A stretch of DNA of 64,000 nucleotides. Origin: Ruegeria lacuscaerulensis (GTDB lineage Bacteria > Pseudomonadota > Alphaproteobacteria > Rhodobacterales > Rhodobacteraceae). The DNA is taken from NCBI RefSeq assembly GCF_013034685.1, contig NZ_WQGO01000007.1, forward strand, positions 1 through 64,000, read 5' to 3'. Numbering within the stretch: position 1 is the first letter of the stretch; each line of letters starts with the position of its first letter. The position numbers and the translations under genes are program-made. A model generated the notes under the pieces. It worked only from the letters and a program-made list of their open reading frames with translations. It was not told the DNA's origin and did not search any database. Shown piece by piece: positions 1 to 64,000 of the stretch.

Positions 1-2
1 AG

Positions 3-479
3 ATTTCGATGACTGTGAACGGCGTAGCTGTGAGCGGTGATGTTGAGGGTCGGACGTTATTGTCTGGATTTTTGCGTGAACATTTGGGGATGACTGGTAC
101 GCATGTTGGGTGTGACACGGCGCAATGTGGTGCGTGTGTTGTGCATGTTGATGGTCAGGCTGTGAAGTCATGCAACATGCTTGCGCTTGAGGCGGACGGG
201 TCTGAGGTTGGCACGATTGAAGGTCAGGCGACTGCGGATGGGTCTTTGAACGTGATCCAGCAGGCCTTTCAGGATCATCACGGTCTTCAGTGCGGGTTCT
301 GCACGCCGGGGATGGTGATGAGTGCGGCGGCCTTGCTGAAGGACAATCCGCGTCCGACCGAGGCCGAGATCCGGCATTATCTGGAAGGCAACCTGTGCCG
401 GTGCACGGGCTATCATAACATCGTCAAGGCGATCATGGCCGCATCGGGTCAGGACGTGAGCAACATCGCTGCCGAATAA
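3..479 (+). CDS. coxS: CO dehydrogenase-type small subunit, 2Fe-2S (5' end outside window)
   Basis: Iron-sulfur subunit of a xanthine dehydrogenase/CO dehydrogenase family molybdenum hydroxylase; it passes electrons from the Mo site to FAD. Counting from the ATG at 9, Cys35, 40, 43 and 55 form the plant-ferredoxin type 2Fe-2S site and Cys95, 98, 130 and 132 the second 2Fe-2S domain. The frame stays open upstream of that ATG (codons for I-S) and family members usually begin a few residues earlier, so I treat the gene as 5'-partial. First of a coxS-coxL-coxM set; that order is typical of form II enzymes. Family assignment is firm, the physiological substrate is not. Confidence 0.93.
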
Positions 480-489
480 GGCGGCGGGC

Positions 490-512
490 AAGAATTTTCG
501 TCGAAAATTCTT
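490..512. repeat. Perfect 11-bp inverted repeat in the coxS-coxL gap
   Basis: Arms AAGAATTTTCG (490-500) and CGAAAATTCTT (502-512) flank a single T. It is AT-rich against the coding background and lies 21 bases before the coxL ATG, next to the Shine-Dalgarno GGGAGGAG. From memory, very similar palindromes recur between genes in Roseobacter-group genomes; I cannot count copies here. It could be a protein-binding site or a small mobile or structural repeat. Confidence 0.7.
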
Positions 513-533
513 TTCCAGGGAGGAGATCAAGCA

Positions 534-2894
534 ATGCCCAAAGACAGTGGCATCGGAGCCAGTTCCAAGCGGCGCGAGGACGTGCGCTTTCTGACCGGAG
601 CAGGCAATTACACCGACGACATCAACGTGGCCGGACAGGCCTATGTGTATTTCCTGCGCTCGGATATCGCGCATGGTCGGATCACCAGCATCGACACTTC
701 GGCGGCCGAGGCCATGCCCGGTGTGGTCCGGGTATTCACCGGCAAGGATTTCGAAGGGGTGGGCGGCATCCCCTGCGGCTGGGAGGTGACCGACAAGCAC
801 GGTGCGCCCATGCAGGAACCGGCGCACCCCATTCTGGCGCAAGGTAAAGTGCGTCATGTGGGCGATCCCATCGCGGCCGTGGTGGCTGACAGCCTGGAAC
901 AGGCGCGCGACGCGGCCGAGGCGATCGATCTCGATATCGAAGAACTGCCCGCCGTGATCGACATGAAGGCCGCCGCGCAGGATGGTGCAACGCTGGTCCA
1001 TGACGATCTGAAGAACAACATCTGCTATGACTGGCAGCTGGGTGAGACCGATGATGCCAAGGTTAATGAGGTCTTTGCCAATGCGGCCCATGTGACCACG
1101 CTGGATCTGGTGAACAACCGTCTGGTTGCCAACCCGATGGAGCCGCGCGTGGCGGTGGCGGAATACAGCCGCGGGACCGAGGAGTATACGCTCTATACCA
1201 CCTCGCAGAACCCGCATGTGATCCGTCTGCTGATGTGCGCCTTTGTTCTGGGCCTGCCCGAGCATAAGGTCCGCGTGGTGGCCCCGGATGTGGGTGGCGG
1301 TTTTGGCACCAAGATCTTCCATTATGCGGAAGAGGCCTTTGTGACCTTTGCCGCCAAGGCCTGCAACCGGCCTGTGAAGTGGTCGGCCAGCCGGTCCGAG
1401 GCGTTCATGTCCGATGCTCATGGCCGCGACCATGTCAGCACGATCGAGTTGGCGCTGGATGCGGACAATAACTTTGTCGGTCTGCGCACCAACACCTTTG
1501 CGAACCTTGGCGCCTATCTGTCGACTTTTTCAAGTTCCGTGCCCACATGGCTGCACGGCACGCTGATGGCGGGCAATTACAAGACGCCGGTCATTCAGGT
1601 GAACGTGAAGGCGATGTTCACCAACACGGTGCCGGTGGATGCCTATCGCGGTGCAGGCCGGCCCGAGGCGACCTATCAGCTGGAGCGCGTCGTCGACAAA
1701 GCCGCGCGCGAGCTGGGGGTCGATCCGATTGCGCTGCGCCGTCAGAACTTCATCACTCAGTTCCCCTATGATACGCCGGTGGCGCTGACCTATGACACCG
1801 GGGATTACAACGGGACCATGGACAAGCTTGAGGCCGCCGCCGATCTGGCAGGCTTTGCCGCGCGGCGTGCGGAAAGCGAGGCCAAGGGCAAGCTGCGGGG
1901 CCTGGGCATCAACTGCTATATCGAGGCGTGCGGCATTGCACCCTCGAACATCGTTGGCATGCTGGGCGCGCGCGCGGGTCTTTATGACGCCGCGACCGTG
2001 CGGGTGAATGCCACCGGCTCGATCAGTGTCATGGTGGGGGCACACAGCCATGGGCAAGGGCATGAGACCGCCTTCCCGCAGGTTGTGGCCGACATGATCG
2101 GCATCGATGAATCGATGGTCGAGATCGTGCATGGCGACACCTCGAAGATCCCGTTTGGCATGGGCACCTATGGCTCGCGCTCGCTGGCGGTTTGCGGCTC
2201 GGCCATGGTCAAGGCCACCGAGAAGGTGATCGACAAGGCCAAGAAGATCGCCGCTCACCTGCTGGAGGCGTCGGAGGCTGATATTGAGCTGAAGGATGGT
2301 CAGTTCAGCGTGGCGGGCACCGATAAATCGGTGGCCTGGGGCGATGTGACCCTGACGGCCTATGTGCCGCATAACTACCCGCTGGAGGTCGAGCCGGGGC
2401 TGGAGGAGACCGCGTTTTACGACCCGGCCAACTTTACCTTCCCCTCGGGCGCCTATGCCTGCGAGGTCGAACTGGACCCCGAGACCGGCAAGGTCAGCAT
2501 CGAGGCCTTCACCGCCGCCGATGACTTTGGCAATATCGTCAACCCGATGATCGTGGATGGTCAGGTGCATGGCGGTATCGGTCAGGGTATCGGTCAGGCT
2601 CTGCTGGAGAACTGCGCCTATGACGAGAATGGCCAGCTGCTGAGCGCGTCCTTCATGGATTACGCCATGCCGCGCGCCGATGATGTGCCCTTCTACGGCG
2701 TGGATCATTCCAGCCAGACGCCATGCACGCATAACCCGCTGGGTGTGAAGGGCTGTGGTGAGGCTGGGGCCATTGGCTCGCCGCCGGCTGTGGTCAATGC
2801 GGTTCTGGATGCGATGAACTCGGGCGGCAAAGCGGTGGATCACATCGACATGCCGGTCAGCCCGTCGCGCGTCTGGGCGGCGATGAACAGCTGA
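534..2894 (+). CDS. coxL: Form II (putative) aerobic CO dehydrogenase large subunit
   Basis: Catalytic molybdopterin-binding subunit, 786 residues, the usual length. Residues 370-376 read AYRGAGR, the signature of form II CoxL; the CO-specific form I motif AYxCSFR is absent. The catalytic glutamate lies in the C-terminal [10 protein letters not shown] stretch (about E743). Strong Shine-Dalgarno GGGAGGAG 10 bases before the ATG. Sits between coxS and coxM in the form II order S-L-M. Form II enzymes are often annotated as CO dehydrogenases, but their CO-oxidising role is doubtful and another substrate is plausible. The long open frames on the opposite strand are coding shadows. Confidence 0.95.
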
Positions 2895-2908
2895 GTTGAG
2901 AGGGTGGA

Positions 2909-2953
2909 CCGGGGGCCAGCCCCCGGACCCCCGAGGTATTTTTGAACAGAAGA
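2909..2953. repeat. GC-rich hairpin followed by a conserved-looking tail, coxL-coxM gap
   Basis: CCGGGGGC (2909-2916) and GCCCCCGG (2919-2926) form a perfect 8-bp stem, followed by ACCCCCGAGGTATTTTTG and an A/G-rich tail ending GAACAGAAGAAG. From memory this hairpin plus GAGGTATTT tail recurs in intergenic gaps of Roseobacter-group genomes. It could tune the coxL/coxM mRNA ratio as a mid-operon hairpin. It is absent from the other gaps I read in this window. Confidence 0.55.
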
Positions 2954-2997
2954 AGGGCGGGGCGTGCCGTGTCCTGATTTTGGAAAGGAAAAGCGGA

Positions 2998-3789
2998 ATG
3001 TATAATTTCGAGTTTGAGAAGCCCTCGACCATCGCCGATGCGGTGACTGCGTTGGGGGCTGAGGATGCGCAGGCGTTGGGGGGTGGTCAGACGCTGATCC
3101 CGACGTTGAAGCAGCGGTTGGCGGCGCCCTCGGCGCTGGTGTCGCTGAGCGGGATTGCCGAGATGCAAGGGGTTTGCATCGAGGATGATGGCTCGGTCGC
3201 TATCGGTGGGGCGACGACCCACGCCACGGTGGCGCGCGAGGCGGTGGCAAGCTATCCGGCGCTGGCAGCATTGGCGGGGCAAATCGGGGATCCGGCAGTG
3301 CGCAATCGCGGCACCATTGGTGGCTCGGTGGCCAATAACGATCCGGCGGCCTGTTATCCGGCGGGTGTGTTGGGCTCGGGCGCAACTATTGTGACCAATG
3401 CGCGGCAGATCGCGGCGGATGATTTCTTTCAGGGCATGTTCACCACGGCACTGGACGAGGGTGAGATCATCACATCCATCCGCTTCCCGGTGCCGCAGGC
3501 GGCGAGCTATCAGAAGTTCCTGCAGCCGGCCTCGCGCTTTGCGTTGGTGGGTGTCTATCTGGCGCGGTTTGCGGATAGTGTCCGCGTGGCCGTGACCGGT
3601 GCCAGCGAGGACGGCGTGTTCCGCTGGTCCGAGGCTGAGGAAGCCCTGACAAAAGAGTTCCGCGCCGACGCGCTGATGGGTCTCAAGGTTAACCCGATGA
3701 ACATGATCGGCGATCTGCATGGCAGCAAAGACTACCGCGCGCATCTGGTCAGCGTCATGACCAAACGCGCCGTACAAGCCTGCGCGTAA
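2998..3789 (+). CDS. coxM: CO dehydrogenase-type medium subunit, FAD-binding
   Basis: FAD-binding subunit of the molybdenum hydroxylase, taking electrons from CoxS. Residues 28-35 (GGGQTLIP) and 106-117 (TIGGSVANNDPA) match the two FAD-contact motifs of the family. I start it at the ATG at 2998, preceded by GGAAAGGAA, giving 263 residues with the typical MYNFEFEKP N-terminus; the frame is open back to 2896 but that part is the hairpin repeat. Last gene of the cox set, closed by a strong terminator. Confidence 0.92.
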   Translation: MYNFEFEKPSTIADAVTALGAEDAQALGGGQTLIPTLKQRLAAPSALVSLSGIAEMQGVCIEDDGSVAIGGATTHATVAREAVASYPALAALAGQIGDPAVRNRGTIGGSVANNDPAACYPAGVLGSGATIVTNARQIAADDFFQGMFTTALDEGEIITSIRFPVPQAASYQKFLQPASRFALVGVYLARFADSVRVAVTGASEDGVFRWSEAEEALTKEFRADALMGLKVNPMNMIGDLHGSKDYRAHLVSVMTKRAVQACA

Positions 3790-3810
3790 CCGCCTAGAAA
3801 AACGAACCCA

Positions 3811-3841
3811 AAAGCCCCGCAACAAAAGCGGGGCTTTTTTT
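3811..3841 (+). terminator. Rho-independent terminator after coxM
   Basis: Stem AAAGCCCCGC (3811-3820) / GCGGGGCTTT (3828-3837), loop AACAAAA, followed by more T residues on the + strand. On the - strand it overlaps the last codon of the RpiR gene and ends in four T residues, so it may act in both directions. Confidence 0.9.
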
Positions 3842-4739
3842 ATCGCCGGATACGTGGCGTTTTGGAGGGAGCCCAATACGCGCCGTTTTGTTCCCTGGCC
3901 TTTTCGTAGGCCTGAACTTGGTTCAGGGCGTCCGCTCCGCCTGCGTCGAACAAGTGCCCAAGAAGGCATTCAAGGACAGCCATTGCGCCGGAATATGTAG
4001 AAAAGTGATGCAGGGATCTTGTGCTGACCGGGAACAGGACGTCGGGTTGAATGCCTGGTGCGACCACCTCGCTGTCGGTGATCAGGATGAGGCGCATCCG
4101 GCGGGCTAGCGCAGAGCGCATCGATTGGATTGTATCTGCGGAATAGGGGTGAACGGTGATGGCCAGCAGGCAGTCTTGCTGTGTCGCGTCCACGAGGTCA
4201 TCGCTGGCTGCGCCAACATGTCGTGGGATCAACTGTATTCCGGGATGTGCCATTCGGCCCACATACGAGAAATAGTAGGATAGCGCATAGCTGGCGCGGG
4301 TGGCGGTGACAAAGCAGCGCCGAGAGGACGTGATGACATCCAGCGCCAGCGCCGTTTTTTCGGGCGTCATCAACCGAAGGGATCGGGTTGTTACATTCAG
4401 TGTGGTTTCGGCGAATTTGGCCTGTGCCTGATCGGCGGGCGTGCCTTCGCGCAATTCCGCTACCCAGCTTTGGTTCAGGTGTCGCTCCCGATCAGTTAGC
4501 AGAGCATGGCGAAAGGGTGCGCGGAAGGCCTCGTAGCTGTCATACCCAAGTCTTTCGGACAGCCGGACCAACACATTGGTGCTTACGCCGATCTTGTCGG
4601 CAGACACTCGGATTGGGTCCAGCGCTATATTGCCGGGATGGTCGAGTACATATTTTGCGGCCGCTTGCAGGGCTGGGGGCAACTGATCGATTGTACTGCG
4701 CAAGCGTCGGGTTAGGGAATTGAGTGTCATGTTCCCCAT
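3840..4739 (-). CDS. MurR/RpiR family transcriptional regulator
   Basis: N-terminal HTH_6 domain (about residues 1-80, beginning MTLNSLTRRLRSTIDQLPPA, with the recognition region VSADKIGVSTNVLVRLSERLG) and a C-terminal SIS sugar-isomerase-like effector domain (about 125-260). 299 residues, normal for the family. I start at the ATG at 4739 (MGNMTLNS); the ATG at 4730 is nearly as good, and the longer open frame to 4868 would run across the divergent promoter. Transcribed away from the BKACE/aminotransferase pair, so it probably controls that pair; palindromic sites lie in the gap. The effector is unknown; in proteobacteria such RpiR proteins often serve amino-acid or amine catabolism. Confidence 0.85.
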   Translation of the reverse strand: MGNMTLNSLTRRLRSTIDQLPPALQAAAKYVLDHPGNIALDPIRVSADKIGVSTNVLVRLSERLGYDSYEAFRAPFRHALLTDRERHLNQSWVAELREGTPADQAQAKFAETTLNVTTRSLRLMTPEKTALALDVITSSRRCFVTATRASYALSYYFSYVGRMAHPGIQLIPRHVGAASDDLVDATQQDCLLAITVHPYSADTIQSMRSALARRMRLILITDSEVVAPGIQPDVLFPVSTRSLHHFSTYSGAMAVLECLLGHLFDAGGADALNQVQAYEKAREQNGAYWAPSKTPRIRR

Positions 4740-4740
4740 A

Positions 4741-4781
4741 AAAACAAATGTTTTGAAAAAGGCAAATTGAAAACATTGAAG
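4741..4781. promoter_or_regulatory. Candidate RpiR operator region
   Basis: AAAACAAATGTTTT (4741-4754) is an inverted repeat with 6-bp arms AAAACA/TGTTTT. A related element TTGAAAACATTGAAG follows at 4767-4781, with the shared AAAACA core repeated about 26 bases on. Both lie in the divergent gap between the RpiR gene and the BKACE gene, where an autoregulatory operator is expected. Confidence 0.45.
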
Positions 4782-4819
4782 CGAACCGTCATGTCCGAGG
4801 TGTTCAAAAGGATGTGCCA

Positions 4820-5587
4820 ATGTCTGCCCAGAAGACGCCCAACAAACCCTATGTTCTGGTTGCGCCAAACGGGGCGCGGCGCGGGCTTAAGGATCATGCC
4901 CATCTACCAGTGACGCTGGATGAGATCACGGCGACGGCGCAGGAATGTCATGGGGCCGGGGCGCAGGGTCTTCACCTACATATACGCGATACGCAGGGAC
5001 GGCATAGTTTGGACGCGGGGCAATATCTGGAAACGATTGCCGAGCTGCGTAGACAAGTCCCGACGCTGGACATCCAGATCACAACCGAAGCGGTCGGTCT
5101 GTATGACGTGCAAGCACAGTACGACTGTCTGGCCGGGGTGAGGCCGGGTTGGGCCTCGGTTTCTGTGCGCGAGATTGCGCGTGCGCCGGACCTCGCAGAT
5201 CGGGTTTATGGGCTATGTGCCGAACAGGGGACGCGGGTTCAGCATATTCTTTATAATGCAGCAGACGTTGCTTTGTTGGCGCAATGGCGCGCGTCGGGCA
5301 TAGTGCGAATGGAACAGTCGGAGCATCTGTTGGTTCTGGGGCGGTATTCGGCAGGGATGAATTCATCGCCCGAGGATTTGGACAGGTTGCCGCCGGTCGA
5401 TGGGCCCTGGATGGTCTGTGCTTTTGGGCCGCGGGAACATGCGTGCCTTGCGATGGCTGCGAAAAAGGGTGGAGACGTGCGTGTCGGGTTTGAAAACAGT
5501 CTGACGGACCACGCCGGAACCCCTTGGGCCGACAACGCGGCATCTGTTGCCGCTTTGGTAGAAACTTTGAAAGGTATCAGATCATGA
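4820..5587 (+). CDS. beta-keto acid cleavage enzyme (BKACE, DUF849 family)
   Basis: BKACE enzymes condense a beta-keto acid with acetyl-CoA and cleave it to acetoacetate plus a new acyl-CoA, using a metal held by histidines. His52 and His54 in LHLHIRD match the metal-binding H-x-H; the C-terminal VGFENSL segment is also conserved. 255 residues, slightly short for the family (about 270-310). ATG at 4820 is chosen because AAAGGA lies 7 bases upstream; a GTG at 4814 is the alternative. Its stop overlaps the next gene's start by 4 bases (ATGA), so the pair is translationally coupled. The beta-keto acid used cannot be read from sequence. Confidence 0.88.
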   Translation: MSAQKTPNKPYVLVAPNGARRGLKDHAHLPVTLDEITATAQECHGAGAQGLHLHIRDTQGRHSLDAGQYLETIAELRRQVPTLDIQITTEAVGLYDVQAQYDCLAGVRPGWASVSVREIARAPDLADRVYGLCAEQGTRVQHILYNAADVALLAQWRASGIVRMEQSEHLLVLGRYSAGMNSSPEDLDRLPPVDGPWMVCAFGPREHACLAMAAKKGGDVRVGFENSLTDHAGTPWADNAASVAALVETLKGIRS

Positions 5588-6900
5588 GCCACGTTTTTCC
5601 ACGCCATACCAAGGCTGATCTGCCAACTGCTGTTGGAGGCGACGGATGCTATCTGATCGACTCTCGGGGGCGTCGGTATTTGGATTGTGGCGATGCGGCT
5701 GTGTCTTGCCTTGGCCACTCGGATCCTGCGGTGATTGCCGCTGTTCAAGAGCAGGTTGGAAAGATCGCGTTTGCCCATTCGGGGTTCATGACTTCGGAAC
5801 CGGCCGAGGCGTTGGCGGATCTGCTGATCAAACACGCGCCGGGTGATCTGGACCGCGTTTATTTTGTATCGGGCGGATCCGAGGCGACCGAGGCGGCGAT
5901 AAAACTGGCGCGACAGTATTTTCTTGAGATCGGGCAACCAGACCGGTGTCATGTGATTGCGCGTCGTCAAAGCTATCACGGGAACACCTTGGGGGCCTTA
6001 TCGGCCGGCGGGAACGCATGGCGGCGCGCGCAGTTTGCGCCGATGCTGATCGAGATGTCTCATATCCCGGCCTGCTACGAATACGGCGAGAAACCCGAGG
6101 ATGAGAGTAGCTTTGACTATGGCCAGAGGGTCGCAAACGCGCTTGAGGCAGAAATCCTGCGGTTGGGACCGGACAGCGTGATGGCGTTCATGGCCGAACC
6201 CGTAGTTGGGGCAACATTGGGTGCGGTACCGGCGGTCGAGGGGTATTTCAGACGAATCCGCGAGATTTGTGACCAGTACGGTGTGTTACTGATCCTGGAC
6301 GAAGTAATGTGCGGTATGGGGCGCACAGGGCATCTGTTCGCTTGCGATCATGAGGGTGTCGCCCCCGATATCCTGTGCATTGCCAAAGGTCTGGGGGCGG
6401 GATATCAGCCGATCGGGGCCATGATGTGCACCGGGAAGATTTATGACGCAGTCCGAGACGGCTCCGGCTTTTTTCAGCACGGTCACACCTATATTGGCCA
6501 CCCCGTTGCAACAGCAGCGGCACTTGCCGTTGTGACACAGATGATCGAGCGGGATCTGCCGCATCGCGTGATGCAGATGGGTTCGACGGTTCAGGACGCT
6601 TTGCTTGCCGAGTTCGGTCAGCACCCCAATGTCGGGGATATTCGGGGGCGGGGGCTTTTTCGTGGAATCGAGCTGGTCGCGAACCGTGCAACCAAAGCAC
6701 CCTTCGATCCGTCTCAGGGCGTAGCTGCCAAGATCAAAAAGGCCGCTTTAGCGGAAGGTTTGATCTGCTACCCGATGTCAGGCACACGCGATGGGCGATT
6801 CGGAGACCACGTTCTTTTGGCTCCTCCTTTCATTCTAAAGGAGACTCAGGTTGGCGAAATGGTCACAAAGTTGAGTAATTCTTTGGCCGCAGTCGTATAA
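5584..6900 (+). CDS. class III PLP-dependent aminotransferase
   Basis: Class III (omega) aminotransferase of 438 residues. Asp239 in ILDEVMCGMGRTG binds the PLP pyridine nitrogen and Lys268 in IAKGLGAGYQPIGA is the Schiff-base lysine. The start ATG lies in the ATGA overlap with the BKACE gene, with GAAAGG about 10 bases upstream; the frame's longer N-terminal extension is rejected. Coupling to BKACE suggests that it deaminates a beta-amino acid or related amine to the beta-keto acid that BKACE cleaves. Substrate (beta-alanine, taurine, 3-aminobutyrate-like) is not decidable from sequence. Confidence 0.9.
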   Translation: MSHVFPRHTKADLPTAVGGDGCYLIDSRGRRYLDCGDAAVSCLGHSDPAVIAAVQEQVGKIAFAHSGFMTSEPAEALADLLIKHAPGDLDRVYFVSGGSEATEAAIKLARQYFLEIGQPDRCHVIARRQSYHGNTLGALSAGGNAWRRAQFAPMLIEMSHIPACYEYGEKPEDESSFDYGQRVANALEAEILRLGPDSVMAFMAEPVVGATLGAVPAVEGYFRRIREICDQYGVLLILDEVMCGMGRTGHLFACDHEGVAPDILCIAKGLGAGYQPIGAMMCTGKIYDAVRDGSGFFQHGHTYIGHPVATAAALAVVTQMIERDLPHRVMQMGSTVQDALLAEFGQHPNVGDIRGRGLFRGIELVANRATKAPFDPSQGVAAKIKKAALAEGLICYPMSGTRDGRFGDHVLLAPPFILKETQVGEMVTKLSNSLAAVV

Positions 6901-6973
6901 CGTGTTTGTGTACTGACAACTACTGTGTAATTAATACACTTATTCATTATTTTATTGTGAATGGGTGTGAGTA

Positions 6974-7396
6974 ATGATCGCAGACATTTGGTCAAGTTTT
7001 CGGGCACTGCCACTATGGGTACAGTTATGGATGACGTTCATCCTTGTGCCTGTGAATCTCGGCACTCTGGCTTTTGTTGATCAACCGCAGGGTGCATTGA
7101 TTGCAGCCTTGGCCGTGACAGGAATGGCGTTGAATATTCCGATTATGAGGGCCGCACGCGGTATGTCCAAGGCCATGGCTCTGCCTCATCTGATCTGCTG
7201 GGTGCCGATGGTGGCGATCATCATAATCCTGCTAACGGATGGAACTCCGCTGACCACCGGATTTGTTCGGTTTCTGGTTCTGCTTTTGATCGTCGATCTG
7301 ATCTCATTGGGATTTGACTTAAACGACTCAATCGTGTGGCTGCGTGAACGGCAGGATGAACAGAAAAAAGCCCCCACGGCGGGGGGCTTTGAATAA
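6974..7396 (+). CDS. small membrane protein of unknown function
   Basis: 140 residues with about four hydrophobic segments (roughly 15-35, 40-60, 70-90 and 95-118), so probably an inner membrane protein. I recognise no functional domain. The upstream gap is AT-rich with GTGTA-ATTAA-TACAC at 6925-6939, possibly its own operator or promoter. Its last ten codons (KKAPTAGGFE) coincide with the hairpin that terminates infC from the other side, so the C-terminal tail is encoded by a terminator. Convergent with infC; no operon partner. Confidence 0.72.
   Translation: MIADIWSSFRALPLWVQLWMTFILVPVNLGTLAFVDQPQGALIAALAVTGMALNIPIMRAARGMSKAMALPHLICWVPMVAIIIILLTDGTPLTTGFVRFLVLLLIVDLISLGFDLNDSIVWLRERQDEQKKAPTAGGFE
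7364..7390 (-). terminator. infC terminator inside the 3' end of the convergent gene
   Basis: AAAGCCCCC (7367-7375) pairs with GGGGGCTTT (7382-7390). On the - strand the stem is followed by T6, so it is a good terminator for infC. On the + strand it lies within coding sequence of the small membrane protein and has only three T residues. Confidence 0.85.
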
Positions 7397-7412
7397 CATC
7401 CGGTAATTCTGA

Positions 7413-7961
7413 TTACTTCTGAGGAAGCGGCCCGATCATCATGATCATCTGACGGCCTTCCATTTTGGGCATGTTTTCGACCTTGCCCAGATCCTTGATG
7501 TCCTCTGCCACGCGCTCCAGCAGTTCACGCCCAAGATTCTGGTGTGCCATCTCACGGCCCCGGAAGCGCAGAGTGACTTTGACCTTGTCGCCCTTTTCCA
7601 GAAACTTGAAGACGTTCTTCATCTTGACGTCATAGTCATGCGTGTCGGTGTTGGGTCGGAACTTGACCTCTTTCACCTCGATGACTTTTTGCTTCTTACG
7701 CGCTTCGCTCTCGCGTTTCTGCTGTTCGTACTTGAACTTGCCAAAGTCCATGATCTTGCAGACCGGCGGGTTCGCGTTTGGCGAAATCTCGACCAGGTCT
7801 AAGCCCGCATCTGCGGCAAGTTGCATGGCTTTGGCGGGATGAACCACCCCGACGTTATCTCCATCAGCGCCGATCAGGCGGATTTCGGGGGCACGGATTC
7901 TTTCATTGACGCGCGGGCCGGTATCTCTCTGAGGCGGCGCGTTGTGAGGTCTGCGGGCTAT
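7413..7961 (-). CDS. infC: translation initiation factor IF-3, AUA start
   Basis: IF-3 binds the 30S subunit and discriminates against non-canonical start codons and wrong initiator tRNA. The conserved N-terminal segment ([20 protein letters not shown] then [13 protein letters not shown]) reads in frame upstream of the first ATG/GTG-type start. The only start that includes it and has a ribosome site is ATA at 7961-7959, with AAAGGA 8 bases upstream (7970-7975). That gives 182 residues, the normal IF-3 length; a start at 7847 would remove most of the N-domain. AUA parallels the AUU start of E. coli infC, which makes translation self-limiting. Terminator immediately downstream. Confidence 0.93.
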
Positions 7962-8081
7962 GGGTTCATTCCTTTGATGATTGCAGAAATTCGAGCCCGA
8001 AATTTAGACCGCTCCGGTGCCTGATTCAAGCGTGATCCACGCCAAAACGATGGAATTTCGGTGGTTTCACAGCAGGTTTAT

Positions 8082-8113
8082 GCGCCGGTCAGGGGTAACC
8101 CGGTGACCGGCGC
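8082..8113 (-). terminator. Strong hairpin downstream of fpr
   Basis: GCGCCGGTCA (8082-8091) and TGACCGGCGC (8104-8113) form a perfect 10-bp stem with a 12-base loop, 8 bases past the fpr stop. No T tract follows on the - strand, so it may be a 3'-end stabiliser or a weak/Rho-linked terminator. Confidence 0.55.
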
Positions 8114-8120
8114 GGCCTGA

Positions 8121-8972
8121 TTAGCCTACAAAGGCCTTTTCGATGACGAATTCCTTGGGTTCGGAATTCGCGCCTTCACGCAGGCCGAACTCTTCCAAAA
8201 TGGCTTTGATATCGAGGTTAAAGGCCAGTGAGCCACAGACCATAGCACGGTCGGTTTCCGGCTTGATGCCACCTTCGATACCCAGATCGGCAAAGACAGT
8301 GCCGTCTTGCAGCAGGTTGGTGATGCGGCCCATCTTGGGGCTCTCTTCCCGCGTGGTGGTCGGGTAGTAGCGGATCTTGTCTGCGAAACCTTCGCCCATC
8401 AGCTCGGCCAGCATCTCGTCCTGACGGATGTCTTCGATCAACTGACGACCGTATTCCAGTTCGGCCACTTCGCGGCAGGTATGCGTGATGATGACCTCAT
8501 CATAATCTTCATAGGTCTGCGGCTCGCGCAGCAGCGAGGCGAAGGGCGCAAAGCCGGTGCCGGTGGCGAAGAACCACAGGCGTTTGCCGGGCAGCAGGGC
8601 GTCATGTACCAGCGTGCCAACGGGCTTGGGCCGCAGGATAATCTGATCGCCGGGTTTGATATGTTGCAACTTTGACGTCAGCGGACCGTCCTGCACCTTG
8701 ATCGAGTAGAACTCCAGCTCTTCGTCCCAGGAGGGCGACGCGATCGAATAAGCGCGCAGAAGCGGTTTTTGGCGGCCGGTCTTGGGGTCGGGATCGCCCA
8801 TCAAACCGATCATCACAAACTCGCCCGAGCGGAACCGCAGCGAGGCCGGGCGCGACACTTTGAAGGAAAACAGGCTGTCGGTCCAATGCTTGACGTCGGT
8901 GACGGTCTGGGCGTCGGGCAGAACGGGGGCCTTCACGGCGGTTGCTTCACTCACTGGTTTCATCTCTGTCAT
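8121..8972 (-). CDS. fpr: ferredoxin/flavodoxin-NADP+ reductase
   Basis: FAD enzyme moving electrons between NADP(H) and ferredoxin or flavodoxin. 283 residues: FAD-binding barrel with the RAYSIASP motif, then the NADP domain with FFATGTGFAPFASLLRE and a C-terminal EFVIEKAFVG ending. An N-terminal extension of about 20 residues precedes the fold. It lies 111 bases beyond the cys operon, separated by a terminator, so it has its own promoter; location and chemistry suggest that it could reduce ferredoxin for the sulfite reductase, but oxidative-stress and general ferredoxin roles are as likely. Confidence 0.93.
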   Translation of the reverse strand: MTEMKPVSEATAVKAPVLPDAQTVTDVKHWTDSLFSFKVSRPASLRFRSGEFVMIGLMGDPDPKTGRQKPLLRAYSIASPSWDEELEFYSIKVQDGPLTSKLQHIKPGDQIILRPKPVGTLVHDALLPGKRLWFFATGTGFAPFASLLREPQTYEDYDEVIITHTCREVAELEYGRQLIEDIRQDEMLAELMGEGFADKIRYYPTTTREESPKMGRITNLLQDGTVFADLGIEGGIKPETDRAMVCGSLAFNLDIKAILEEFGLREGANSEPKEFVIEKAFVG

Positions 8973-9031
8973 CGTTATATCCGCCAGTTGGGTAAACCGG
9001 CATCTCCGTTTAATCTTTGATCCACGTCAGG

Positions 9032-9051
9032 AAAAGGGGGCAGTTGCCCCC
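9032..9051 (-). terminator. Terminator of the cys operon
   Basis: GGGGGC (9036-9041) and GCCCCC (9046-9051) with loop AGTT; on the - strand the stem is followed by TTTTCC. Lies 33 bases past the DUF934 stop and before fpr. Confidence 0.8.
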
Positions 9052-9083
9052 ACGTCCTGTCCTCAAGCTGACCGATGGCGGTC

Positions 9084-9491
9084 TTAACCGCGCAGGCGGG
9101 CCTGATAGTTGTTGTCTTCCCAGTTCGACCGGGCCAGCCACTGATCCTCGGGCTGACGCTGGGCCAGTGCCTGGTCGATCTCGACCTCGTCAAAGCCGCT
9201 ACGGCGAGCCATGGCGAATTGATCCGCCAGCACATGGCCGCGGGCGCGCAGACGGCCGGTATAGCCTTTCAGGCGCAAAATGCGGGCAATGGTAAAGCCG
9301 CGCCCATCAGCCGACGACGGAAAGTCCACGCGCACCATTTTGGCGCTGCCCAGACGTTCAAACAGCTCATCCGGATCGGTGTCCGAGGCCACATCCAACG
9401 CAACCACGTCATTGGCGGCGTCTTCCAGCGTAACAAACCCATCGGTCCAGTCGTCGGGGGCAAAGCCCTCATCATTTACGATTACGTTCAT
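9084..9491 (-). CDS. DUF934 family protein of the sulfite reductase operon
   Basis: 135 residues beginning MNVIVNDEGFAPDDW; the ATG at 9491 overlaps the cysH stop by 4 bases (ATGA). DUF934 proteins are regularly encoded with siroheme sulfite reductase and cysH and are often labelled oxidoreductase probably involved in sulfite reduction, but a biochemical role is not established to my knowledge. No cysteine cluster or transmembrane segment is visible. Last gene of the cobA-DUF2849-cysI-cysH-DUF934 operon, ahead of a terminator. A longer overlapping frame to 9869 is a frame shadow of cysH. Confidence 0.88.
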   Translation of the reverse strand: MNVIVNDEGFAPDDWTDGFVTLEDAANDVVALDVASDTDPDELFERLGSAKMVRVDFPSSADGRGFTIARILRLKGYTGRLRARGHVLADQFAMARRSGFDEVEIDQALAQRQPEDQWLARSNWEDNNYQARLRG

Positions 9492-10249
9492 GTTGTCTCT
9501 CCGGCGCGCACCATCTTGCCATCGACAAAATGGATGCCGCATTCTTCCTTGTTCTGATCGCGCCAACGTCCGGCGCGAGGGTCTTCGCCTTCTTTGACCG
9601 GCGAGGTGCAGGGCGCACAACCGATCGAGGGGTATCCTTTGGCCACCAGTGGATGCCGGGGCAGGTTGTTTTCTTCCATATAGGCGCGCACATCCACGGG
9701 CGCCCAATGGGCCAACGGGTTGACCTTGATCCGGCCAGTGCCGTCTTCGACCTCGAAGAACTCCAGCGCGGCGCGGGTGCCGGACTGAAACCGTTTGCGC
9801 CCGGTGATCCAGCCGCAGTAGCCCGTAAGGGCCTTTTGCAGCGGGAAGGTCTTGCGCAGGTTGCAGCACGCATCCGTATCCCGCAGACGCAGGGCACCAT
9901 AGGGGTCGTCGCGCTTCACATCCTCATCCTCGGCGCGGATGATCTGCACGTTTTTAAGCCCCAGACGTTCGCTGACCTCCTGCTGGTATTCCAGCGTTTC
10001 GGTAAACAGCATCTGAGTGTCCACAAACAGCACCGGGGTCATCTTGTCGACCACCGCCGCCATGTGCAGCAACACCACCGACTCGGCCCCAAAGCTGGAC
10101 ACCAGGGCAAGATCTTCAATCTGGTCAATGGCACCGTGCATCACGTCATGCGCGCTGTGGTGCCGGAACCGGGCGTTCAGCGCCTCGACTTTTTCGGTCA
10201 GTTCGCTGCGGTCTTTGCCCAGTTCCGTCTGGATCAGATCAAGCGGCAT
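9488..10249 (-). CDS. cysH: assimilatory adenylyl-sulfate (APS) reductase
   Basis: Reduces APS (or PAPS) to sulfite in sulfate assimilation. In the 253-residue form beginning MPLDLIQTEL (ATG at 10249, overlapping the cysI end by 11 bases) Cys128-Cys129 and Cys211/Cys214 give the CC...CxxC set that holds a 4Fe-4S cluster, and Cys237 in KEECGIHF is the catalytic cysteine. The cluster cysteines mark APS rather than PAPS reductases. The longer start at 10300 would run deeper into cysI and is less likely. Product sulfite goes to CysI, encoded immediately upstream. Confidence 0.93.
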   Translation of the reverse strand: MPLDLIQTELGKDRSELTEKVEALNARFRHHSAHDVMHGAIDQIEDLALVSSFGAESVVLLHMAAVVDKMTPVLFVDTQMLFTETLEYQQEVSERLGLKNVQIIRAEDEDVKRDDPYGALRLRDTDACCNLRKTFPLQKALTGYCGWITGRKRFQSGTRAALEFFEVEDGTGRIKVNPLAHWAPVDVRAYMEENNLPRHPLVAKGYPSIGCAPCTSPVKEGEDPRAGRWRDQNKEECGIHFVDGKMVRAGETT

Positions 10250-11903
10250 TCGCCCGAGCCTCGGGGTACAGAGCTGCCTTGAACGGAGCCATGCCGACAC
10301 GGCGATAGGTCTGCAGGAACTCTTCTTCGGGGCTGTCGCGCTGTTCCAAATAGGTGTTCACGATCCGCTCGACCGCCGGGACGATCTCATCATAAGCAAA
10401 GCCTGGACCGGTACGGTCGCCGATGGCTGCCGTTTCAGTGCCGTCGCCGCCCAGAGTGATCTGGTAGTTCTCGACGCCTGCACGATCCAGACCCAGAATG
10501 CCGATGTGACCCACATGGTGGTGACCACAAGCGTTGATGCAGCCCGAGATCTTGATCTTCAGGTGGCCGATATCATGCTCCAGCTTAAGATCGTCAAAGC
10601 GGGTTGCGATTTCCTGTGCAACCGGGATCGAACGTGCCGTGGCCAGCGCGCAGTAATCCATGCCGGGGCAGGCGATGATGTCGCTGATCAGGCCGATATT
10701 TGCGGTGGCCAGCTCGTATTCCTTCAGCTTGGCGTGGATCGCGGGCAGGTCCGATTTGTGGACATGCGGCAGGATCACGTTCTGCTCGTGGCTGATGCGC
10801 AGCTCATCATAAGCGAAATCTTCAGCCAAATCGGCCATCACGCGCATCTGTTCTGCGGTAGCATCACCCGGTGTCGCGCCGTGCTTTTTGATCGAGATCG
10901 TGACAATCGCGTGGTCCGCGTTCTTATGCGGCGCGATGTTGGTATCGACCCACGAGCGGAATACCGGATCGTTGGTATAGGCGCTCTCAAAGGACGCGAC
11001 CGAGCCCTGACGGAAATCAGGCGCTGCAAAGTGGCCCTTGATCTCTTCCAACAACGCCATATCGGCGCCTTTGAATTGGGGGCGGACCTGAAGGAAGCGC
11101 TCGTTGACCTTGGCGCGGATGGTGTCGATGCCGTTTTCATGAACGGTGATCTTGATACGCGCTTTGTATTTGTTGTCGCGGCGACCAATCTGGTTCCACA
11201 CCGAAACGGTGGCCTCCAGGTATGCCAGCAGATCGTCAAAGGCGACGAAGTCTGACAGTTCCTTGCCGATCATCGGCGTACGGCCCAGACCACCGCCCAC
11301 GATCACGCGGGCGCCCAGAACGCCGTCGCGTTCAACCAGTTGCAGGCCGATGTCGTGCGCTTTGATTACAGCACGGTCGTTTTCCGAACCGGTGATGGCG
11401 ATCTTGAACTTGCGCGGCATGAACTGGAATTCCGGGTGATCAGTGGACCACTGGCGCAGCAGCTCGGCATAGGGGCGGGGATCGGCGATCTCATCCGCGG
11501 CGGCACCGGCGAAATGGTCCGCAGTCACGTTGCGGATGGTGTTGCCCGAGGTCTGGATGGCGTGCATGCCGACCTCGGCCAGCGCGTCCAGCATATCGGG
11601 AACGTCGTTCAGCTTGGGCCAGTTATACTGGATGTTCTGGCGGGTGGTGAAATGCCCATAGCCCTTGTCCCACTTCTCGGCCAGCAGGGCCAATTGGCGC
11701 ATCTGTGCACTGGACAGCGTGCCATAGGGAATGGCGACGCGCAGCATGTACGCGTGCAGTTGCAGATACAGGCCGTTCATCAGACGGAAGGGTTTGAACT
11801 CATCCTCGGTCAGCGAGCCGTCGATGCGACGCTCAACCTGGGCGCGGAACTGCTTGTTACGTTCTGCCAAAAATGCTGTGTCGAACTCGGAGTAGCGATA
11901 CAT
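10239..11903 (-). CDS. cysI: siroheme nitrite/sulfite reductase family protein (sulfite reductase)
   Basis: Hemoprotein reducing sulfite to sulfide with siroheme coupled to a 4Fe-4S cluster. 554 residues with two ferredoxin-like half domains; cluster/siroheme ligands are Cys412, Cys418 (CPGMDYC), Cys455 and Cys459 (CINAC). Because it is cotranscribed with cysH and cobA, sulfite is the likely substrate, though the family includes nitrite reductases. No flavoprotein CysJ is nearby, so electrons probably come from ferredoxin or an Fpr-type partner. ATG at 11903; 66 bases separate it from DUF2849. Confidence 0.92.
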   Translation of the reverse strand: MYRYSEFDTAFLAERNKQFRAQVERRIDGSLTEDEFKPFRLMNGLYLQLHAYMLRVAIPYGTLSSAQMRQLALLAEKWDKGYGHFTTRQNIQYNWPKLNDVPDMLDALAEVGMHAIQTSGNTIRNVTADHFAGAAADEIADPRPYAELLRQWSTDHPEFQFMPRKFKIAITGSENDRAVIKAHDIGLQLVERDGVLGARVIVGGGLGRTPMIGKELSDFVAFDDLLAYLEATVSVWNQIGRRDNKYKARIKITVHENGIDTIRAKVNERFLQVRPQFKGADMALLEEIKGHFAAPDFRQGSVASFESAYTNDPVFRSWVDTNIAPHKNADHAIVTISIKKHGATPGDATAEQMRVMADLAEDFAYDELRISHEQNVILPHVHKSDLPAIHAKLKEYELATANIGLISDIIACPGMDYCALATARSIPVAQEIATRFDDLKLEHDIGHLKIKISGCINACGHHHVGHIGILGLDRAGVENYQITLGGDGTETAAIGDRTGPGFAYDEIVPAVERIVNTYLEQRDSPEEEFLQTYRRVGMAPFKAALYPEARANAA

Positions 11904-11969
11904 GATTAGCTGTCCTTAGTTGCAGCCCCGATACCTTGGGGCCTTTTGGGGGAGAGAGAGGGCCAGAGA

Positions 11970-12284
11970 TCAGGCCCGGGGCTGCGTTGTTGTTTCCTGC
12001 TTGCCGTGGGCATAGTTGGACGGGCCGGTGCGGCGGAAGTCCTCGCGGAAATGGGTGGGTTCGGGGCCGTTTTCACCGGCCACTGCATCGGCCAGATATG
12101 CGCCGACGATCTTATTGGCTTGACGCGCGGCATCCAGCAGGCGGACCTGAGCGTGGGCCTCGTCGGTGATCAGCTCGGCCTCGGCCAGGTCGCGCGACCA
12201 ACGGTCATCGGCGGTCAGGTAGATCACGTCGCCTTCTAGCAGGTCATTCGCAGTGACGACTTTGGGGGTAAAAGCGCGGGCCAT
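11970..12284 (-). CDS. DUF2849 domain protein
   Basis: 104 residues, starting MARAFTPKVVTANDLLEGDVIYL. DUF2849 genes are found almost only between the uroporphyrinogen methyltransferase and sulfite reductase genes of alphaproteobacteria; function unknown, no catalytic motif visible. Its ATG overlaps the cobA stop in TGATG, so translation is coupled. The C-terminal 30 residues are polar and low in complexity. Association suggests a role in siroheme delivery or sulfite reductase assembly, which is inference only. Confidence 0.88.
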   Translation of the reverse strand: MARAFTPKVVTANDLLEGDVIYLTADDRWSRDLAEAELITDEAHAQVRLLDAARQANKIVGAYLADAVAGENGPEPTHFREDFRRTGPSNYAHGKQETTTQPRA

Positions 12285-13060
12285 CAGGCGTGCTCCTTCT
12301 TGAATTCGGTCAGGGTCTTGGCCGCTTGGCGCGGGGCAAGGCCGTAAAAAGTCAGGGTGGGGCCGTCCATTTCGGCGGCGTTCAGATCAGCGGGCAACTG
12401 GTCCAGATTGGTTGACACGATGCGCTGATCAGGGCGCGAGGCGTTTTCCACCAATGTGATGGGCGTGGCGCGGTCGGCGCCGTGCATGATCAGGCGGCCC
12501 TGGATGAACCGAGCCGATTTTTTGCCCATATAGATTGCCGCGACAGAGCCCGGACGCGCCAGTGCTGCCCAGTCGTGATCGGCAAAGCCCTTCATGTCGT
12601 GGCCGGTCAAGAACCGGACCGAGGAATTGCGGCCGCGCCGGGTAAGGCTTTGGCCGATACCCGCCACAGCGCCCGAGGCAGCCGTAATACCGGGGATGAT
12701 GGTCCAAGAGATGCCTGAGGCTTCAACGGCCTCGATCTCTTCGTCCAGACGACCAAACACGGTAGGATCACCGGATTTGAGGCGTACGATCCGCTGACCT
12801 TTTAACGCATGTTCCACCAATAGGGCGTCGATATCCGCCTGTTTCCACGAAGGACCAAAACCGGCTTTACCCACATCAACCAGAGCAGCCGTTTTTCCCG
12901 CCATCGCCAAAACCTCGGCACTAATCAGGCGGTCATGCAGTATGACATCCGCGCGCTCGAACGCACGCAGCGCCTTGAGCGTCAGCAATTCAGGATCGCC
13001 GGGGCCCGCGCCGACAAAGTCGACATGCCCTGTGCCATCATATGAACGTGCGTCTTGCAT
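12284..13060 (-). CDS. cobA: uroporphyrinogen-III C-methyltransferase
   Basis: SAM-dependent methylation of uroporphyrinogen III to precorrin-2, first step to siroheme. 258 residues from MQDARSYDGTG; tetrapyrrole methylase motifs VDFVGAGPGDPELLT near the N-terminus, the RLKSGDPTVFGR loop and the IIPGITAASGA segment. It lacks the CysG dehydrogenase/ferrochelatase half, so later siroheme steps need other genes. The frame extends to 13144 but that would cover the divergent promoter. First gene of the cys operon, divergent from the Lrp-type gene. Confidence 0.93.
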   Translation of the reverse strand: MQDARSYDGTGHVDFVGAGPGDPELLTLKALRAFERADVILHDRLISAEVLAMAGKTAALVDVGKAGFGPSWKQADIDALLVEHALKGQRIVRLKSGDPTVFGRLDEEIEAVEASGISWTIIPGITAASGAVAGIGQSLTRRGRNSSVRFLTGHDMKGFADHDWAALARPGSVAAIYMGKKSARFIQGRLIMHGADRATPITLVENASRPDQRIVSTNLDQLPADLNAAEMDGPTLTFYGLAPRQAAKTLTEFKKEHA

Positions 13061-13154
13061 AGTTGATTCCGGTTGGTTTGACTTGACCTGCAATATAGGA
13101 AATATTCCCAGTATTGCGCCATATGGGCGCTTAAATAAGAACATACGTTCCTTT

Positions 13155-13205
13155 TAAATTGGAATGTGGAACGTGGGTTTCGAAACGAGGGATAAATTGG
13201 AATGT
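13155..13205. promoter_or_regulatory. 13-base direct repeats in the cobA-lrp divergent gap
   Basis: TAAATTGGAATGT occurs at 13155-13167 and again at 13193-13205, 38 bases apart; the second copy covers the Lrp start codon. The nearby stretch 13098-13110 holds GGAAATATTCCC, another near-palindrome. Candidate binding sites for the Lrp-type regulator acting on itself and on the cys operon. Confidence 0.45.
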
Positions 13206-13681
13206 CGGTGCGAATAGACGACACGGATCGGAAAATTCTGGTTGAGCTTCAGCGCGATGCCAGTCAATCGCTGGACGAAATAGCAGCGCGGGTCGGCAGC
13301 TCCAAGACCCCGGTCTGGAATCGGATCCGCAAGCTAAAAGGGGCCGGAGTCATCGGTCAGCAGACCGTTTTGCTGGACGCCGAGGCGCTGGGGTTCGAGG
13401 CTACGTTTTTTGTGCTGATCAGAACCTCAGAGCACGAGGCTGATTGGCAGCGCAGGTTCCTTAAGGCCTTGCGGGATCGGCCCGAAGTGCAAGAGGCGCA
13501 CAGGCTGGCGGGAGATATCGACTATATTCTGAAAGTGCGTGTCAAGAACGCGCGTGCCTATGATGAGTTCTACCAGACCCTGATCTCGGAAGTGCGGGTC
13601 CACAACGTGACCGCGCTGCTATCGATGGAGGAAATCAAGTCCACCACGATGTTGCCCTTGGGTGCTTTGGTCGACGGATAG
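13202..13681 (+). CDS. Lrp/AsnC family transcriptional regulator
   Basis: 159 residues: N-terminal winged helix (IDDTDRKILVELQRDASQSL, then IAARVGSSKTPVWNRIRKL) and a C-terminal RAM/AsnC effector domain (about 65-145). Divergent from the sulfate assimilation operon, a standing arrangement in Rhodobacteraceae, so it is probably its regulator and senses a sulfur amino acid; the ligand is inferred, not seen. The start codon itself lies in a direct repeat, hinting at autoregulation. Confidence 0.9.
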   Translation: MSVRIDDTDRKILVELQRDASQSLDEIAARVGSSKTPVWNRIRKLKGAGVIGQQTVLLDAEALGFEATFFVLIRTSEHEADWQRRFLKALRDRPEVQEAHRLAGDIDYILKVRVKNARAYDEFYQTLISEVRVHNVTALLSMEEIKSTTMLPLGALVDG

Positions 13682-13683
13682 TT

Positions 13684-14865
13684 TCAGGTTTCCACTATCA
13701 AGCGCTGCAAGCCGTGGAAGTGATAGGTGTTGTCATAGGCCGGTGCTTCGCTCAGGCGTAGAGAGGGGCACCGATTGAACAGGATTGACAGCGCGACTCG
13801 CATTTCCAGCCGTGCCAACGGCGCCCCGACACAGAAATGCAAGCCGCCGCCAAAACTGGTGTTGGTGACAACCGGGCGGGTTGGGTCAAACTGATCGGGG
13901 TTGGTCCACACTGCCGGGTCTCGGTTTGCCGCCCCTAAAAGCAAGGCCACCTCGTCGCCGCGTCTGAAATGGTGGTCGAACAGAGTGACGTCTTCGTAAG
14001 CATAGCGCGTGAACATGTGCAGCGGCGGATCGTAGCGCAGGATTTCCTCGACCGTTCCGTCTATGACACCCGGCTGAAAGACGCTGCGATCAAGGCCCAG
14101 CTCCAACGCTGTCTTCACGCCGTTGCCCAGCGAATGCACGGTTGCCTCATGTCCGGCGTTCAGCAGCAGGACGCAAGTGGCGACCAATTCATCGCGCGTC
14201 AGTTTCTCGCCATCTTCCTCGGCTGCAATCAGCCGGGTGATCAGGTCATCACGCGAATCCGTGCGACGGCGGTCGATATAGCTGTTCAGGAAATCAGTGA
14301 ATTCTTGCGAGGCTGCGGCGGCATCTTGTTCGGTCTGTGCCGTTCGGCTGGCCTGATACATGGCGACCATGGAATGGGACCAACGCAGCAGGTCCGGCGA
14401 CATCTCCTCGGGTACGCCCAGCAGGCGGCAGATGGTGATCACGGGCACTTGGGTGCAAAACCGGTCCAGCAGATCGAACGGGGAATCAGGGAAATCGTCG
14501 ATCAATGCGTGGGTCAGGTCCCGTATTGCGGGCTCCAGCGCAGTAATCGCGCGCGAGGTGAAGGCGCGCATCACCAAGGCCCGCAATCTAGTATGGCGGG
14601 GTGGTTCCAGCTCAAGCAGGGAATGCGCCTCGATCGCCGACCATGGGGCGAGGTGCCTTGGACCCGGCTTTTGCATCTCGGCTGGGGCTTCACGGCCAAA
14701 GCGGCGGTCTTTCAGCAACGTTTGCACGGCCTTGTGCGAAACGGCGGCCACAATCTGATAGTCGTCCCAATAAATCAGATCGCCGGATGCGCGGGCATGG
14801 TGATAGAAAGGGTAGGGGTTTTGGACGAAGTCCGGTGCAACCGGGGATTGGGTAAGCGTCTTCAT
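13684..14865 (-). CDS. cytochrome P450
   Basis: Soluble bacterial P450 of about 393 residues. Heme ligand Cys345 in FGGGLHFCVGAPLARLE, I-helix oxygen-activation segment LLNAGHEATVHS (threonine present) and the K-helix ExxR in VEEILRYDPP. I take the ATG at 14865 (MKTLTQSPVAPDF), matching family N-termini; ATGs at 14883 and 14901 are alternatives but crowd the divergent dctB start. No ferredoxin or ferredoxin reductase partner is adjacent, so redox partners and substrate are unknown. Convergent with the Lrp gene, two bases between stops. Confidence 0.92.
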   Translation of the reverse strand: MKTLTQSPVAPDFVQNPYPFYHHARASGDLIYWDDYQIVAAVSHKAVQTLLKDRRFGREAPAEMQKPGPRHLAPWSAIEAHSLLELEPPRHTRLRALVMRAFTSRAITALEPAIRDLTHALIDDFPDSPFDLLDRFCTQVPVITICRLLGVPEEMSPDLLRWSHSMVAMYQASRTAQTEQDAAAASQEFTDFLNSYIDRRRTDSRDDLITRLIAAEEDGEKLTRDELVATCVLLLNAGHEATVHSLGNGVKTALELGLDRSVFQPGVIDGTVEEILRYDPPLHMFTRYAYEDVTLFDHHFRRGDEVALLLGAANRDPAVWTNPDQFDPTRPVVTNTSFGGGLHFCVGAPLARLEMRVALSILFNRCPSLRLSEAPAYDNTYHFHGLQRLIVET

Positions 14866-14891
14866 TCCAAGGACACTTGCCATGAGGCCCG

Positions 14892-16646
14892 GTGAATGCA
14901 AGACCCTATTTCATGCAAAGGGTTTGGGTTGTTTTGGGATTTATCTTGTCTGTCGCGCTGTTGGCGGCAGGGGTGTGGTCATACGGCTACCGGCAGGCGC
15001 TGCTGCAACTTAGTGACAAGGCCGAGGCTGATCTGGAACTCGCTGCCGACCGGCTGAGCACTCAGATGCAGGTCTATCAGGAACTTGCCGTACTGATGGC
15101 CACACATCCTGCTTTCGACACGCTGGAGACCGAAGCCCAACGGCGCGATGCGCGCTTCGTGCTGTTGGATGTGGCCGACAAGACAGCGGCGGTCGATATG
15201 ATCTATCTGGACCGTGACGGTCAGGTTCTGGCCTCGGCGCAACCGGCGGCGCAGACCAATATGGCCGATCACCCTGCCTTTGAGCGTGCCTTGCAGGGCG
15301 CGATGGGCAGTGCGCATGGGGTGTTAGACGCGACCGGGGACCGGATCTATTCTTACGCCGCCCCCGCGTTTGGCCCCGAAGGGCAGGTGGACGGGGCATT
15401 GATGGTCATCGCCGACGTGCAGGATGTCGAGCAGACATGGCGCGGCAGTACCGAGGCTGTTTTCTTTGTCGATGCCGAGGGGGTCGTGTTCATCTCCAAT
15501 CGTTCGGACCTGTTGTTCTGGCGCCGTGACGACGGCCAGCTGGGGCTAACTCCGCCAACCGGTGAGTCCGTGGCCTTCGCCTCGGTCCAAGTGGGACAGC
15601 ATGAGTTGTGGGAGGTCGATTGGGGTCGGTATTTACCGCAACGTGCCTTGCATCTGACGCTGGATCTGCCAGTGATCGACATGACGGCCGAAGTGCTGGT
15701 CGATGTTGCTCCGGCCCTGCGCTTGGCCGGGTTGCAGGCGGCGACGGTGGCGGCAATCTGTCTGGCCTTTGGGGCCTTGTTGTATCTGGCCACCGAGCGC
15801 AGGCGTACTTTGGCCTTGGCCAATGTCGAGTTGGAAAGCCGCGTGGCGCAACGCACCCATGAACTGACGGATGCCAACACCGCCCTGCGCCGCGAAGTGC
15901 ATGAGCGACAGGAGGCGGAAACCGCCCTGAAACATGCGCAGGAGGAATTGGTGCAGGCTGGAAAACTCAGCGCCTTGGGACAGATGTCTGCTGGGATCAG
16001 TCACGAGTTGAACCAGCCACTCATGGCGATCCGGCAATTCGCCGACAATGGAGCGGCGTTTCTGACCCGCGGGCGCGAGCAAAAGGCTGCCGAAAACCTG
16101 ACCCGCATTTCCGACATGGCCGCACGTATGGCCCGGATCATCAAGAACCTGCGGGCCTTTGCACGCAATGAAAGCGAGCCGATGGGCAAGGTTGATCTGG
16201 TGCAGGTTATCGAAACCGCGATCGAACTGACCGAGGCGCGGTTGCGCGCGGATGGGATCGTTCTGGACTGGACCCCTCCGACGCGGCCTGTGTTTGCTTG
16301 GGGCGGTGAGGTGCGTCTGGGGCAGGTTTTCGTCAACCTGATCAACAACGCCGCCGACGCCATGAGCCAGCAACCCGAGCGGCGGATCGACATTGAAATA
16401 CATGATGACGAGAAGCTGTCGGTGACAGTCCGCGATATCGGTCCGGGGATTGAGAATACGGAAAAACTGTTCGAGCCGTTTTATACGACCAAAGAGGTCG
16501 GCTCCTCAGAGGGGATGGGGCTGGGTCTTTCGATCTCGTACGGGCTGGTGCAAAGCTTTGGCGGCAATATTCGCGGTGTAAACTCGAATCCAGGGGCGAC
16601 CTTTACGGTTGAACTGGAGTATTTTCGGGAAGATGAAGTGGTATGA
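14892..16646 (+). CDS. dctB: C4-dicarboxylate sensor histidine kinase
   Basis: Membrane sensor of the DctBD two-component system. First membrane helix about residues 8-28, a periplasmic PAS-like (double Cache) sensor of about 230 residues, second helix about 277-297, coiled linker, then the kinase core with the phosphorylated His371 in SHELNQPLMAIRQ and the ATP-binding N, G1 and G2 boxes (NLINNAADA, VRDIGPGIE, GLGLSISYG). GTG start at 14892; an ATG at 14913 is the alternative. Overlaps dctD by 4 bases and precedes dctPQM, fixing the C4-dicarboxylate assignment by context. Confidence 0.92.
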   Translation: MNARPYFMQRVWVVLGFILSVALLAAGVWSYGYRQALLQLSDKAEADLELAADRLSTQMQVYQELAVLMATHPAFDTLETEAQRRDARFVLLDVADKTAAVDMIYLDRDGQVLASAQPAAQTNMADHPAFERALQGAMGSAHGVLDATGDRIYSYAAPAFGPEGQVDGALMVIADVQDVEQTWRGSTEAVFFVDAEGVVFISNRSDLLFWRRDDGQLGLTPPTGESVAFASVQVGQHELWEVDWGRYLPQRALHLTLDLPVIDMTAEVLVDVAPALRLAGLQAATVAAICLAFGALLYLATERRRTLALANVELESRVAQRTHELTDANTALRREVHERQEAETALKHAQEELVQAGKLSALGQMSAGISHELNQPLMAIRQFADNGAAFLTRGREQKAAENLTRISDMAARMARIIKNLRAFARNESEPMGKVDLVQVIETAIELTEARLRADGIVLDWTPPTRPVFAWGGEVRLGQVFVNLINNAADAMSQQPERRIDIEIHDDEKLSVTVRDIGPGIENTEKLFEPFYTTKEVGSSEGMGLGLSISYGLVQSFGGNIRGVNSNPGATFTVELEYFREDEVV

Positions 16647-17872
16647 CACGCAAGGTTCTTCTGGTCGATGATGACGCGGCGGTCCGCGAGGCATTGGCGC
16701 AAACGCTGGAACTGGCGGACTACGCGCCGGTCACGGCAGGCTCTTTTGTAGCAGCCAAGGATCATATTCGCGCAGACTTTGCGGGGGTCATCGTCTCGGA
16801 TATCCGCATGCCCGGACGGGATGGGTTTTACCTTTTGAACTACGCGTTGGAGATTGATCCCGAGCTGCCGGTGATCCTGCTGACAGGCGAAGGCGATATT
16901 CCAATGGCCGTTCGGGCGATGGGCAAGGGTGCGTTCGATTTTCTGGAAAAGCCCTGTGCGGCCTCTGATCTGCTTGAGGTGCTGGAACGAGCACATCTGG
17001 CGCGGCGGCAAGTGCTGGAGCAGCGCGCTCTGAAACAAGAATTGGAAAAGGGCGACCCGGCGGCGCGGCTTCTGTTTGGCCTGTCTGCGCGGTCGGAGGC
17101 GTTGCGAGACAGGGTGCGTTCAGTTGCGCCGACTGGGGCCGAGGTTCTGGTGACAGGACCTGCGGGCAGTGGGATATCAAAGGTTGCTGAGGTGGTTCAT
17201 TTGATGTCACCGCAATCGCAGGGCCCATTCGTCAAGCGGCCCGCTTCGGGCATGTCGGTTCAGTCTTTGCAGCAGGTGTGTGAGGACGCGGCTGGTGGGT
17301 CACTGTTCCTTGACGAGGTTTCGGTGATGCCGAAAGACACCCAATATGCGGCGCTTGAAATCATCGAGAAGGGGGTTGGGGCACGGATCATCGCCGGCAC
17401 CACCGCGGATCTGGCGGATCTGTCCGCAACAGGGCAGTTTCATGCGGACCTGTTCTATCGGTTGGATGTGATGCGCGTGCGCATCCCATCCCTGTCCGAG
17501 CGGCCCGAGGATATACCGGTGATCTTTCGCCACTATGTCGCGCAGGCTGCGGAACAGGCGGGCATTGCGGTGCCTGACATCTCTTCCGAACATTTGGCGG
17601 CTTTGATGTCGCAGGATTGGCCAGGGAATGCCCGATCCTTGATGTCAGCAGCCATGCGCTTTGTGCTTGGGATGCCGGATGAGGTGGGCGCCGCCACTGA
17701 GTTGGGTCTGAGCGAGCAGATGGCCCAAGTTGAGCGGTCACTTTTGATCGCGGCGCTGGGGCGCCATAACGGCAAAGCATCGGACGCGGCCAAGGCGCTG
17801 AAACTGCCGCGCAAGACATTTTACGACAAGCTGGCTCGCTATGGCATTCGGCCCGAGGATTATCGCAGGTAG
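16643..17872 (+). CDS. dctD: DctD-type response regulator with degenerate AAA+ domain
   Basis: 409 residues: receiver domain (about 1-120, phospho-acceptor Asp53 in VSDIRMPG), AAA+-like domain (about 145-340), Fis-type HTH (about 365-405). The Walker A site reads GPAGSGIS at 172-179, with Ile178 where the family has lysine. The stretch between beta-strand 2 and Walker B is shortened and the sigma-54 contact loop GAFTGA is absent, while Walker B (GGSLFLDEV) remains. It is therefore unlikely to be a sigma-54 ATPase activator, and may work with the housekeeping sigma factor as reported for Rhodobacter capsulatus NtrC. Two palindromes lie just downstream, before dctP. Confidence 0.9.
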   Translation: MTRKVLLVDDDAAVREALAQTLELADYAPVTAGSFVAAKDHIRADFAGVIVSDIRMPGRDGFYLLNYALEIDPELPVILLTGEGDIPMAVRAMGKGAFDFLEKPCAASDLLEVLERAHLARRQVLEQRALKQELEKGDPAARLLFGLSARSEALRDRVRSVAPTGAEVLVTGPAGSGISKVAEVVHLMSPQSQGPFVKRPASGMSVQSLQQVCEDAAGGSLFLDEVSVMPKDTQYAALEIIEKGVGARIIAGTTADLADLSATGQFHADLFYRLDVMRVRIPSLSERPEDIPVIFRHYVAQAAEQAGIAVPDISSEHLAALMSQDWPGNARSLMSAAMRFVLGMPDEVGAATELGLSEQMAQVERSLLIAALGRHNGKASDAAKALKLPRKTFYDKLARYGIRPEDYRR

Positions 17873-18231
17873 GTGCTCCCGCCCGCTTTCTCTGCATTTC
17901 TTGCAGGTCAGGCGGTTGGGCCGGGCAGTTCGCTGACGCGAACTGTGGTTGCGCTTGATTGGGTGGTGATTCTCGATGGGCGAATCAAGTTGTGCGGAAA
18001 ACCGCACAGAAGGGGTTTGGGCTTGTGCGAAATTTCGCACGTCGCTCAAGGATAGCAGCCAAAGATCTGTTCGCGCGGCTTGTAATGCACTGTTAGTTAA
18101 CAAAAAAATACAATCACCCGGCATTCAGAACAAAAAGTTGAGCGGTAAGAGGCGATTCGGTTCACTGCCCGGCATGAGGCGCTCGTCGAGCGTCTGGGAG
18201 AAGTTTTGTGAAGTCTGGGAGGATAGGACAG
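17873..18231. other. 359-base dctD-dctP intergenic region
   Basis: No gene seen. It holds the two operator-like palindromes at 17991-18040, an AT-rich patch at 18091-18114 with a possible -10 TACAAT (18109-18114) lacking a good -35, and the dctP ribosome site GGGAGG at 18217-18222. I found no TGGCAC-N5-TTGC sigma-54 promoter in it. Confidence 0.7.
17991..18040. promoter_or_regulatory. Tandem DctD-type operator palindromes
   Basis: Site 1: TGTGCGG-AAAA-CCGCACA at 17991-18008. Site 2: perfect palindrome GTGCGAAATTTCGCAC at 18025-18040. Both share the GTGCG/CGCAC half-sites, with centres 33 bases apart, about three helical turns, so both would face the same side of the DNA. They resemble the tandem DctD sites before rhizobial dctA. 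Confidence 0.82.
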
Positions 18232-19233
18232 ATGAAATTCCTGACAACAGCCGCAACCGCACTGGCGCTGACCGTGACCGCGACCGCTGGGATGGCGGCG
18301 TGTGACGACGGCGAGATCGTGGTGAAGTTCGCGCATGTGACCAACACCGACAAGCACCCCAAGGGGATTGCTGCATCGTTGCTGGAGCAGCGTGTCAATG
18401 ACGAGATGAACGGCGTTATGTGCATGGAGGTGTTCCCGAACTCGACCCTCTATAATGACGACAAGGTGCTGGAGGCGATGCTGCAGGGTGACGTCCAACT
18501 GGCCGCGCCGTCGCTGTCGAAGTTTGAAAAGTTCACCAAGCAGTTCCGTCTGTTCGACCTGCCGTTCATGTTCAAGAACATTGATGCGGTGGACGCATTC
18601 CAAGCCTCGGCTGACGGTCAAGCGATGAAGGACAGCATGCAGCGCCGTGGCCTGCAGGGGCTGGCATTTTGGCACAACGGCATGAAGCAAATGTCGGCGA
18701 ACAAACCTTTGGTTGATCCTTCCGATGCGGATGGTCTGAAGTTCCGTGTTCAGTCTTCGGACGTGCTGGTCGCGCAGATGGAAGCCATTGGTGGCAGCCC
18801 GCAGAAAATGGCGTTCTCGGAAGTCTATGGCGCGTTGCAGCAGGGCGTTGTGGACGGGCAGGAGAACACCTGGTCGAACATCTACGGCAAGAAGTTCTTC
18901 GAAGTTCAGGACGGTATTACCGAGACCAACCACGGCATCATCGACTACTTGGTTGTGACTTCGGTTGACTGGCTGGACAGCTTGGACCCCGAAGTGCGCG
19001 ATCAGTTCCTGACGATCCTGAGTGAAGTCACCGAGACGCGGAACAAAGAAGCCTTTGCGGTGAACGAAGCGGCCAAGCAGTCGGTGATCGACGCCGGCGG
19101 CACCATTCGTGAGCTGAACGCCGACCAGCGTCAGGCTTGGGTCGATGCGATGAAGCCTGTCTGGGACAAGTTCGCTGGCGATGTGGGTCAGGACAAGATC
19201 GACGCTGCACAGGCGATCAACGCCGGATTTTAA
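18232..19233 (+). CDS. dctP: TRAP transporter substrate-binding protein (DctP family)
   Basis: Periplasmic receptor of the tripartite C4-dicarboxylate uptake system. 333 residues with a Sec signal peptide (cleavage after about residue 22, MAA-CDDGE), then the DctP fold; LKFRVQSSDVLVAQMEAIGG holds the arginine that binds the substrate carboxylate. ATG at 18232 follows GGGAGG by 9 bases. Controlled, by position, by DctBD. Likely substrates are succinate, fumarate and malate; DctP relatives bind other organic acids. Confidence 0.93.
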   Translation: MKFLTTAATALALTVTATAGMAACDDGEIVVKFAHVTNTDKHPKGIAASLLEQRVNDEMNGVMCMEVFPNSTLYNDDKVLEAMLQGDVQLAAPSLSKFEKFTKQFRLFDLPFMFKNIDAVDAFQASADGQAMKDSMQRRGLQGLAFWHNGMKQMSANKPLVDPSDADGLKFRVQSSDVLVAQMEAIGGSPQKMAFSEVYGALQQGVVDGQENTWSNIYGKKFFEVQDGITETNHGIIDYLVVTSVDWLDSLDPEVRDQFLTILSEVTETRNKEAFAVNEAAKQSVIDAGGTIRELNADQRQAWVDAMKPVWDKFAGDVGQDKIDAAQAINAGF

Positions 19234-19344
19234 TCCGAGCAGTCCGCGCGCCGGGGGACTGGGGAGTTATCGACGCGCGGGCCGGGCGGGCTGAAACAGG
19301 CCCGCCCCAATTATTCTCATCACACAAAATGCGGGGACAATGAG

Positions 19345-20022
19345 ATGTCTGGTGCGAAACCCGGCTCTGGCGGGCTGATCGACCATATCGAAGAGACGAT
19401 GATCGCGCTGTTGTTGGGGGTGATGACCGTCGTCACCTTCGCCAACGTCATCGCGCGGTTCGTCTTTAATTCTAACATCCTGTGGGCGCTGGAACTGACA
19501 GTGTTCACCTTTGGCTGGTTGGTGCTGTTGGGGGCGTCCTATGCAGTGAAGAAACACGCGCATCTGGGCGTGGATGCGATCCTGAACATGCTGGCCCCGG
19601 CGCCGCGACGCATCCTGGCGCTGATTGCGGTGGCGTGCTGTCTGGTCTTCTCGTTGCTGCTGCTGAAGGGGTCCTATGACTATTGGGCCGTCTTCGCGGA
19701 TCTGCCGCCGACCTCAGGCCGGTGGTTCCCGACCGGTTTCGATACCGGTGCGCGCAGCCAGAGCTTTTACGAGGTTGACGACATCCCAATGGTCGCGCCG
19801 CTGCGGTTTTTGGAAGACATGATCAACTATGGCGAGGGCTATGAAAAGCTGCCCAAGGTGATCCCGTATCTGGTGTTGCCGGTGTCGATGATCCTGCTGG
19901 TGATCCGCTTTTCTCAGGTTGCAGTACAAATCTGGCGCGGCGAAACCGACCGCCTTGTCGCCAGCCACGAAGTCGAGGACGAGATCGAAGAAGTCCGCGC
20001 ACAACAAGGGGTGCATGACTGA
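19345..20022 (+). CDS. dctQ: TRAP transporter small membrane subunit
   Basis: 225 residues with four predicted membrane helices (about 15-37, 48-68, 85-107, 163-188), the DctQ pattern. The loop between helices 3 and 4 (about 50 residues, with a YWAVFADLPP stretch) is longer than in minimal DctQ proteins. The stop overlaps the dctM start in TGATG, so the two membrane subunits are coupled. Lies 111 bases after dctP. Confidence 0.92.
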   Translation: MSGAKPGSGGLIDHIEETMIALLLGVMTVVTFANVIARFVFNSNILWALELTVFTFGWLVLLGASYAVKKHAHLGVDAILNMLAPAPRRILALIAVACCLVFSLLLLKGSYDYWAVFADLPPTSGRWFPTGFDTGARSQSFYEVDDIPMVAPLRFLEDMINYGEGYEKLPKVIPYLVLPVSMILLVIRFSQVAVQIWRGETDRLVASHEVEDEIEEVRAQQGVHD

Positions 20023-21398
20023 TGGACGTCGTTCTTCTTTTCTCAATGGTCATTGGCCTGCTGTTGATCGGTGTTCCGATTGCGGTGGCGCTTGGCCTTA
20101 GCTCGACCCTGTTCCTGCTGATCTATTCTGACAGTTCTTTGGCCTCGGTCGCAGGCACGCTGTTCGAGGCATTCGAGGGGCATTTCACCCTGCTAGCAAT
20201 CCCGTTCTTCATTCTGGCGTCGTCTTTCATGACGACGGGCGGTGTGGCGCGTCGGATCATTCGGTTCTCGATTGCTTGCGTCGGCCACCTGCCGGGCGGT
20301 CTGGCGATTGCGGGCGTGTTTGCCTGTATGCTGTTTGCCGCTTTGTCGGGATCATCTCCTGCGACCGTTGTGGCCATCGGTTCCATCGTGATCGCAGGGA
20401 TGCGTCAGGTGGGGTATTCCAAGGAATTCGCCGCCGGTGTGATCTGTAACGCCGGTACGCTTGGCATCCTGATCCCGCCCTCTATCGTGATGGTGGTCTA
20501 TGCTGCCGCCGTTGAGGTCTCGGTCGGGCGCATGTTCCTGGCCGGCGTTATTCCGGGCCTGATGGCAGGTCTGATGCTGATGATCACCATCTATGTCATG
20601 GCCAAGGTCAAGAACCTGCCCAAAGGTGAGTGGAAAGGATGGGGCGAGATCTTTGCCTCGGCGCGCGAGGCCGGATGGGGGCTGTTCCTGATCGTCATCA
20701 TTCTGGGTGGTATTTATGGCGGTATCTTCACCCCAACCGAAGCTGCGGCCGTGGCCGCCGTCTATGCCTTCCTGATTGCCAGCTTTGTCTATAAGGACAT
20801 GGGCCCGCTCAGCACGGAAGAAGGGCAACCCAATCTGCCACTGATCAAAAAGCCCTATGCGCTGGTGACGGCCTTTTTCCACCCCGATACCAAGCATACG
20901 CTGTTCGAGGCAGGCAAGCTGACCGTCACGCTGCTGTTCGTGATCGCCAACGCGCTGATCCTGAAACATGTGCTGACCGACGAGCAGGTGCCGCAACACA
21001 TCGCCAGTGCCATGCTGTCGGCGGGTCTGGGACCTGTGACCTTCTTGATCGTGGTGAACGTGATCCTGCTGATCGGCGGTCAGTTCATGGAGCCCTCGGG
21101 CTTGCTGGTCATCGTCGCGCCGTTGGTGTTCCCGATTGCGATTGAACTGGGCATCGACCCGATCCATCTGGGCATCATCATGGTGGTCAACATGGAGATT
21201 GGGATGATTACACCTCCGGTCGGGCTGAACCTGTTCGTGACCTCGGGCGTGGCCGGAATGCCGATGATGAGCGTCGTGAAGGCGGCGCTGCCCTTCCTGG
21301 CGGTTCTGTTCGTCTTCCTGATCATGGTCACGTATATCCCATGGATATCAACCTTCTTGCCCAACACTTTCATGGGGCCAGAGATCATAACGAACTAG
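20022..21398 (+). CDS. dctM: TRAP transporter large membrane subunit
   Basis: 458 residues, about 12 hydrophobic segments, ion-coupled permease of the TRAP system. Contains the family segments GSSPATVVAIGSI, GTLGILIPPSIVMV and, near the end, EIGMITPPVGLNLFV. A hydrophilic insert at about 255-295 separates the two halves. Terminates the dctPQM operon ahead of a strong hairpin. Confidence 0.94.
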   Translation: MDVVLLFSMVIGLLLIGVPIAVALGLSSTLFLLIYSDSSLASVAGTLFEAFEGHFTLLAIPFFILASSFMTTGGVARRIIRFSIACVGHLPGGLAIAGVFACMLFAALSGSSPATVVAIGSIVIAGMRQVGYSKEFAAGVICNAGTLGILIPPSIVMVVYAAAVEVSVGRMFLAGVIPGLMAGLMLMITIYVMAKVKNLPKGEWKGWGEIFASAREAGWGLFLIVIILGGIYGGIFTPTEAAAVAAVYAFLIASFVYKDMGPLSTEEGQPNLPLIKKPYALVTAFFHPDTKHTLFEAGKLTVTLLFVIANALILKHVLTDEQVPQHIASAMLSAGLGPVTFLIVVNVILLIGGQFMEPSGLLVIVAPLVFPIAIELGIDPIHLGIIMVVNMEIGMITPPVGLNLFVTSGVAGMPMMSVVKAALPFLAVLFVFLIMVTYIPWISTFLPNTFMGPEIITN

Positions 21399-21412
21399 CC
21401 GTGAACCACATG

Positions 21413-21443
21413 AAAGCCGGGCCCCAGAGGCCCGGCTTTTTCC
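21413..21443 (+). terminator. Terminator of dctPQM
   Basis: AAAGCCGGGCC (21413-21423) pairs with GGCCCGGCTTT (21429-21439) and is followed by further T residues. It isolates dctM from the riboswitch 50 bases downstream. Confidence 0.9.
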
Positions 21444-21490
21444 TTTGCGCCCCTCTTGACGAATTGCGGGTCATGCCCATCTGGAGGGCA

Positions 21491-21535
21491 GAGGACGACC
21501 TCACCAACTTGGTTGATCATTCGGGACGGCCCGAA
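21491..21535 (+). ncRNA. Guanidine-II riboswitch (mini-ykkC)
   Basis: Two short hairpins with ACGR tetraloops, the defining features: GAGG-ACGA-CCTC at 21491-21502 and TTCGGG-ACGG-CCCGAA at 21520-21535, joined by 17 bases. The second ends 6 bases before the TGAGG ribosome site (21542-21546) of sugE, so guanidine binding, which makes the two loops kiss, would control translation start. Placement before an SMR exporter gene is the classic context. Confidence 0.9.
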
Positions 21536-21553
21536 CGGATATGAGGTGCCTCT

Positions 21554-21865
21554 ATGCCCTGGATTTTTCTGCTATTCGCCGGTTTGTTGGAAATCGTCTG
21601 GGCCGTTGCGATGAAGCAATCGGTTGGTTTCACCCGGCTTTGGCCGACCGCGCTGATGGGCGTGTCGATGATCGGGTCTTTTGGCTTGCTGGCACTGGCT
21701 ATGCGGGATTTGCCACTCGGCACGGCCTATACGATCTGGACCGGGATCGGTGCGGTCGGAGCGTTCATGATCAGCGTCATGTTTCTAGGCGAGGCCCTGA
21801 CAACCCCGCGCTTGATTGCAGCGGCCCTGATTGTGGCCGGTTTGGTAACTATGAAACTGGCGTGA
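21554..21865 (+). CDS. sugE: SMR-family guanidinium exporter
   Basis: Small multidrug-resistance protein, 103 residues, four membrane helices, dual-topology dimer type. Glu13 in LLEIVW is the proton/substrate-coupling acid; the WAVAMKQS and GTAYTIWTGIG segments match the SugE/Gdx subgroup, which exports guanidinium in exchange for protons. The guanidine-II riboswitch directly upstream supports guanidine rather than quaternary ammonium export. Convergent with tpiA, three bases between stops. Confidence 0.94.
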   Translation: MPWIFLLFAGLLEIVWAVAMKQSVGFTRLWPTALMGVSMIGSFGLLALAMRDLPLGTAYTIWTGIGAVGAFMISVMFLGEALTTPRLIAAALIVAGLVTMKLA

Positions 21866-21868
21866 CGC

Positions 21869-22618
21869 TCAGGCGTTTTGCAGCGCGTCGATGATGCCCG
21901 CGAAATCCTGCGCTTTCAGGCTGGCCCCGCCGACTAATGCCCCGTCCACGTTGGACACGGCAAAGATGTCTGCGGCATTGCCGGGTTTGACCGACCCGCC
22001 ATAAAGTAGCCTGACCGAGCGGCCCACGCCCTCGCCAAAGCGACGTTCCAGACGGGTTCGGATAAAGTCGTGGACCTCTCCGATTTCGTCGAGGGTGGGG
22101 ACCTTGCCCGTGCCGATGGCCCAGATGGGTTCATAGGCTACGATCAAGTTCTCACCGGTTGACTGATCAGGGATCGAGCCCGACATCTGACCACCGATGA
22201 TATCCAGCGTGTTGGCTGCTTCGCGCTGTTCCAGGCTTTCACCGACACAGATGATGGCTTTCAACCCAGCGTCCATGGCAGCACGGGCCTTGGCACGGAT
22301 GTCTTCATTTTGCTCGCCGTGATCCTCTCGCCGTTCAGAGTGGCCCAGAATGACCGCGGACGCCCCGGCATCGAGCAGCATTCCGGCGCTGATATCACCG
22401 GTATGGGCGCCAGAGGTGTTTGCATGGCAATCCTGACCGCCAACCTGAATATCTGTGGCCTGCACGGTGCTGGCCGCGCGGTACAGCAAGGTTGCGGGCG
22501 GGCAGATCAGCACATCGACCGTGGGGGACGGATACATGCGGGCGAGGGTGCTCAACTCCTCTAGCTCAGCCGACATCCCATTCATTTTCCAGTTACCAGC
22601 CGCCAGCTTACGCCGCAT
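21869..22618 (-). CDS. tpiA: triosephosphate isomerase
   Basis: Interconverts dihydroxyacetone phosphate and glyceraldehyde 3-phosphate. 249 residues from MRRKLAAGNWKMNG (ATG 22618), standard length. Catalytic residues are seen: Lys in GNWKMNG, His in ILGHSERR, Glu in VAYEPIWAIGTG, and the phosphate-binding LLYGGSVKP loop. The frame extends to 22753 but crosses the divergent promoter region. Divergent from the 2-oxoglutarate oxygenase gene with 122 bases between starts. Confidence 0.96.
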   Translation of the reverse strand: MRRKLAAGNWKMNGMSAELEELSTLARMYPSPTVDVLICPPATLLYRAASTVQATDIQVGGQDCHANTSGAHTGDISAGMLLDAGASAVILGHSERREDHGEQNEDIRAKARAAMDAGLKAIICVGESLEQREAANTLDIIGGQMSGSIPDQSTGENLIVAYEPIWAIGTGKVPTLDEIGEVHDFIRTRLERRFGEGVGRSVRLLYGGSVKPGNAADIFAVSNVDGALVGGASLKAQDFAGIIDALQNA

Positions 22619-22740
22619 CGCACACACTCCCACAAGAATTGTTGTTTGTGTTTCGGATAACACCCGCCGGGGATCGTGACAATTCCGGTTGCAGACGATC
22701 GCAGAAATCGACAGAACTCGCGCGAGCGAATGAGGCAGAG

Positions 22741-23655
22741 ATGATCGACACACTGGATCTTGCGAAATTGGACGCCCGTGATGTGGCGGAACTGGCCAGA
22801 TTGCGGCGCGCCGTTAGCGACGTTGGGTTTCTGCGCGTCTCCAACACCGGATTGGACAAGGCAAGGATCGAATCCGTTCTGACCACCTACAAAGCGTTTT
22901 TCCACCTGCCCGATGTCCAGAAAAGCCGCGTCGACATGGCAAAGACCGGGGCAAATCGGGGCTGGGGTGCGCCGCAATCCGAACAAGTCGATCCCGATGC
23001 AAACCCGGACTACAAAGAGGTGTTCGATTGCGGTTTCGATCTGCCCGAGGACAGCGCCTATGCAGACCGGGGCCTGAGCGTTTACGCCCCGAACCAATGG
23101 CCCGACGCGCCGTCTGGTTTTCAGCACATGATTCAAGGCTACTATGGTGACGCTTGTGCCGTTGCGATGCGTATCTTGCGAGCGATTGCCGTTGCTTTGG
23201 GCCGCGACGCGGGCAGCTTTGATGCGGCGTTTGACACGCCGATGGCTTTGCTGCGCGGCAACTTCTACCCTCAGCGTCCCGTTTGGGCGGGGGCGCGTGA
23301 TTTTGGGATCGGCGCGCACACGGATTATGGCTGCCTGACCTTGCTGGCGACCGACGGCACTCCGGGACTTGAGGCACAATTGCCGGATGGAAGTTGGGCC
23401 GAGGTCCAAGCCGACCCCGGCACCTTCGTGATCAACTTCGGGGAAATGCTGGAGTTCTGGACCGCAGGGCAGGTCAAAGCGACCATGCACAGGGTCGTCG
23501 GAGGAGCGGATGAACGGGTTTCGGTGCCGCTGTTTTTTAACCCGTCCTATGACACCAACGTTGCGCCACCTGAGTCGGACCAAGTGATTTCAGCCGGAGA
23601 ACACCTGACCCGGCGGTTCAACGAGACGTACGTCCACCTGAAAACGGCGTCCTAA
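22741..23655 (+). CDS. 2-oxoglutarate/Fe(II) oxygenase, isopenicillin N synthase family
   Basis: 304 residues. Jelly-roll oxygenase with the iron triad: His and Asp in GAHTDYG and the distal His in TMHRVVGG; the 2-oxoglutarate-binding Arg-x-Ser follows in ERVSVPLFF. N-terminal segment LRRAVSDVGFLRVSN is the DIOX_N domain. ATG 22741 with a GAGG about 7 bases upstream; earlier starts would overlap tpiA antisense. Substrate unknown. Family includes ethylene-forming and homoarginine hydroxylating enzymes that release guanidine, which is of interest near sugE, but nothing in the residues I can see proves that activity. Confidence 0.88.
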   Translation: MIDTLDLAKLDARDVAELARLRRAVSDVGFLRVSNTGLDKARIESVLTTYKAFFHLPDVQKSRVDMAKTGANRGWGAPQSEQVDPDANPDYKEVFDCGFDLPEDSAYADRGLSVYAPNQWPDAPSGFQHMIQGYYGDACAVAMRILRAIAVALGRDAGSFDAAFDTPMALLRGNFYPQRPVWAGARDFGIGAHTDYGCLTLLATDGTPGLEAQLPDGSWAEVQADPGTFVINFGEMLEFWTAGQVKATMHRVVGGADERVSVPLFFNPSYDTNVAPPESDQVISAGEHLTRRFNETYVHLKTAS

Positions 23656-24017
23656 TTCTGCGCTGACAGGGTTTCGTCGAACTTGATCGACTCGCCGCAG
23701 CCGCAGGCATCGACCACGTTGGGGTTGCGGAATTTGAAACCGGATTCCAGTAGCGAGACTTCATAGTCGATCTCGGTCCCGAACAAGAACATCTGCGCCA
23801 TCGGGGCGATCATCACCCGTGCGCCATCCTGTTCGACCACCTCATCATTGGTGTCGGCCTCATCCACGTAATCCATGGTGTATTCCATGCCTGCGCAGCC
23901 GCCTTTCTTGACGCCAATGCGCAGTCCCGCGTGCCCGCCCGATTCCATCAGGCGTACAATCTGGGCCGCAGCTTTTGGGGTCATGGTCACGGCCTGTTTG
24001 CCGGGAATGCCAAACAT
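23652..24017 (-). CDS. A-type iron-sulfur cluster carrier/assembly protein (IscA/SufA/HesB family)
   Basis: 121 residues; the three conserved cysteines are present, one in KKGGCAGMEY and two in the C-terminal ACGCGES, with the FRNPNVVDACGCG signature. Carries Fe-S clusters from scaffold to target proteins. A 13-residue N-terminal extension precedes the typical MTPKAA start. The last bases overlap the convergent oxygenase gene by 4. sufT lies 570 bases upstream on the same strand, separated by an oppositely oriented small gene. Confidence 0.92.
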   Translation of the reverse strand: MFGIPGKQAVTMTPKAAAQIVRLMESGGHAGLRIGVKKGGCAGMEYTMDYVDEADTNDEVVEQDGARVMIAPMAQMFLFGTEIDYEVSLLESGFKFRNPNVVDACGCGESIKFDETLSAQN

Positions 24018-24207
24018 TTTCGTCTCCGTCGTCGCGCGTTGTTTATAACTTAGTCCTCTGGTGGGGCAGTCTCAAGACATAGCAGACGTGCTTACCTAAG
24101 TTTTCCACTCAGGTAGGCACACATGCAACCTACGCTTGCCTAACGCTGCACCTTCGTCCTAGCCTTGCACGCAGTTGGGCAGAGAACATTGCAGGTAGGA
24201 TAACAGG

Positions 24208-24537
24208 ATGAATTCTTCGCTAAAACTTAGTGGATTAAAAGCGGTGCCGTTGATTGCACTCGTGGCGCTTGCTGGTGCTGCTGCGGCACAAACCGATGAA
24301 AAGCGGCATCCGGTGAATTGCGCCACTGCGCCAGGGGATTTGCGCGCCATCGCGGCTGAGAAAAAACACGCTCAAGATCAACAGGTTGCAAGCGTTGTTT
24401 CAATCCTTCCAGCCGGTGCGCTGCTGGGCCTTATCACCGGGACCGAGAAGAAACATTTGTCGATGCTCTCTGGTGATTACGTCAAAGCGCTGGACGCGCG
24501 GGCGGAAGAAATTAAATCCACCTGCGGTATCAAATAA
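24208..24537 (+). CDS. small secreted protein, unknown
   Basis: 109 residues with a clear Sec signal peptide (MNSSLKLSG..., cleavage after AAAAQ, about residue 28). The mature part is polar, with a central hydrophobic stretch (VASVVSILPAGALLGLITG, about 62-80) and two cysteines (about 38 and 106) that could form a disulfide. I recognise no family. It stands alone between two Fe-S genes on the other strand. The upstream gap carries an imperfect 11-bp stem (GCTTACCTAAG / CTCAGGTAGGC, about 24089-24117). Confidence 0.7.
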   Translation: MNSSLKLSGLKAVPLIALVALAGAAAAQTDEKRHPVNCATAPGDLRAIAAEKKHAQDQQVASVVSILPAGALLGLITGTEKKHLSMLSGDYVKALDARAEEIKSTCGIK

Positions 24538-24566
24538 AAAACCGCCCCGGTGATTGAGGGCGGTTT
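24536..24566 (-). terminator. Shared terminator between sufT and the small secreted protein gene
   Basis: AAACCGCCC (24539-24547) pairs with GGGCGGTTT (24558-24566). On the - strand it is followed by T6, giving a good sufT terminator; on the + strand only TTT follows. Confidence 0.82.
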
Positions 24567-24587
24567 AGTCATCGACAGCTGGTTTGC

Positions 24588-24950
24588 TTACATGAAGCCC
24601 AGTTCCAGACGGGCCTCGTCAGACATCATCTCCATGCCCCAGGGCGGTTCCCATGTCAGTTCTACGTCCACTTCCTTGACGCCGGCCACCGGTTCGACAG
24701 CTTCGACAATCCAGCCCGGCATTTCGCCCGCGACAGGGCAGCCTGGCGCGGTCAGGGTCATGATGACCTTAACGGCGTTTTCGGGCGTGATGTCGATGGT
24801 GTAGATCAGACCCAGATCATAAATATTGACCGGAATCTCAGGGTCATAGACGGAACGGCACGCCTCGACCACCGCTTCATACAGGGGGTGCTCAATCGTG
24901 GAAGGCGCAATCAACGGGGTGCCTTCGAACTGTTCACTCGGGTGGGTCAT
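24588..24950 (-). CDS. sufT: MIP18/DUF59 family Fe-S assembly protein SufT
   Basis: 120 residues. DUF59 core with VYDPEIPVNIYDLGLIY and the cysteine motif LTAPGCPVAGEMPGW. SufT proteins help mature Fe-S proteins alongside the Suf machinery; the neighbouring A-type carrier gene supports this. A 25-residue flexible N-terminus precedes the domain. PaaD-type ring-hydroxylase maturation proteins share the domain but are longer at the C-terminus and have extra cysteines. Confidence 0.9.
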   Translation of the reverse strand: MTHPSEQFEGTPLIAPSTIEHPLYEAVVEACRSVYDPEIPVNIYDLGLIYTIDITPENAVKVIMTLTAPGCPVAGEMPGWIVEAVEPVAGVKEVDVELTWEPPWGMEMMSDEARLELGFM

Positions 24951-25044
24951 TCGTGCCTCGGGTCTGTTTCCTGAGCTTTTATATAGGGAAAGCCACGGGC
25001 AGCGTCCAGTGGTGCCGTGGCGCCCTTATCGGGCGCCGAGCGAT

Positions 25045-25323
25045 TCATTCGTTTATATCATGCCGGAAGGTCTTCACCTGACCATGGGGCAGGGCGAACA
25101 TCCGCCGCAACACCAGCCACGCCACCAAGGACAAAGCTGCAAAGATCAGTAGCAAAACGGGCAGGGACGGTGCGACCCCGGGAATGACCAGCAACAGCCC
25201 AGTGATCGCCGCGCCGATTGCGAAGCCCAGAAAGATGAATCCCGGCAGCACAATCTCGAGGATGCCGAGGGCCAAAGCCCCTGCCAACCAAATCCACCAT
25301 GTCAACCAGAACGGATCGGCCAT
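25045..25323 (-). CDS. NfeD-like membrane protein (short form)
   Basis: 92 residues: two to three membrane helices (about 7-25, 28-48, 52-72) and a very short cytoplasmic tail; the OB-fold domain of full NfeD proteins is missing or reduced to about 20 residues. Its ATG overlaps the stop of the SPFH gene in TAATG, the usual NfeD-stomatin pairing. Such pairs are thought to organise membrane microdomains; no protease domain is present. Confidence 0.88.
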   Translation of the reverse strand: MADPFWLTWWIWLAGALALGILEIVLPGFIFLGFAIGAAITGLLLVIPGVAPSLPVLLLIFAALSLVAWLVLRRMFALPHGQVKTFRHDINE

Positions 25324-26210
25324 TACCGGCCTCCTTTCAACATTTTGAAGGCATCGCCAAACGCCTCGAGCGCATTTGCGGGCACCACGATGGTTTGCGA
25401 GCCATTGCCTGCGCCAAGTGCGTTCAGGGCCTCGACCTGTTTCAATGCGACCTGATACTGAGCGGCCTCGATCCCGTTATCCTGAATGGCCTTGGCGACC
25501 ACGCCCGTTGCATAGGCTTCGGCCTCGGCCTGAATACGGCGGGCTTTGGCGGTTTGTTCAGCCGCGTAAAGCTCGGCATCGGCGTTCAGTTCGACGGCGC
25601 GTTTCTGACCCTCGGCCTCAGTCACCTGCGCGCGACGGGCGCGTTCGGCGTTCAACTGCTGCAACATTGCGTCGCGGGTGGCCTGATCCAGGTTAACGTC
25701 TAAAATCTCGGCCCGAGTCACCTCGATACCCCAGTCATCCACGGCGGTTTCCACGCTTTCCTGAATACGGGTAATCAGCTGCGCACGGTTCGACTGTACC
25801 TCATCCAGGTCCATTTTGCCGATCTCGGCGCGGACGATACCGGCCACGGTGGTGGCAATCGCGCCATCTACGTCACGGATACGATAGACCGTCTTTTCCG
25901 GTTCAAGAATGCGGTAAAAGACCGAGGTGTCGATCTGCACCAGCACGTTGTCTTTAGTGATCGCGTCCTGAGTCGCGTTGGGCAACTGACGCTCCAGAAT
26001 GGATATTTTGTGGCGTGCAACGTCCAGAAACGGAACGATAAAGTTGATCCCCGGTCCAAGGACCGAGTGAAGGCGCCCGAACCGTTCAATCACGAACTTC
26101 TCGGATTGAGGCACAATCTTTATGCCCTTGAAAATGACGACGACGATCAGCGCCGCGCCCAGCAGGAAAATGATGTTGGATGAAATCAATCCAATAATCT
26201 GTTCTTCCAT
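25323..26210 (-). CDS. SPFH/Band 7 (stomatin-like) membrane protein, QmcA type
   Basis: 295 residues: N-terminal membrane helix (about 10-30), SPFH domain (about 30-190, with KIVPQSEKFVIERFGRL), then an Ala/Glu-rich coiled coil (about 195-250) used for oligomerisation and a GNGSQTIVVPANALEAFG tail. Matches the QmcA/YbbK group that assembles large membrane cages and pairs with NfeD or FtsH. The upstream gap contains the palindrome TACTATAGTA near 26233, which overlaps a plausible -10. Confidence 0.92.
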   Translation of the reverse strand: MEEQIIGLISSNIIFLLGAALIVVVIFKGIKIVPQSEKFVIERFGRLHSVLGPGINFIVPFLDVARHKISILERQLPNATQDAITKDNVLVQIDTSVFYRILEPEKTVYRIRDVDGAIATTVAGIVRAEIGKMDLDEVQSNRAQLITRIQESVETAVDDWGIEVTRAEILDVNLDQATRDAMLQQLNAERARRAQVTEAEGQKRAVELNADAELYAAEQTAKARRIQAEAEAYATGVVAKAIQDNGIEAAQYQVALKQVEALNALGAGNGSQTIVVPANALEAFGDAFKMLKGGR

Positions 26211-26388
26211 ATAACTGTCCTCTCGGTATTGTGTACTATAGTATACATTTGGGGATTGACTCGCCCAATTTCAACTCAGCTATCCCGAGAAGGGGCGCGG
26301 AATCAAATCATTGAATAAGCTGATACGGGGGGCGGAGGCCGGTCTGTGACCACTTTGCATCCCTTGCCGATTGCGCTATCGGGCAGAC

Positions 26389-27300
26389 ATGAAACTGATT
26401 ATAGACACTGACCCCGGCATTGATGACGCAATGGCCATCGCCTATGCGGCTGCCGCCCCCGAGATTGAGCTGATTGGCCTGACCACGGTTTTCGGCAACA
26501 CCCATGTGCATCAATCCAGCCGGAACGCGCGGTTTTTGTTGGATAAACTGGGCATAAACGCCCCGGTCGCAGAAGGCGCACCCGTGGCGCAGGGGGCGGG
26601 CACACATGCGCCGTCTGAGCATGTTCATGGGCCTGAGGGGTTTGGAGATGTCACCGACATCCCTCAGATCGGGAGCAATCACAGCCTGTCCGCTGCCGAA
26701 TATCTGGTTGAAATGGCCCGCGTGCATAAGGGCGAGCTGGTGGTCTGCGCCGTCGGTCCCTTAACTAATATCGCCGCTGCTCTGCGTCTGGACCCGGAAT
26801 TTGCCCAGAACATCGCCCGGTTGGTCATCATGGGCGGTGCTGTTTATTGCCCTGGTAACATTACCCCGCATGCCGAGGCGAATATCTACCATGACCCTCT
26901 TGCCGCCGATGAGGTTTTTGCCAACCCTCCCACGACGGTGGTTGTTGGTTTGGATGTGACGCTCAGGACCCTCTACGAAGGGGCCGATTTTGACGGTCTC
27001 GCGGAACAATCCGCAGATATGGGCGGGTTCCTTCGCGATATCTCGAAGTTTTACCTGAAGTTCTACAAGGATGTTGGCGGGCTTGAGGGCTGCGGGCTGC
27101 ACGATTCGACAGCTGTGATCGCCTGTACCCATGCGGACATGTTCACAATGGTGAAAACCGGGTTGCAGGTGGTTGCGGACGGCCCCGAGATTGGCCTGAC
27201 CCGCCCCGATCCTTCGCGTCCCGTCGTGCACGTGTGCTGCGATGTCGACGGGGCAGGGGTAGTCGATCTCTTTACCCAACGGGTTTCTTCATTGCCCTGA
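26389..27300 (+). CDS. inosine/uridine-preferring nucleoside hydrolase
   Basis: 303 residues from MKLIIDTDPGIDDA; the DTDPGIDDA motif binds the catalytic calcium. Cleaves N-glycosidic bonds of ribonucleosides to base and ribose. Further family segments NPLTNIA-like (VGPLTNIAAAL), MGGAVYCPGN and AEANIYHDPLAA are present. A start at 26371 is possible but adds residues outside the fold. No transporter or kinase adjoins; 63 bases before tgt, perhaps cotranscribed. Confidence 0.93.
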   Translation: MKLIIDTDPGIDDAMAIAYAAAAPEIELIGLTTVFGNTHVHQSSRNARFLLDKLGINAPVAEGAPVAQGAGTHAPSEHVHGPEGFGDVTDIPQIGSNHSLSAAEYLVEMARVHKGELVVCAVGPLTNIAAALRLDPEFAQNIARLVIMGGAVYCPGNITPHAEANIYHDPLAADEVFANPPTTVVVGLDVTLRTLYEGADFDGLAEQSADMGGFLRDISKFYLKFYKDVGGLEGCGLHDSTAVIACTHADMFTMVKTGLQVVADGPEIGLTRPDPSRPVVHVCCDVDGAGVVDLFTQRVSSLP

Positions 27301-27363
27301 CGGGTTGCAAAGGGCGGGCAGATCGGGCAAATCCTGCCCGGTTCAGCGACCCCGAGGCCCCCT

Positions 27364-28494
27364 ATGACCGAACGTTTTTCTTTTGACCTTAAAGCCACCG
27401 ACGGCAAGGCGAGAACCGGCGTGATCCACACACCGCGCGGCGAGGTTCGGACGCCCGCCTTCATGCCTGTTGGAACAGCGGCAACGGTCAAGGCGATGAT
27501 GCCCGAAAGCGTGCGCGCAACCGGGGCCGATATCCTGTTGGGCAACACCTATCACTTGATGCTGCGCCCGACGGCAGAGCGGATTGACCGTCTGGGTGGT
27601 TTGCACAAGTTCATGAACTGGGAACGTCCGATCCTGACAGACTCGGGTGGGTTTCAGGTTATGTCCCTGGCCGGGCTTCGAAAACTGACCGAAAAGGGCG
27701 TGACCTTCAAATCGCATATCGACGGCTCCAAGCATGAGCTGACGCCAGAGCGGTCAATGGAAATCCAGCGCCTGCTGGGTTCGGATATCGTTATGTGTTT
27801 CGACGAATGCCCGGCCTTACCCGCGGACCGGGACCGGATTGCTGAATCGATGCGACTGTCGATGCGATGGGCGCACAGGTCGCGCGATGCGTTCGGCGAC
27901 CGTCCGGGCCACGCTTTGTTTGGTATTCAGCAAGGTGGACTAGAACACGATTTCCGCGAAGAATCCGCCGAAGCCTTAAAAGAGATCGGGTTCGAAGGCT
28001 ATGCGGTCGGCGGACTAGCCGTCGGCGAAGGCCAAGAGGCCATGTTCAGCGTTCTGGATTTCGCGCCTGATATGCTGCCCACCGACAAGCCACGCTATCT
28101 GATGGGAGTGGGCAAGCCCGACGATATCGTAGGCGCCGTTGCGCGCGGCATCGACATGATGGATTGTGTTTTGCCTTCGCGTTCAGGGCGCACAGGGCAG
28201 GTTTTCACCCGCTATGGCGTGGTCAATATTAAAAACGCCCGCCACGCGGATGACCCGCGCCCGCTGGATGAGCAGTGTACCTGTCCGGCCTGTTCAAACT
28301 ACTCCCGCGCTTATTTGCACCATGTATTCCGCGCGAACGAGATGATCTCGGGGATGCTGCTGACTTGGCACAACCTGCATTATTTTCAGGAAATCATGCA
28401 GGGTATGCGCGACGCGATTGCGGCGGGAACCTTTGAGGCATGGCAAAATCAATTCCATGCCCAACGCGCACAGGGCGATATCGAGCCGCTTTAG
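27364..28494 (+). CDS. tgt: tRNA-guanine (queuine) transglycosylase
   Basis: Exchanges guanine 34 for preQ1 in tRNAs with GUN anticodons, such as the tRNA-Asp(GUC) encoded twice in this window. 376 residues; nucleophile region [12 protein letters not shown], second catalytic Asp in [13 protein letters not shown], and the zinc site CTCPAC plus a downstream His (RAYLHH). ATG at 27364. Stands 211 bases before lon, which has its own promoter. Confidence 0.96.
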
Positions 28495-28599
28495 GCGGCG
28501 GAATTCAGTTCTGCCCAGCAAAAACGGTGGATATGTGATCGCGACGCCTTGCAGTCCGAAAAACCTCGGGTCATTCTGATCCGCATAACAGGCGGTGAG

Positions 28600-28631
28600 G
28601 TTGAAAACGGGTGTAAAAGCCCCACCTTTAT
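28600..28631 (+). promoter_or_regulatory. Candidate heat-shock (RpoH) promoter of lon
   Basis: GTTGAAA at 28600-28606 and CCCCACCTTTAT at 28620-28631 resemble the -35 and -10 of sigma-32 promoters, 13 bases apart in the enteric alignment. Lies 73 bases before the lon ATG, where a heat-shock promoter is expected. Confidence 0.4.
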
Positions 28632-28704
28632 CGTCCAAACAGGAGATGGCCGAGCGTTGCCTTGATAGGGACCGGAGCCGTCTTGCCAATGATAAGGATA
28701 GAGC

Positions 28705-31113
28705 ATGCAAGAGCCTCTGAATTCCTCGTACCCAGTACTGCCGTTGCGCGACATCGTGGTGTTTCCACATATGATCGTGCCGCTGTTCGTGGGACGGGAA
28801 AAATCCGTCCGCGCGCTGGAAGAAGTGATGCAGGACGACAAGCAGATTCTGCTGTCCAGCCAGATTGATCCGGGTGAGGACGATCCCGCCATCGACGGGA
28901 TTTACCGGTCGGGCGTACTGGCAAATGTGCTGCAACTGCTGAAACTGCCCGATGGCACTGTCAAAGTGCTGGTCGAAGGGCAGGCGCGCGTGCAGATCAC
29001 CGATTTTCTGGAAAATGACGATTTTTTCGAGGCCCGCGCTGAATATCTGACCGAAATTCCGGGCGACGTGACGACGACCGAGGCGCTGCTGCGCACCGTC
29101 GCAGATGAGTTCGAGCGTTACGCCAAAGTCCGCAAGAACATCCCCGAAGAAGCGCTGACCGCCGTTGGTGAAACCACCGAACCTGCCAAGCTGGCCGACC
29201 TGGTTTCGGGCCATCTTGGCATCGAGGTTGAGCAAAAGCAGGAACTGCTTGAGACGCTCTCGGTTAGTGAGCGGCTGGAAAAGGTCTATGGCCTCATGCA
29301 GGGCGAGATGTCGGTTCTGCAGGTCGAGAAAAAGATCAAGACCCGCGTCAAATCCCAGATGGAGAAGACGCAGCGCGAGTACTACCTGAATGAGCAAATG
29401 AAGGCCATTCAGAAGGAACTTGGCGATGGCGAGGACGGCGGCAACGAAGTTGCTGAACTGGAAGAGAAAATCGCCGAGACCAAGCTGTCGAAAGAAGCGC
29501 GCGAAAAGGCCGAGGGTGAGCTGAAGAAGCTCAAGAATATGTCACCCATGTCGGCCGAGGCCACCGTTGTGCGCAACTATCTGGACTGGATTCTGTCGCT
29601 GCCGTGGGGCACCAAATCCCGCGTCAAAAAGGATCTGGGCCGTGCCCAGGACATTTTGGATGCCGATCACTATGGGCTTGAGAAGGTCAAGGAACGGATC
29701 GTCGAGTATCTGGCGGTTCAACAGCGCTCGAAAAAGCTGAAAGGCCCGATCCTGTGCCTTGTCGGCCCTCCGGGTGTGGGTAAAACCTCGCTGGGTAAGT
29801 CGGTTGCCAAAGCCACGGGGCGCGAGTTCATTCGCATCTCGCTGGGCGGTGTGCGTGATGAATCCGAGATCCGCGGCCACCGTCGGACCTATATCGGTTC
29901 GATGCCCGGCAAGATCATCCAGTCGCTGAAAAAGGCAAAAACCACGAACCCGCTGATTTTGCTCGATGAGATCGACAAGATGGGGCAGGATTTCCGTGGC
30001 GACCCGGCTTCGGCCATGCTTGAAGTGCTGGACCCTGAACAGAACAGTACGTTCATGGACCACTACTTGGAGGTCGAATATGACCTGTCCAACGTGATGT
30101 TCCTGACCACGTCGAACAGCTATAATATGCCCGGGCCTTTGCTGGACCGGATGGAGATCATCCCGCTGGCTGGCTATACCGAGGAAGAGAAATCCGAGAT
30201 CGCCAAGCAGCACCTGATCGGCAAGCAGGTTAAAAACCATGGCCTCAAGGCCAAGGAATTTGAGCTGACCGATGATGCGCTGCAATCCATCATCCGCACC
30301 TATACCCGGGAAGCGGGCGTGCGAAATCTGGAACGTGAGATCGCCAAGGTTGCCCGGAAATCGCTGACCAAGATCATCAAGAAAGAGGCCGAGTCGGTCA
30401 CGGTGACGCCTGACAATCTGGATGATTTCCTGGGCGTGCCCAAATACCGCTATGGTCTGGCCGAACAGGACGATCAGGTCGGTGTTGTGACTGGTCTGGC
30501 TTATACCTCGGTCGGGGGCGATCTGCTGCATATCGAAGCGCTGAAACTGCCCGGCAAGGGGCGGATGAAGACCACCGGTAAGCTGGGCGATGTGATGAAG
30601 GAATCCATCGACGCGGCATCGTCCTATGTGCGGTCAATCTCGCCTCAGATCGGGGTGAAGCCGACGAAATTCGACACGCTGGACATTCACGTCCACGTTC
30701 CGGATGGCGCAACGCCAAAGGATGGCCCTTCGGCCGGTCTGGCGATGGTGACATCGATCGTGTCGGTGCTGACCGGTATTCCGGTTCGCAAGGATATCGC
30801 CATGACGGGCGAGGTTTCGCTGCGCGGCAACGCGATGCCGATCGGTGGGCTCAAGGAAAAACTGCTGGCGGCCCTGCGTGGTGGCATCAAGACTGTCCTG
30901 ATCCCCGAGGAAAATGAAAAGGATCTGGCCGACATCCCGGATAACGTGAAGGAAGGGCTGGAGATCATCCCGGTCACGCATGTGTCCGAGGTTCTGAAGC
31001 AGGCGCTGATTAGCGAGCCTGAACCCATCGAATGGGACGAAGCAGCCGAGGAGGCCGCAGCAGCGGCTGCGAAAGCCGCGGAAAGTTCGGCAGCGTCTGC
31101 CAGAACGCACTGA
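28705..31113 (+). CDS. lon: ATP-dependent protease Lon
   Basis: Cytosolic AAA+ serine protease degrading misfolded and regulatory proteins. 802 residues: LON N-domain (about 8-200), coiled-coil region, AAA+ domain with Walker A at 354-361 (GPPGVGKT) and Walker B in LILLDEIDKM, and the protease domain with catalytic Ser676 in PKDGPSAGLAM and its Lys partner about 43 residues on. Ends in an Ala/Glu-rich tail. ATG 28705 with AAGGA six bases upstream. Confidence 0.97.
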   Translation: MQEPLNSSYPVLPLRDIVVFPHMIVPLFVGREKSVRALEEVMQDDKQILLSSQIDPGEDDPAIDGIYRSGVLANVLQLLKLPDGTVKVLVEGQARVQITDFLENDDFFEARAEYLTEIPGDVTTTEALLRTVADEFERYAKVRKNIPEEALTAVGETTEPAKLADLVSGHLGIEVEQKQELLETLSVSERLEKVYGLMQGEMSVLQVEKKIKTRVKSQMEKTQREYYLNEQMKAIQKELGDGEDGGNEVAELEEKIAETKLSKEAREKAEGELKKLKNMSPMSAEATVVRNYLDWILSLPWGTKSRVKKDLGRAQDILDADHYGLEKVKERIVEYLAVQQRSKKLKGPILCLVGPPGVGKTSLGKSVAKATGREFIRISLGGVRDESEIRGHRRTYIGSMPGKIIQSLKKAKTTNPLILLDEIDKMGQDFRGDPASAMLEVLDPEQNSTFMDHYLEVEYDLSNVMFLTTSNSYNMPGPLLDRMEIIPLAGYTEEEKSEIAKQHLIGKQVKNHGLKAKEFELTDDALQSIIRTYTREAGVRNLEREIAKVARKSLTKIIKKEAESVTVTPDNLDDFLGVPKYRYGLAEQDDQVGVVTGLAYTSVGGDLLHIEALKLPGKGRMKTTGKLGDVMKESIDAASSYVRSISPQIGVKPTKFDTLDIHVHVPDGATPKDGPSAGLAMVTSIVSVLTGIPVRKDIAMTGEVSLRGNAMPIGGLKEKLLAALRGGIKTVLIPEENEKDLADIPDNVKEGLEIIPVTHVSEVLKQALISEPEPIEWDEAAEEAAAAAAKAAESSAASARTH

Positions 31114-31135
31114 GTTCGGCTTGAATGATCAAAAT

Positions 31136-31163
31136 GGGCGGGGTTTCAACCTCGCCCTTTTTC
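31136..31163 (+). terminator. lon terminator
   Basis: GGGCGGGG (31136-31143) pairs with CCTCGCCC (31150-31157) with one mismatch, loop TTTCAA, followed by TTTTT. Confidence 0.85.
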
Positions 31164-31217
31164 ATGTGACTACCCAAAGAATTGGGACGCAAGGAACCAC
31201 CAAGTTTTAGGGGAAAA

Positions 31218-31292
31218 TGGTGGGTGATAAGAGATTTGAACTCCTGACATCTTCGATGTGAACGAAGCGCTCTACCACTGAGCTAATCACCC
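31218..31292 (-). tRNA. tRNA-Val (CAC)
   Basis: On the - strand: acceptor GGGTGAT/ATCACCC, D-arm GCTC-AGTGGTA-GAGC, anticodon stem CTTCG/CGAAG with loop TTCACAT giving anticodon CAC (reads GUG), T-arm AGGAG-TTCAAAT-CTCTT with one G-T pair, discriminator A and encoded CCA. 75 bases including CCA. Confidence 0.96.
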
Positions 31293-31402
31293 GTAAGGCG
31301 GCGTCTTACAGTGAGTCTTGGCCCGCCGCAAGAGCCGGGATTCGTTTTTCTAACCCCGGCACTAAAGTCCCCCCGGAGGCGCCCCCCGAGGGGAAAATGT
31401 CC

Positions 31403-32140
31403 TCATAGACCCGGCAAACCTGGCAGTCTGGACAGAACGCCGCGCAGACCGAAGGTGGTGCCGCGCTCGTTGCCAAAGTTCACACGGACGCCGAAGCTGA
31501 CATATGCTTCGTTTTCGCTACCGGACACCAATGGGGACGAAATATGGGCAACACCGACATTGCCGTAGACTTCGGCATTGTCCGCAGCCGCATAAGAGGC
31601 GCCAATGGCAAACAGGTTGTAGTCCAGTGCACCTGCAAAGTTGTCAACGATTTCAAAGCTCGCGTTCAGTTCCCATGCATCAGCCAATTCGGTTTTTGCC
31701 GAAATACCAAATAGCGTGCCATCCAGATCCGAGGCATTTGTCAGATCTTGCCGCCCAAGATAACCTTCGATCTCTGCGGGTCCGGCATCAAATCCGGCTT
31801 CCAGACCGTAGAATTCGAAATCGGCATCGTCCAGGTCTTCCTGGCCGTAAAACAGGCCGAAAGACGCGTTGTTGGCGGTGTGCCAGTTGCCGTGCAAGGT
31901 CCAGTTCGTTGCGGTCTCGCTTAGGTCCTGAAATCGCTGGACGCCAAGATCTAGCTGTGTGCTGAATGCGCGGTTAAATGCCAATTCTCCAGAACCGTTC
32001 AGGTTGTAGGCGTCACCGAAGTCGGTGTCTGTGAACGTAGAATAATCCAGATTCAAATATCCGCCGGAAAATTCGACAGCTTGTGCTGCACCAGTCAGGG
32101 TTGCTGCTGACAAAGCACTGCTAATAAAAAATTTTTTCAC
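31403..32140 (-). CDS. secreted outer-membrane beta-barrel-like protein
   Basis: 245 residues. Sec signal peptide (MKKFFISSALSAATLTGAAQA, about 1-21), then alternating polar/aromatic strands (for example FSGGYLNLDYSTF, NWTLHGNWHT, ASFGLFYGQEDL, AYVSFGVRVNFG) typical of a small porin-like barrel of 8-12 strands. The gene starts on GTG at 32140 with GGAG 8 bases upstream. Acidic, no calcium or ligand motif recognised. The mRNA leader holds a strong hairpin (32168-32203). Unusually, the last residues (RLPGLPGL) do not end in the aromatic residue typical of BAM-inserted barrels. Confidence 0.72.
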   Translation of the reverse strand: MKKFFISSALSAATLTGAAQAVEFSGGYLNLDYSTFTDTDFGDAYNLNGSGELAFNRAFSTQLDLGVQRFQDLSETATNWTLHGNWHTANNASFGLFYGQEDLDDADFEFYGLEAGFDAGPAEIEGYLGRQDLTNASDLDGTLFGISAKTELADAWELNASFEIVDNFAGALDYNLFAIGASYAAADNAEVYGNVGVAHISSPLVSGSENEAYVSFGVRVNFGNERGTTFGLRGVLSRLPGLPGL

Positions 32141-32480
32141 GTTTATGCTCCGTTTTCTTTTCGTTGTGCAATAGGGTCTTCTTGAGACCCTCTGAGCAAT
32201 TGCGGACTTAATCGGGCTAGAGTGGAAAGTGTATCTGGCACAGTTGAATTAGGTGCGATGTGGCGAAGCTGACACAGTTTTTGGTTGTGGCGAAAACACC
32301 TGCTGCTTGATCCACTCGCGTTGTTGGCTGATCTACTGTCAAGACCGGTGATGAGACGTTGATCCGAGATCTTCGGCGAAGGTAAAATTTCCGAATTCGG
32401 AAAAAACTTCAAAACGCCGCTTGACGCTGCCCGAGCGGAGCCATAATACACCCCAACGTTCAGCAACGAACGTGCAGCGG
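32141..32480. other. 340-base gap between the barrel gene and tRNA-Asp
   Basis: No gene supported. On the - strand side: a leader hairpin, inner arms AGGGTCT/AGACCCT (32173-32179, 32185-32191) stacked on outer GCAAT/ATTGC (32168-32172, 32199-32203). On the + strand side: the tRNA promoter at 32421-32449. In the middle, TTCCGAATTCGGAA at about 32389-32402 is a perfect palindrome of unknown meaning. Confidence 0.6.
32421..32449 (+). promoter_or_regulatory. Housekeeping promoter of tRNA-Asp
   Basis: TTGACG (32421-32426), 17-base spacer, TAATAC (32444-32449). Start expected near 32456, about 25 bases before the first tRNA. Confidence 0.6.
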
Positions 32481-32557
32481 GCGGTTGTAGCTCAGTTGGT
32501 TAGAGTACCGGCCTGTCACGCCGGGGGTCGCGGGTTCGAGCCCCGTCAACCGCGCCA
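32481..32557 (+). tRNA. tRNA-Asp (GTC), copy 1
   Basis: Acceptor GCGGTTG/CAACCGC, D-loop with GG, anticodon loop CTGTCAC giving GTC, T-arm CGGG-TTCGAGC-CCCG, discriminator G, encoded CCA. 77 bases. Identical to copy 2. Confidence 0.97.
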
Positions 32558-32602
32558 TCGCTGCACTCCTTGGTCCAGGTTAAAGGCCGTGAAAATAGAT
32601 GC

Positions 32603-32679
32603 GCGGTTGTAGCTCAGTTGGTTAGAGTACCGGCCTGTCACGCCGGGGGTCGCGGGTTCGAGCCCCGTCAACCGCGCCA
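32603..32679 (+). tRNA. tRNA-Asp (GTC), copy 2
   Basis: Identical to the copy 45 bases upstream over all 77 bases including CCA; the linker between them differs from flanking sequence. Probably one transcript from the promoter at 32421. A substrate for the Tgt encoded at 27.4 kb. Confidence 0.97.
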
Positions 32680-32773
32680 TTTATTTCTCAAATCTCAGTC
32701 AGAACTTTGAACATTCAGCACATTGCGCGCCGACGCACATGTTTTGTCAGGAGTGATCGGCAATAATCTGTAA

Positions 32774-32788
32774 GTTCACACTTTGTTC
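32774..32788. promoter_or_regulatory. LexA (SOS) box of uvrA
   Basis: GTTC-ACACTTT-GTTC, an exact match to the alphaproteobacterial LexA site GTTC-N7-GTTC, 68 bases before the uvrA ATG. Confidence 0.88.
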
Positions 32789-32856
32789 TAATTTTTCTGT
32801 TGGAGACTCAGTGCTGCTCGCCTATTTCTAGGTCACTTGCGTGTAGGGGGCCAAGA

Positions 32857-35715
32857 ATGGCTGAGCTGAAGAATATCGAGGTGCGCGGCGCGCGCGAACA
32901 TAACCTCAAAAGCATCGACGTGGATATTCCGCGCGATCAGCTGGTGGTGATCACCGGATTGTCGGGTTCGGGCAAGTCTTCGCTGGCTTTCGATACGATC
33001 TATGCCGAGGGGCAGCGCCGCTATGTCGAAAGCCTGTCGGCCTATGCGCGGCAATTTCTGGACATGATGGAAAAGCCCGATGTGGATCACATCAGCGGGC
33101 TTTCCCCGGCAATCTCGATTGAACAGAAGACGACGTCGAAAAACCCGCGCTCGACCGTGGGGACCGTGACCGAGATCTACGACTATCTACGCCTTTTGTT
33201 TGCCCGCGCAGGTACGCCCTTTAGCCCCGCCACCGGCCAGCCGATTGAGGCGCAACAGGTGCAGGACATGGTCGACCGGATCATGACGATGGAGGAGGGC
33301 ACGCGCGGCTACTTGCTGGCCCCCATCGTGCGCGACCGGAAGGGGGAATATAAGAAAGAGTTCCTTGAACTGCGCAAACAAGGTTTTCAGCGTGTCAAAG
33401 TGGATGGCGAGTTCTATGAGCTCGATACCCCGCCCACTTTGGACAAGAAATTCCGCCATGACATCGACGTGGTCGTAGACCGCCTTGTTGTGCGTGAAGG
33501 GATGGAGACTCGGCTGGCCGACAGCCTGCGCACCGCTTTGGATCTGGCGGATGGCATTGCGATTCTGGAAACCGCCCCGAAGGAGGGCGACCCGGAACGT
33601 ATCACCTTCAGCGAGAATTTTGCCTGCCCAGTCAGCGGCTTCACCATCCCCGAGATCGAACCGCGCCTGTTTTCTTTCAACGCGCCATTTGGGGCGTGCC
33701 CGGATTGCGACGGGTTAGGGGTCGAGCTGTTCTTTGACGAACGCCTCGTGGTGCCGGACCAGACGCTCAAGCTGTATGACGGTGCCTTGGCCCCGTGGCG
33801 CAAGGGTAAGTCGCCATATTTTTTGCAAACCATCGAAGCCATTGCGCGGCATTTTGAGTTCGACAAGAACACCCCGTGGAAAGACCTTCCCGCCAAGGTG
33901 CAACAGGTATTCCTGCGCGGCTCTGGTGATGAGGAAATCCAGTTCCGCTATGATGAGGGCGGGCGAGTCTATCAGGTGACACGCAGCTTTGAGGGCGTTA
34001 TTCCGAATATGGAACGCCGCTATCGCGAAACTGACAGTGCCTGGATTCGGGAAGAATTCGAGCGTTATCAGAACAACCGTCCTTGCGGGGCCTGCGAAGG
34101 CTACCGTCTGCGACCCGAAGCTTTGGCCGTCAAGATCGCGGGTTTGCATGTGGGGCAGGTGGTTCAGATGTCGATCCGTGAGGCCTTGGCCTGGGTTGAG
34201 GACGCCCCGAACCATCTGAGCGTACAGAAGAATGAGATTGCTCGGGCGATTCTGAAAGAGATTCGCGAGCGCCTCGGATTCCTGAATAATGTGGGTTTGG
34301 AATATCTTACGCTGTCTCGTTCTAGTGGCACGTTGTCCGGTGGCGAAAGCCAGCGTATCCGGTTGGCCAGCCAGATTGGGTCGGGCCTGACGGGCGTGTT
34401 ATATGTGTTGGACGAGCCTTCGATCGGGTTGCATCAGCGGGATAATGACCGGCTGCTGGGGACGCTCAAGAATCTGCGCGATCAGGGCAATACGGTGATC
34501 GTGGTCGAACATGACGAAGAAGCGATCCGCGAGGCTGATTACGTGTTCGATATTGGCCCCGGTGCCGGTGTGCATGGCGGGCAGGTGGTCAGCCATGGAA
34601 CGCCAGAGCATATCGCGGCGGATGCGGCCTCGATGACCGGGCAATACCTGTCGGGCACGCGCGAGATTGCTGTGCCGACTGACCGGCGCAAAGGGAACAA
34701 GAAAAAGCTGAAGGTCGTCAAAGCCACCGGGAATAACCTGAAAAACGTCACGGCAGAATTTCCGCTGGGTAAGTTCGTTTGTGTGACCGGTGTATCGGGT
34801 GGCGGCAAGTCGACTTTGACGATTGAGACACTGTTCAAAACCGCCTCGATGCGATTGAACGGCGCGCGGCAGACGCCTGCGCCCTGTGAGACGATCAAGG
34901 GTCTGGAGCATCTGGACAAGGTGATCGACATTGACCAACGCCCAATTGGGAGGACTCCGCGTTCGAATCCAGCAACTTACACCGGAGCTTTCACTCCGAT
35001 CCGCGACTGGTTTGCCGGTCTGCCGGAAGCCAAGGCGCGAGGGTACAAGCCGGGGCGGTTTAGCTTTAATGTCAAGGGCGGCCGGTGCGAGGCGTGTCAG
35101 GGTGACGGCGTCATCAAGATCGAGATGCACTTTCTGCCTGACGTCTATGTCACCTGCGAAACCTGCAAGGGTGCGCGCTACAATCGCGAAACATTGGAGA
35201 TCAAATTCAAGGGCAAGTCCATCGCCGATGTCCTTGATATGACTGTAGAAGACGCGCAGGAGTTCTTTAAGGCCGTGCCTTCAATCCGCGATAAGATGGA
35301 TGCGCTGGCGCGTGTTGGGCTGGGCTATATCAAGGTTGGGCAGCAGGCCACGACCTTGTCCGGGGGCGAGGCGCAGCGGGTGAAATTGTCTAAGGAATTG
35401 TCCAAACGCTCGACTGGGCGGACGCTGTATATTCTGGATGAACCAACGACGGGTCTGCATTTCGAAGACGTGCGCAAGTTGTTGGAAGTGCTCCATGAAT
35501 TGGTCGATCAGGGCAATACGGTCGTTGTGATCGAGCACAATCTGGATGTGGTAAAAACCGCTGACCATATCATCGACATCGGCCCCGAAGGTGGCGATGG
35601 CGGTGGTGAGATCGTCGCCACCGGCACGCCTGAAGATGTGGCCGCCGTCGAGCGCAGCCATACTGGGCGATACCTGAATCAGATGCTGAACTCTGAACAG
35701 GTCGCGGCGGAATAG
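32857..35715 (+). CDS. uvrA: excinuclease ABC subunit A
   Basis: DNA damage recognition ATPase of nucleotide excision repair, acting as a dimer with UvrB. 952 residues from [19 protein letters not shown]: two ABC ATPase modules, Walker [10 protein letters not shown] (N-terminal) and GVSGGGKST (C-terminal), signature LSGGESQR and LSGGEAQR, and two zinc modules including C-EAC...CETC in the C-terminal half ([25 protein letters not shown]). Full-length and intact. Upstream LexA box predicts SOS induction. The open frame begins at 32800 but the conserved start is at 32857. Confidence 0.97.
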
Positions 35716-35717
35716 CG

Positions 35718-36374
35718 TCAATACTGCGCGTATCGCAGCATATGCCAGTGGCGCAGTAATGGTGGGAAGAAAAGAAACATAAAGCCGAAATTCACATAGG
35801 CAAACACCATCATCGGCAGCCACATGGCGACGCCAATCAGTCCGACAAATCCGGCAATGCGGGTCGCTGTTACGGGTTTCACCATGCGGTTCAGCATTGC
35901 GTGGAACAGCCGTCCACCATCCAGCGGCATCAATGGCAGCATGTTGAAAATCGCCAGCCACAGGTTCAATTGTGCGGTCACGACCAAAACCCACCCCAGC
36001 GCGGGAGAGGAAACGAAGGGCTCGACCAGTGAACACACCGCCCAAAGGGTCAGGTTCACTATTGGCCCCATAGCCACGATCAACTCATCCTCGTATGACG
36101 AGGTCGAGCGGCGATGTTCGCAAAATCCGCCACCGCAATAAAGGACGACGCGGTTGACGGGGACGCCCTGGATCAAACAACCCCAAGCGTGCCCGAGTTC
36201 GTGCAGCAGGATCGAGCCCAGCAAAATACTTACGAATCCAAGCGCATAGGGCAGGGTCCCGGGGTCGAAGCTGAATCCGACGATGATCAGAACCAGTAAA
36301 ATCAGGCTCTGGTTCAATTGAATGGGTACGTTCCACGGGCCGCGGAACTCAAAAATCGCACCGTCACTATACAT
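35718..36374 (-). CDS. site-2 protease family (M50) membrane metalloprotease
   Basis: 218 residues, about five to six membrane helices. Zinc ligands: HELGH at 58-62 and the downstream Asp152 in PLDGGR (150-155). Lacks PDZ and CBS domains, so it is a minimal M50 protease. ATG at 36374 with GAGGA about 6 bases upstream. Stands alone, tail-to-tail with uvrA (2 bases between stops); substrate unknown, could be an anti-sigma factor or a signal-peptide remnant. Confidence 0.88.
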   Translation of the reverse strand: MYSDGAIFEFRGPWNVPIQLNQSLILLVLIIVGFSFDPGTLPYALGFVSILLGSILLHELGHAWGCLIQGVPVNRVVLYCGGGFCEHRRSTSSYEDELIVAMGPIVNLTLWAVCSLVEPFVSSPALGWVLVVTAQLNLWLAIFNMLPLMPLDGGRLFHAMLNRMVKPVTATRIAGFVGLIGVAMWLPMMVFAYVNFGFMFLFFPPLLRHWHMLRYAQY

Positions 36375-36454
36375 ATTCAATCCTCGCAATAACGAGAATC
36401 GTGATGACGCAGAATTGCGTCAAAAATTGGGTGCTATCGTTGAGGTTGTGTGAC

Positions 36455-36847
36455 CTAGTTCAAAATGTCGACGACCGCGCCGATCAAGTTCAGCACTTTG
36501 CGCGTTTCGGGGTCGACCCGGTAAACGTAATCGCCAGCTCGGATATACGAACCGCGATCTAGACCATAACGGTAAGGGTCATTGATCCAGCGGTAGTCGC
36601 TATTGATGAACTCGCCGTTGCGATACAGTTTTTTGGCCTGGCCAGGCGGAACGCAAGGTACGTTTTTCTTGGCCAGACCCGGTGGGCAATGGCCACCCTT
36701 GTTCTTGACCTGAATCACAGGTTGCGAAGGGATGCGAAAAACGTTGTCCGTAGTCTTGCGGTTGCCTTTACCATTGCCAGCCATCACCGCCGCAGGAGCG
36801 GCCACCAGAGTGGAAACTGTTAACAAAACTGCCAAAACGCGTGACAT
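36455..36847 (-). CDS. small periplasmic protein with CPPG-type repeats
   Basis: 130 residues. Signal peptide about 1-23 (MSRVLAVLLTVSTLVAAPAA), a basic linker, then two related motifs, CPPGLAKK (about 54-61) and CVPPGQAKK (about 64-72), followed by a C-terminal domain of about 55 residues rich in Tyr, Asp and Arg (YRWINDPYRYGLD, DYVYRVDPETRKVLNLIG), resembling the RcnB/YXWXXD-type periplasmic domain. The cysteines could bind metal or form a disulfide. Relatives are sometimes labelled excinuclease ABC subunit A, an evident carry-over error. ATG 36847 with GGAG 6 bases upstream. Confidence 0.8.
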   Translation of the reverse strand: MSRVLAVLLTVSTLVAAPAAVMAGNGKGNRKTTDNVFRIPSQPVIQVKNKGGHCPPGLAKKNVPCVPPGQAKKLYRNGEFINSDYRWINDPYRYGLDRGSYIRAGDYVYRVDPETRKVLNLIGAVVDILN

Positions 36848-36942
36848 CGTGATCTCCGACACAAAACTGCTCTGACTCGATAGATGGCGGTCCGAAGGTC
36901 GGCGGTCAACCCCGCGGGCAGATACCCGCCCACGGGATAATA

Positions 36943-37815
36943 TCATCCGCGTCCGCGTTTTTCGAACCGGGGCAGCATGGCAGAAAAGTCCTTGCCCAGC
37001 CCGTTCTCGGCCTCGACAAACTGCTCATAAAGCGCAGTGGCCGCCTGTCCCATTGGAGTATCGGCATCCGAGCTTTCGGCCGCTTGCTGGCTGAGACGCA
37101 GGTCCTTGAGCATCAGTTCCGCCGCAAAGCCCGGTTGGTAATCGTTGTCCGCCGGGCTGGCAGGTCCTACACCGGGCGCGGGGCAATAAGCGTTCATCGT
37201 CCAGCTATAGCCCGAGGACGTGCTGACCACGTCGAACATCTTTTGCCGGTCCAGACCCAGCTTGTCAGCCAGCGCAAACGCCTCGCAGGTGGCGATCATA
37301 GTGACGCCGAGGATCATGTTGTTGCAGATCTTGGCGGCCTGACCGGCACCAGAGCCACCGCAATGCACGGCCTTTTGCCCCATGATGTCGAACAGTGGGG
37401 CGGCCTTGGCGAAGGCCTCCTCAATGCCACCTGCCATAAAAGTCAGGGTTCCGGCGGCGGCACCGCCAATCCCTCCGGACACGGGTGCATCCACGGCCAA
37501 GACGCCAACTTGAGCGGCTTGGTCTGCGACTGCGCGGGCACTGTCCACATCTACGGTCGAGCAATCCACCCAGACCGCGCCCGAATCCATTGCGGGCAAG
37601 ATCTGGTCAGCGACAGCACGCAGTATCTGGCCGTTGGGCAGCATGGTGATGACGATCTCGGCACCGACGGCGGCTTCAGCCCCCGAAGCGGCCATAACTA
37701 CGCCTGGAACGTCTACGTCTACCATGTCAAAGCCTGCAACCTCGTGCCCGGCCTTGGACAAATTGGCAGCCATCGGATTGCCCATATTCCCAAGGCCGAT
37801 AAACCCGATCTTCAT
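36943..37815 (-). CDS. mmsB: 3-hydroxyisobutyrate dehydrogenase
   Basis: NAD-dependent oxidation of 3-hydroxyisobutyrate to methylmalonate semialdehyde in valine degradation. 290 residues: Rossmann start MKIGFIGLGNMGNPMAANL, substrate-binding DAPVSGGIGGAAAGTLTFM, catalytic Lys in GSGAGQAAKICNNM. Directly downstream of the 3-hydroxyisobutyryl-CoA hydrolase gene (3 bases), so it uses that enzyme's product. Confidence 0.94.
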   Translation of the reverse strand: MKIGFIGLGNMGNPMAANLSKAGHEVAGFDMVDVDVPGVVMAASGAEAAVGAEIVITMLPNGQILRAVADQILPAMDSGAVWVDCSTVDVDSARAVADQAAQVGVLAVDAPVSGGIGGAAAGTLTFMAGGIEEAFAKAAPLFDIMGQKAVHCGGSGAGQAAKICNNMILGVTMIATCEAFALADKLGLDRQKMFDVVSTSSGYSWTMNAYCPAPGVGPASPADNDYQPGFAAELMLKDLRLSQQAAESSDADTPMGQAATALYEQFVEAENGLGKDFSAMLPRFEKRGRG

Positions 37816-37818
37816 TCC

Positions 37819-38859
37819 TCAATCCTCCTCGAATGTCAGCGTATTGTTGCCCAGCGGTTGTAGCATCCGCGACACTTCGACAATGGGTACAGTCCGGTCT
37901 TGGTGCTTCCAGCGGGGTGTGCGGTCCTTGTCGATAATCTGTGCACGGATACCTTCCAGAAAATCTCCGTGCTCGCTTGCGCGGTAGGTAAAGCGGAATT
38001 CATGTTCCAGCGCTTTCCGAATGGTCAGGTTAGGCCCGCGCAGCCGGTGCAGCATTTCGATACAGCAGGCCATGGAAAGGGGCGAACCTCGGTTCACCAT
38101 TTTCAATGCGCTCGCCGCAAAATCCGTGTCTGACGCGGTCAGGGTGTTGAGGATGTCCTGCAACCCTTCACCATCAAAAAGCATGTTGATCTGGTCCTGT
38201 TGTGCGGCGAGTTTGCCGTCAGGGGCGTCTTGGGCATGGGCGGCCAGCAGGCTTGCGTCGCCAGAGGCTTCGAGCATGTCGATCAGGTCAGCCCATTGCG
38301 CTGTCGGGATGTAGTGATCGGCGAATCCGGAGAAAATCGCGTCGGCGGGGCCCATACGGTGGCCGGTTATGCCCAGATATTCGCCCACCCGACCGGGGGC
38401 CAGCGCAAGCATCAGCGAACTGCCCACATCCGGCACCAGACCGATGCCGCATTCGGGCAGGGCGATCTGGCTGCTTTCGCCCACGACGCGATGACTGCCG
38501 TGACATCCGATCCCAACGCCGCCGCCCATGGTAAATCCTTGCAGGAAACTGACGACCGGTTTGGGGTATTCGAAGATCAGCGCATTCAGGCGGTATTCAT
38601 CCCGCCAGAACGTCTGACCATATGCGAAATCGCCCTTGGTGCCGGTCTCGTAAAGCTCGGCAATGTCGCCCCCGGCGCAAAAGGCTTTGTCGCCCTCGGC
38701 GTCAAAGATGATCAGATCCACCGCATCATCCTCGCGCCAGATGCGGAGCGCCGCGTCGATGGCCATGCACATGTCATAGCTGAGCGCGTTCAGGGCCTTG
38801 GGCCTGGTCAGAGTGATCCGTCCGGCGCGGCCCGCTGTTCGAATGTCGATATCAGCCAT
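37819..38859 (-). CDS. 3-hydroxyisobutyryl-CoA hydrolase (enoyl-CoA hydratase family)
   Basis: 346 residues, crotonase fold. CoA-binding and oxyanion segments KAFCAGGDIAELY and FTMGGGVGIGCHGSHRV, and the HIBCH-type PECGIGLVPDVGSS with the catalytic Glu. Length and C-terminal extension (about 250-346) match HIBYL-CoA hydrolases rather than hydratases. Sits between the acyl-CoA dehydrogenase and mmsB genes in pathway order. Confidence 0.92.
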   Translation of the reverse strand: MADIDIRTAGRAGRITLTRPKALNALSYDMCMAIDAALRIWREDDAVDLIIFDAEGDKAFCAGGDIAELYETGTKGDFAYGQTFWRDEYRLNALIFEYPKPVVSFLQGFTMGGGVGIGCHGSHRVVGESSQIALPECGIGLVPDVGSSLMLALAPGRVGEYLGITGHRMGPADAIFSGFADHYIPTAQWADLIDMLEASGDASLLAAHAQDAPDGKLAAQQDQINMLFDGEGLQDILNTLTASDTDFAASALKMVNRGSPLSMACCIEMLHRLRGPNLTIRKALEHEFRFTYRASEHGDFLEGIRAQIIDKDRTPRWKHQDRTVPIVEVSRMLQPLGNNTLTFEED

Positions 38860-38866
38860 GGCGCCC

Positions 38867-40009
38867 TCAACGATTGGCCAGCATCTGGCGCGACACGATC
38901 ACGCGCATGATTTCATTCGTGCCTTCAAGGATCTGATGCACGCGCAGGTCGCGGACCAGCTTCTCGATCCCGTAGTCTGCAAGGTAGCCATATCCGCCAT
39001 GCAGTTGCAGGCACTGATCCACCACTTTCGATCCGGTCTCGGTCACGAATTTCTTGGCCATGGCGCAGAACTTGGTCGCATCGGGCGCGCCCTGATCCAA
39101 TTTCCACGCGGCTTGGCGCAGGAATGTGCGCGCGGCCTGCAAATCGATCTCCATATCGGCCAGACGGAATTGCAGCGCCTGAAACTGGTCGATGGACTGA
39201 CCGAACGCCTGCCGTTCGGACATATATTGCAACGTCATATTCAGCCCCGCTTGCGCGGCCCCTAACGAGCATGAGGCGATGTTAAGCCGTCCGCCATCTA
39301 GGCCCTTCATCGCGTATTTGAACCCGTCGCCTTCGACACCAACAAGGTTTTCGGCCGGGATTTTGCAATCATCGAACTGCACCTGCGCCGTGGGTTGGCT
39401 TTTCCATCCCATTTTCTGCTCCAAAGCGCCGAAGGACAGGCCGGGGGCGCCGTCCTCGACATAGACCGTTGAAATCCCCTTGGGACCGTCCTGTCCCGTG
39501 CGCACCATGCATACATAGGCGTCGGAATAACCACCTCCTGAGATGAACGCCTTGGTCCCGTTCAGCAGGTATCCTTCATTGCTGCGGTCCGCGCGGGTTT
39601 TCAGCGCAGCAGCATCCGAGCCCGAGCCCGGTTCGGTCAGGCAATAGCTGAGAACGGTATTCAGGCTGAGAACATCGGGCATGATACGTGCTTTAAGCGC
39701 ATCCCCGGCGAAACTGTCCAACATCTTCGCGCACATGTTGTGAATCGAAAGAAACGCCGCGACGGACGGGCAGGCCATCGACAACGCCTCGAACACCATT
39801 GTGGCATCCAGACGCGACAGGCCCGCACCTCCACTGTCTTCAGAGACGTAGAGGCCGCCGAATCCAAGCTCTCCGACACGTGGCCACAGGTCTTTGGGGA
39901 TGGTCCCTTCAGCCTCCCACTGTCGAGCATAGGGGGCTATGTTCTCCTGCCCGAACTCATAGGCCATGTCGAAGATCGCAGTCTGCTCTTCGGTCAAAGC
40001 GAAATCCAT
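38867..40009 (-). CDS. acyl-CoA dehydrogenase, probably isobutyryl-CoA dehydrogenase
   Basis: 380 residues with the standard acyl-CoA dehydrogenase layout: N-terminal helical domain, middle beta domain (LSYCLTEPGSGSDAAALKT), and C-terminal helices carrying the active-site Glu in YEGTNEIMR-like sequence (ILEGTNEIMRVIVSRQ). Substrate is inferred from the operon with the hydrolase and mmsB: isobutyryl-CoA to methacrylyl-CoA in valine breakdown. The enoyl-CoA hydratase that would join them is not in this cluster. Confidence 0.9.
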   Translation of the reverse strand: MDFALTEEQTAIFDMAYEFGQENIAPYARQWEAEGTIPKDLWPRVGELGFGGLYVSEDSGGAGLSRLDATMVFEALSMACPSVAAFLSIHNMCAKMLDSFAGDALKARIMPDVLSLNTVLSYCLTEPGSGSDAAALKTRADRSNEGYLLNGTKAFISGGGYSDAYVCMVRTGQDGPKGISTVYVEDGAPGLSFGALEQKMGWKSQPTAQVQFDDCKIPAENLVGVEGDGFKYAMKGLDGGRLNIASCSLGAAQAGLNMTLQYMSERQAFGQSIDQFQALQFRLADMEIDLQAARTFLRQAAWKLDQGAPDATKFCAMAKKFVTETGSKVVDQCLQLHGGYGYLADYGIEKLVRDLRVHQILEGTNEIMRVIVSRQMLANR

Positions 40010-40114
40010 GGCTTCCCTCCCACGCCGACGGATGAATTGAACGAGTGTTTATTTCTTAATCCTTACAGAAATTTTTCACGGCCAGCAATTCCCAGTCTTT
40101 ATCCGGTGCAGGGG

Positions 40115-41230
40115 TCAAAGGTCGTGGTGAAATTCCTCGATCAGGTGTTTGACGACCGCTTTTCCGGGGTCCTCGCCACGGGCTGCGGCCTCGGCATACA
40201 CGCGTCGCTGCCGCGTGGCCGAGGTTCCGTTCTGCGCGATTTGTTGCAGGCGCGCCAGTTCGGTCATGGTGCCCAGCGCTTCGGTATCTTCGGCCAGCAT
40301 GCCCATCAGTTCACCCATCAATTCGGGCATAGGTTTGATGGATCGGTCGCCAAAGTCGATCATGCCCTCACCAACTCCATAGCGCTGCGCGCGCCAGCGG
40401 TTTTCGCCGATCAGGAATTGGTCATAGTTCCGCCAGCGCAGGTTTCGGGCTTTCAGGCGGCACAGCATTCGGGTCAGGGACTGTACCATCGCCGCCAGGG
40501 ACAGCGCATGTTCCAGCCGCGGCTGCACGTCCATGATCCGCGTCTCAAGCGTAGGGAAGCGGTGCGACGGTCGCAGGTCCCACCAGATTTTTGACGTGTC
40601 CTCGATCACGCCCAGTTCAACCAGAATACCCGTTGTGCGCTCATATTCGTCCCAACTGGCCAAGGCTGGGGGCAACCCGGTGCGGGGCAGGTTGTCAAAG
40701 ACTGTCAAACGGTACGAGGACAGCCCCGTATCCTCGCCGTTCCAATAGGGGGATGAGGTGGACAAGGCCAGCAGATGAGGTAGGAAATAGGCCAGTTGCG
40801 GCATCAGATCAGCACGCAGGGCAGGGTCTTGAACCCCGATATGGACATGCATCCCACAGATCAGCATTCGCCGCGCCACGCCGCCCAAGGCATGTTGCAG
40901 CGCGTCATAGCGTTCTTTGCGCGTGTGGTGCTGCTTCTTCCAGTCGGCAAACGGATGGCACGACACCGCAATTGGTGCGAGGTTGTAGTCTGCCGCGCGT
41001 TTGGCCACGCAGGACCGTAGGCGTTTCAGGTCCTCTCGTGCGGCGGCGATAGTGGCATGGGGGCGGGTGCCGACTTCGATCTGACATTGCAGGAATTCGG
41101 GGCTGACCTGGCCTTGGAAGTCGGTCTGGCAAGCCTCCATCAACGCCTCGGGCGCTTCGGCAAGTTCGCATGTGTCGCGGTTGACCAGAAGATACTCTTC
41201 CTCGATACCCAGCGTGTATTCTTGCTGCAT
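40115..41230 (-). CDS. carboxylate-amine ligase, YbdK/GCS2 family
   Basis: 371 residues of the glutamate-cysteine ligase 2 superfamily. N-terminal [11 protein letters not shown] holds the metal-binding glutamates; [12 protein letters not shown] and [19 protein letters not shown] are family signatures. Family members ligate an amino group to a carboxylate with ATP; weak gamma-glutamyl-cysteine ligase activity is reported for YbdK, but the native substrate is unknown. Divergent from the methyltransferase-like gene. Confidence 0.9.
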
Positions 41231-41359
41231 GGTCGCCCTCGTCGGTTATTCCAAACAGTGAATACGGAAATGATCGTCTTGCCAAGTGTTTGGCTTGCGA
41301 AGCCCCCGGCGCCGGCGATAAGAACCCTTCAGTCAACAGTCCAAACCCGGAGCGTTCGC

Positions 41360-42211
41360 GTGAAACCCAGGAAATTCCGAAAAATCAACGACGCCCTTGA
41401 GGAACTTGGGGTTAAACTGATCGACAAAGCCCCCGAAAATGACGAACGCGCTCGCCTTGAAGCGTTTGAGAGGGCAGGAGGCTTGACTCGACCCGCCTAT
41501 GCCTTGTCGCCGGGGATGGAGGAGTTCGATATCGCGCCGCTGGCGGCCGAATATGCCGAACATGCTGATGCGCTGGCCGCGTTGAAGGACCCGGCGCGCA
41601 GTCAAACCGGCTATCGGATTGGCAATGGCTATTATGATAGCCCCGATGCCGATGCCTTGTACCTGATGATCCGTCGGTTCAAACCTCGAAGGGTGATTGA
41701 GGTCGGCTGCGGCAACTCAACGCGCGTGACCCGGCAAGCGCTCATCGACGGCGGGCTCAAGACGCAGATCACCGCGATTGACCCCTACCCGCGTGCAGAC
41801 ATCGCCCATGTGGTGGATCATTTCGAACAGAAACGGCTGGAAGAGGTCGACCCCGCGCTGTTCGATCAGTTAGAGGCGGGCGACATCCTGTTCATCGATT
41901 CCAGCCACGTCGTACGCATAAGCAATGACGTCGCACACCTGTTCTGTCGCATCATTCCTGCACTGAAACCCGGTGTCGTGATCCATGTGCACGATGTTTT
42001 TTTGCCCTACGAGTATCCCAAGCGATTCTTCTATGACTGCCCCGGTTGGGGCGAGCAGTACATGCTGCACGCTTTGCTGCAATCTGGCGCGTTTTCAATG
42101 CTTTGGCCGGGGTATTACCTGCAACAGGATCGTCCTGATGCGGTCGAGGCTTTGCCGTTCCTGGGCGATGGTCGTGCGCAAAGTATCTGGGTGCAGATCA
42201 AAGAAAATTGA
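41360..42211 (+). CDS. class I SAM-dependent methyltransferase-like protein
   Basis: 283 residues from a GTG at 41360 with GGAG 7 bases upstream; an in-frame ATG at 41270 would add 30 residues. Rossmann-type motif I VIEVGCGNSTRVTRQAL, motif II ITAIDPYPRAD and an acidic ILFIDSSHVVRISNDVAH with HVHDVFLPYEYP further on, the pattern of cephalosporin-hydroxylase/macrocin-methyltransferase-like proteins. Probably acts on a sugar or cell-surface compound; no glycan genes lie nearby. Substrate not known. Confidence 0.82.
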   Translation: MKPRKFRKINDALEELGVKLIDKAPENDERARLEAFERAGGLTRPAYALSPGMEEFDIAPLAAEYAEHADALAALKDPARSQTGYRIGNGYYDSPDADALYLMIRRFKPRRVIEVGCGNSTRVTRQALIDGGLKTQITAIDPYPRADIAHVVDHFEQKRLEEVDPALFDQLEAGDILFIDSSHVVRISNDVAHLFCRIIPALKPGVVIHVHDVFLPYEYPKRFFYDCPGWGEQYMLHALLQSGAFSMLWPGYYLQQDRPDAVEALPFLGDGRAQSIWVQIKEN

Positions 42212-42281
42212 ACTCAAAGTGATCCGCTGCGGCTGAGGCCCCGTACCCCTTTCCATAACACGCTGGAGAGGAGATACAGCC

Positions 42282-42758
42282 ATGTTCCGCCAAACACTGA
42301 TGGGTGCCGCAGCCGCACTTGCCCTGACACTGCCGGTCAAGGCGCAAGCCGCCGACATCGTGGACACCGCCGTTTCGGCCGGGTCGTTCGAAACGCTTGT
42401 TGCCGCTGTTCAGGCTGCCGGTCTGGTCGACACGTTGAAAGGTGACGGCCCGTTCACTGTATTCGCCCCCACAGATGAGGCATTTGCCGCCTTGCCCGAA
42501 GGCACAGTAGAAACGCTTCTGCTGCCCGAGAATAAGGATCAACTGGTCGAAATTCTGACCTATCACGTGGTCCCAGCCAAGGTTATGTCCGGTGACATTG
42601 CTGGTAAGCGTGCAAAGGTTCTGACGGTCCAAGGTGATCGATTGAGCGTCAACGCCAAGCGCGGGGTTAAAGTCAACGACGCCGAAGTCATTCAGGCGGA
42701 CATTGAAACCAGCAACGGTGTGATCCACGTTGTCGACGCAGTCATTCTGCCGGAATAA
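42282..42758 (+). CDS. secreted fasciclin-domain protein
   Basis: 158 residues: signal peptide (about 1-23, ending KAQA-AD) and one FAS1 domain with the two conserved blocks [18 protein letters not shown] and the C-terminal [14 protein letters not shown] (H2). FAS1 domains mediate adhesion. ATG 42282 with GGAGAGGAG upstream. Single gene, closed by a bidirectional terminator shared with the L,D-transpeptidase gene. Confidence 0.93.
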
Positions 42759-42774
42759 CGCTCTTCAAAGTCAT

Positions 42775-42810
42775 GAAAAAAACCCCGGTCCTTGCGGCCG
42801 GGGTTTTGTG
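42775..42810 (+). terminator. Bidirectional terminator between fasciclin and L,D-transpeptidase genes
   Basis: AAAACCCCGG (42779-42788) pairs with CCGGGGTTTT (42798-42807); A-rich on the left, T-rich on the right, so it works on both strands. Confidence 0.88.
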
Positions 42811-42812
42811 TT

Positions 42813-43490
42813 TTAAACCAGTCGAACTTGGGTTCCAACCTGGACGAGGGGATAGAGCTCCTCGACATGCTGATTGTAGAGCCCGATACAGCCGGACGAA
42901 CTTTGACGTCCAATCTTGCGGGTATCATGGGTGCCATGCACCAGATAGGCAGGCCAGCCAAGATACATAGCCCGCGTGCCCAGCGGATTGCCCGGTTCAC
43001 CGCCTTCCATGCGGATCGGCAGATCAGGATCACGCTCGCGCATCGACGCGGTCGGTGTCCAGCTTGGGTTTTCGCGTTTGCGTACAACCTCGGTATAGCC
43101 GCGCTTTGTCAGCTCTTCACTCATGGGGACTGAGCTGGGATACAGTTTGTAGGTCCCGTCCGGGCCCCAATAATGCACCGCGCGGCTGGTGATGTCGGCC
43201 AACAGAGCACCAACACCCAGCTCATCAAAATGGTCCTGCCAGTTCTGCTGCGAGAAGGACGAAACGTTACGGCGCACCGGAAGCTGCGTGCTGATCGCGT
43301 CTTCGTTCTGCGGGAATGCGTCAGAGCTTTGGGCGCGCACAAGGGCAGGGGTGGCCAACAGGGACGCTGCCCCCAACAAGGCAGAGCGACGGGTCAAGCG
43401 GGAATTGGACAATTTGGCCTCCGGTTCAGGAACTGCTCGGTCTGTATTTTGTCGATAAAATATTGGCGATCGATGCACATTTCCAGACAT
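42813..43490 (-). CDS. L,D-transpeptidase (YkuD family), Tat-exported
   Basis: 225 residues. Twin-arginine signal near residue 30 (SRLTRRSALLGAASLLATPA). YkuD catalytic motif HGTHDTRKIGRQ followed by SSSGCIGLYN with nucleophile Cys201. Such enzymes make 3-3 peptidoglycan cross-links or attach lipoproteins. The start at 43490 leaves 28 residues before the Tat motif; a start nearer 43412 is possible but no better codon is evident. Confidence 0.9.
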   Translation of the reverse strand: MSGNVHRSPIFYRQNTDRAVPEPEAKLSNSRLTRRSALLGAASLLATPALVRAQSSDAFPQNEDAISTQLPVRRNVSSFSQQNWQDHFDELGVGALLADITSRAVHYWGPDGTYKLYPSSVPMSEELTKRGYTEVVRKRENPSWTPTASMRERDPDLPIRMEGGEPGNPLGTRAMYLGWPAYLVHGTHDTRKIGRQSSSGCIGLYNQHVEELYPLVQVGTQVRLV

Positions 43491-43550
43491 CTTGGCCTGA
43501 ATTTATCGTGAAATCGGCGCTTCGGCCTGAATTCGGCAGACCGTTGCCGA

Positions 43551-43575
43551 AAAAAACCGGCCCCCGAAGGGGCCG
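43551..43575 (-). terminator. mmsA terminator
   Basis: CGGCCCC (43558-43564), loop CGAA, GGGGCCG (43569-43575); on the - strand the stem is followed by GTTTTTT. Confidence 0.82.
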
Positions 43576-43595
43576 ATTCAAAAACTACGTGGCAT

Positions 43596-45095
43596 TTAGT
43601 CCATGGCTTTGAAGTTAAATTCGCCGCCTTCTTTGATGCCCGATGGCCAGCGCGCCGTGACCGTTTTTGTCCGGGTGTAGAATTTGAAACTGTCCGGGCC
43701 GTGCTGGTTCAGATCGCCAAACATGGATTTCTTCCAACCGCCAAAGGTGTGATAGGCCAGCGGAACCGGGATCGGAACGTTAACGCCCACCATACCGATG
43801 TTCACACGGCTGGCAAAGTCACGCGCGGTGTCGCCGTCACGGGTGAAGATCGCGGTGCCGTTGCCATATTCATGGTCCATCGCCAGTTTCAGCGCTTCTT
43901 CATAAGATCCCGCGCGGACAGTCGACAGGACCGGACCAAAGATCTCTTGCTTGTAGATGTCCATATCCGGGGTCACGCGGTCGAACAGGTGTGGGCCGAC
44001 AAAGAAGCCGTCCTCATAGCCCTGTAGGCTGAAGTCGCGGTTGTCGACGACCAGTTCTGCGCCTTGTTCGATGCCCGAGTTGATCAGGCCAAGGATACGC
44101 TCTTTCGCGGCTCCGGTGACGACGGGGCCCATGTCCACGTCATCGCCTGCTGTATAGGGGCCGACCTTCAGCTTTTCGATGCGCGGCACCAGCTTTTCGA
44201 TCAGCGCATCGGCGGTTTCCTCACCCACAGGAACGGCGACCGAAACTGCCATGCAGCGTTCGCCAGCCGCGCCAAACCCGGCACCGACCAGTGCGTCGGC
44301 GGCCTGATCCAAATCCGCGTCGGGCATGACGATCATGTGGTTCTTGGCGCCGCCAAAGCACTGTGCACGTTTGCCATTCGCCGTGGCGCGGGAATAGATG
44401 TACTGCGCAATCGGGGTCGAACCCACGAAAGAGACGCCCTGAATGATCTCGCTGTCCAGCAGGGTATCCACGGCCTCTTTATCGCCATTGACTACTTGGA
44501 ACACGCCCTTGGGCAGACCAGCCTCGACAAACAGTTCCGCCAGCATTAGCGGGACCGAGGGGTCACGTTCGGACGGTTTCAGAACCACGGCATTGCCGCA
44601 GGCCAGCGCCGGGCCCACGTGCCACAGCGGCATCATGGCGGGGAAATTGAACGGCATGATCGAGGCCACAACGCCCAGCGGTTGGCGCATGGAATACATG
44701 TCGATGCCGGGGCCTGCGCTGTCGGTGTATTCGCCCTTCAGCATCTGTGGTGCGCCGATGCAATATTCGATCACTTCCAAACCACGCTGAAGGTCGCCTT
44801 TGGCGTCAGGGATGGTCTTACCGTGCTCGCGGCTGAGCGCCTCGGCCAGCTTGTCCATATCGCGGTTCATCAGGCCAACCATGGCCATCATCACCCGCGC
44901 GCGTTTCTGCGGGTTAGTGGCTCCCCACGCGGGTTGCGCAGCGGCGGCGCTTTCTATGGCAGCCGTGGTCTCGGCCGCGCTGGCCATCGGGCATTTGTAC
45001 TGAACTTCACCCGTAGCCGGGTTGAAGACGTCGTCAAAGCGACCAGACGTGCCGGGCACGTTCTCGCCGTTGATGAAATGGGACAGTTCGGACAT
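43596..45095 (-). CDS. mmsA: CoA-acylating methylmalonate-semialdehyde dehydrogenase
   Basis: Oxidises methylmalonate semialdehyde to propionyl-CoA, finishing valine (and myo-inositol/thymine) breakdown. 499 residues from MSELSHFINGENV; NAD-binding VGSTPIAQYIY and catalytic Cys in GFGAAGERCMAVSVAV. ATG 45095 has GGAGG 9 bases upstream; the open frame to 45353 would overlap the divergent LysR gene. Uses the product of MmsB encoded 6 kb away. Divergent LysR gene is the likely regulator. Confidence 0.95.
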   Translation of the reverse strand: MSELSHFINGENVPGTSGRFDDVFNPATGEVQYKCPMASAAETTAAIESAAAAQPAWGATNPQKRARVMMAMVGLMNRDMDKLAEALSREHGKTIPDAKGDLQRGLEVIEYCIGAPQMLKGEYTDSAGPGIDMYSMRQPLGVVASIMPFNFPAMMPLWHVGPALACGNAVVLKPSERDPSVPLMLAELFVEAGLPKGVFQVVNGDKEAVDTLLDSEIIQGVSFVGSTPIAQYIYSRATANGKRAQCFGGAKNHMIVMPDADLDQAADALVGAGFGAAGERCMAVSVAVPVGEETADALIEKLVPRIEKLKVGPYTAGDDVDMGPVVTGAAKERILGLINSGIEQGAELVVDNRDFSLQGYEDGFFVGPHLFDRVTPDMDIYKQEIFGPVLSTVRAGSYEEALKLAMDHEYGNGTAIFTRDGDTARDFASRVNIGMVGVNVPIPVPLAYHTFGGWKKSMFGDLNQHGPDSFKFYTRTKTVTARWPSGIKEGGEFNFKAMD

Positions 45096-45132
45096 TGCGA
45101 ATTCCTCCGTTATCTTTGCGCGCACAATAGGC

Positions 45133-45189
45133 TTGCAAAAATCGCGTGAACAGAGGCAATGTCTCAAATATGTTTTGCAAAAATGCAAA
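45133..45189. promoter_or_regulatory. TTGCAAAAAT repeats and palindrome in the mmsA-lysR gap
   Basis: TTGCAAAAAT at 45133-45142 and again at 45175-45184, exactly 42 bases (four turns) apart. The second copy belongs to the inverted repeat TTTGCA-AAAA-TGCAAA (45174-45189), 10 bases before the LysR GTG. A likely LysR-type operator for mmsA and for itself. Confidence 0.6.
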
Positions 45190-45198
45190 GAGTTTGCG

Positions 45199-46101
45199 GT
45201 GACACCGAATTGGGATGATATGCGGGTGTTTCTGGCGGTTGCGCGCGAAGAAAGCCTGTCTGCCGCAGGTCGGCAACTTAAGATCGATCCAGCGACAGTG
45301 GGCAGACGGATTGCTCGGCTCGAGGCTTCGCTGAACGCGCCTTTGTTCACCAAATCCCAGCAGGGCTATGTTCTGACTTCAGCCGGAGAACGCCTGCTGG
45401 ATCACGGGCTGAAAGCGGAAGAGGCGATGCGCGCTGCTGCCGGGGCCATGGCCGGTTCGTCCAAAACGCTAAGTGGTCAGATCAGGATCGGGGCCCCGGA
45501 TGGTTGCGCAAACTACCTGTTGCCACAGGTTTGCGCGCAAATCTGCGATGCCAATCCCGATCTGGATATCCAGATCCTCGCCTTGCCCCGCGTCATCAAC
45601 CTGTCCCGACGCGAGGCGGATATGGCTGTAACCGTCAGCGCGCCGACGGCAGGCCGGGTGCTGGTTCAGAAGATCACCGACTACCGATTGCATCTGGTAG
45701 CCAGTGACAAATACCTTTCCGCGCGGCCCGCGATCCCTACGCCCGAAGCACTGAAAGGGCATCGAATGATCGGTTATATCCCGGACATGATCTTCGACCG
45801 CGAACTCGATTACCTGGTCGATCTTGGGGTTGACCGTGTCGCACTTGCATCGAATTCCGTATCGGTCCAGTTGCGCCAGGTTGCCTTGGGCTCTGGGGTT
45901 TGTGTGGCCCACGATTTCACGCTGCCATTCCATCCAAATCTGCGGAAAATCCTGACGGATCATGTCAGTCTGACCCGGAGTTTTCATCTGGTCCGACATC
46001 AAGGGGATCAGCGAAACGAGCGCCTGAACCGGTTTGCAACTGCGCTGACCGCTGGAATTCGTGACGAAGTGGCGCGGCTGGAAGCGGCAGCTTCATCTTG
46101 A
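45199..46101 (+). CDS. LysR-family transcriptional regulator, divergent from mmsA
   Basis: 300 residues from a GTG at 45199 (VTPNWDDMRVFLAVAREESL). N-terminal winged HTH (about 1-65, AAGRQLKIDPATVGRRIARLE) and a substrate-binding effector domain (about 95-295). The longer frame from 45022 overlaps mmsA and is rejected; an ATG nine residues further in would cut into helix 1. By position it probably controls mmsA. Ligand unknown; a valine-pathway intermediate is a guess. Confidence 0.88.
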   Translation: MTPNWDDMRVFLAVAREESLSAAGRQLKIDPATVGRRIARLEASLNAPLFTKSQQGYVLTSAGERLLDHGLKAEEAMRAAAGAMAGSSKTLSGQIRIGAPDGCANYLLPQVCAQICDANPDLDIQILALPRVINLSRREADMAVTVSAPTAGRVLVQKITDYRLHLVASDKYLSARPAIPTPEALKGHRMIGYIPDMIFDRELDYLVDLGVDRVALASNSVSVQLRQVALGSGVCVAHDFTLPFHPNLRKILTDHVSLTRSFHLVRHQGDQRNERLNRFATALTAGIRDEVARLEAAASS

Positions 46102-46161
46102 CACATTCAAACATTCCGGCAACGCTTTGGAAAACAGCAAGTTATTTCGGAGGTTTCGCCT

Positions 46162-46599
46162 ATGCTTGTTCAGGCCATTCTGAAATCCAAGGCCACCGAA
46201 GGGGTCATGACGGTTGCCCCGGACGTGACCGTGTCCGATGCGTCGAAAATTCTGGCAGAAAAGCGGATCGGTACGGTTGTGGTGTCCGAGGATGGCGGGA
46301 AATCCGCAGCAGGCATTCTGTCGGAACGCGATATCGTCCGTGAACTTGCGGCCAGCGGCAGCGGATGCCTCAGCAAACCGGTCAGCGCCTACATGACCAG
46401 CGATCTGGTAACGGCGACGCGTCAGGATTCGGTCCAAGACGTCCTGAGCCGCATGACCGAAGGACGGTTCCGTCACATGCCTATTGTCGAAGATGGCAAA
46501 TTGATCGGCATCGTTACACTTGGGGATGTGGTCAAAGCGCAATTGTCCGAACTGGCAATGGAGAAAGAGGCGCTGGAAACCATGATAATGGGGCACTAA
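46162..46599 (+). CDS. CBS domain-pair protein
   Basis: 145 residues made of two CBS domains (about 8-65 and 75-135) and nothing else; ATG 46162 follows GGAGG by 9 bases. Stand-alone CBS pairs bind adenosyl compounds such as AMP, ATP or SAM and act as regulatory partners. Motifs GILSERDIVREL and GIVTLGDVVKAQL mark the two ligand loops. Partner unknown; next gene coaD is 85 bases downstream. Confidence 0.92.
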   Translation: MLVQAILKSKATEGVMTVAPDVTVSDASKILAEKRIGTVVVSEDGGKSAAGILSERDIVRELAASGSGCLSKPVSAYMTSDLVTATRQDSVQDVLSRMTEGRFRHMPIVEDGKLIGIVTLGDVVKAQLSELAMEKEALETMIMGH

Positions 46600-46684
46600 T
46601 CGCCCCGATATCCACGCCAACCTATTGCACCTGCGGCAGAGTTGTGTTTGCTTGCGCAGAAATTTTGTTGCGCAGGAGGCGGCG

Positions 46685-47176
46685 ATGAGGGTTGGATTAT
46701 ATCCCGGAACTTTTGATCCGATCACCTTGGGTCATATCGATATCATTCGTCGCGCATCCGCACTTGTGGACAAGCTGGTGATTGGGGTTGCGATCAACCG
46801 CGACAAGGGACCTTTGTTCACTTTGGAAGAACGCGTTGCCATGATCGAGGCCGAATGCGCGCATCTGACCGAGCAGACCGGCACGGAAATCGTTGCGCAT
46901 CCCTTTGAAAACCTGCTGATTGATTGTGCCCGCGATGTTGGGGCTCAGATCATCGTGCGCGGCCTTCGGGCCGTGGCGGATTTCGAGTATGAATTCCAGA
47001 TGGTCGGGATGAACCGCGCACTGGACAATTCGATTGAGACGGTCTTTCTGATGGCCGAGGCCCGCCATCAGGCGATCGCCTCGAAACTGGTTAAAGAGAT
47101 TGCCCGTCTGGATGGGGACGTGTCGAAATTCGTCACGCCCCGTGTCGATGCGGCGTTGAAAGAGCGTTTAGGTTAA
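46685..47176 (+). CDS. coaD: phosphopantetheine adenylyltransferase
   Basis: Penultimate step of coenzyme A synthesis. 163 residues, normal length. Nucleotidyltransferase motif YPGTFDPITLGHIDII (T/HxGH) and the IVRGLRAVADFEYEFQM and VFLMAEARHQAIASKLVKEIA segments are present. ATG at 46685 follows GGAGG. The 3' end overlaps the convergent gap gene by 9 bases. Confidence 0.96.
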   Translation: MRVGLYPGTFDPITLGHIDIIRRASALVDKLVIGVAINRDKGPLFTLEERVAMIEAECAHLTEQTGTEIVAHPFENLLIDCARDVGAQIIVRGLRAVADFEYEFQMVGMNRALDNSIETVFLMAEARHQAIASKLVKEIARLDGDVSKFVTPRVDAALKERLG

Positions 47177-48172
47177 CGCGCCCATAGCCGCTGCTGTATC
47201 CAGCATCCGGTTCGAGAAGCCCCATTCGTTATCATACCAGGCCAGCACCCGGACCAGAGTGCCGTCGGTTACCTTCGTCTCGGGCAGGGACACGGTCGAG
47301 CTGTGGGAATCGTGGTTAAAATCGACCGAGATCAGTGGGCGCTGTTCCGCCGCAAGTACGCCGGGGATCTTGGCTGCCGCTTCTACGAACAGGGCGTTGA
47401 CCTCTTCCTCGGTAGTAGAGCGTGAGACTTCGACGACCAGATCGACAACCGACACGTTGGGCGTCGGCACTCGAATGGCCTGTCCGGTCAGTTTGCCTTG
47501 CAGTTGCGGCAGTACAAGACCCACGGCAGAGGCCGCTCCGGTTGTTGTCGGAATCATCGACAGAGCCGCGGCGCGGGACAGGTAGGGGTCTTTGCCAGCG
47601 GAATCGTGCACCGGTTGGCTGGCCGTATAGGCATGCACCGTCGTCATGTTGCCATGAACAATGCCAAGGCCCGCATCAAGGGCGGCAGCAACGGGTGATA
47701 GGCAGTTCGTGGTGCAAGACGCGTTCGACACAATGGTATCCTGAGCGGTCAACTCGTGATCGTTGACGCCGAATACGATCGTTTTCACGCCACCATCCCC
47801 ACGGGCAGGGGCCGAGATCAGAACCTTCTTAGACCCATTTTCCAGATGACGGGCAGCAGCCTCGCGCGTGCGGAACACGCCGGTGCATTCCAGTACGACG
47901 TCCACATCGGACCAGTTCAGGTTTTCCGGGTCACGCTCGCTGGTCAAACGTATGGGACCGGCGCCAACATCCATTCCGGCTTCAGACAGCGTTACTGGCT
48001 TGGAGTACCTGCCATGGACACTGTCAAACTCGAACAGATGCGCGTTCATCTCGGGCATGGCCAGGTCGTTGATGGCGACGATTTCAACATCGGTTCGGCC
48101 AGTCTCCATAACAGCGCGCAATACGTTGCGTCCGATGCGTCCAAATCCGTTGATTGCCAGTTTGAGTGTCAT
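47168..48172 (-). CDS. gap: glyceraldehyde-3-phosphate dehydrogenase, copy 1
   Basis: 334 residues from MTLKLAINGFGRIGR (ATG 48172). Catalytic Cys in SNASCTTNCLSP, NAD fold start INGFGRIGR, and the C-terminal WYDNEWGFSNRM. Only moderately similar to the second copy 300 bases upstream, so they are paralogues rather than a recent duplication; one may favour gluconeogenesis or NADP. A perfect GTTAGCGCTAAC palindrome lies 35 bases before the start. Confidence 0.95.
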   Translation of the reverse strand: MTLKLAINGFGRIGRNVLRAVMETGRTDVEIVAINDLAMPEMNAHLFEFDSVHGRYSKPVTLSEAGMDVGAGPIRLTSERDPENLNWSDVDVVLECTGVFRTREAAARHLENGSKKVLISAPARGDGGVKTIVFGVNDHELTAQDTIVSNASCTTNCLSPVAAALDAGLGIVHGNMTTVHAYTASQPVHDSAGKDPYLSRAAALSMIPTTTGAASAVGLVLPQLQGKLTGQAIRVPTPNVSVVDLVVEVSRSTTEEEVNALFVEAAAKIPGVLAAEQRPLISVDFNHDSHSSTVSLPETKVTDGTLVRVLAWYDNEWGFSNRMLDTAAAMGALT

Positions 48173-48206
48173 GGTCTGCTCCGTCCGTCTTTCGGCTTGC
48201 GTTCGA

Positions 48207-48218
48207 GTTAGCGCTAAC
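48207..48218. promoter_or_regulatory. LacI-type palindrome before gap copy 1
   Basis: GTTAGCGCTAAC, a perfect 12-base palindrome, with the central CG typical of LacI-family operators. A near copy is found before the second gap gene. I recall this sequence as close to the CceR operator of central carbon metabolism in Rhodobacterales. Confidence 0.7.
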
Positions 48219-48255
48219 AAAGCCAGAACGAAGAAAAAGTCAAGCAAAACCTCTG

Positions 48256-48399
48256 TCAGCGCCAGACGGCGACCCAATCCAGGAAGGTAAAAAGTTTCTT
48301 GCCAAGGAACACGAAATGCTCGGGCCCGAACAGGGCATAGTCTAGGCAGGCGGCCCCCAGAATCAAAAGACCCAGCCAGATAGCTATTTGATTGGTCAT
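48256..48399 (-). CDS. 47-residue membrane protein between the two gap genes
   Basis: Short frame on the - strand, starting MTNQIAIWLGLLILG and ending WVAVWR. One hydrophobic helix (about 5-22) followed by a conserved-looking GPEHFVFLGKK segment and a second amphipathic stretch. I recall similar short proteins beside gap genes in Rhodobacteraceae. No clear Shine-Dalgarno; it begins 20 bases after the gap copy 2 terminator, so its expression may depend on read-through. Function unknown. Confidence 0.72.
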   Translation of the reverse strand: MTNQIAIWLGLLILGAACLDYALFGPEHFVFLGKKLFTFLDWVAVWR

Positions 48400-48410
48400 C
48401 GAGGCCCCGA

Positions 48411-48443
48411 ACGAAAATGCCCGCCCAGATAACCTGAGCGGGC
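48411..48443 (-). terminator. Terminator after gap copy 2
   Basis: GCCCGC (48419-48424) pairs with GCGGGC (48438-48443), with inner CAG/CTG pairs; on the - strand ATTTTC follows. Modest T tract. Confidence 0.65.
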
Positions 48444-48470
48444 AAATATGTTCAAGAATTCAATGGCGTC

Positions 48471-49472
48471 TTAGTTAAGACGGCCCATCGCAACTGCGAC
48501 ATCCGCCATGCGGACCGAGAAGGCCCATTCATTGTCATACCATGCCAACACGCGCACCATGCGGTCACCGACCACGCGGGTTTGATCCGGTGCGAAGATC
48601 GAGCTTTCTTCGGTGTGGTTGAAATCGGTCGAAACCAGCGGCGCGGGCTCATAGCCCAGAACGCGCTGCATATGACCCTGCGAAGCTTCACGCACGATAG
48701 CGTTGACCTCGTCTACGGTCACCTCGCGGCCGGCGCGGAAGGTCAGGTCCACGGCCGAGACATTCGGAGTCGGAACCCGGATTGCGGAGCCATCCAGACG
48801 ACCTTTGAGGTTCGGCAGAACCTCACCCAGCGCCTTGGCAGCACCTGTCGAGGTTGGGATCATCGACATAGCGGCAGCGCGAGCGCGGTACAGGTCGCTG
48901 TGGCGGCGGTCCAGCGTGGGCTGGTCGCCGGTATAGGCGTGGATCGTGGTCATGATGCCATGCTCAATCCCGATGCCTTCGTCCAGAACCTTGGCAAGCG
49001 GAGCAAGGCAGTTTGTGGTGCAGGAACCGTTTGAGACCATTTTGTCATCAGCAGCCAGGCTGTTGTGGTTCACGCCATAGACGATGGTTTTATCGACATT
49101 CTTGCCCGGAGCAGACAGCAGAACCTTTTGCGCGCCACGCTCAAGATGCGTCTTGGCTTTCAGGCCGTCATTGAACTTGCCGGTGCACTCCAGAACGACG
49201 TCGCAGCCTTCCCAGTCCAGCTCGCTCATGTCGTATGTCGAGAACATCTCCATGGGGCCGCGGCCCAGATCCATGGTGTTGCCCTCGATCGAGACGTCGC
49301 GGGGGAAGCGCCCGTGGACGCTGTCATATTTCAGCAGATGCGCCGTGGTTTCCAGCGGGCCGGTTGCGTTGACTTTGATCACTTCGATGTCGTTGCGGGC
49401 CGATGCCGCGATATGCGACAGGGTGCAGCGGCCAATACGGCCAAAACCATTGATGCCGACCTTGATGGTCAT
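48471..49472 (-). CDS. gap: glyceraldehyde-3-phosphate dehydrogenase, copy 2
   Basis: 333 residues from MTIKVGINGFGRIGRC. Catalytic Cys in SNGSCTTNCLAP, where the usual SNASCTTN alanine is glycine; other family motifs (HAYTGDQPTLDRRHSDLYRARAA and WYDNEWAFSVRM) intact. The HSDLYRARAAAMSMIPTSTGAA region is more canonical than in copy 1. Upstream gap carries GTTAGCGC-type repeats and an AT-rich promoter region. Confidence 0.95.
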   Translation of the reverse strand: MTIKVGINGFGRIGRCTLSHIAASARNDIEVIKVNATGPLETTAHLLKYDSVHGRFPRDVSIEGNTMDLGRGPMEMFSTYDMSELDWEGCDVVLECTGKFNDGLKAKTHLERGAQKVLLSAPGKNVDKTIVYGVNHNSLAADDKMVSNGSCTTNCLAPLAKVLDEGIGIEHGIMTTIHAYTGDQPTLDRRHSDLYRARAAAMSMIPTSTGAAKALGEVLPNLKGRLDGSAIRVPTPNVSAVDLTFRAGREVTVDEVNAIVREASQGHMQRVLGYEPAPLVSTDFNHTEESSIFAPDQTRVVGDRMVRVLAWYDNEWAFSVRMADVAVAMGRLN

Positions 49473-49560
49473 CTGACGTCTCCAAAATGCGCTTGCGTTG
49501 CAGGCGATATAGCGGCCCTAACGCGTTCTCAAAAGAGTAAAAGTGACATATTTTTAACGT

Positions 49561-49600
49561 GTTAGCGCAAACCTTGGCCGGTATCGCTAACGCTTGCGCT
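49561..49600. promoter_or_regulatory. GTTAGCGC-type repeats before gap copy 2
   Basis: GTTAGCGCAAAC at 49561-49572 differs from the palindrome before gap copy 1 by one base. About 13 bases on, CGCTAACGCTTGCGCT at 49585-49600 holds a CGCTAAC half-site on the other strand. They sit between the gap gene and the divergent DUF808 gene. Confidence 0.55.
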
Positions 49601-49654
49601 AGCTGAAAGATCAGGTAGGGTCCACCTGCGGCTGGTTACAGGAAGGAACTAGGC

Positions 49655-50593
49655 ATGAGCGGTCTTTTGGCATTGCTGGACGATGTTGCCGGAATTGCAA
49701 AAGTTGCGGCATCGTCGGTTGATGATGTTGTTGCAGCGGCTGGCAAGGCGGGGGCCAAAACGGCGGGTGTGATCATCGACGATGCAGCCGTGACGCCAAA
49801 ATACGTGCAAGGTTTCGCCCCGGCGCGCGAGTTGCCGATCATCTGGCGCATCGCGCGCGGGTCGGTTTTCAACAAGATCGTGCTGCTGCTGCCCGTTGCG
49901 CTGTTGCTGGCTAATTTCGCGCCTTGGCTGATCACGCCTTTGCTGATGCTGGGCGGGTCTTATCTATGTTTCGAGGGGGCCGAGAAGATTTTCCATGTCC
50001 TTTTCCCCCATGGTAGCCATGCCATCGACGAGGATATGAAAATCCGAGATCCAGGCCATCTGGAAGAGCAGAAAGTCAAAGGTGCAATAAAGACCGATTT
50101 CATCTTGTCGGCCGAGATCATGACCATCGCGCTGGCCGCCATTGAGGCGCCGAACATCTGGATGCAGGCGGCGACGCTGGCTGTTGTCGGGATCGGCGTG
50201 ACGGTTGCGGTCTATGGCTCGGTCGCGTTGATCGTGAAAATGGACGATGTGGGCCTGTGTCTGGCGCAGAACGCACCAACGCCGATTGGGCGCGGAACCG
50301 GGCGAGGCTTGGTCAAAGCCATGCCGATTGTGATGAAGCTGCTTTCAATCGTTGGGACCGCCGCAATGCTGTGGGTCGGCGGGTCGATCATCATCCACGG
50401 GCTCGAGGTTTTGGGCTTTGGCTGGCTGGGCCACCACATTCACGACTGGGCCTATGCGGTGGGCCATATGGTTTCAGCGCAATATGAAGGCGCGGCTGAG
50501 TGGATCGCCAAGGCAACTATGGACGGTGTGTTCGGATTAGCCTGGGGGCTGGCGTTAATCCCGGTGGCGACAAAGCTGCTCAAATCGCACTGA
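49655..50593 (+). CDS. DUF808 inner membrane protein
   Basis: 312 residues of the DUF808/YedI family: an N-terminal amphipathic region (MSGLLALLDDVAGIAKVAA, 1-45), then about six membrane helices between 70 and 310, with SYLCFEGAEKIFHVLFPH and the WLGHHIHDWA His-rich segment conserved in the family. Function unknown. ATG 49655 with AGGAAGGAA upstream. Divergent from gap copy 2. Confidence 0.9.
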   Translation: MSGLLALLDDVAGIAKVAASSVDDVVAAAGKAGAKTAGVIIDDAAVTPKYVQGFAPARELPIIWRIARGSVFNKIVLLLPVALLLANFAPWLITPLLMLGGSYLCFEGAEKIFHVLFPHGSHAIDEDMKIRDPGHLEEQKVKGAIKTDFILSAEIMTIALAAIEAPNIWMQAATLAVVGIGVTVAVYGSVALIVKMDDVGLCLAQNAPTPIGRGTGRGLVKAMPIVMKLLSIVGTAAMLWVGGSIIIHGLEVLGFGWLGHHIHDWAYAVGHMVSAQYEGAAEWIAKATMDGVFGLAWGLALIPVATKLLKSH

Positions 50594-50636
50594 TCTGGCC
50601 AATCCGCGCCGCCATAATGAGCGGCGCGGCATCGTG

Positions 50637-50987
50637 TCAGAAACCGTTGGTATTGCCTTTGACCACAACTCCGGACCCGTCGATCTTGCCGTCTTTGAAC
50701 AAGGTCACGGCGACCCCGTCAATTTTCAATTCCCAGCAATTCTTGGGGTCTGTGCCGTATTGAAAACACATGCCACTATCCGTTGCTTCCCACTTGCCCG
50801 TGTAGCCCTCGCCCTTGATGGTGCCATCAGCGGCGTAATATTCGGTAAACGCGCCCGACAGCATACCTCCGGCATAGGTGTGGCCCGCCATGGTTTTCTG
50901 GATCTCTTCCTTGCTGGCAAATTCAGCCGCAAAGGCTGGGGCGGCGGTGGCTATGACAACGGCGCAGAGGACGGCGTGGAGTTTCAT
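50637..50987 (-). CDS. small secreted protein of unknown function
   Basis: 116 residues from MKLHAVLCAVVIATAAPAFA (signal peptide about 1-20). The mature part, with GMLSGAFTEYYAADGTIKGEGYTGKWE and a Cys pair (CFQYGTDPKNCWE), looks like a compact beta-rich domain of the kind seen in lipocalin-like or DUF995-type secreted proteins; assignment tentative. ATG 50987 with GGGAAG 9 bases upstream. Separated from tkt by a strong terminator. Confidence 0.78.
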   Translation of the reverse strand: MKLHAVLCAVVIATAAPAFAAEFASKEEIQKTMAGHTYAGGMLSGAFTEYYAADGTIKGEGYTGKWEATDSGMCFQYGTDPKNCWELKIDGVAVTLFKDGKIDGSGVVVKGNTNGF

Positions 50988-51100
50988 ATTTGGTCTTCCC
51001 TGTGACTGGTTGGTTTTGCCGCAGGTAATGCGTTTCAGTCGTGAGGATAGGGCAGGCGGGGTCACAATGACTCACCAACCTGTGACAGGAAACAGGTATG

Positions 51101-51135
51101 AAAAAAGGCGACCACTGTGGTCGCCTTTTTTTTGA
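51101..51135 (-). terminator. Bidirectional terminator after tkt
   Basis: GGCGACCAC (51107-51115) pairs with GTGGTCGCC (51117-51125), flanked by A6 on one side and T8 on the other. Serves tkt on the - strand. Confidence 0.9.
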
Positions 51136-51153
51136 TTTGATATGCGTTGCGGG

Positions 51154-53175
51154 TTAGCCCAGCAGGTCCTTGACCTTTGCAACGGTGGCCTCGGCAGTGA
51201 TGCCGAAATGCTTATACAGCTCACCCGCGGGGGCCGACGCACCAAAACCCGACATGCCGATGAACCCAGCCTTGGCTTCACGGCCACGCTCGCCCAGCAG
51301 CCAGCGATCCCAGCCACCGGCGCGGACGGCGGCCTCGATGCCGACGCGGACGGCACCAGCGGGCAGCACGCGCTTGCGATAGGCTTCGTCCTGCTCGGCG
51401 AACAGCTCCATACAGGGCATGGAGACGACGCGGGTGCCGATGCCTTCGGCCTCAAGCATCGCTTTGGCTTCCATCGCCAGTGACACTTCCGAGCCGGTGG
51501 CAATCAGGATGGCCTGACGTTTGCCGTCGGCCTCGGCCAGAACATAAGCGCCTTGTGCGGTCAGGTTCTTGGTTTTGTGATCCTTGCGCACGGTCGGCAC
51601 GCCCTGACGGGTCAGCGACAGGACCGAGGGGCTTTCCTTGAAGGTCAGCGCCAGTTCCCAGGCTTCTGCTGTTTCAACCGTGTCGGCGGGGCGGAACACA
51701 TAGGTGTTGGGCGTCGCACGGCTGATGGCCAGATGTTCGACCGGCTGGTGGGTCGGGCCGTCTTCGCCCAGACCGATAGAATCGTGGGTCATCACGAAGA
51801 CAGACGGGATTTTCATCAACGCGGCCAGGCGCATCGACGGACGCGCATAGTCTGTGAAGGCCATGAACGTGCCGCCATAAGGGCGGATGCCACCATGCAG
51901 CGCCATGCCGTTCATCGCAGCGGCCATCCCGTGTTCGCGGATACCGTAGTGGATATAACGGCCCTTGCGGTTTTCCGGCAGGAACACGCCCATATCCGCA
52001 GATTTGGTGTTGTTCGACCCTGTCAGGTCAGCCGAACCGCCAACGGTTTCGGTCATGATCGGGTTAACGACGTTCAGAACTTTTTCCGACGAGGCGCGGG
52101 TGGCCAGTTTCGGTTGGTCTTCCGAGGCTTGTTTCTTGAACGCGCGGATCGCGCCGGCCAGTTTCTTGGGCGCTTCAAACGCATAGGCGCGGTTGAACTC
52201 GGCCTGCTTACGCTCGGACAGCTCGGCAAAGCGGGCCTCCCATGCGGTGCGCTCGGCGGCACCACGGGCACCGATGGCTTCCCAAGCCGATTTCACGTCG
52301 GCAGGGATTTCAAACGCGCCATGCGGCCAGCCATAGCCTTCTTTGGCGGCTTTTAGTTGATCCTGATCGGTCAGCGCGCCATGGCCTTTTGATGTATCCT
52401 GAGCCGCGTGACCCAGAGCAATGTGGCTTTCGCACGCGATCATGGTCGGTTTGTTCGACTTTTTCGCTTGCACGATGGCTGTGTCGATGGCTTGCGGGTC
52501 ATGGCCGTCGATCTCGATCACATGCCAGCCCGAAGCCGCAAAACGGCGAACCTGATCGGTGCGGTCAGCGATATCAACAGTGCCGTCGATGGTGATGTTG
52601 TTATTGTCCCAGAAGACGATCAGCTTGCTCAGCTCATGACGTCCGGCGAGGGTGATCGCCTCTTGGCTGACGCCTTCCATCAGGCAGCCGTCGCCCGCGA
52701 TCACATAGGTGTAGTGATCAACAACCTTCTTGCCGTAATGCGCGCGCTGGATTTCCTCGGCCATGGCAAAGCCGACGGCATTCGAGATGCCCTGACCCAG
52801 CGGGCCGGTGGTGGTCTCAATCCCATCGACCAGAAAGTTTTCCGGATGGCCTGCGGTTTTTGCGCCCAACTGGCGGAAGTTCTTGATCTCGTCCAGCGTG
52901 ACGTCAGCGTGGCCGGTCAGATACAGCAGCGAATAGATCAGCATCGAGCCATGGCCGGCCGACAGGATGAACCGGTCGCGGTCGGGCCAGTTCGGGGCCG
53001 AGGCGTCAAATTTCAGGTGCTTTTCGAACAGCACGGTCGCAACATCGGCCATGCCCATCGGCATGCCAGAATGGCCGGAATTGGCGGCGGCGACGGCGTC
53101 CAGGGTCAGGGTGCGGATGGCCGCAGCTTTGTCCCAATGTTCGGGGTTTGCATTGCGCAGCGCAGTCAGGTCCAC
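51154..53175 (-). CDS. tkt: transketolase
   Basis: Thiamine-diphosphate enzyme of the pentose phosphate pathway. 673 residues: ThDP motif ([35 protein letters not shown]), middle pyrimidine-binding domain ([23 protein letters not shown]) and C-terminal domain. Starts on GTG (53175) with GGAA 8 bases upstream; no earlier start keeps the family N-terminus. Single-gene unit with its own terminator; joins gap and tpiA in triose metabolism. Confidence 0.96.
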
Positions 53176-53409
53176 GGGCGTTATTCCTTTGGATTACGGG
53201 CAGATTGCGCGCTGAATACCACTCAGCCCTCAAAGTGCAAGCAGAACCGGGGGTTACGCGGTCGCAGTGGTTCAAGAATGCGGTCCAAGTGATTGAAAGC
53301 AAACAGTGGGTATTTTCCGCGCCATTCGGTTAGACTAGGCCAAGACGAAGACAATGTTGATTCGCACAAATCACATTTCAAGGAACCTTGGTAAACAGGT
53401 GGCACAGGT

Positions 53410-54207
53410 ATGAGCCAGATCGAAGAACTACAACGTCGCATTGTCGCCGCGATGGAACGGATTGGGGCCGGCGTCGATGCCTTGGGCACCAAACCAGCAG
53501 ATCCCTCCGGACAAGACGATGTACTGAAAGCTGCATTGGATGACGAAAAAGTTGCCAACGCGCAGCTTGAAGAGCGTTTGAAATCGCTGAAACAGCGCCA
53601 CGAGCAAGAGGTCGACGCGATGCGCGCCGACATGGAAAACTTGCGTGCAGCCCCGGTCGAAGACCCTGAGGCGCCTCAATTGCGTCAGCAATTAGCAGAG
53701 GCGACCGCGAAACTGGCTTCTGTCGAAGCGGCGCGGGCCGAGTTGGCCGAAGCCAAGGCGGCTTTGGAAAATCAGGATGAACTGGACGCGCTGAAATCCG
53801 AAAACGAAGAGCTGAAGGCCGCGATCAACGGGGCTCTGGCTCTGGAAGAAGAAAACGCGCGTCTGCGGTCCGAATTAGCTGATAGCGAGCGGGTTGCTGA
53901 ACTTTCGGCCGAGTTGGAGATGCTGCGCGCCGAACGCAGTAGCCACGGGGCCGCGATGTCGCGTCTGGATGATGACCTGCAACGGATGCGCAAGGCAAAT
54001 GAACAGCTGCGCGAAACGGTAGATGAGCTGCGGTCTGCTTCGCAAAACGGAATGCCGGATGCCGAATTGTTGAACCGCGCCACGGTGGCCGAGCTTGAGG
54101 CGACCCGCGCCGCACAAGCCACAGACGCAGCCGAAGCCCACGCAGTTCTGGCCCGGCTAGAGCCGTTGTTGTCGCGCGCGAAACTGGCGGAAGGCGAGGT
54201 GGAATAA
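53410..54207 (+). CDS. coiled-coil protein, likely ZauP-type ZapA partner
   Basis: 265 residues, nearly all heptad-like Ala/Glu/Leu/Arg sequence (about 1-20 and 40-260), so a long coiled coil with no other domain or signal peptide. Its stop overlaps the zapA start in TAATG, so the two are translationally coupled. In Caulobacter the gene next to zapA encodes ZauP, a coiled-coil ZapA partner that helps organise the Z-ring; the same arrangement here supports that role. Sequence identity to ZauP is not checked. Confidence 0.8.
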   Translation: MSQIEELQRRIVAAMERIGAGVDALGTKPADPSGQDDVLKAALDDEKVANAQLEERLKSLKQRHEQEVDAMRADMENLRAAPVEDPEAPQLRQQLAEATAKLASVEAARAELAEAKAALENQDELDALKSENEELKAAINGALALEEENARLRSELADSERVAELSAELEMLRAERSSHGAAMSRLDDDLQRMRKANEQLRETVDELRSASQNGMPDAELLNRATVAELEATRAAQATDAAEAHAVLARLEPLLSRAKLAEGEVE

Positions 54208-54599
54208 TGCCCGAAGTGACCATTCAAATCGGCGGTCGTGGCTTTGAAGTCTCGTGCCAGCAGGGGGAAGAGGTGTTCTTGCAGGCCGCTGCCAAGATGT
54301 TGGACGACGAGGCTCAAGTGCTGTCGGATCAGATTGGCCGGATGCCGGAATCGCGGATGTTGCTGATGGCTGGGCTGATGCTGGCCGATAAGGCCGCCGC
54401 TACGGATGATCGTATCAAGATGCTGGAAGGCAAGCTGGCTGAGGTCGAGGCCGAGGTGCAGACCCTGCGCAACGCCCCGCAGCCTGAACCAGAGCGTGTC
54501 GAAGTGGCGGTCGTGCCGCCCTCGGTCACGGATACGCTGGCGGAACTGGCCGCACGGGCCGAGGCATTGGCGTCGGTGGTGGAAGAGAAAGCGGGATGA
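54207..54599 (+). CDS. zapA: cell division protein ZapA
   Basis: 130 residues. N-terminal ZapA domain (MPEVTIQIGGRGFEVSCQQGEE, then AAKMLDDEAQVLSDQ) and a coiled-coil helix (about 65-95), with a Pro/Val/Glu-rich tail. ZapA binds and bundles FtsZ. Coupled to the coiled-coil gene upstream and overlapping the next gene by 4 bases (ATGA). Confidence 0.92.
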   Translation: MPEVTIQIGGRGFEVSCQQGEEVFLQAAAKMLDDEAQVLSDQIGRMPESRMLLMAGLMLADKAAATDDRIKMLEGKLAEVEAEVQTLRNAPQPEPERVEVAVVPPSVTDTLAELAARAEALASVVEEKAG

Positions 54600-54946
54600 A
54601 ATTTTTCCCTGCTACTGCGCTAGCTTCCATGCTGGGCATGTGGGGCAGCGTCGCGTCGGCCCAGATAGACGTCCTGCCTGTGACCTTCACATGCGAGAAC
54701 GGCACGCCGCTGGAGGTGATCTTTTTCAACGCCACGGACGGGGCTAGTGCTGCGGCAATGTTGGTGGATAACCGGTTGATTGCATTGGAACAGACCATCA
54801 GCGGGTCGGGTATCCAATACCGCTCAAGCGGACCGGGCGGCAGCTATGTCCTGCGCTCGAAAGGCTGGGACGCAACTGTCAGCTATCTGGCGGCAGGGGA
54901 TGCCGCCAGCGAGCAGGTTGTTCTAAGCGATTGTAGTAGCCGCTAA
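54596..54946 (+). CDS. MliC-like lysozyme-inhibitor-family secreted protein
   Basis: 116 residues. Signal peptide (about 1-22, ASMLGMWGSVASA), then a C-type lysozyme inhibitor-like (MliC/PliC) domain: FTCENGTPLEVIFFN, ALEQTISGSGIQYRS and VLRSKGWDATVSY, with two cysteines (about 33 and 113) that would form the disulfide. No lipobox, so probably free in the periplasm. Overlaps zapA by 4 bases, an odd partner for a division gene; same transcript likely. Confidence 0.78.
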   Translation: MKFFPATALASMLGMWGSVASAQIDVLPVTFTCENGTPLEVIFFNATDGASAAAMLVDNRLIALEQTISGSGIQYRSSGPGGSYVLRSKGWDATVSYLAAGDAASEQVVLSDCSSR

Positions 54947-55309
54947 TCAGGCGTTAGCTTCGCGGATCTTGTCGGCGGCATCTTTGTTGTAGCCGACGCC
55001 ATTGTCGTCAAACAGCGTGTCCAGTTCGCCGGACAGGGTCATCTCGGTGATGATGTCGCAACCGCCGACGAATTCACCTTTGACGTAAAGCTGCGGCACG
55101 GTCGGCCAGTCGGAATAATCCTTGATGCCCTGACGGACCTCTTCATCAGCTAGAACGTTCACGTCGGCATAGTCGACGCCCATATAGTTCAGCACACCAG
55201 CCACGCGGGACGAGAATCCGCATTGCGGCATTTCCTTGGTGCCTTTCATATACAGCACCACATCGTTGGCTTTGACGGTTTCGTCAATCTGGGTTTTCAC
55301 GTCAGTCAT
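54947..55309 (-). CDS. grxD: monothiol glutaredoxin (Grx4/GrxD type)
   Basis: 120 residues with the CGFS active site ([10 protein letters not shown]) and the glutathione-binding [19 protein letters not shown]. Monothiol glutaredoxins carry 2Fe-2S clusters, often with BolA, whose gene is two positions upstream. Start overlaps the preceding small gene's stop by 4 bases (ATGA). Confidence 0.95.
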
Positions 55310-55560
55310 TTCGCGTTTCCTTTGCTCTTCGGCATCATCGCTTTGGCATAGTCTTGAGGATCTTTCGGGACACGATATTGGGTGGAATGTCCACCTCCGG
55401 ACCCGCCGGAATCATAGATGGTGAAAATCGTGCGGTATCCTAATCCGGGAAGAGTTCCTCTTTTTGATTGAGCGTCATTTTTGGATCTGCTTCGCGCCAA
55501 CAGAGTCGTCAAGATTATGACGGCTGCAATGCCAACTATAACGCCAAATCCAAGATCCAT
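55306..55560 (-). CDS. small single-pass membrane protein between bolA and grxD
   Basis: 84 residues: one N-terminal membrane helix (about 4-22, [16 protein letters not shown]) and a basic, Gly/Ser-rich cytoplasmic tail ([24 protein letters not shown]). No known domain. Begins one base after the bolA stop and overlaps grxD by 4, so it is part of a bolA-grxD transcript; a membrane tether for the pair is a possible but unproven role. ATG 55560; no strong ribosome site, consistent with coupling. Confidence 0.72.
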
Positions 55561-55561
55561 T

Positions 55562-55798
55562 TTACTCCGGCACTTTCGTCGTCAACGCCAGCGCGTGCAA
55601 CTCTCCATCTGGGCCGTCCATCTTGCCTTTCAAGGCCGCATAGACCGCGCGCTGTTGTTGAACCCGGTTTTTGCCGCGAAAGCTCTCGTCCACGACCATG
55701 GCGGACATATGCACGCCATCACTGCCGCCGACTTGAATTTCCGCATCGGGAAAGGCTTCGCGCAGCAGGTGTTCGATTTCGTGGGCGCTCATCGGCAT
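55562..55798 (-). CDS. bolA: BolA family protein
   Basis: 78 residues from the ATG at 55798 (GGAG 8 bases upstream). Contains the BolA fold: MSAHEIEHLLREAFPDAEIQV, the DGVHMSAMVVDESFRGKNRVQQQRAVYAAL helix-strand unit with the conserved His. BolA proteins pair with monothiol glutaredoxins in Fe-S/iron regulation; grxD follows in the same unit. Confidence 0.92.
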   Translation of the reverse strand: MPMSAHEIEHLLREAFPDAEIQVGGSDGVHMSAMVVDESFRGKNRVQQQRAVYAALKGKMDGPDGELHALALTTKVPE

Positions 55799-55871
55799 GT
55801 AGGTTACTCCTGAAGGTCTTTCCCAAGATGTAGAGCGCCAAAGCGGGGCGCGCAAGTGGTCCTGAGATGAC

Positions 55872-55901
55872 AAAACCCGCGCCGGTTCAAGCGCGGGTTT
55901 C
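55872..55901 (-). terminator. purL terminator
   Basis: AAACCCGCGC (55873-55882) pairs with GCGCGGGTTT (55891-55900). On the - strand four T residues (complement of the A run at 55872-55875) follow the stem. Confidence 0.8.
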
Positions 55902-55923
55902 GGTATCGTTTACTTAGGCTATA

Positions 55924-58083
55924 TTAGGCGACAGCTTCGGCAAAGCTGCTGCGGAAGGTGGCGGTCAGTTCATCCAGCGCAGCCTCAGAGCCTCCGATCT
56001 TCACCGTCTCACCGGTAAAGCGGCCGACCGACTCCAGCGGCACTCCGGCCTGACCGGCGGCGATCATCAGAGCCTCGGCCTGATCAAAGTTGCAGGCGAT
56101 CAGATAGCGCGCCTGATCCTCACCGAACAGGAACTCGGTTGGGGCGTCGTCCAGATGCACACCGACGCCAGCCGCCTCGGCCAGTTCGAACGCCGCCAGC
56201 GCAAGGCCGCCGTCGCCCAGATCGGTACAGGCTTTGATCATCTCGCGGTTGGCGCGGATGAATTCGCCGTTGCGCTTTTCGGCCTCCAGATCGACATGGG
56301 GCGCGTCGCCATCTTCGCGGTTGAACACCTCGGCTAGCAGGGCGGATTGCCCCAGATGGCCGTTGGTTTCGCCGATGACAAGAGCGACATGGCCTTCGCG
56401 GACCTCGTCGCCGATGATGTCGTCGGTATGGGCCAGTAGACCAACCGCGCCGATGGTCGGGGTGGGCAGGATCGCCTGACCGTCGGTCTCGTTGTACAGC
56501 GAGACGTTGCCCGATACGATCGGCATATCCAGAGCGGCGACAGCCTCGCCAATACCTTTGATCGCGCCGACAAACTGTCCCATGATCTCGGGCTTTTCGG
56601 GGTTGCCGAAATTCAGGTTATCGGTGGTTGCCAGCGGGGTTGCCCCCACGGCGGTCAGGTTGCGATAGGCTTCGGCCACCGCCTGCTTGCCGCCCTCAAT
56701 CGGGTTGGCGCGCACGTAACGCGGGGTCACGTCGCTGGTGAATGCCAGAGCCTTTTCGGTGCCATGCACGCGGACCATACCCGCGCCCAGACCCGGCGTG
56801 CGGGCGGTGTCGGCCATGACCATCGTGTCATATTGCTCGTACACCCATTGCTTGCCTGCGTAATTGGGCGAAGAGAGCAGGGCACGCAGACCATCGATTG
56901 GATCAATCTGAGGGACCTCGGCCAATTCCTCGGCTGCGGGTGTTTCGACCCAAGGGCGGTCGTACTCGGGCGCGGTCGAAGACAGTTTCGACAGAACCAG
57001 ATCAGCTTTGACCTCGCCATTGTGAACGATCAGGAAACGGTCTTCAGCGATTGTTTCGCCAACAATGGCAAAGTCCAGATCCCATTTCTCGAACACGGCG
57101 CGGGCCTCAGCCTCAAGCTCGGGCTTGAGGACCATCAGCATCCGTTCCTGAGATTCCGACAGCATCATCTCATAGGCGGTCATGTTTTCTTCGCGCTGGG
57201 GGACGTTCTCGAGATCTAGACGTACGCCAAGGCCACCCTTGTCGCCCATTTCAACTGCGGAACAGGTCAGGCCAGCTGCACCCATATCCTGGATCGAGAT
57301 CACGGCGCCGGTCTGCATCAGTTCCAGCGTTGCCTCCATCAGGCGCTTTTCAGTGAAGGGGTCGCCAACCTGAACGGTGGGGCGCTTTTCTTCGATGGTG
57401 TCATCGAACTCGGCCGAGGCCATGGTCGCACCGCCAACGCCATCACGGCCGGTTTTGGCGCCAAGATAGACGACAGGCATGCCGACGCCCGAGGCGGCCG
57501 AGTAGAATATCTTGTCGCTATCCGCCAGACCAGCGGCAAAGGCGTTCACAAGGCAGTTGCCGTTATAGGCCGGGTGGAACCGCACCTCGCCACCCACGCA
57601 GGGCACACCGAAGCAGTTGCCGTACCCGCCGATGCCTTCGACCACACCATTCACAAGCTGGCGGGTTTTGTGGTGGCCGGGTTCGCCAAAGGACAGCGCA
57701 TTCATCGACGCAATGGGACGCGCCCCCATGGTAAAGACGTCGCGCAGGATGCCGCCCACGCCGGTCGCAGCGCCTTGGTAGGGTTCGATATACGAGGGAT
57801 GGTTGTGGCTTTCCATTTTGAACACCACGGCCTGACCGTCGCCAATATCGACCACGCCCGCGTTCTCACCGGGTCCGCAAATCACTTGCGGGCCAGAGGT
57901 GGGCAGGGTGCGCAGCCATTTCTTGGAGGACTTGTAGGAACAATGCTCGTTCCACATGGCCGAGAAAATACCCAGCTCGGTAAAGGTCGGCTCGCGCCCG
58001 ATGATTTCGAGGATCATGTCATATTCGTCGGGCTTAAGCCCGTGTGCGGCAATCAGATCCGGGGTGATGGCGGGCTCTTGCAT
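55924..58083 (-). CDS. purL: phosphoribosylformylglycinamidine synthase subunit PurL
   Basis: Purine biosynthesis, ATP-dependent amidation of FGAR, using ammonia from PurQ. 719 residues, the short PurL type that needs separate PurS and PurQ. ATG at 58083 ([10 protein letters not shown]) with AGGA 6 bases upstream. Family motifs: [45 protein letters not shown] and [13 protein letters not shown]. Stands alone here; terminators on both sides. Confidence 0.96.
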
Positions 58084-58183
58084 CTTATGTCCTGTGTCCA
58101 AAGGGGCCGAGATTGCGCGCCTTTTAGGGCAAGGGCGCGCCCGTGGGAAGGGTCAAGTCACCGCAGGGTGGTCTGGATGAAGA

Positions 58184-58213
58184 AAAACGGGCCCTGCAAA
58201 GGTGCAGGGCCCG
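58184..58213 (-). terminator. Terminator of the MscS-type gene
   Basis: CGGGCCCTGCA (58188-58198), loop AAGG, TGCAGGGCCCG (58203-58213): perfect 11-bp stem; TTTTTC follows on the - strand. Confidence 0.92.
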
Positions 58214-58237
58214 CGTATTGGTTCAAAAAGCGTGGGC

Positions 58238-60481
58238 TCAGGCCGGGGCTTCTCCCTTGTTGACTGCATCGGCGGCGGCGGCACCGACGGCTGCTTTTTG
58301 CTCTTCCGAGAGGTTCTCGTTCTCTTCCAATCCCGGAATGGCAACCCGAACTTCCCGGCGCGCAAAATCGATGCCGTTGGCATTGAATTCCGCCTTCACG
58401 CGATTGAAAATCTCTTTGCGGAGCGTGAACTGTTTGCCCGGTTTGGCCATGAACTTGCCCCGGATAATCATGCCGACATCGTCGAAGTCGAATACACCTT
58501 GAGATTTGAACGGTTGCAGGAAGCCATCCTTGTGGGTCTCGTCCTGCATCATCTCGGCCCCGATCTTCTTGAAGATTTTCTTGACCTTGTTGGGATCAGT
58601 ATCAAACGGCACGGTAAATTTCAGCTTCATGATGACCCAGTCGCGGCTGAAATTGGTCAGCTTTTGTATCTCACCATAAGGGATCGTGTGAACGGGTCCG
58701 CGGTGGTGGCGCAACTGCATGGAGCGGATCGAGATCTTTTCGACAGTACCCATGGTGCCGCCCACATCGACATATTCACCCACGCGGAAGGCATCGTCGA
58801 TCAGGAAGAAGATGCCGCCGACGATGTCAGCCACCAGTTTCTGTGCGCCAAAGCCGATGGCCAGACCCAGAACACCGGCACCAGCCAGCAAGGGCGTGAT
58901 GTTGATGCCCAGCGCCCCAAGGGCAAGCAGGCCGAAGATTACCGCGATGGTGATCTGCGCTGTGATGCGCAGCAGCGGCAGGACAGTCGCAAGACGCGAA
59001 CCACCCGCGCCGCCGCCTTCGCCACCGGCTTCTTCGTCCAGCGCCTCGGCTGCGGTCTGTTCCTTAGCCAAGCGACGGTTGATCCAAAGAGAAACGACCT
59101 CGTTCAAGATATAGCCAATGGCGATGATCAGCAGGAACTCGATCACGGCGCCGCCCACTTCGGCACTGACGCCGGCCGAGGCCACATCGCGCAGGTCCAG
59201 ATGCCAGGCGTTCGCGATCATGAAGACGACGAAAAGGCCCGCAATAACGCGACCGATGCGAATATAGCTGCGCTTGGCCGAGCGATGCGCCCGTTCGGCT
59301 AGCGGTCCTTCACCCGACATCGGCGGTTGAAGATGCCGTACCAAGCCCCGAATCAATGTATCAAGTGCGGGCGCGATCAGCAGCCAGAACATAGTGGTGA
59401 AATGCGCCCCGTTGACCAGAACACGCATGACAGCGGGGTCACGCTGCGCCACAAGGAATTCGACCAGCAACCAGATCGCTACCGAGACCCCAATTGCGAA
59501 ATAGGGGTAATAGTGCGAAACTTCTTCGTCGAATTTGGTGTGATCGGGGTCTGTACCCAACATCATCTGGGATAGGCCCTCGCGCGCAGTCCAAGCGATC
59601 AGGCCGATATAGATGTGGATCGCGGCGTTCAGCCAGAATCCGATGCGCGTATCGTCTGATGTTATGTCATTCAAGCCATTGAAGCGCAGGATGAACAGGG
59701 TAAAGCCGATCAAGATGAGCAGGCCAATCAGATTGCGATGTAGGTATTTTGCCCAGTGATCATCAATGTTGACGAGCCGGAACTGCGGTTTTTGCGGAGC
59801 CAGAACAAAGCGCGAGACAGCGGCCCCAAGACGGGGCACCCAGATCAGGTAGAACACAAAGGGTCCGGCATAGATGATCTGCTCGGGCGTCAACACGCCG
59901 CGACCGAATGCACGGACGACCACATAAAATACGATTAGCCCCGCGATTTCCCTACAAAACCGTCGAAACAGGTATCGGGCAGCGCCCCATAGATCGGCCT
60001 CGTCCGCGACCTCTGTCGCTTCGTGCCAATGACGGGTCAGGAAAATAAACAGTTTTTCGGCGACATACCCAACCAGAAGGACGGACAGGACGAGCCCTAA
60101 AAGAGTGAAAACCCCGGTCGTGCCGAACGTATCAGCGAAATTGCCGAACGCTGTGATCTGCGCCGTTACAATCCTGGGAAGTGTTGTAAGAACATGAGTC
60201 CAGGACGAAACCATCTCGGCCCAGATTTCGTTGATTTCGGTCAGTGGGTCTTCGACATTGGCTTTTTCAGCGGCTTTTTGTTCGGCCACGGCATCCAGCC
60301 GCTCCAGAAGAATCGCGCGCACCTGATCGTCAGACATACGCGCAACAAGATCGTCGACCTGTTCAGGTGTCAGATCCTCGGGAATTGTGACCGATGACGC
60401 GCTGGTATCCTGCGCAAAAACGGGAACCGCCAGAGAAAGCGCGGCGACCATCGCCAGCGCCAGGCGAAGTGGGTGAAGCAT
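58238..60481 (-). CDS. large MscS-family mechanosensitive channel
   Basis: 747 residues. Signal peptide (about 1-24, ending VFAQ), periplasmic helical region (25-120), then about 10-11 membrane helices. The last is the pore helix (LLAGAGVLGLAIGFGAQKLVADIVGGIFFLIDDAFRVGEYVDV), followed by the MscS beta and alpha-beta domains (about 580-720). A 25-residue Gly/Glu-rich linker (EEAGGEGGGAGGSR) precedes the core. Large YbdG/MscM-like relatives protect against osmotic downshift. ATG 60481 with GAGGG 8 bases upstream. Confidence 0.92.
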   Translation of the reverse strand: MLHPLRLALAMVAALSLAVPVFAQDTSASSVTIPEDLTPEQVDDLVARMSDDQVRAILLERLDAVAEQKAAEKANVEDPLTEINEIWAEMVSSWTHVLTTLPRIVTAQITAFGNFADTFGTTGVFTLLGLVLSVLLVGYVAEKLFIFLTRHWHEATEVADEADLWGAARYLFRRFCREIAGLIVFYVVVRAFGRGVLTPEQIIYAGPFVFYLIWVPRLGAAVSRFVLAPQKPQFRLVNIDDHWAKYLHRNLIGLLILIGFTLFILRFNGLNDITSDDTRIGFWLNAAIHIYIGLIAWTAREGLSQMMLGTDPDHTKFDEEVSHYYPYFAIGVSVAIWLLVEFLVAQRDPAVMRVLVNGAHFTTMFWLLIAPALDTLIRGLVRHLQPPMSGEGPLAERAHRSAKRSYIRIGRVIAGLFVVFMIANAWHLDLRDVASAGVSAEVGGAVIEFLLIIAIGYILNEVVSLWINRRLAKEQTAAEALDEEAGGEGGGAGGSRLATVLPLLRITAQITIAVIFGLLALGALGINITPLLAGAGVLGLAIGFGAQKLVADIVGGIFFLIDDAFRVGEYVDVGGTMGTVEKISIRSMQLRHHRGPVHTIPYGEIQKLTNFSRDWVIMKLKFTVPFDTDPNKVKKIFKKIGAEMMQDETHKDGFLQPFKSQGVFDFDDVGMIIRGKFMAKPGKQFTLRKEIFNRVKAEFNANGIDFARREVRVAIPGLEENENLSEEQKAAVGAAAADAVNKGEAPA

Positions 60482-60581
60482 GAATGAGCCCTCGAACACG
60501 AATTATTTAGCTTTTTCGGGATCATATGCGGTTGGAGGAATTTTTCCCAGTAGTTTTGCGGGGGCGACAAGGGTGGAAGCC

Positions 60582-60610
60582 AAAAAAAAGGCCGAGCACT
60601 AAGCTCGGCC
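60582..60610 (-). terminator. Terminator between lysR and the MscS-type gene
   Basis: GGCCGAGC (60590-60597), loop ACTAA, GCTCGGCC (60603-60610); the - strand tail is T8. It ends a transcript coming from 60612-60750 or beyond. Confidence 0.88.
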
Positions 60611-60749
60611 ATAGTCCAACAGGGAGGTATGAAGATGATGAGCGTTGCAGCATCATCGCCTTCATGTGCTCATTTAGGGATCACTTTATGAACGATCAAG
60701 ATGTTTCAGACTGATCAAAGGTCATGTCCGCTATGACCTTGGTGCATAG
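60611..60749 (-). other. Hairpin-rich region, possible sRNA or lysR 3' UTR
   Basis: Contains inverted repeats GATGATG/CATCATC (60634-60640, 60651-60657) and AAGGTCAT/ATGACCTT (60718-60725, 60733-60740), the latter 10 bases past the LysR stop. With the T8 terminator at 60582 this makes a roughly 160-base structured - strand segment. On the + strand a GGGAGG precedes an 18-codon frame starting at 60635. No firm gene call. Confidence 0.45.
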
Positions 60750-61655
60750 CTAGAGTTTTCCCATCTGCTTCAACTGTTTGCGCTGCGCGATGATTTCGTC
60801 CTGCACGAAGTCGCGGAAAGCGGCGACACGCTTGGAATGGCGCAGTTCTTCGGGGTAGGCCAGATAAACGGGGACATCTGCAGTTTCGATATCGGTGAGC
60901 AGGGGTACCAGATGCGGAAAATCCTGGGTTACGTAGTCCGGCAAGACGCCGATGCCAAGGTTGTGAAGCACGCCTTGCAGCACGCCGAAATAGTTGTTCA
61001 CTGACAACAGGGACCTGGGGTTATAGGTCATCAGGTGCCGTACCATGGCAGCACTTGCCCCAACTTGTGGCGCAGATGGCGTCTGGCTGATCAGCCGATG
61101 GTTCGCGATTTCCTCCAACTCCTCAGGGGCGCCGTTTTCCTCTAGATATTCTTGCGTGGCGTAAAGTTGCATCTGAACGGTCATCAGGCGTTTGCGTACT
61201 AGATCAGCCTGGCTGGGCTCTTTCATGCGTATGGCGACGTCTGCTTCACGCATGGGCAAGTCCAGAACCCGCTCCTCTAGCATCAAGTCAATGTTAAGGT
61301 CCGGGTATTGTTCGTAAAGCTTCGGTAGGCGCGGTGCGAGCCAGAGCGTGCCAAAGCCGAACGTTGTGGTGACGCGCAGAACGCCGAACACTTCTTCTTC
61401 ACTGTCACGGATACGCGCGGCGGCGGCATCCAGACGTTTGGACATGGCCGAGGTGGCGTCGAACAGCAACTCGCCCTGTTCGGTCAGGATCAGTCCGCGT
61501 GCGTGGCGGTGGAAAAGGGTCGAATCAAGCGATTCCTCCAGCGCCCGAATTTGGCGGCTGACGGCGGATTGCGACAAATTCAGCTTGTCGCCCGCATGAG
61601 TCAGGCTGCCTGCATCGGCCACCGCGTGAAATATCCTAAGCTTGTCCCAATCCAT
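60750..61655 (-). CDS. LysR-family transcriptional regulator, divergent from the indolepyruvate oxidoreductase gene
   Basis: 301 residues, full-length LysR layout: winged HTH (about 1-65, THAGDKLNLSQSAVSRQIRALE) and effector domain (about 90-295). Ends in a basic tail (AQRKQLKQMGKL). Transcribed away from the fused ior gene with 170 bases between starts, so likely its regulator; an aromatic amino acid or keto acid ligand would fit but is inference. Resembles the LysR group with an LRVTTTFGFGTLWL start to the effector domain. Confidence 0.9.
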   Translation of the reverse strand: MDWDKLRIFHAVADAGSLTHAGDKLNLSQSAVSRQIRALEESLDSTLFHRHARGLILTEQGELLFDATSAMSKRLDAAAARIRDSEEEVFGVLRVTTTFGFGTLWLAPRLPKLYEQYPDLNIDLMLEERVLDLPMREADVAIRMKEPSQADLVRKRLMTVQMQLYATQEYLEENGAPEELEEIANHRLISQTPSAPQVGASAAMVRHLMTYNPRSLLSVNNYFGVLQGVLHNLGIGVLPDYVTQDFPHLVPLLTDIETADVPVYLAYPEELRHSKRVAAFRDFVQDEIIAQRKQLKQMGKL

Positions 61656-61825
61656 CGCCGCAACTTTCGTTATCTTTTGGAAGCCCTATATGAAATAGGT
61701 AACAAGTTCTACATTCAAACTGTGATTTTGGCAGGATTACAGAGGGTAAACCCTATACAGGTCAGAAATTGTGACCTAAAATGCGAGGGAAATACGCACA
61801 CTGATCTGACGAGGGGAGACGTCTG

Positions 61826-64000
61826 ATGAGCCAGCCACAGATATCGCTGAACGACCGGTTTGATATTGAGAAGAACCCCGTCCTTTTGAACGGCACGCAG
61901 GCGCTTGTACGGTTGATGCTGTTGCAGAAGGAACGTGACCGACAGGCAGGTTTGAATACTGCAGGTTTGGTCACAGGGTATCGGGGCTCTCCGTTGGGTG
62001 CGGTCGATCAGCAGATGATGCGGGCGCAAAAGCATCTTGCTGAAAGCGATGTCACCTTCCAATTCGGCCTGAATGAAGATCTTGCTGCCACCGCGCTCTG
62101 GGGCAGTCAGCAGGCGGGTCTGCGGGGCGACGGCAAGTTCGATGGCGTGTTCGGCTTGTGGTACGGCAAAGGCCCCGGCGTTGACCGTTCGGGCGACGTG
62201 ATGCGCCACGCCAACATGGCGGGAACGGCGGAACATGGCGGTGTCCTTGTTGCGATGGGCGACGATCACACCGGCGAAAGCTCCACCGTTTTGCACCAGT
62301 CTGAGTGGGCGTTGGTGGACATGTATATGCCTATTGTCAGCCCGGCGGGTGTTCAGGAAATCCTCGATTACGGCATCTACGGATATGCGCTCAGCCGGTT
62401 TGCGGGCGTGTGGGTCGGGTTGAAGACGATGAAGGACACGATCGAAGTGACCTCGGTCGTCGATGGCAGCCCGGATCGGATCAAAGTCGTCACGCCGCAA
62501 TTTAACATGCCTGATGGCGGGTTGAACATCCGTCTTGGCGACACACCGCACCTGCAAGAGGCCCGGATCATCGATGTCAAACGTTTCGCGGCCGAGACGT
62601 TCTCGCACGCCAACAAGATGGACAAGCGCGTCTGGGGCAAACCCGGTGCCAAGATCGGTTTCGTCGCGGCGGGCAAGAACTGGCTGGATCTGGTCCATGC
62701 TCTGTCGCTGCTCAATATCGACGAGGCTGAGGCCGAACGGCTGGGGATCACAACCTACAAAGTGGGCCAGACCTTCCCGCTGGATATGGCGGGTTTTCAT
62801 GATTGGGCCGAAGGGCTGGACCTGATCGTCATCGTCGAAGAAAAGCGCAAACTGATCGAGGTTCAGGTCAAGGAAGCCATCTTCGACGACCGGCGCGGGC
62901 GGCGCGTGTATGGCTGGTACAAAGGCGGTGCAGGGACCCTACATCGGGAAGAGCTGTTCCCGACCCGCGGTGCCCTTGATCCGATTATGATCGCGGAAAA
63001 GCTAGGCGATATCCTGATCGAAGAGGGACGTGAAACCGACGGTGTGCGTGCGGGGCTTACCAAACTGGCCGAGTCGCGCCGTGCCGACAACGCCGAAGAG
63101 ATCGCGACGCGTTTGCCCTATTTCTGCTCGGGATGTCCGCATAACAGCTCGACCAAGGTGCCCGACGGCAGCCGTGCTTATGCAGGCATAGGGTGTCACT
63201 ACATGGTTCAATGGATGGACCGAAATACCTCGGGCTTTACCCAGATGGGGGGTGAAGGCGCGAACTGGATTGGCGAGGCTCCATTCTCGACCACACCGCA
63301 CGTCTTTCAGAACCTCGGCGACGGGACCTATAACCACTCGGGCGTGCAGGCCATCCGGGCGGCGCTTTCGGCGGGGACGAACATTACCTTCAAGATCCTG
63401 TTCAATGATGCCGTTGCCATGACAGGTGGACAGGGCAATGAGGGCGATTTGACCGCCGAACGCATCGTGGCCGAGGTCAAGGCGATGGGCGTACAGCACG
63501 TGGCTTTGGTCTATGACGAAAAGGAAGATGTGAATTTCAAGGCGCTGCCATCGGGGGTAGATACGTTCGAACGCGCCGAACTGATGCAGGTTCAGGAAAA
63601 ATTCCGCGAGATCGAGGGCGTCTCGGTCATTGTTTACGTGCAGACCTGCGCTGCGGAAAAACGCCGCCGTCGCAAGCGCGGCACGTTCCCGGACCCGGAT
63701 AAACGTGTCTTCATCAACACTGACATCTGTGAAGGCTGCGGCGATTGTGGGGTTCAATCCAACTGCGTCTCGATCGTTCCGAAAGAGACCGAGCTGGGTC
63801 GGAAGCGCGCGATTGATCAGTCCAGTTGCAACAAGGATTTTTCCTGTGTGAACGGGTTCTGCCCGTCTTTCATCACGTTGGAAGGTGCGAAGATCCGTAA
63901 GGAGGCCACCACCGAAATCGACTTGCCGGATTTGCCAATGCCCGATCTGCCAGAGATCAATGGCACGCACAACGTGGTGATTACCGGAATTGGCGGGACC
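61826..64000 (+). CDS. indolepyruvate ferredoxin oxidoreductase, fused type (3' end outside window)
   Basis: Oxidative decarboxylation of aryl (or branched) 2-keto acids to acyl-CoA with ferredoxin, in aromatic amino acid breakdown. ATG at 61826 with GAGGGGAG upstream; 725 codons are visible with no stop, so the gene runs off the window. Seen in order: pyrimidine-binding domain (TAGLVTGYRGSPLGAVDQQM), ThDP-binding part (YFCSGCPHNSST, GIGCHYMVQWMD, NDAVAMTGGQGNEGD), ferredoxin-like cysteines (CEGCGDCGVQSNC, about residues 638-650) and the start of the gamma domain (VVITGIGGT). This is the IorA-IorB fusion of proteobacteria (about 1,130-1,170 residues). Confidence 0.93.
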   Translation, partial: MSQPQISLNDRFDIEKNPVLLNGTQALVRLMLLQKERDRQAGLNTAGLVTGYRGSPLGAVDQQMMRAQKHLAESDVTFQFGLNEDLAATALWGSQQAGLRGDGKFDGVFGLWYGKGPGVDRSGDVMRHANMAGTAEHGGVLVAMGDDHTGESSTVLHQSEWALVDMYMPIVSPAGVQEILDYGIYGYALSRFAGVWVGLKTMKDTIEVTSVVDGSPDRIKVVTPQFNMPDGGLNIRLGDTPHLQEARIIDVKRFAAETFSHANKMDKRVWGKPGAKIGFVAAGKNWLDLVHALSLLNIDEAEAERLGITTYKVGQTFPLDMAGFHDWAEGLDLIVIVEEKRKLIEVQVKEAIFDDRRGRRVYGWYKGGAGTLHREELFPTRGALDPIMIAEKLGDILIEEGRETDGVRAGLTKLAESRRADNAEEIATRLPYFCSGCPHNSSTKVPDGSRAYAGIGCHYMVQWMDRNTSGFTQMGGEGANWIGEAPFSTTPHVFQNLGDGTYNHSGVQAIRAALSAGTNITFKILFNDAVAMTGGQGNEGDLTAERIVAEVKAMGVQHVALVYDEKEDVNFKALPSGVDTFERAELMQVQEKFREIEGVSVIVYVQTCAAEKRRRRKRGTFPDPDKRVFINTDICEGCGDCGVQSNCVSIVPKETELGRKRAIDQSSCNKDFSCVNGFCPSFITLEGAKIRKEATTEIDLPDLPMPDLPEINGTHNVVITGIGGT

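Follow-up and report, generated by a model that had tools for sequence, protein, structure and literature searches.

DctD of Ruegeria and its relatives: a C4-dicarboxylate regulator with inherited enhancer sites and predicted sigma-54-independent output

Judging from sequence, the response regulator DctD, a protein of a type that normally spends ATP to start transcription with sigma-54, has lost this machinery across a large marine bacterial group. We analyzed a stretch of 64,000 nucleotides from Ruegeria lacuscaerulensis (the window), and the best explanation of the locus studied is a dctBD-dctPQM system for C4-dicarboxylate uptake, the substrate being predicted, that is run without sigma-54. 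Since the sigma-54 machinery is lost and both the signal input and the DNA target sites are kept, DctD probably activates uptake via ordinary RNA polymerase. The reading that we favor, with a probability of roughly 0.7, is that DctD is an activator of dctPQM of ancient origin, controlled by phosphorylation and independent of sigma-54. It would act on the housekeeping polymerase from remote sites with the help of IHF, and probably hydrolyzes no ATP.

The dct locus and the degenerate AAA+ domain

The genes of the locus are:
14892..16646, plus strand: dctB, sensor histidine kinase with Cache-like input, HisKA and HATPase domains (open reading frame and Pfam matches)
16643..17872, plus strand: dctD, response regulator of 409 amino acids with a degenerate AAA+ domain
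18232..19233, plus strand: dctP, TRAP solute-binding protein (Pfam DctP, TIGR00787)
19345..20022, plus strand: dctQ, TRAP small permease (position, and a YiaM match under its cut-off)
20022..21398, plus strand: dctM, TRAP large permease (TIGR00786)

The dCache_1 match in dctB scores under the Pfam cut-off. The ATG at 18232 is most likely the start of dctP, the open reading frame as listed beginning with the GTG at 18208. Gene order is conserved in all but one of 80 named orthologous loci; dctB lies upstream of dctD in 79, and dctQ downstream in all 80. Features of a DctBD-type system are present, namely a dctB neighbor, a dicarboxylate-type transporter as target, GTGCG twin sites and a PRKTFYDKL helix.

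DctD consists of a receiver, a degenerate Sigma54_activat domain, an AAA lid and a Fis-type HTH. A preliminary description of this DNA had placed Ile178 at the Walker A lysine and had found no GAFTGA; the reading frame and alignments bear out both points, the Walker A stretch being G172-P-A-G-S-G-I-S-K180 and the GAFTGA position a gap in alignments to solved NtrC-type proteins. Asp53 of the receiver, Walker B (L223-D-E) and the HTH were likewise correctly described as kept, according to the residues of the reading frame and the domain matches. The second sigma-54 loop, before sensor I, is also gapped in the alignments to solved NtrC-type proteins, an addition to that description. The L1 loop deletion of sigma-70-dependent NtrC-family activators is present in this DctD. 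The sensor-I Asn is missing as well, its position being mostly Thr across 163 ortholog loci, most of which also have another residue for the first Arg of canonical FRxDL. The AlphaFold model of DctD (mean pLDDT 88.1, pTM 0.60) retains the AAA+ fold, with a VIA-align Z of 25.2 and an rmsd of 1.7 over 209 residues to FlrC.

We sampled the family at about one genome per genus (198 in all) and obtained 83 full-length DctD orthologs, none of which has either the Walker A lysine or GAFTGA. The canonical lysine occurs in none of the 163 ortholog loci. Residues of the signal input and the DNA-binding end are nearly invariant there: Asp53 in 162 loci (one gap), Thr81 in 160 (Ser in two, one gap), Lys103 in 163, and P389, R390, K391, T392, D395 and K396 of the recognition helix in 163. 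In ten ortholog pairs the AAA+ domain shows dN/dS of 0.017-0.075; the pair L103/L104 was left out for infinite or senseless values, its stretches probably starting at different residues. A pseudogene or a sequencing error was ruled out as the source of the change, which is found in 163 of 163 loci at low dN/dS. Decay, with an AAA+ domain that has lost all function in a DctD turning into a pseudogene, is also very improbable. Catalytic and contact residues are indeed lost at several positions, and one of the 163 loci (L031) has an internal stop codon, but the low dN/dS, the new invariant residues, the confident domain fold in AlphaFold and the conserved gene order all speak against decay. Because the Walker A lysine, the sensor-I Asn and both loops are lost under purifying selection, the domain probably no longer remodels sigma-54, ATP hydrolysis is probably absent, and the domain may serve as a conserved oligomerization or contact module.

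A further possibility is that the domain binds ATP via a shifted P-loop, as in R. capsulatus NtrC, with binding mattering and hydrolysis not. The shifted loop would read Gly-x-x-Gly-x-Gly-[Ile/Val/Thr]-[Ser/Pro]-Lys180. The glycines are retained, Lys180, two residues past the lost lysine, is found in 162 of 163 loci and Glu183 in all 163, and Walker B keeps its Asp in 157 and its Glu in 148. Set against this are the lysine missing from its canonical place in all 163 loci, the Thr that mostly occupies the sensor-I Asn position and the replaced first Arg of FRxDL; we regard nucleotide binding of this kind as possible, if doubtful. Apart from the nucleotide, this alternative is compatible with the explanation that we favor.

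Absence of sigma-54 and age of the change

The genome that contains the window is 99.84% complete and has no match to the DNA-binding or activator-interacting domain of rpoN (PF04552, PF00309), and none of its six bEBP-type proteins carries GAFTGA. In agreement with the earlier failure to find a sigma-54 promoter, TGGCAC-N5-TTGCW has no match within 2 mismatches in 17873-18231. We scanned 82 of the 83 ortholog upstream regions, the remaining one being too short, for -24/-12-like sites of at least 9/11 before dctP. These were found in 1 of 17 genomes with an rpoN match (shuffle mean 1.3) and 3 of 65 without (shuffle mean 5.1). As a positive control, the pattern scores 11/11 upstream of the dctA genes of S. 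meliloti and R. gallicum and 10/11 upstream of that of Azospirillum, dctA having been identified by Pfam and by similarity. A sigma-54 promoter ahead of dctP is therefore rejected, with nothing in the gap of the window and no excess over shuffles in the orthologs. The lack of an rpoN match, of GAFTGA in the six bEBPs and of -24/-12 elements, along with the conserved sigma-70-like element described below, strongly supports sigma-54 independence as the predicted mode of DctD/dctP control.

Strong rpoN matches do occur in 5 of 54 genomes of the genus, and 17 of the 83 orthologs sit in genomes with an rpoN match. Sigma-54 might then be supplied in trans, from a missed or plasmid-borne rpoN, with DctD a variant sigma-54 activator. 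We give this little credence: the lysine and GAFTGA are missing in those 17 too, and -24/-12-like sites before their dctP do not exceed the shuffles. A strict coupling between loss of rpoN and loss of the loop is rejected, given the 17 loop-less orthologs found with an rpoN match. One of these genomes (G031) has a stop inside a partial rpoN match and another (G027) has its match in two pieces, so that working rpoN genes may be fewer than 17.

A single clade (82 tree rows, SH-aLRT 99), which includes rpoN-bearing genomes, is fixed for the loss of lysine and GAFTGA, and the AAA+ change appears to be ancestral to this clade, neither recent nor strain-specific. Being ancestral and seen in rpoN-bearing genomes, the exchange need not have followed the loss of sigma-54. 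The original proposal that C4-dicarboxylate control had been rewired is partly supported, strongly so as to sigma-54 independence, its ATP independence and its activating sense being predictions.

Candidate operators and promoter upstream of dctP

The gap between dctD and dctP contains the following elements:
17992..18007, no strand assigned: candidate operator 1, GTGCGGAAAACCGCAC; conserved in orthologs and before S. meliloti dctA
18025..18040, no strand assigned: candidate operator 2, GTGCGAAATTTCGCAC; 33 bp from operator 1, start to start; conserved in orthologs
18083..18095, plus strand: IHF-like site, TAATGCACTGTTA, with 7/9 matches to YAANNNNTTGATW, which we take to be the IHF consensus; an A/T-rich tract follows
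18138..18143, plus strand: candidate -35, TTGAGC; about 97-100 bases past operator 2, conserved in orthologs
18161..18166, plus strand: candidate -10, TTCACT; 17 bp after the -35, conserved in orthologs

The two GTGCG/CGCAC palindromes, 33 bases apart, had been recognized earlier and were found again here. Exact GTGCG-N6-CGCAC occurs only at these two places in the window; 100 shuffles gave a mean of 0.20, with 3 of 100 reaching two when spacing is ignored. Relaxing the pattern to at most 2 mismatches gives 34 matches in the window, below the 66.5 of shuffles. Across the genome (4.6 Mb) GTGCGRDWWHYCGCAC is exact only at these two places, and the reversed control has one match per strand. Pairs 32-34 bp apart with at least 7/10 per site are found in 151 of 163 loci (20 shuffles: mean 12, maximum 20), and exact pairs in 100; a pair is missing from 12 loci within the 700 bp searched, and an exact palindrome from 24. 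The twin palindromes match sites ahead of sigma-54-type dctA promoters in rhizobia and are, by this measure, putative DctD enhancer sites inherited in common with rhizobial dctA.

The IHF-like site and the promoter element lie at near-fixed distances downstream of the operators. The IHF-like match in the window was read by eye; at least 8/9 is reached at a fixed offset in 28 of 132 orthologs (null mean 1.6, maximum 7), and the genome has both ihfA and ihfB. TTGAGC-N17-TTCACT reaches at least 10/12 in 68 of 132 orthologs (null mean 0.23, maximum 2), a consensus read from the same sequences in which it was then counted, many of them close relatives; in a one-per-genome set 9/12 is reached in only 30 of 63. 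TTCACT lacks the A that sigma-70 -10 elements typically carry at -11; the promoter may therefore use a different sigma factor or an additional regulator. GATTCG[CG]TTCACT is exact once in the genome, at this locus, and six more copies have one mismatch (reversed control, three); it is thus not a common promoter motif, and a widespread one is rejected. A CtrA site (TTAA-N7-TTAA) was considered for the A/T-rich block and set aside by eye, the second half reading TTGA more often than TTAA.

DctD might also act as a repressor, or in a dual role, at a dctP promoter that is constitutive or activated by other means, with phosphorylation relieving or tuning its effect. Proteins of this type that lack GAFTGA can repress, as portions of the literature report for TyrR (PMC3162934) and Caulobacter NtrC (PMC10274813). 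We consider this unlikely for DctD, since the operators do not overlap the promoter but sit some 100 bp ahead of its -35, and since their sequence and spacing are common to sites beside rhizobial sigma-54-type dctA promoters. Moreover, excerpts of a study of R. pomeroyi describe same-sense fitness loss for regulator and transporter mutants, namely dctM (SPO2626), dctQ (SPO2627) and the C4-dicarboxylate TRAP regulator (SPO2630), and a like loss for mutants of dctD-2 (SPOA0237) and its TRAP neighbors (PMC10041152). These mutant data would fit a positive role of DctD, the ortholog being either of the two blocks.

Proposed mechanism and comparison with known systems

In the mechanism that we favor, DctB would phosphorylate DctD at Asp53, as the intact residues suggest, and phosphorylated DctD would bind the two palindromes, which are recognized by their conservation and lie some 140 and 173 bp ahead of the predicted dctP start. 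A bend at the IHF-like motif, near -84 and statistically supported, may then bring DctD to its presumed target, a housekeeping-type promoter, TTGAGC-N17-TTCACT, whose element is conserved and whose sigma factor is presumed. There DctD could recruit or stabilize RNA polymerase by contact, with the AAA+ domain as the putative oligomerization or contact module and not as a sigma-54 remodeler. We would give even odds to the broader proposal of a clade-wide pseudo-ATPase enhancer-binding protein, in which twin remote sites and the IHF bend were kept, promoter, sigma contacts and ATPase were exchanged, and the phosphorylated regulator activates the housekeeping polymerase from a distance through looping and contact, ATP hydrolysis playing no part.

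The locus would offer a clean natural case of a regulator that, together with its operator, can be traced as control passes from sigma-54 to a sigma-54-independent mode: the output module alone changes, against unchanged DNA sites and recognition helix. An enhancer layout with IHF that acts on ordinary polymerase without ATP becomes a testable question. In many Rhodobacteraceae, calling these proteins "sigma-54-dependent" would be a mislabeling, a point that matters to models of oceanic dicarboxylate uptake.

The preliminary description had proposed alignment with rhizobial DctD, the sigma-54 activator of dctA in Sinorhizobium meliloti and Rhizobium gallicum. The dctB-dctD order, the receiver and twin sites of the TGTGCGGAAATCCGCACA type 33 bp apart are shared, as is, in S. 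meliloti, an identical PRKTFYDKL helix. The rhizobial proteins, however, are canonical, with GxxGxGK and GAFTGA, and TGGCAC-N5-TTGCW lies between their sites and a divergent dctA, whereas the target here is dctPQM. The DctD studied here is related in kind to NtrC and HupR of R. capsulatus and to VpsR of Vibrio cholerae. Upstream of hupSL, HupR acts from a distant site with the help of IHF. It too is an NtrC-family protein described as sigma-70-dependent in part of PMC3162934, but has another operator and another target. NtrC, a Rhodobacterales regulator of the same family with its L1 loop deleted, is reported to act with sigma-70 in passages of PMC10274813, which also give ATP binding as necessary; it is therefore not the precedent for ATP independence that it had been taken to be, and the Walker A lysine is gone in this DctD. 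That loss suggests that DctD may not need to bind ATP, though the near-invariant Lys180 could give a deviant nucleotide site. VpsR is the counterpart that lacks GAFTGA, acts at sigma-70 promoters and does not need ATP, according to the same passages (PMC10274813); its fold is similar to the DctD model, but it binds c-di-GMP (PDB title) and has only 20-22% identity to the model.

DctD and its relatives in the family

The dct genes studied here lie in a genome of 4.6 Mb that is 99.84% complete, in which the window is contig C31:1-64000. Among named organisms, the proteins closest to its DctD come from Ruegeria, with 90% identity for the top match. Of 80 named orthologous loci, 79 show the full gene order; the single exception, locus L114, lacks a dctB match only.

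Features of the dct locus and of the 359 bp gap between dctD and dctP, both on the + strand
14892-16646, + strand, dctB
16643-17872, + strand, dctD
17992-18007, operator 1, GTGCG-N6-CGCAC, conserved predicted DctD site
18025-18040, operator 2, GTGCG-N6-CGCAC, conserved predicted DctD site
18083-18095, IHF-like site
18138-18143, TTGAGC, candidate -35
18161-18166, TTCACT, candidate -10
18232, + strand, ATG of dctP
after dctP, + strand, dctQ and dctM

The preliminary description held that DctD lacks the Walker A lysine and the GAFTGA loop while keeping Asp53, Walker B and the HTH, and sequence and alignment confirm this. Residues 172-180 read GPAGSGISK, with Ile at the lysine position, 178, and alignment to solved NtrC-type proteins leaves a gap at GAFTGA. 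Another gap, some 12 residues long, lies N-terminal to sensor I, at the place of the second sigma-54-facing loop, and the sensor-I Asn position is Thr. Retained are receiver residues Asp53, Thr81 and Lys103, Walker B Asp224-Glu225, the lid motif WPGN-x-R and the HTH. The AlphaFold model has a mean pLDDT of 88.1 (block means 88-97 across residues 141-300) and a pTM of 0.60, so the individual domains can be relied on but their relative placement cannot. Superposing its AAA+ part on FlrC, a chain of 245 residues, gives Z 25.2 and an rmsd of 1.7 across 209 residues.

A search of 198 family genomes from 197 genera found a homolog in all of them. The loci read number 110: the best match in each of 109 genomes and, for one genome, another copy; the remaining 89 genomes gave weaker matches. 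Of the 110, 83 reach 430 bits or more when scored against the DctD of the window, and these, called short-form below, all lack both lysine and GAFTGA, which widens the observation beyond the window. Among the 27 weaker loci GAFTGA is present in 1, a variant loop (GAFPGA, GAFAGA and the like) in 15, and the loop is deleted in 11, including L181, a short-form gene truncated by a contig end. The 15 variant-loop regulators, all of DctD type (L182, L185, L187, L189-L193 and L195-L201), come from 8 genomes with an rpoN match and 7 without; L185 also bears paired GTGCG sites with a spacing of 32 bp. The DctD of L176 (genome G057, no rpoN match), 51% identical to the window's, has the Walker A lysine and a deleted loop, and is possibly an intermediate form.

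In a quick tree without bootstrap, built from 107 loci (the 110 less three whose reading frames are short or interrupted) and three rhizobial or Azospirillum DctD proteins, the 82 short-form rows form a single clade (SH-aLRT 99). Values of dN/dS over ten pairs were 0.010-0.057 for the receiver, 0.017-0.075 for AAA+ and 0-0.045 for the HTH, and are rough because dS exceeds 1 in the AAA+ part of 8 of the pairs. Adding the 80 named loci gives 163 short-form loci, a figure not to be taken for the number of independent species, since the sets share organisms; L014 and L057, for example, have identical residues and operators. Across it position 178 is Ile in 119, Thr in 21, Val in 17, Leu in 2, Asn in 2, Met in 1 and Ser in 1, with Lys180 kept in 162 and Glu183 in all 163.

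Sigma-54 and other bEBP-type proteins

Searches of the window's genome with PF04552 and PF00309 matched neither. PF04552 was above cut-off in 61 of the 198 family genomes, counted here as 60 after G075 (a 41-position match of 23 bits) was dropped, and in 6 of 54 genomes of the genus, 5 of them strongly. PF00309 was found in 8/10 genomes with a PF04552 match and 0/10 without. Of the 83 short-form genomes 66 have no rpoN match and 17 have one (broken or partial in 2), so loop loss cannot be explained simply as a consequence of rpoN loss.

Six bEBP-type proteins are encoded in the window's genome: DctD, NtrX, NtrC (which scores under the NCBIfam cut-off), RtcR, a PEP_hydrolase-like fusion and a DctD-like paralog; the remaining matches were judged by eye to be Clp-type and other AAA proteins. 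GAFTGA is missing from all six, and the Walker A lysine from this DctD alone. RtcR proteins are counted among the sigma-54 activators. The RtcR here (L003, G000:C29:280081-280581, outside the window; 671 bits against an NCBIfam cut-off of 650) has an intact Walker A and adjoins a protein resembling, by eye, Ro60, yet it lacks GAFTGA and its genome has no rpoN match, so it may also be rewired. L004 (G000:C31:80031-80489, also outside the window) is a further response regulator of this type, located after a sensor kinase, with an intact Walker A and a deleted GAFTGA. In the fusion (L002, G000:C12:285563-286060) a PEP_hydrolase-like domain is joined to a sigma-54-type AAA+ and a Fis HTH; GAFTGA is absent here too, and the genome gives no rpoN match.

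Operators and promoter upstream of dctP

Within 700 bp past dctD, exact operator copies number two in 100 of the 163 loci, one in 39 and none in 24. Pairs with at least 7/10 matches per site occur in 151 (spacing 32 bp in 77, 33 bp in 69, 34 bp in 5), against a mean of 12 and a maximum of 20 in 20 shuffles of the same stretches, and in 77 of 83 loci of the one-per-genome set. GTGCGRDWWHYCGCAC is found exactly, in the whole genome, at operators 1 and 2 only (a control pattern, one per strand); the predicted DctD regulon may thus be this operon alone.

The IHF consensus is YAA-N4-TTGATW. IHF-like motifs peak at offset 44 past operator 2; matches of at least 8/9 at offsets 40-47 occur in 28/132 loci (500 local shuffles: mean 1.6, maximum 7). 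The window's site matches at 7/9, and its genome encodes IhfA and IhfB.

The element TTGAGC-N17-TTCACT is matched at 10/12 or better in 68 of 132 loci with a good operator pair (100 local shuffles: mean 0.23, maximum 2), the consensus having been derived from the same loci, many of them Ruegeria. Of 81 loci with at least 9/12, 72 place it 98-101 positions past operator 2 with 17-bp spacing; in the one-per-genome set 30/63 reach this level (8/12 with an rpoN match, 22/51 without). The predicted dctP start would fall near 18173, which would place the operators around -140 and -173. As a -10, TTCACT fits the sigma-70 consensus poorly, as expected of an activated promoter; another sigma factor may be used instead. 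Between candidate -35 and -10, at 18154-18158, lies GATTC (GANTC), whose letters are the most frequent ones at the matching columns of the orthologs (52-74%); it might serve as a signal for methylation or of GcrA type.

Comparison with known regulators

The S. meliloti pSymB stretch carries TGTGCGGATTTCCGCACA and a degenerate copy (8/10) 33 bp on, and R. gallicum and Azospirillum carry operator pairs 33 and 34 bp apart, each between dctB and a divergent dctA (assigned in this analysis, the stretches being without gene annotation). In all three a TGGCAC-type site stands between the pair and dctA, and the DctD carries GxxGxGK and GAFTGA, whereas the window's DctD lacks the Walker A lysine and GAFTGA. 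The recognition helix PRKTFYDKL is identical in S. meliloti and nearly invariant across the short-form clade. These shared operators and helix indicate that DNA recognition has been kept while output has changed. IHF is described as stimulating DctD-dependent dctA in R. leguminosarum and not in S. meliloti (PMC9827912).

In the R. pomeroyi co-culture study (PMC10041152, Table 1), mutants in dctM (SPO2626), dctQ (SPO2627) and a C4-dicarboxylate TRAP regulatory protein (SPO2630) had lowered fitness in some co-cultures, as did those in dctD-2 (SPOA0237) and its TRAP genes; either of these two blocks may be the ortholog of the window's locus. According to PMC3162934, R. pomeroyi has a single sigma-54 activator, a protein with a variant loop; the paper also lists TyrR, DhaR, HupR and VpsR as proteins of this type without GAFTGA. 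PMC10274813 describes Rhodobacterales NtrC without L1, an R. capsulatus NtrC that uses sigma-70 and needs ATP binding, a VpsR that needs no ATP, and a Caulobacter NtrC whose Walker motifs are needed. No report of a sigma-54-independent DctD was found in the open-access literature, weak evidence given that scope.

Sigma-54-independent control of dctPQM is well supported, and the reading that fits best is that DctD, bound at remote sites, activates through the housekeeping polymerase; DctD is also likely to act independently of ATP. Sigma-54-independent NtrC-type regulators are already known in the same bacterial order. What is new here is that a regulator of this known kind combines loss of the Walker A lysine with enhancer sites that are conserved and with an IHF-like bend.
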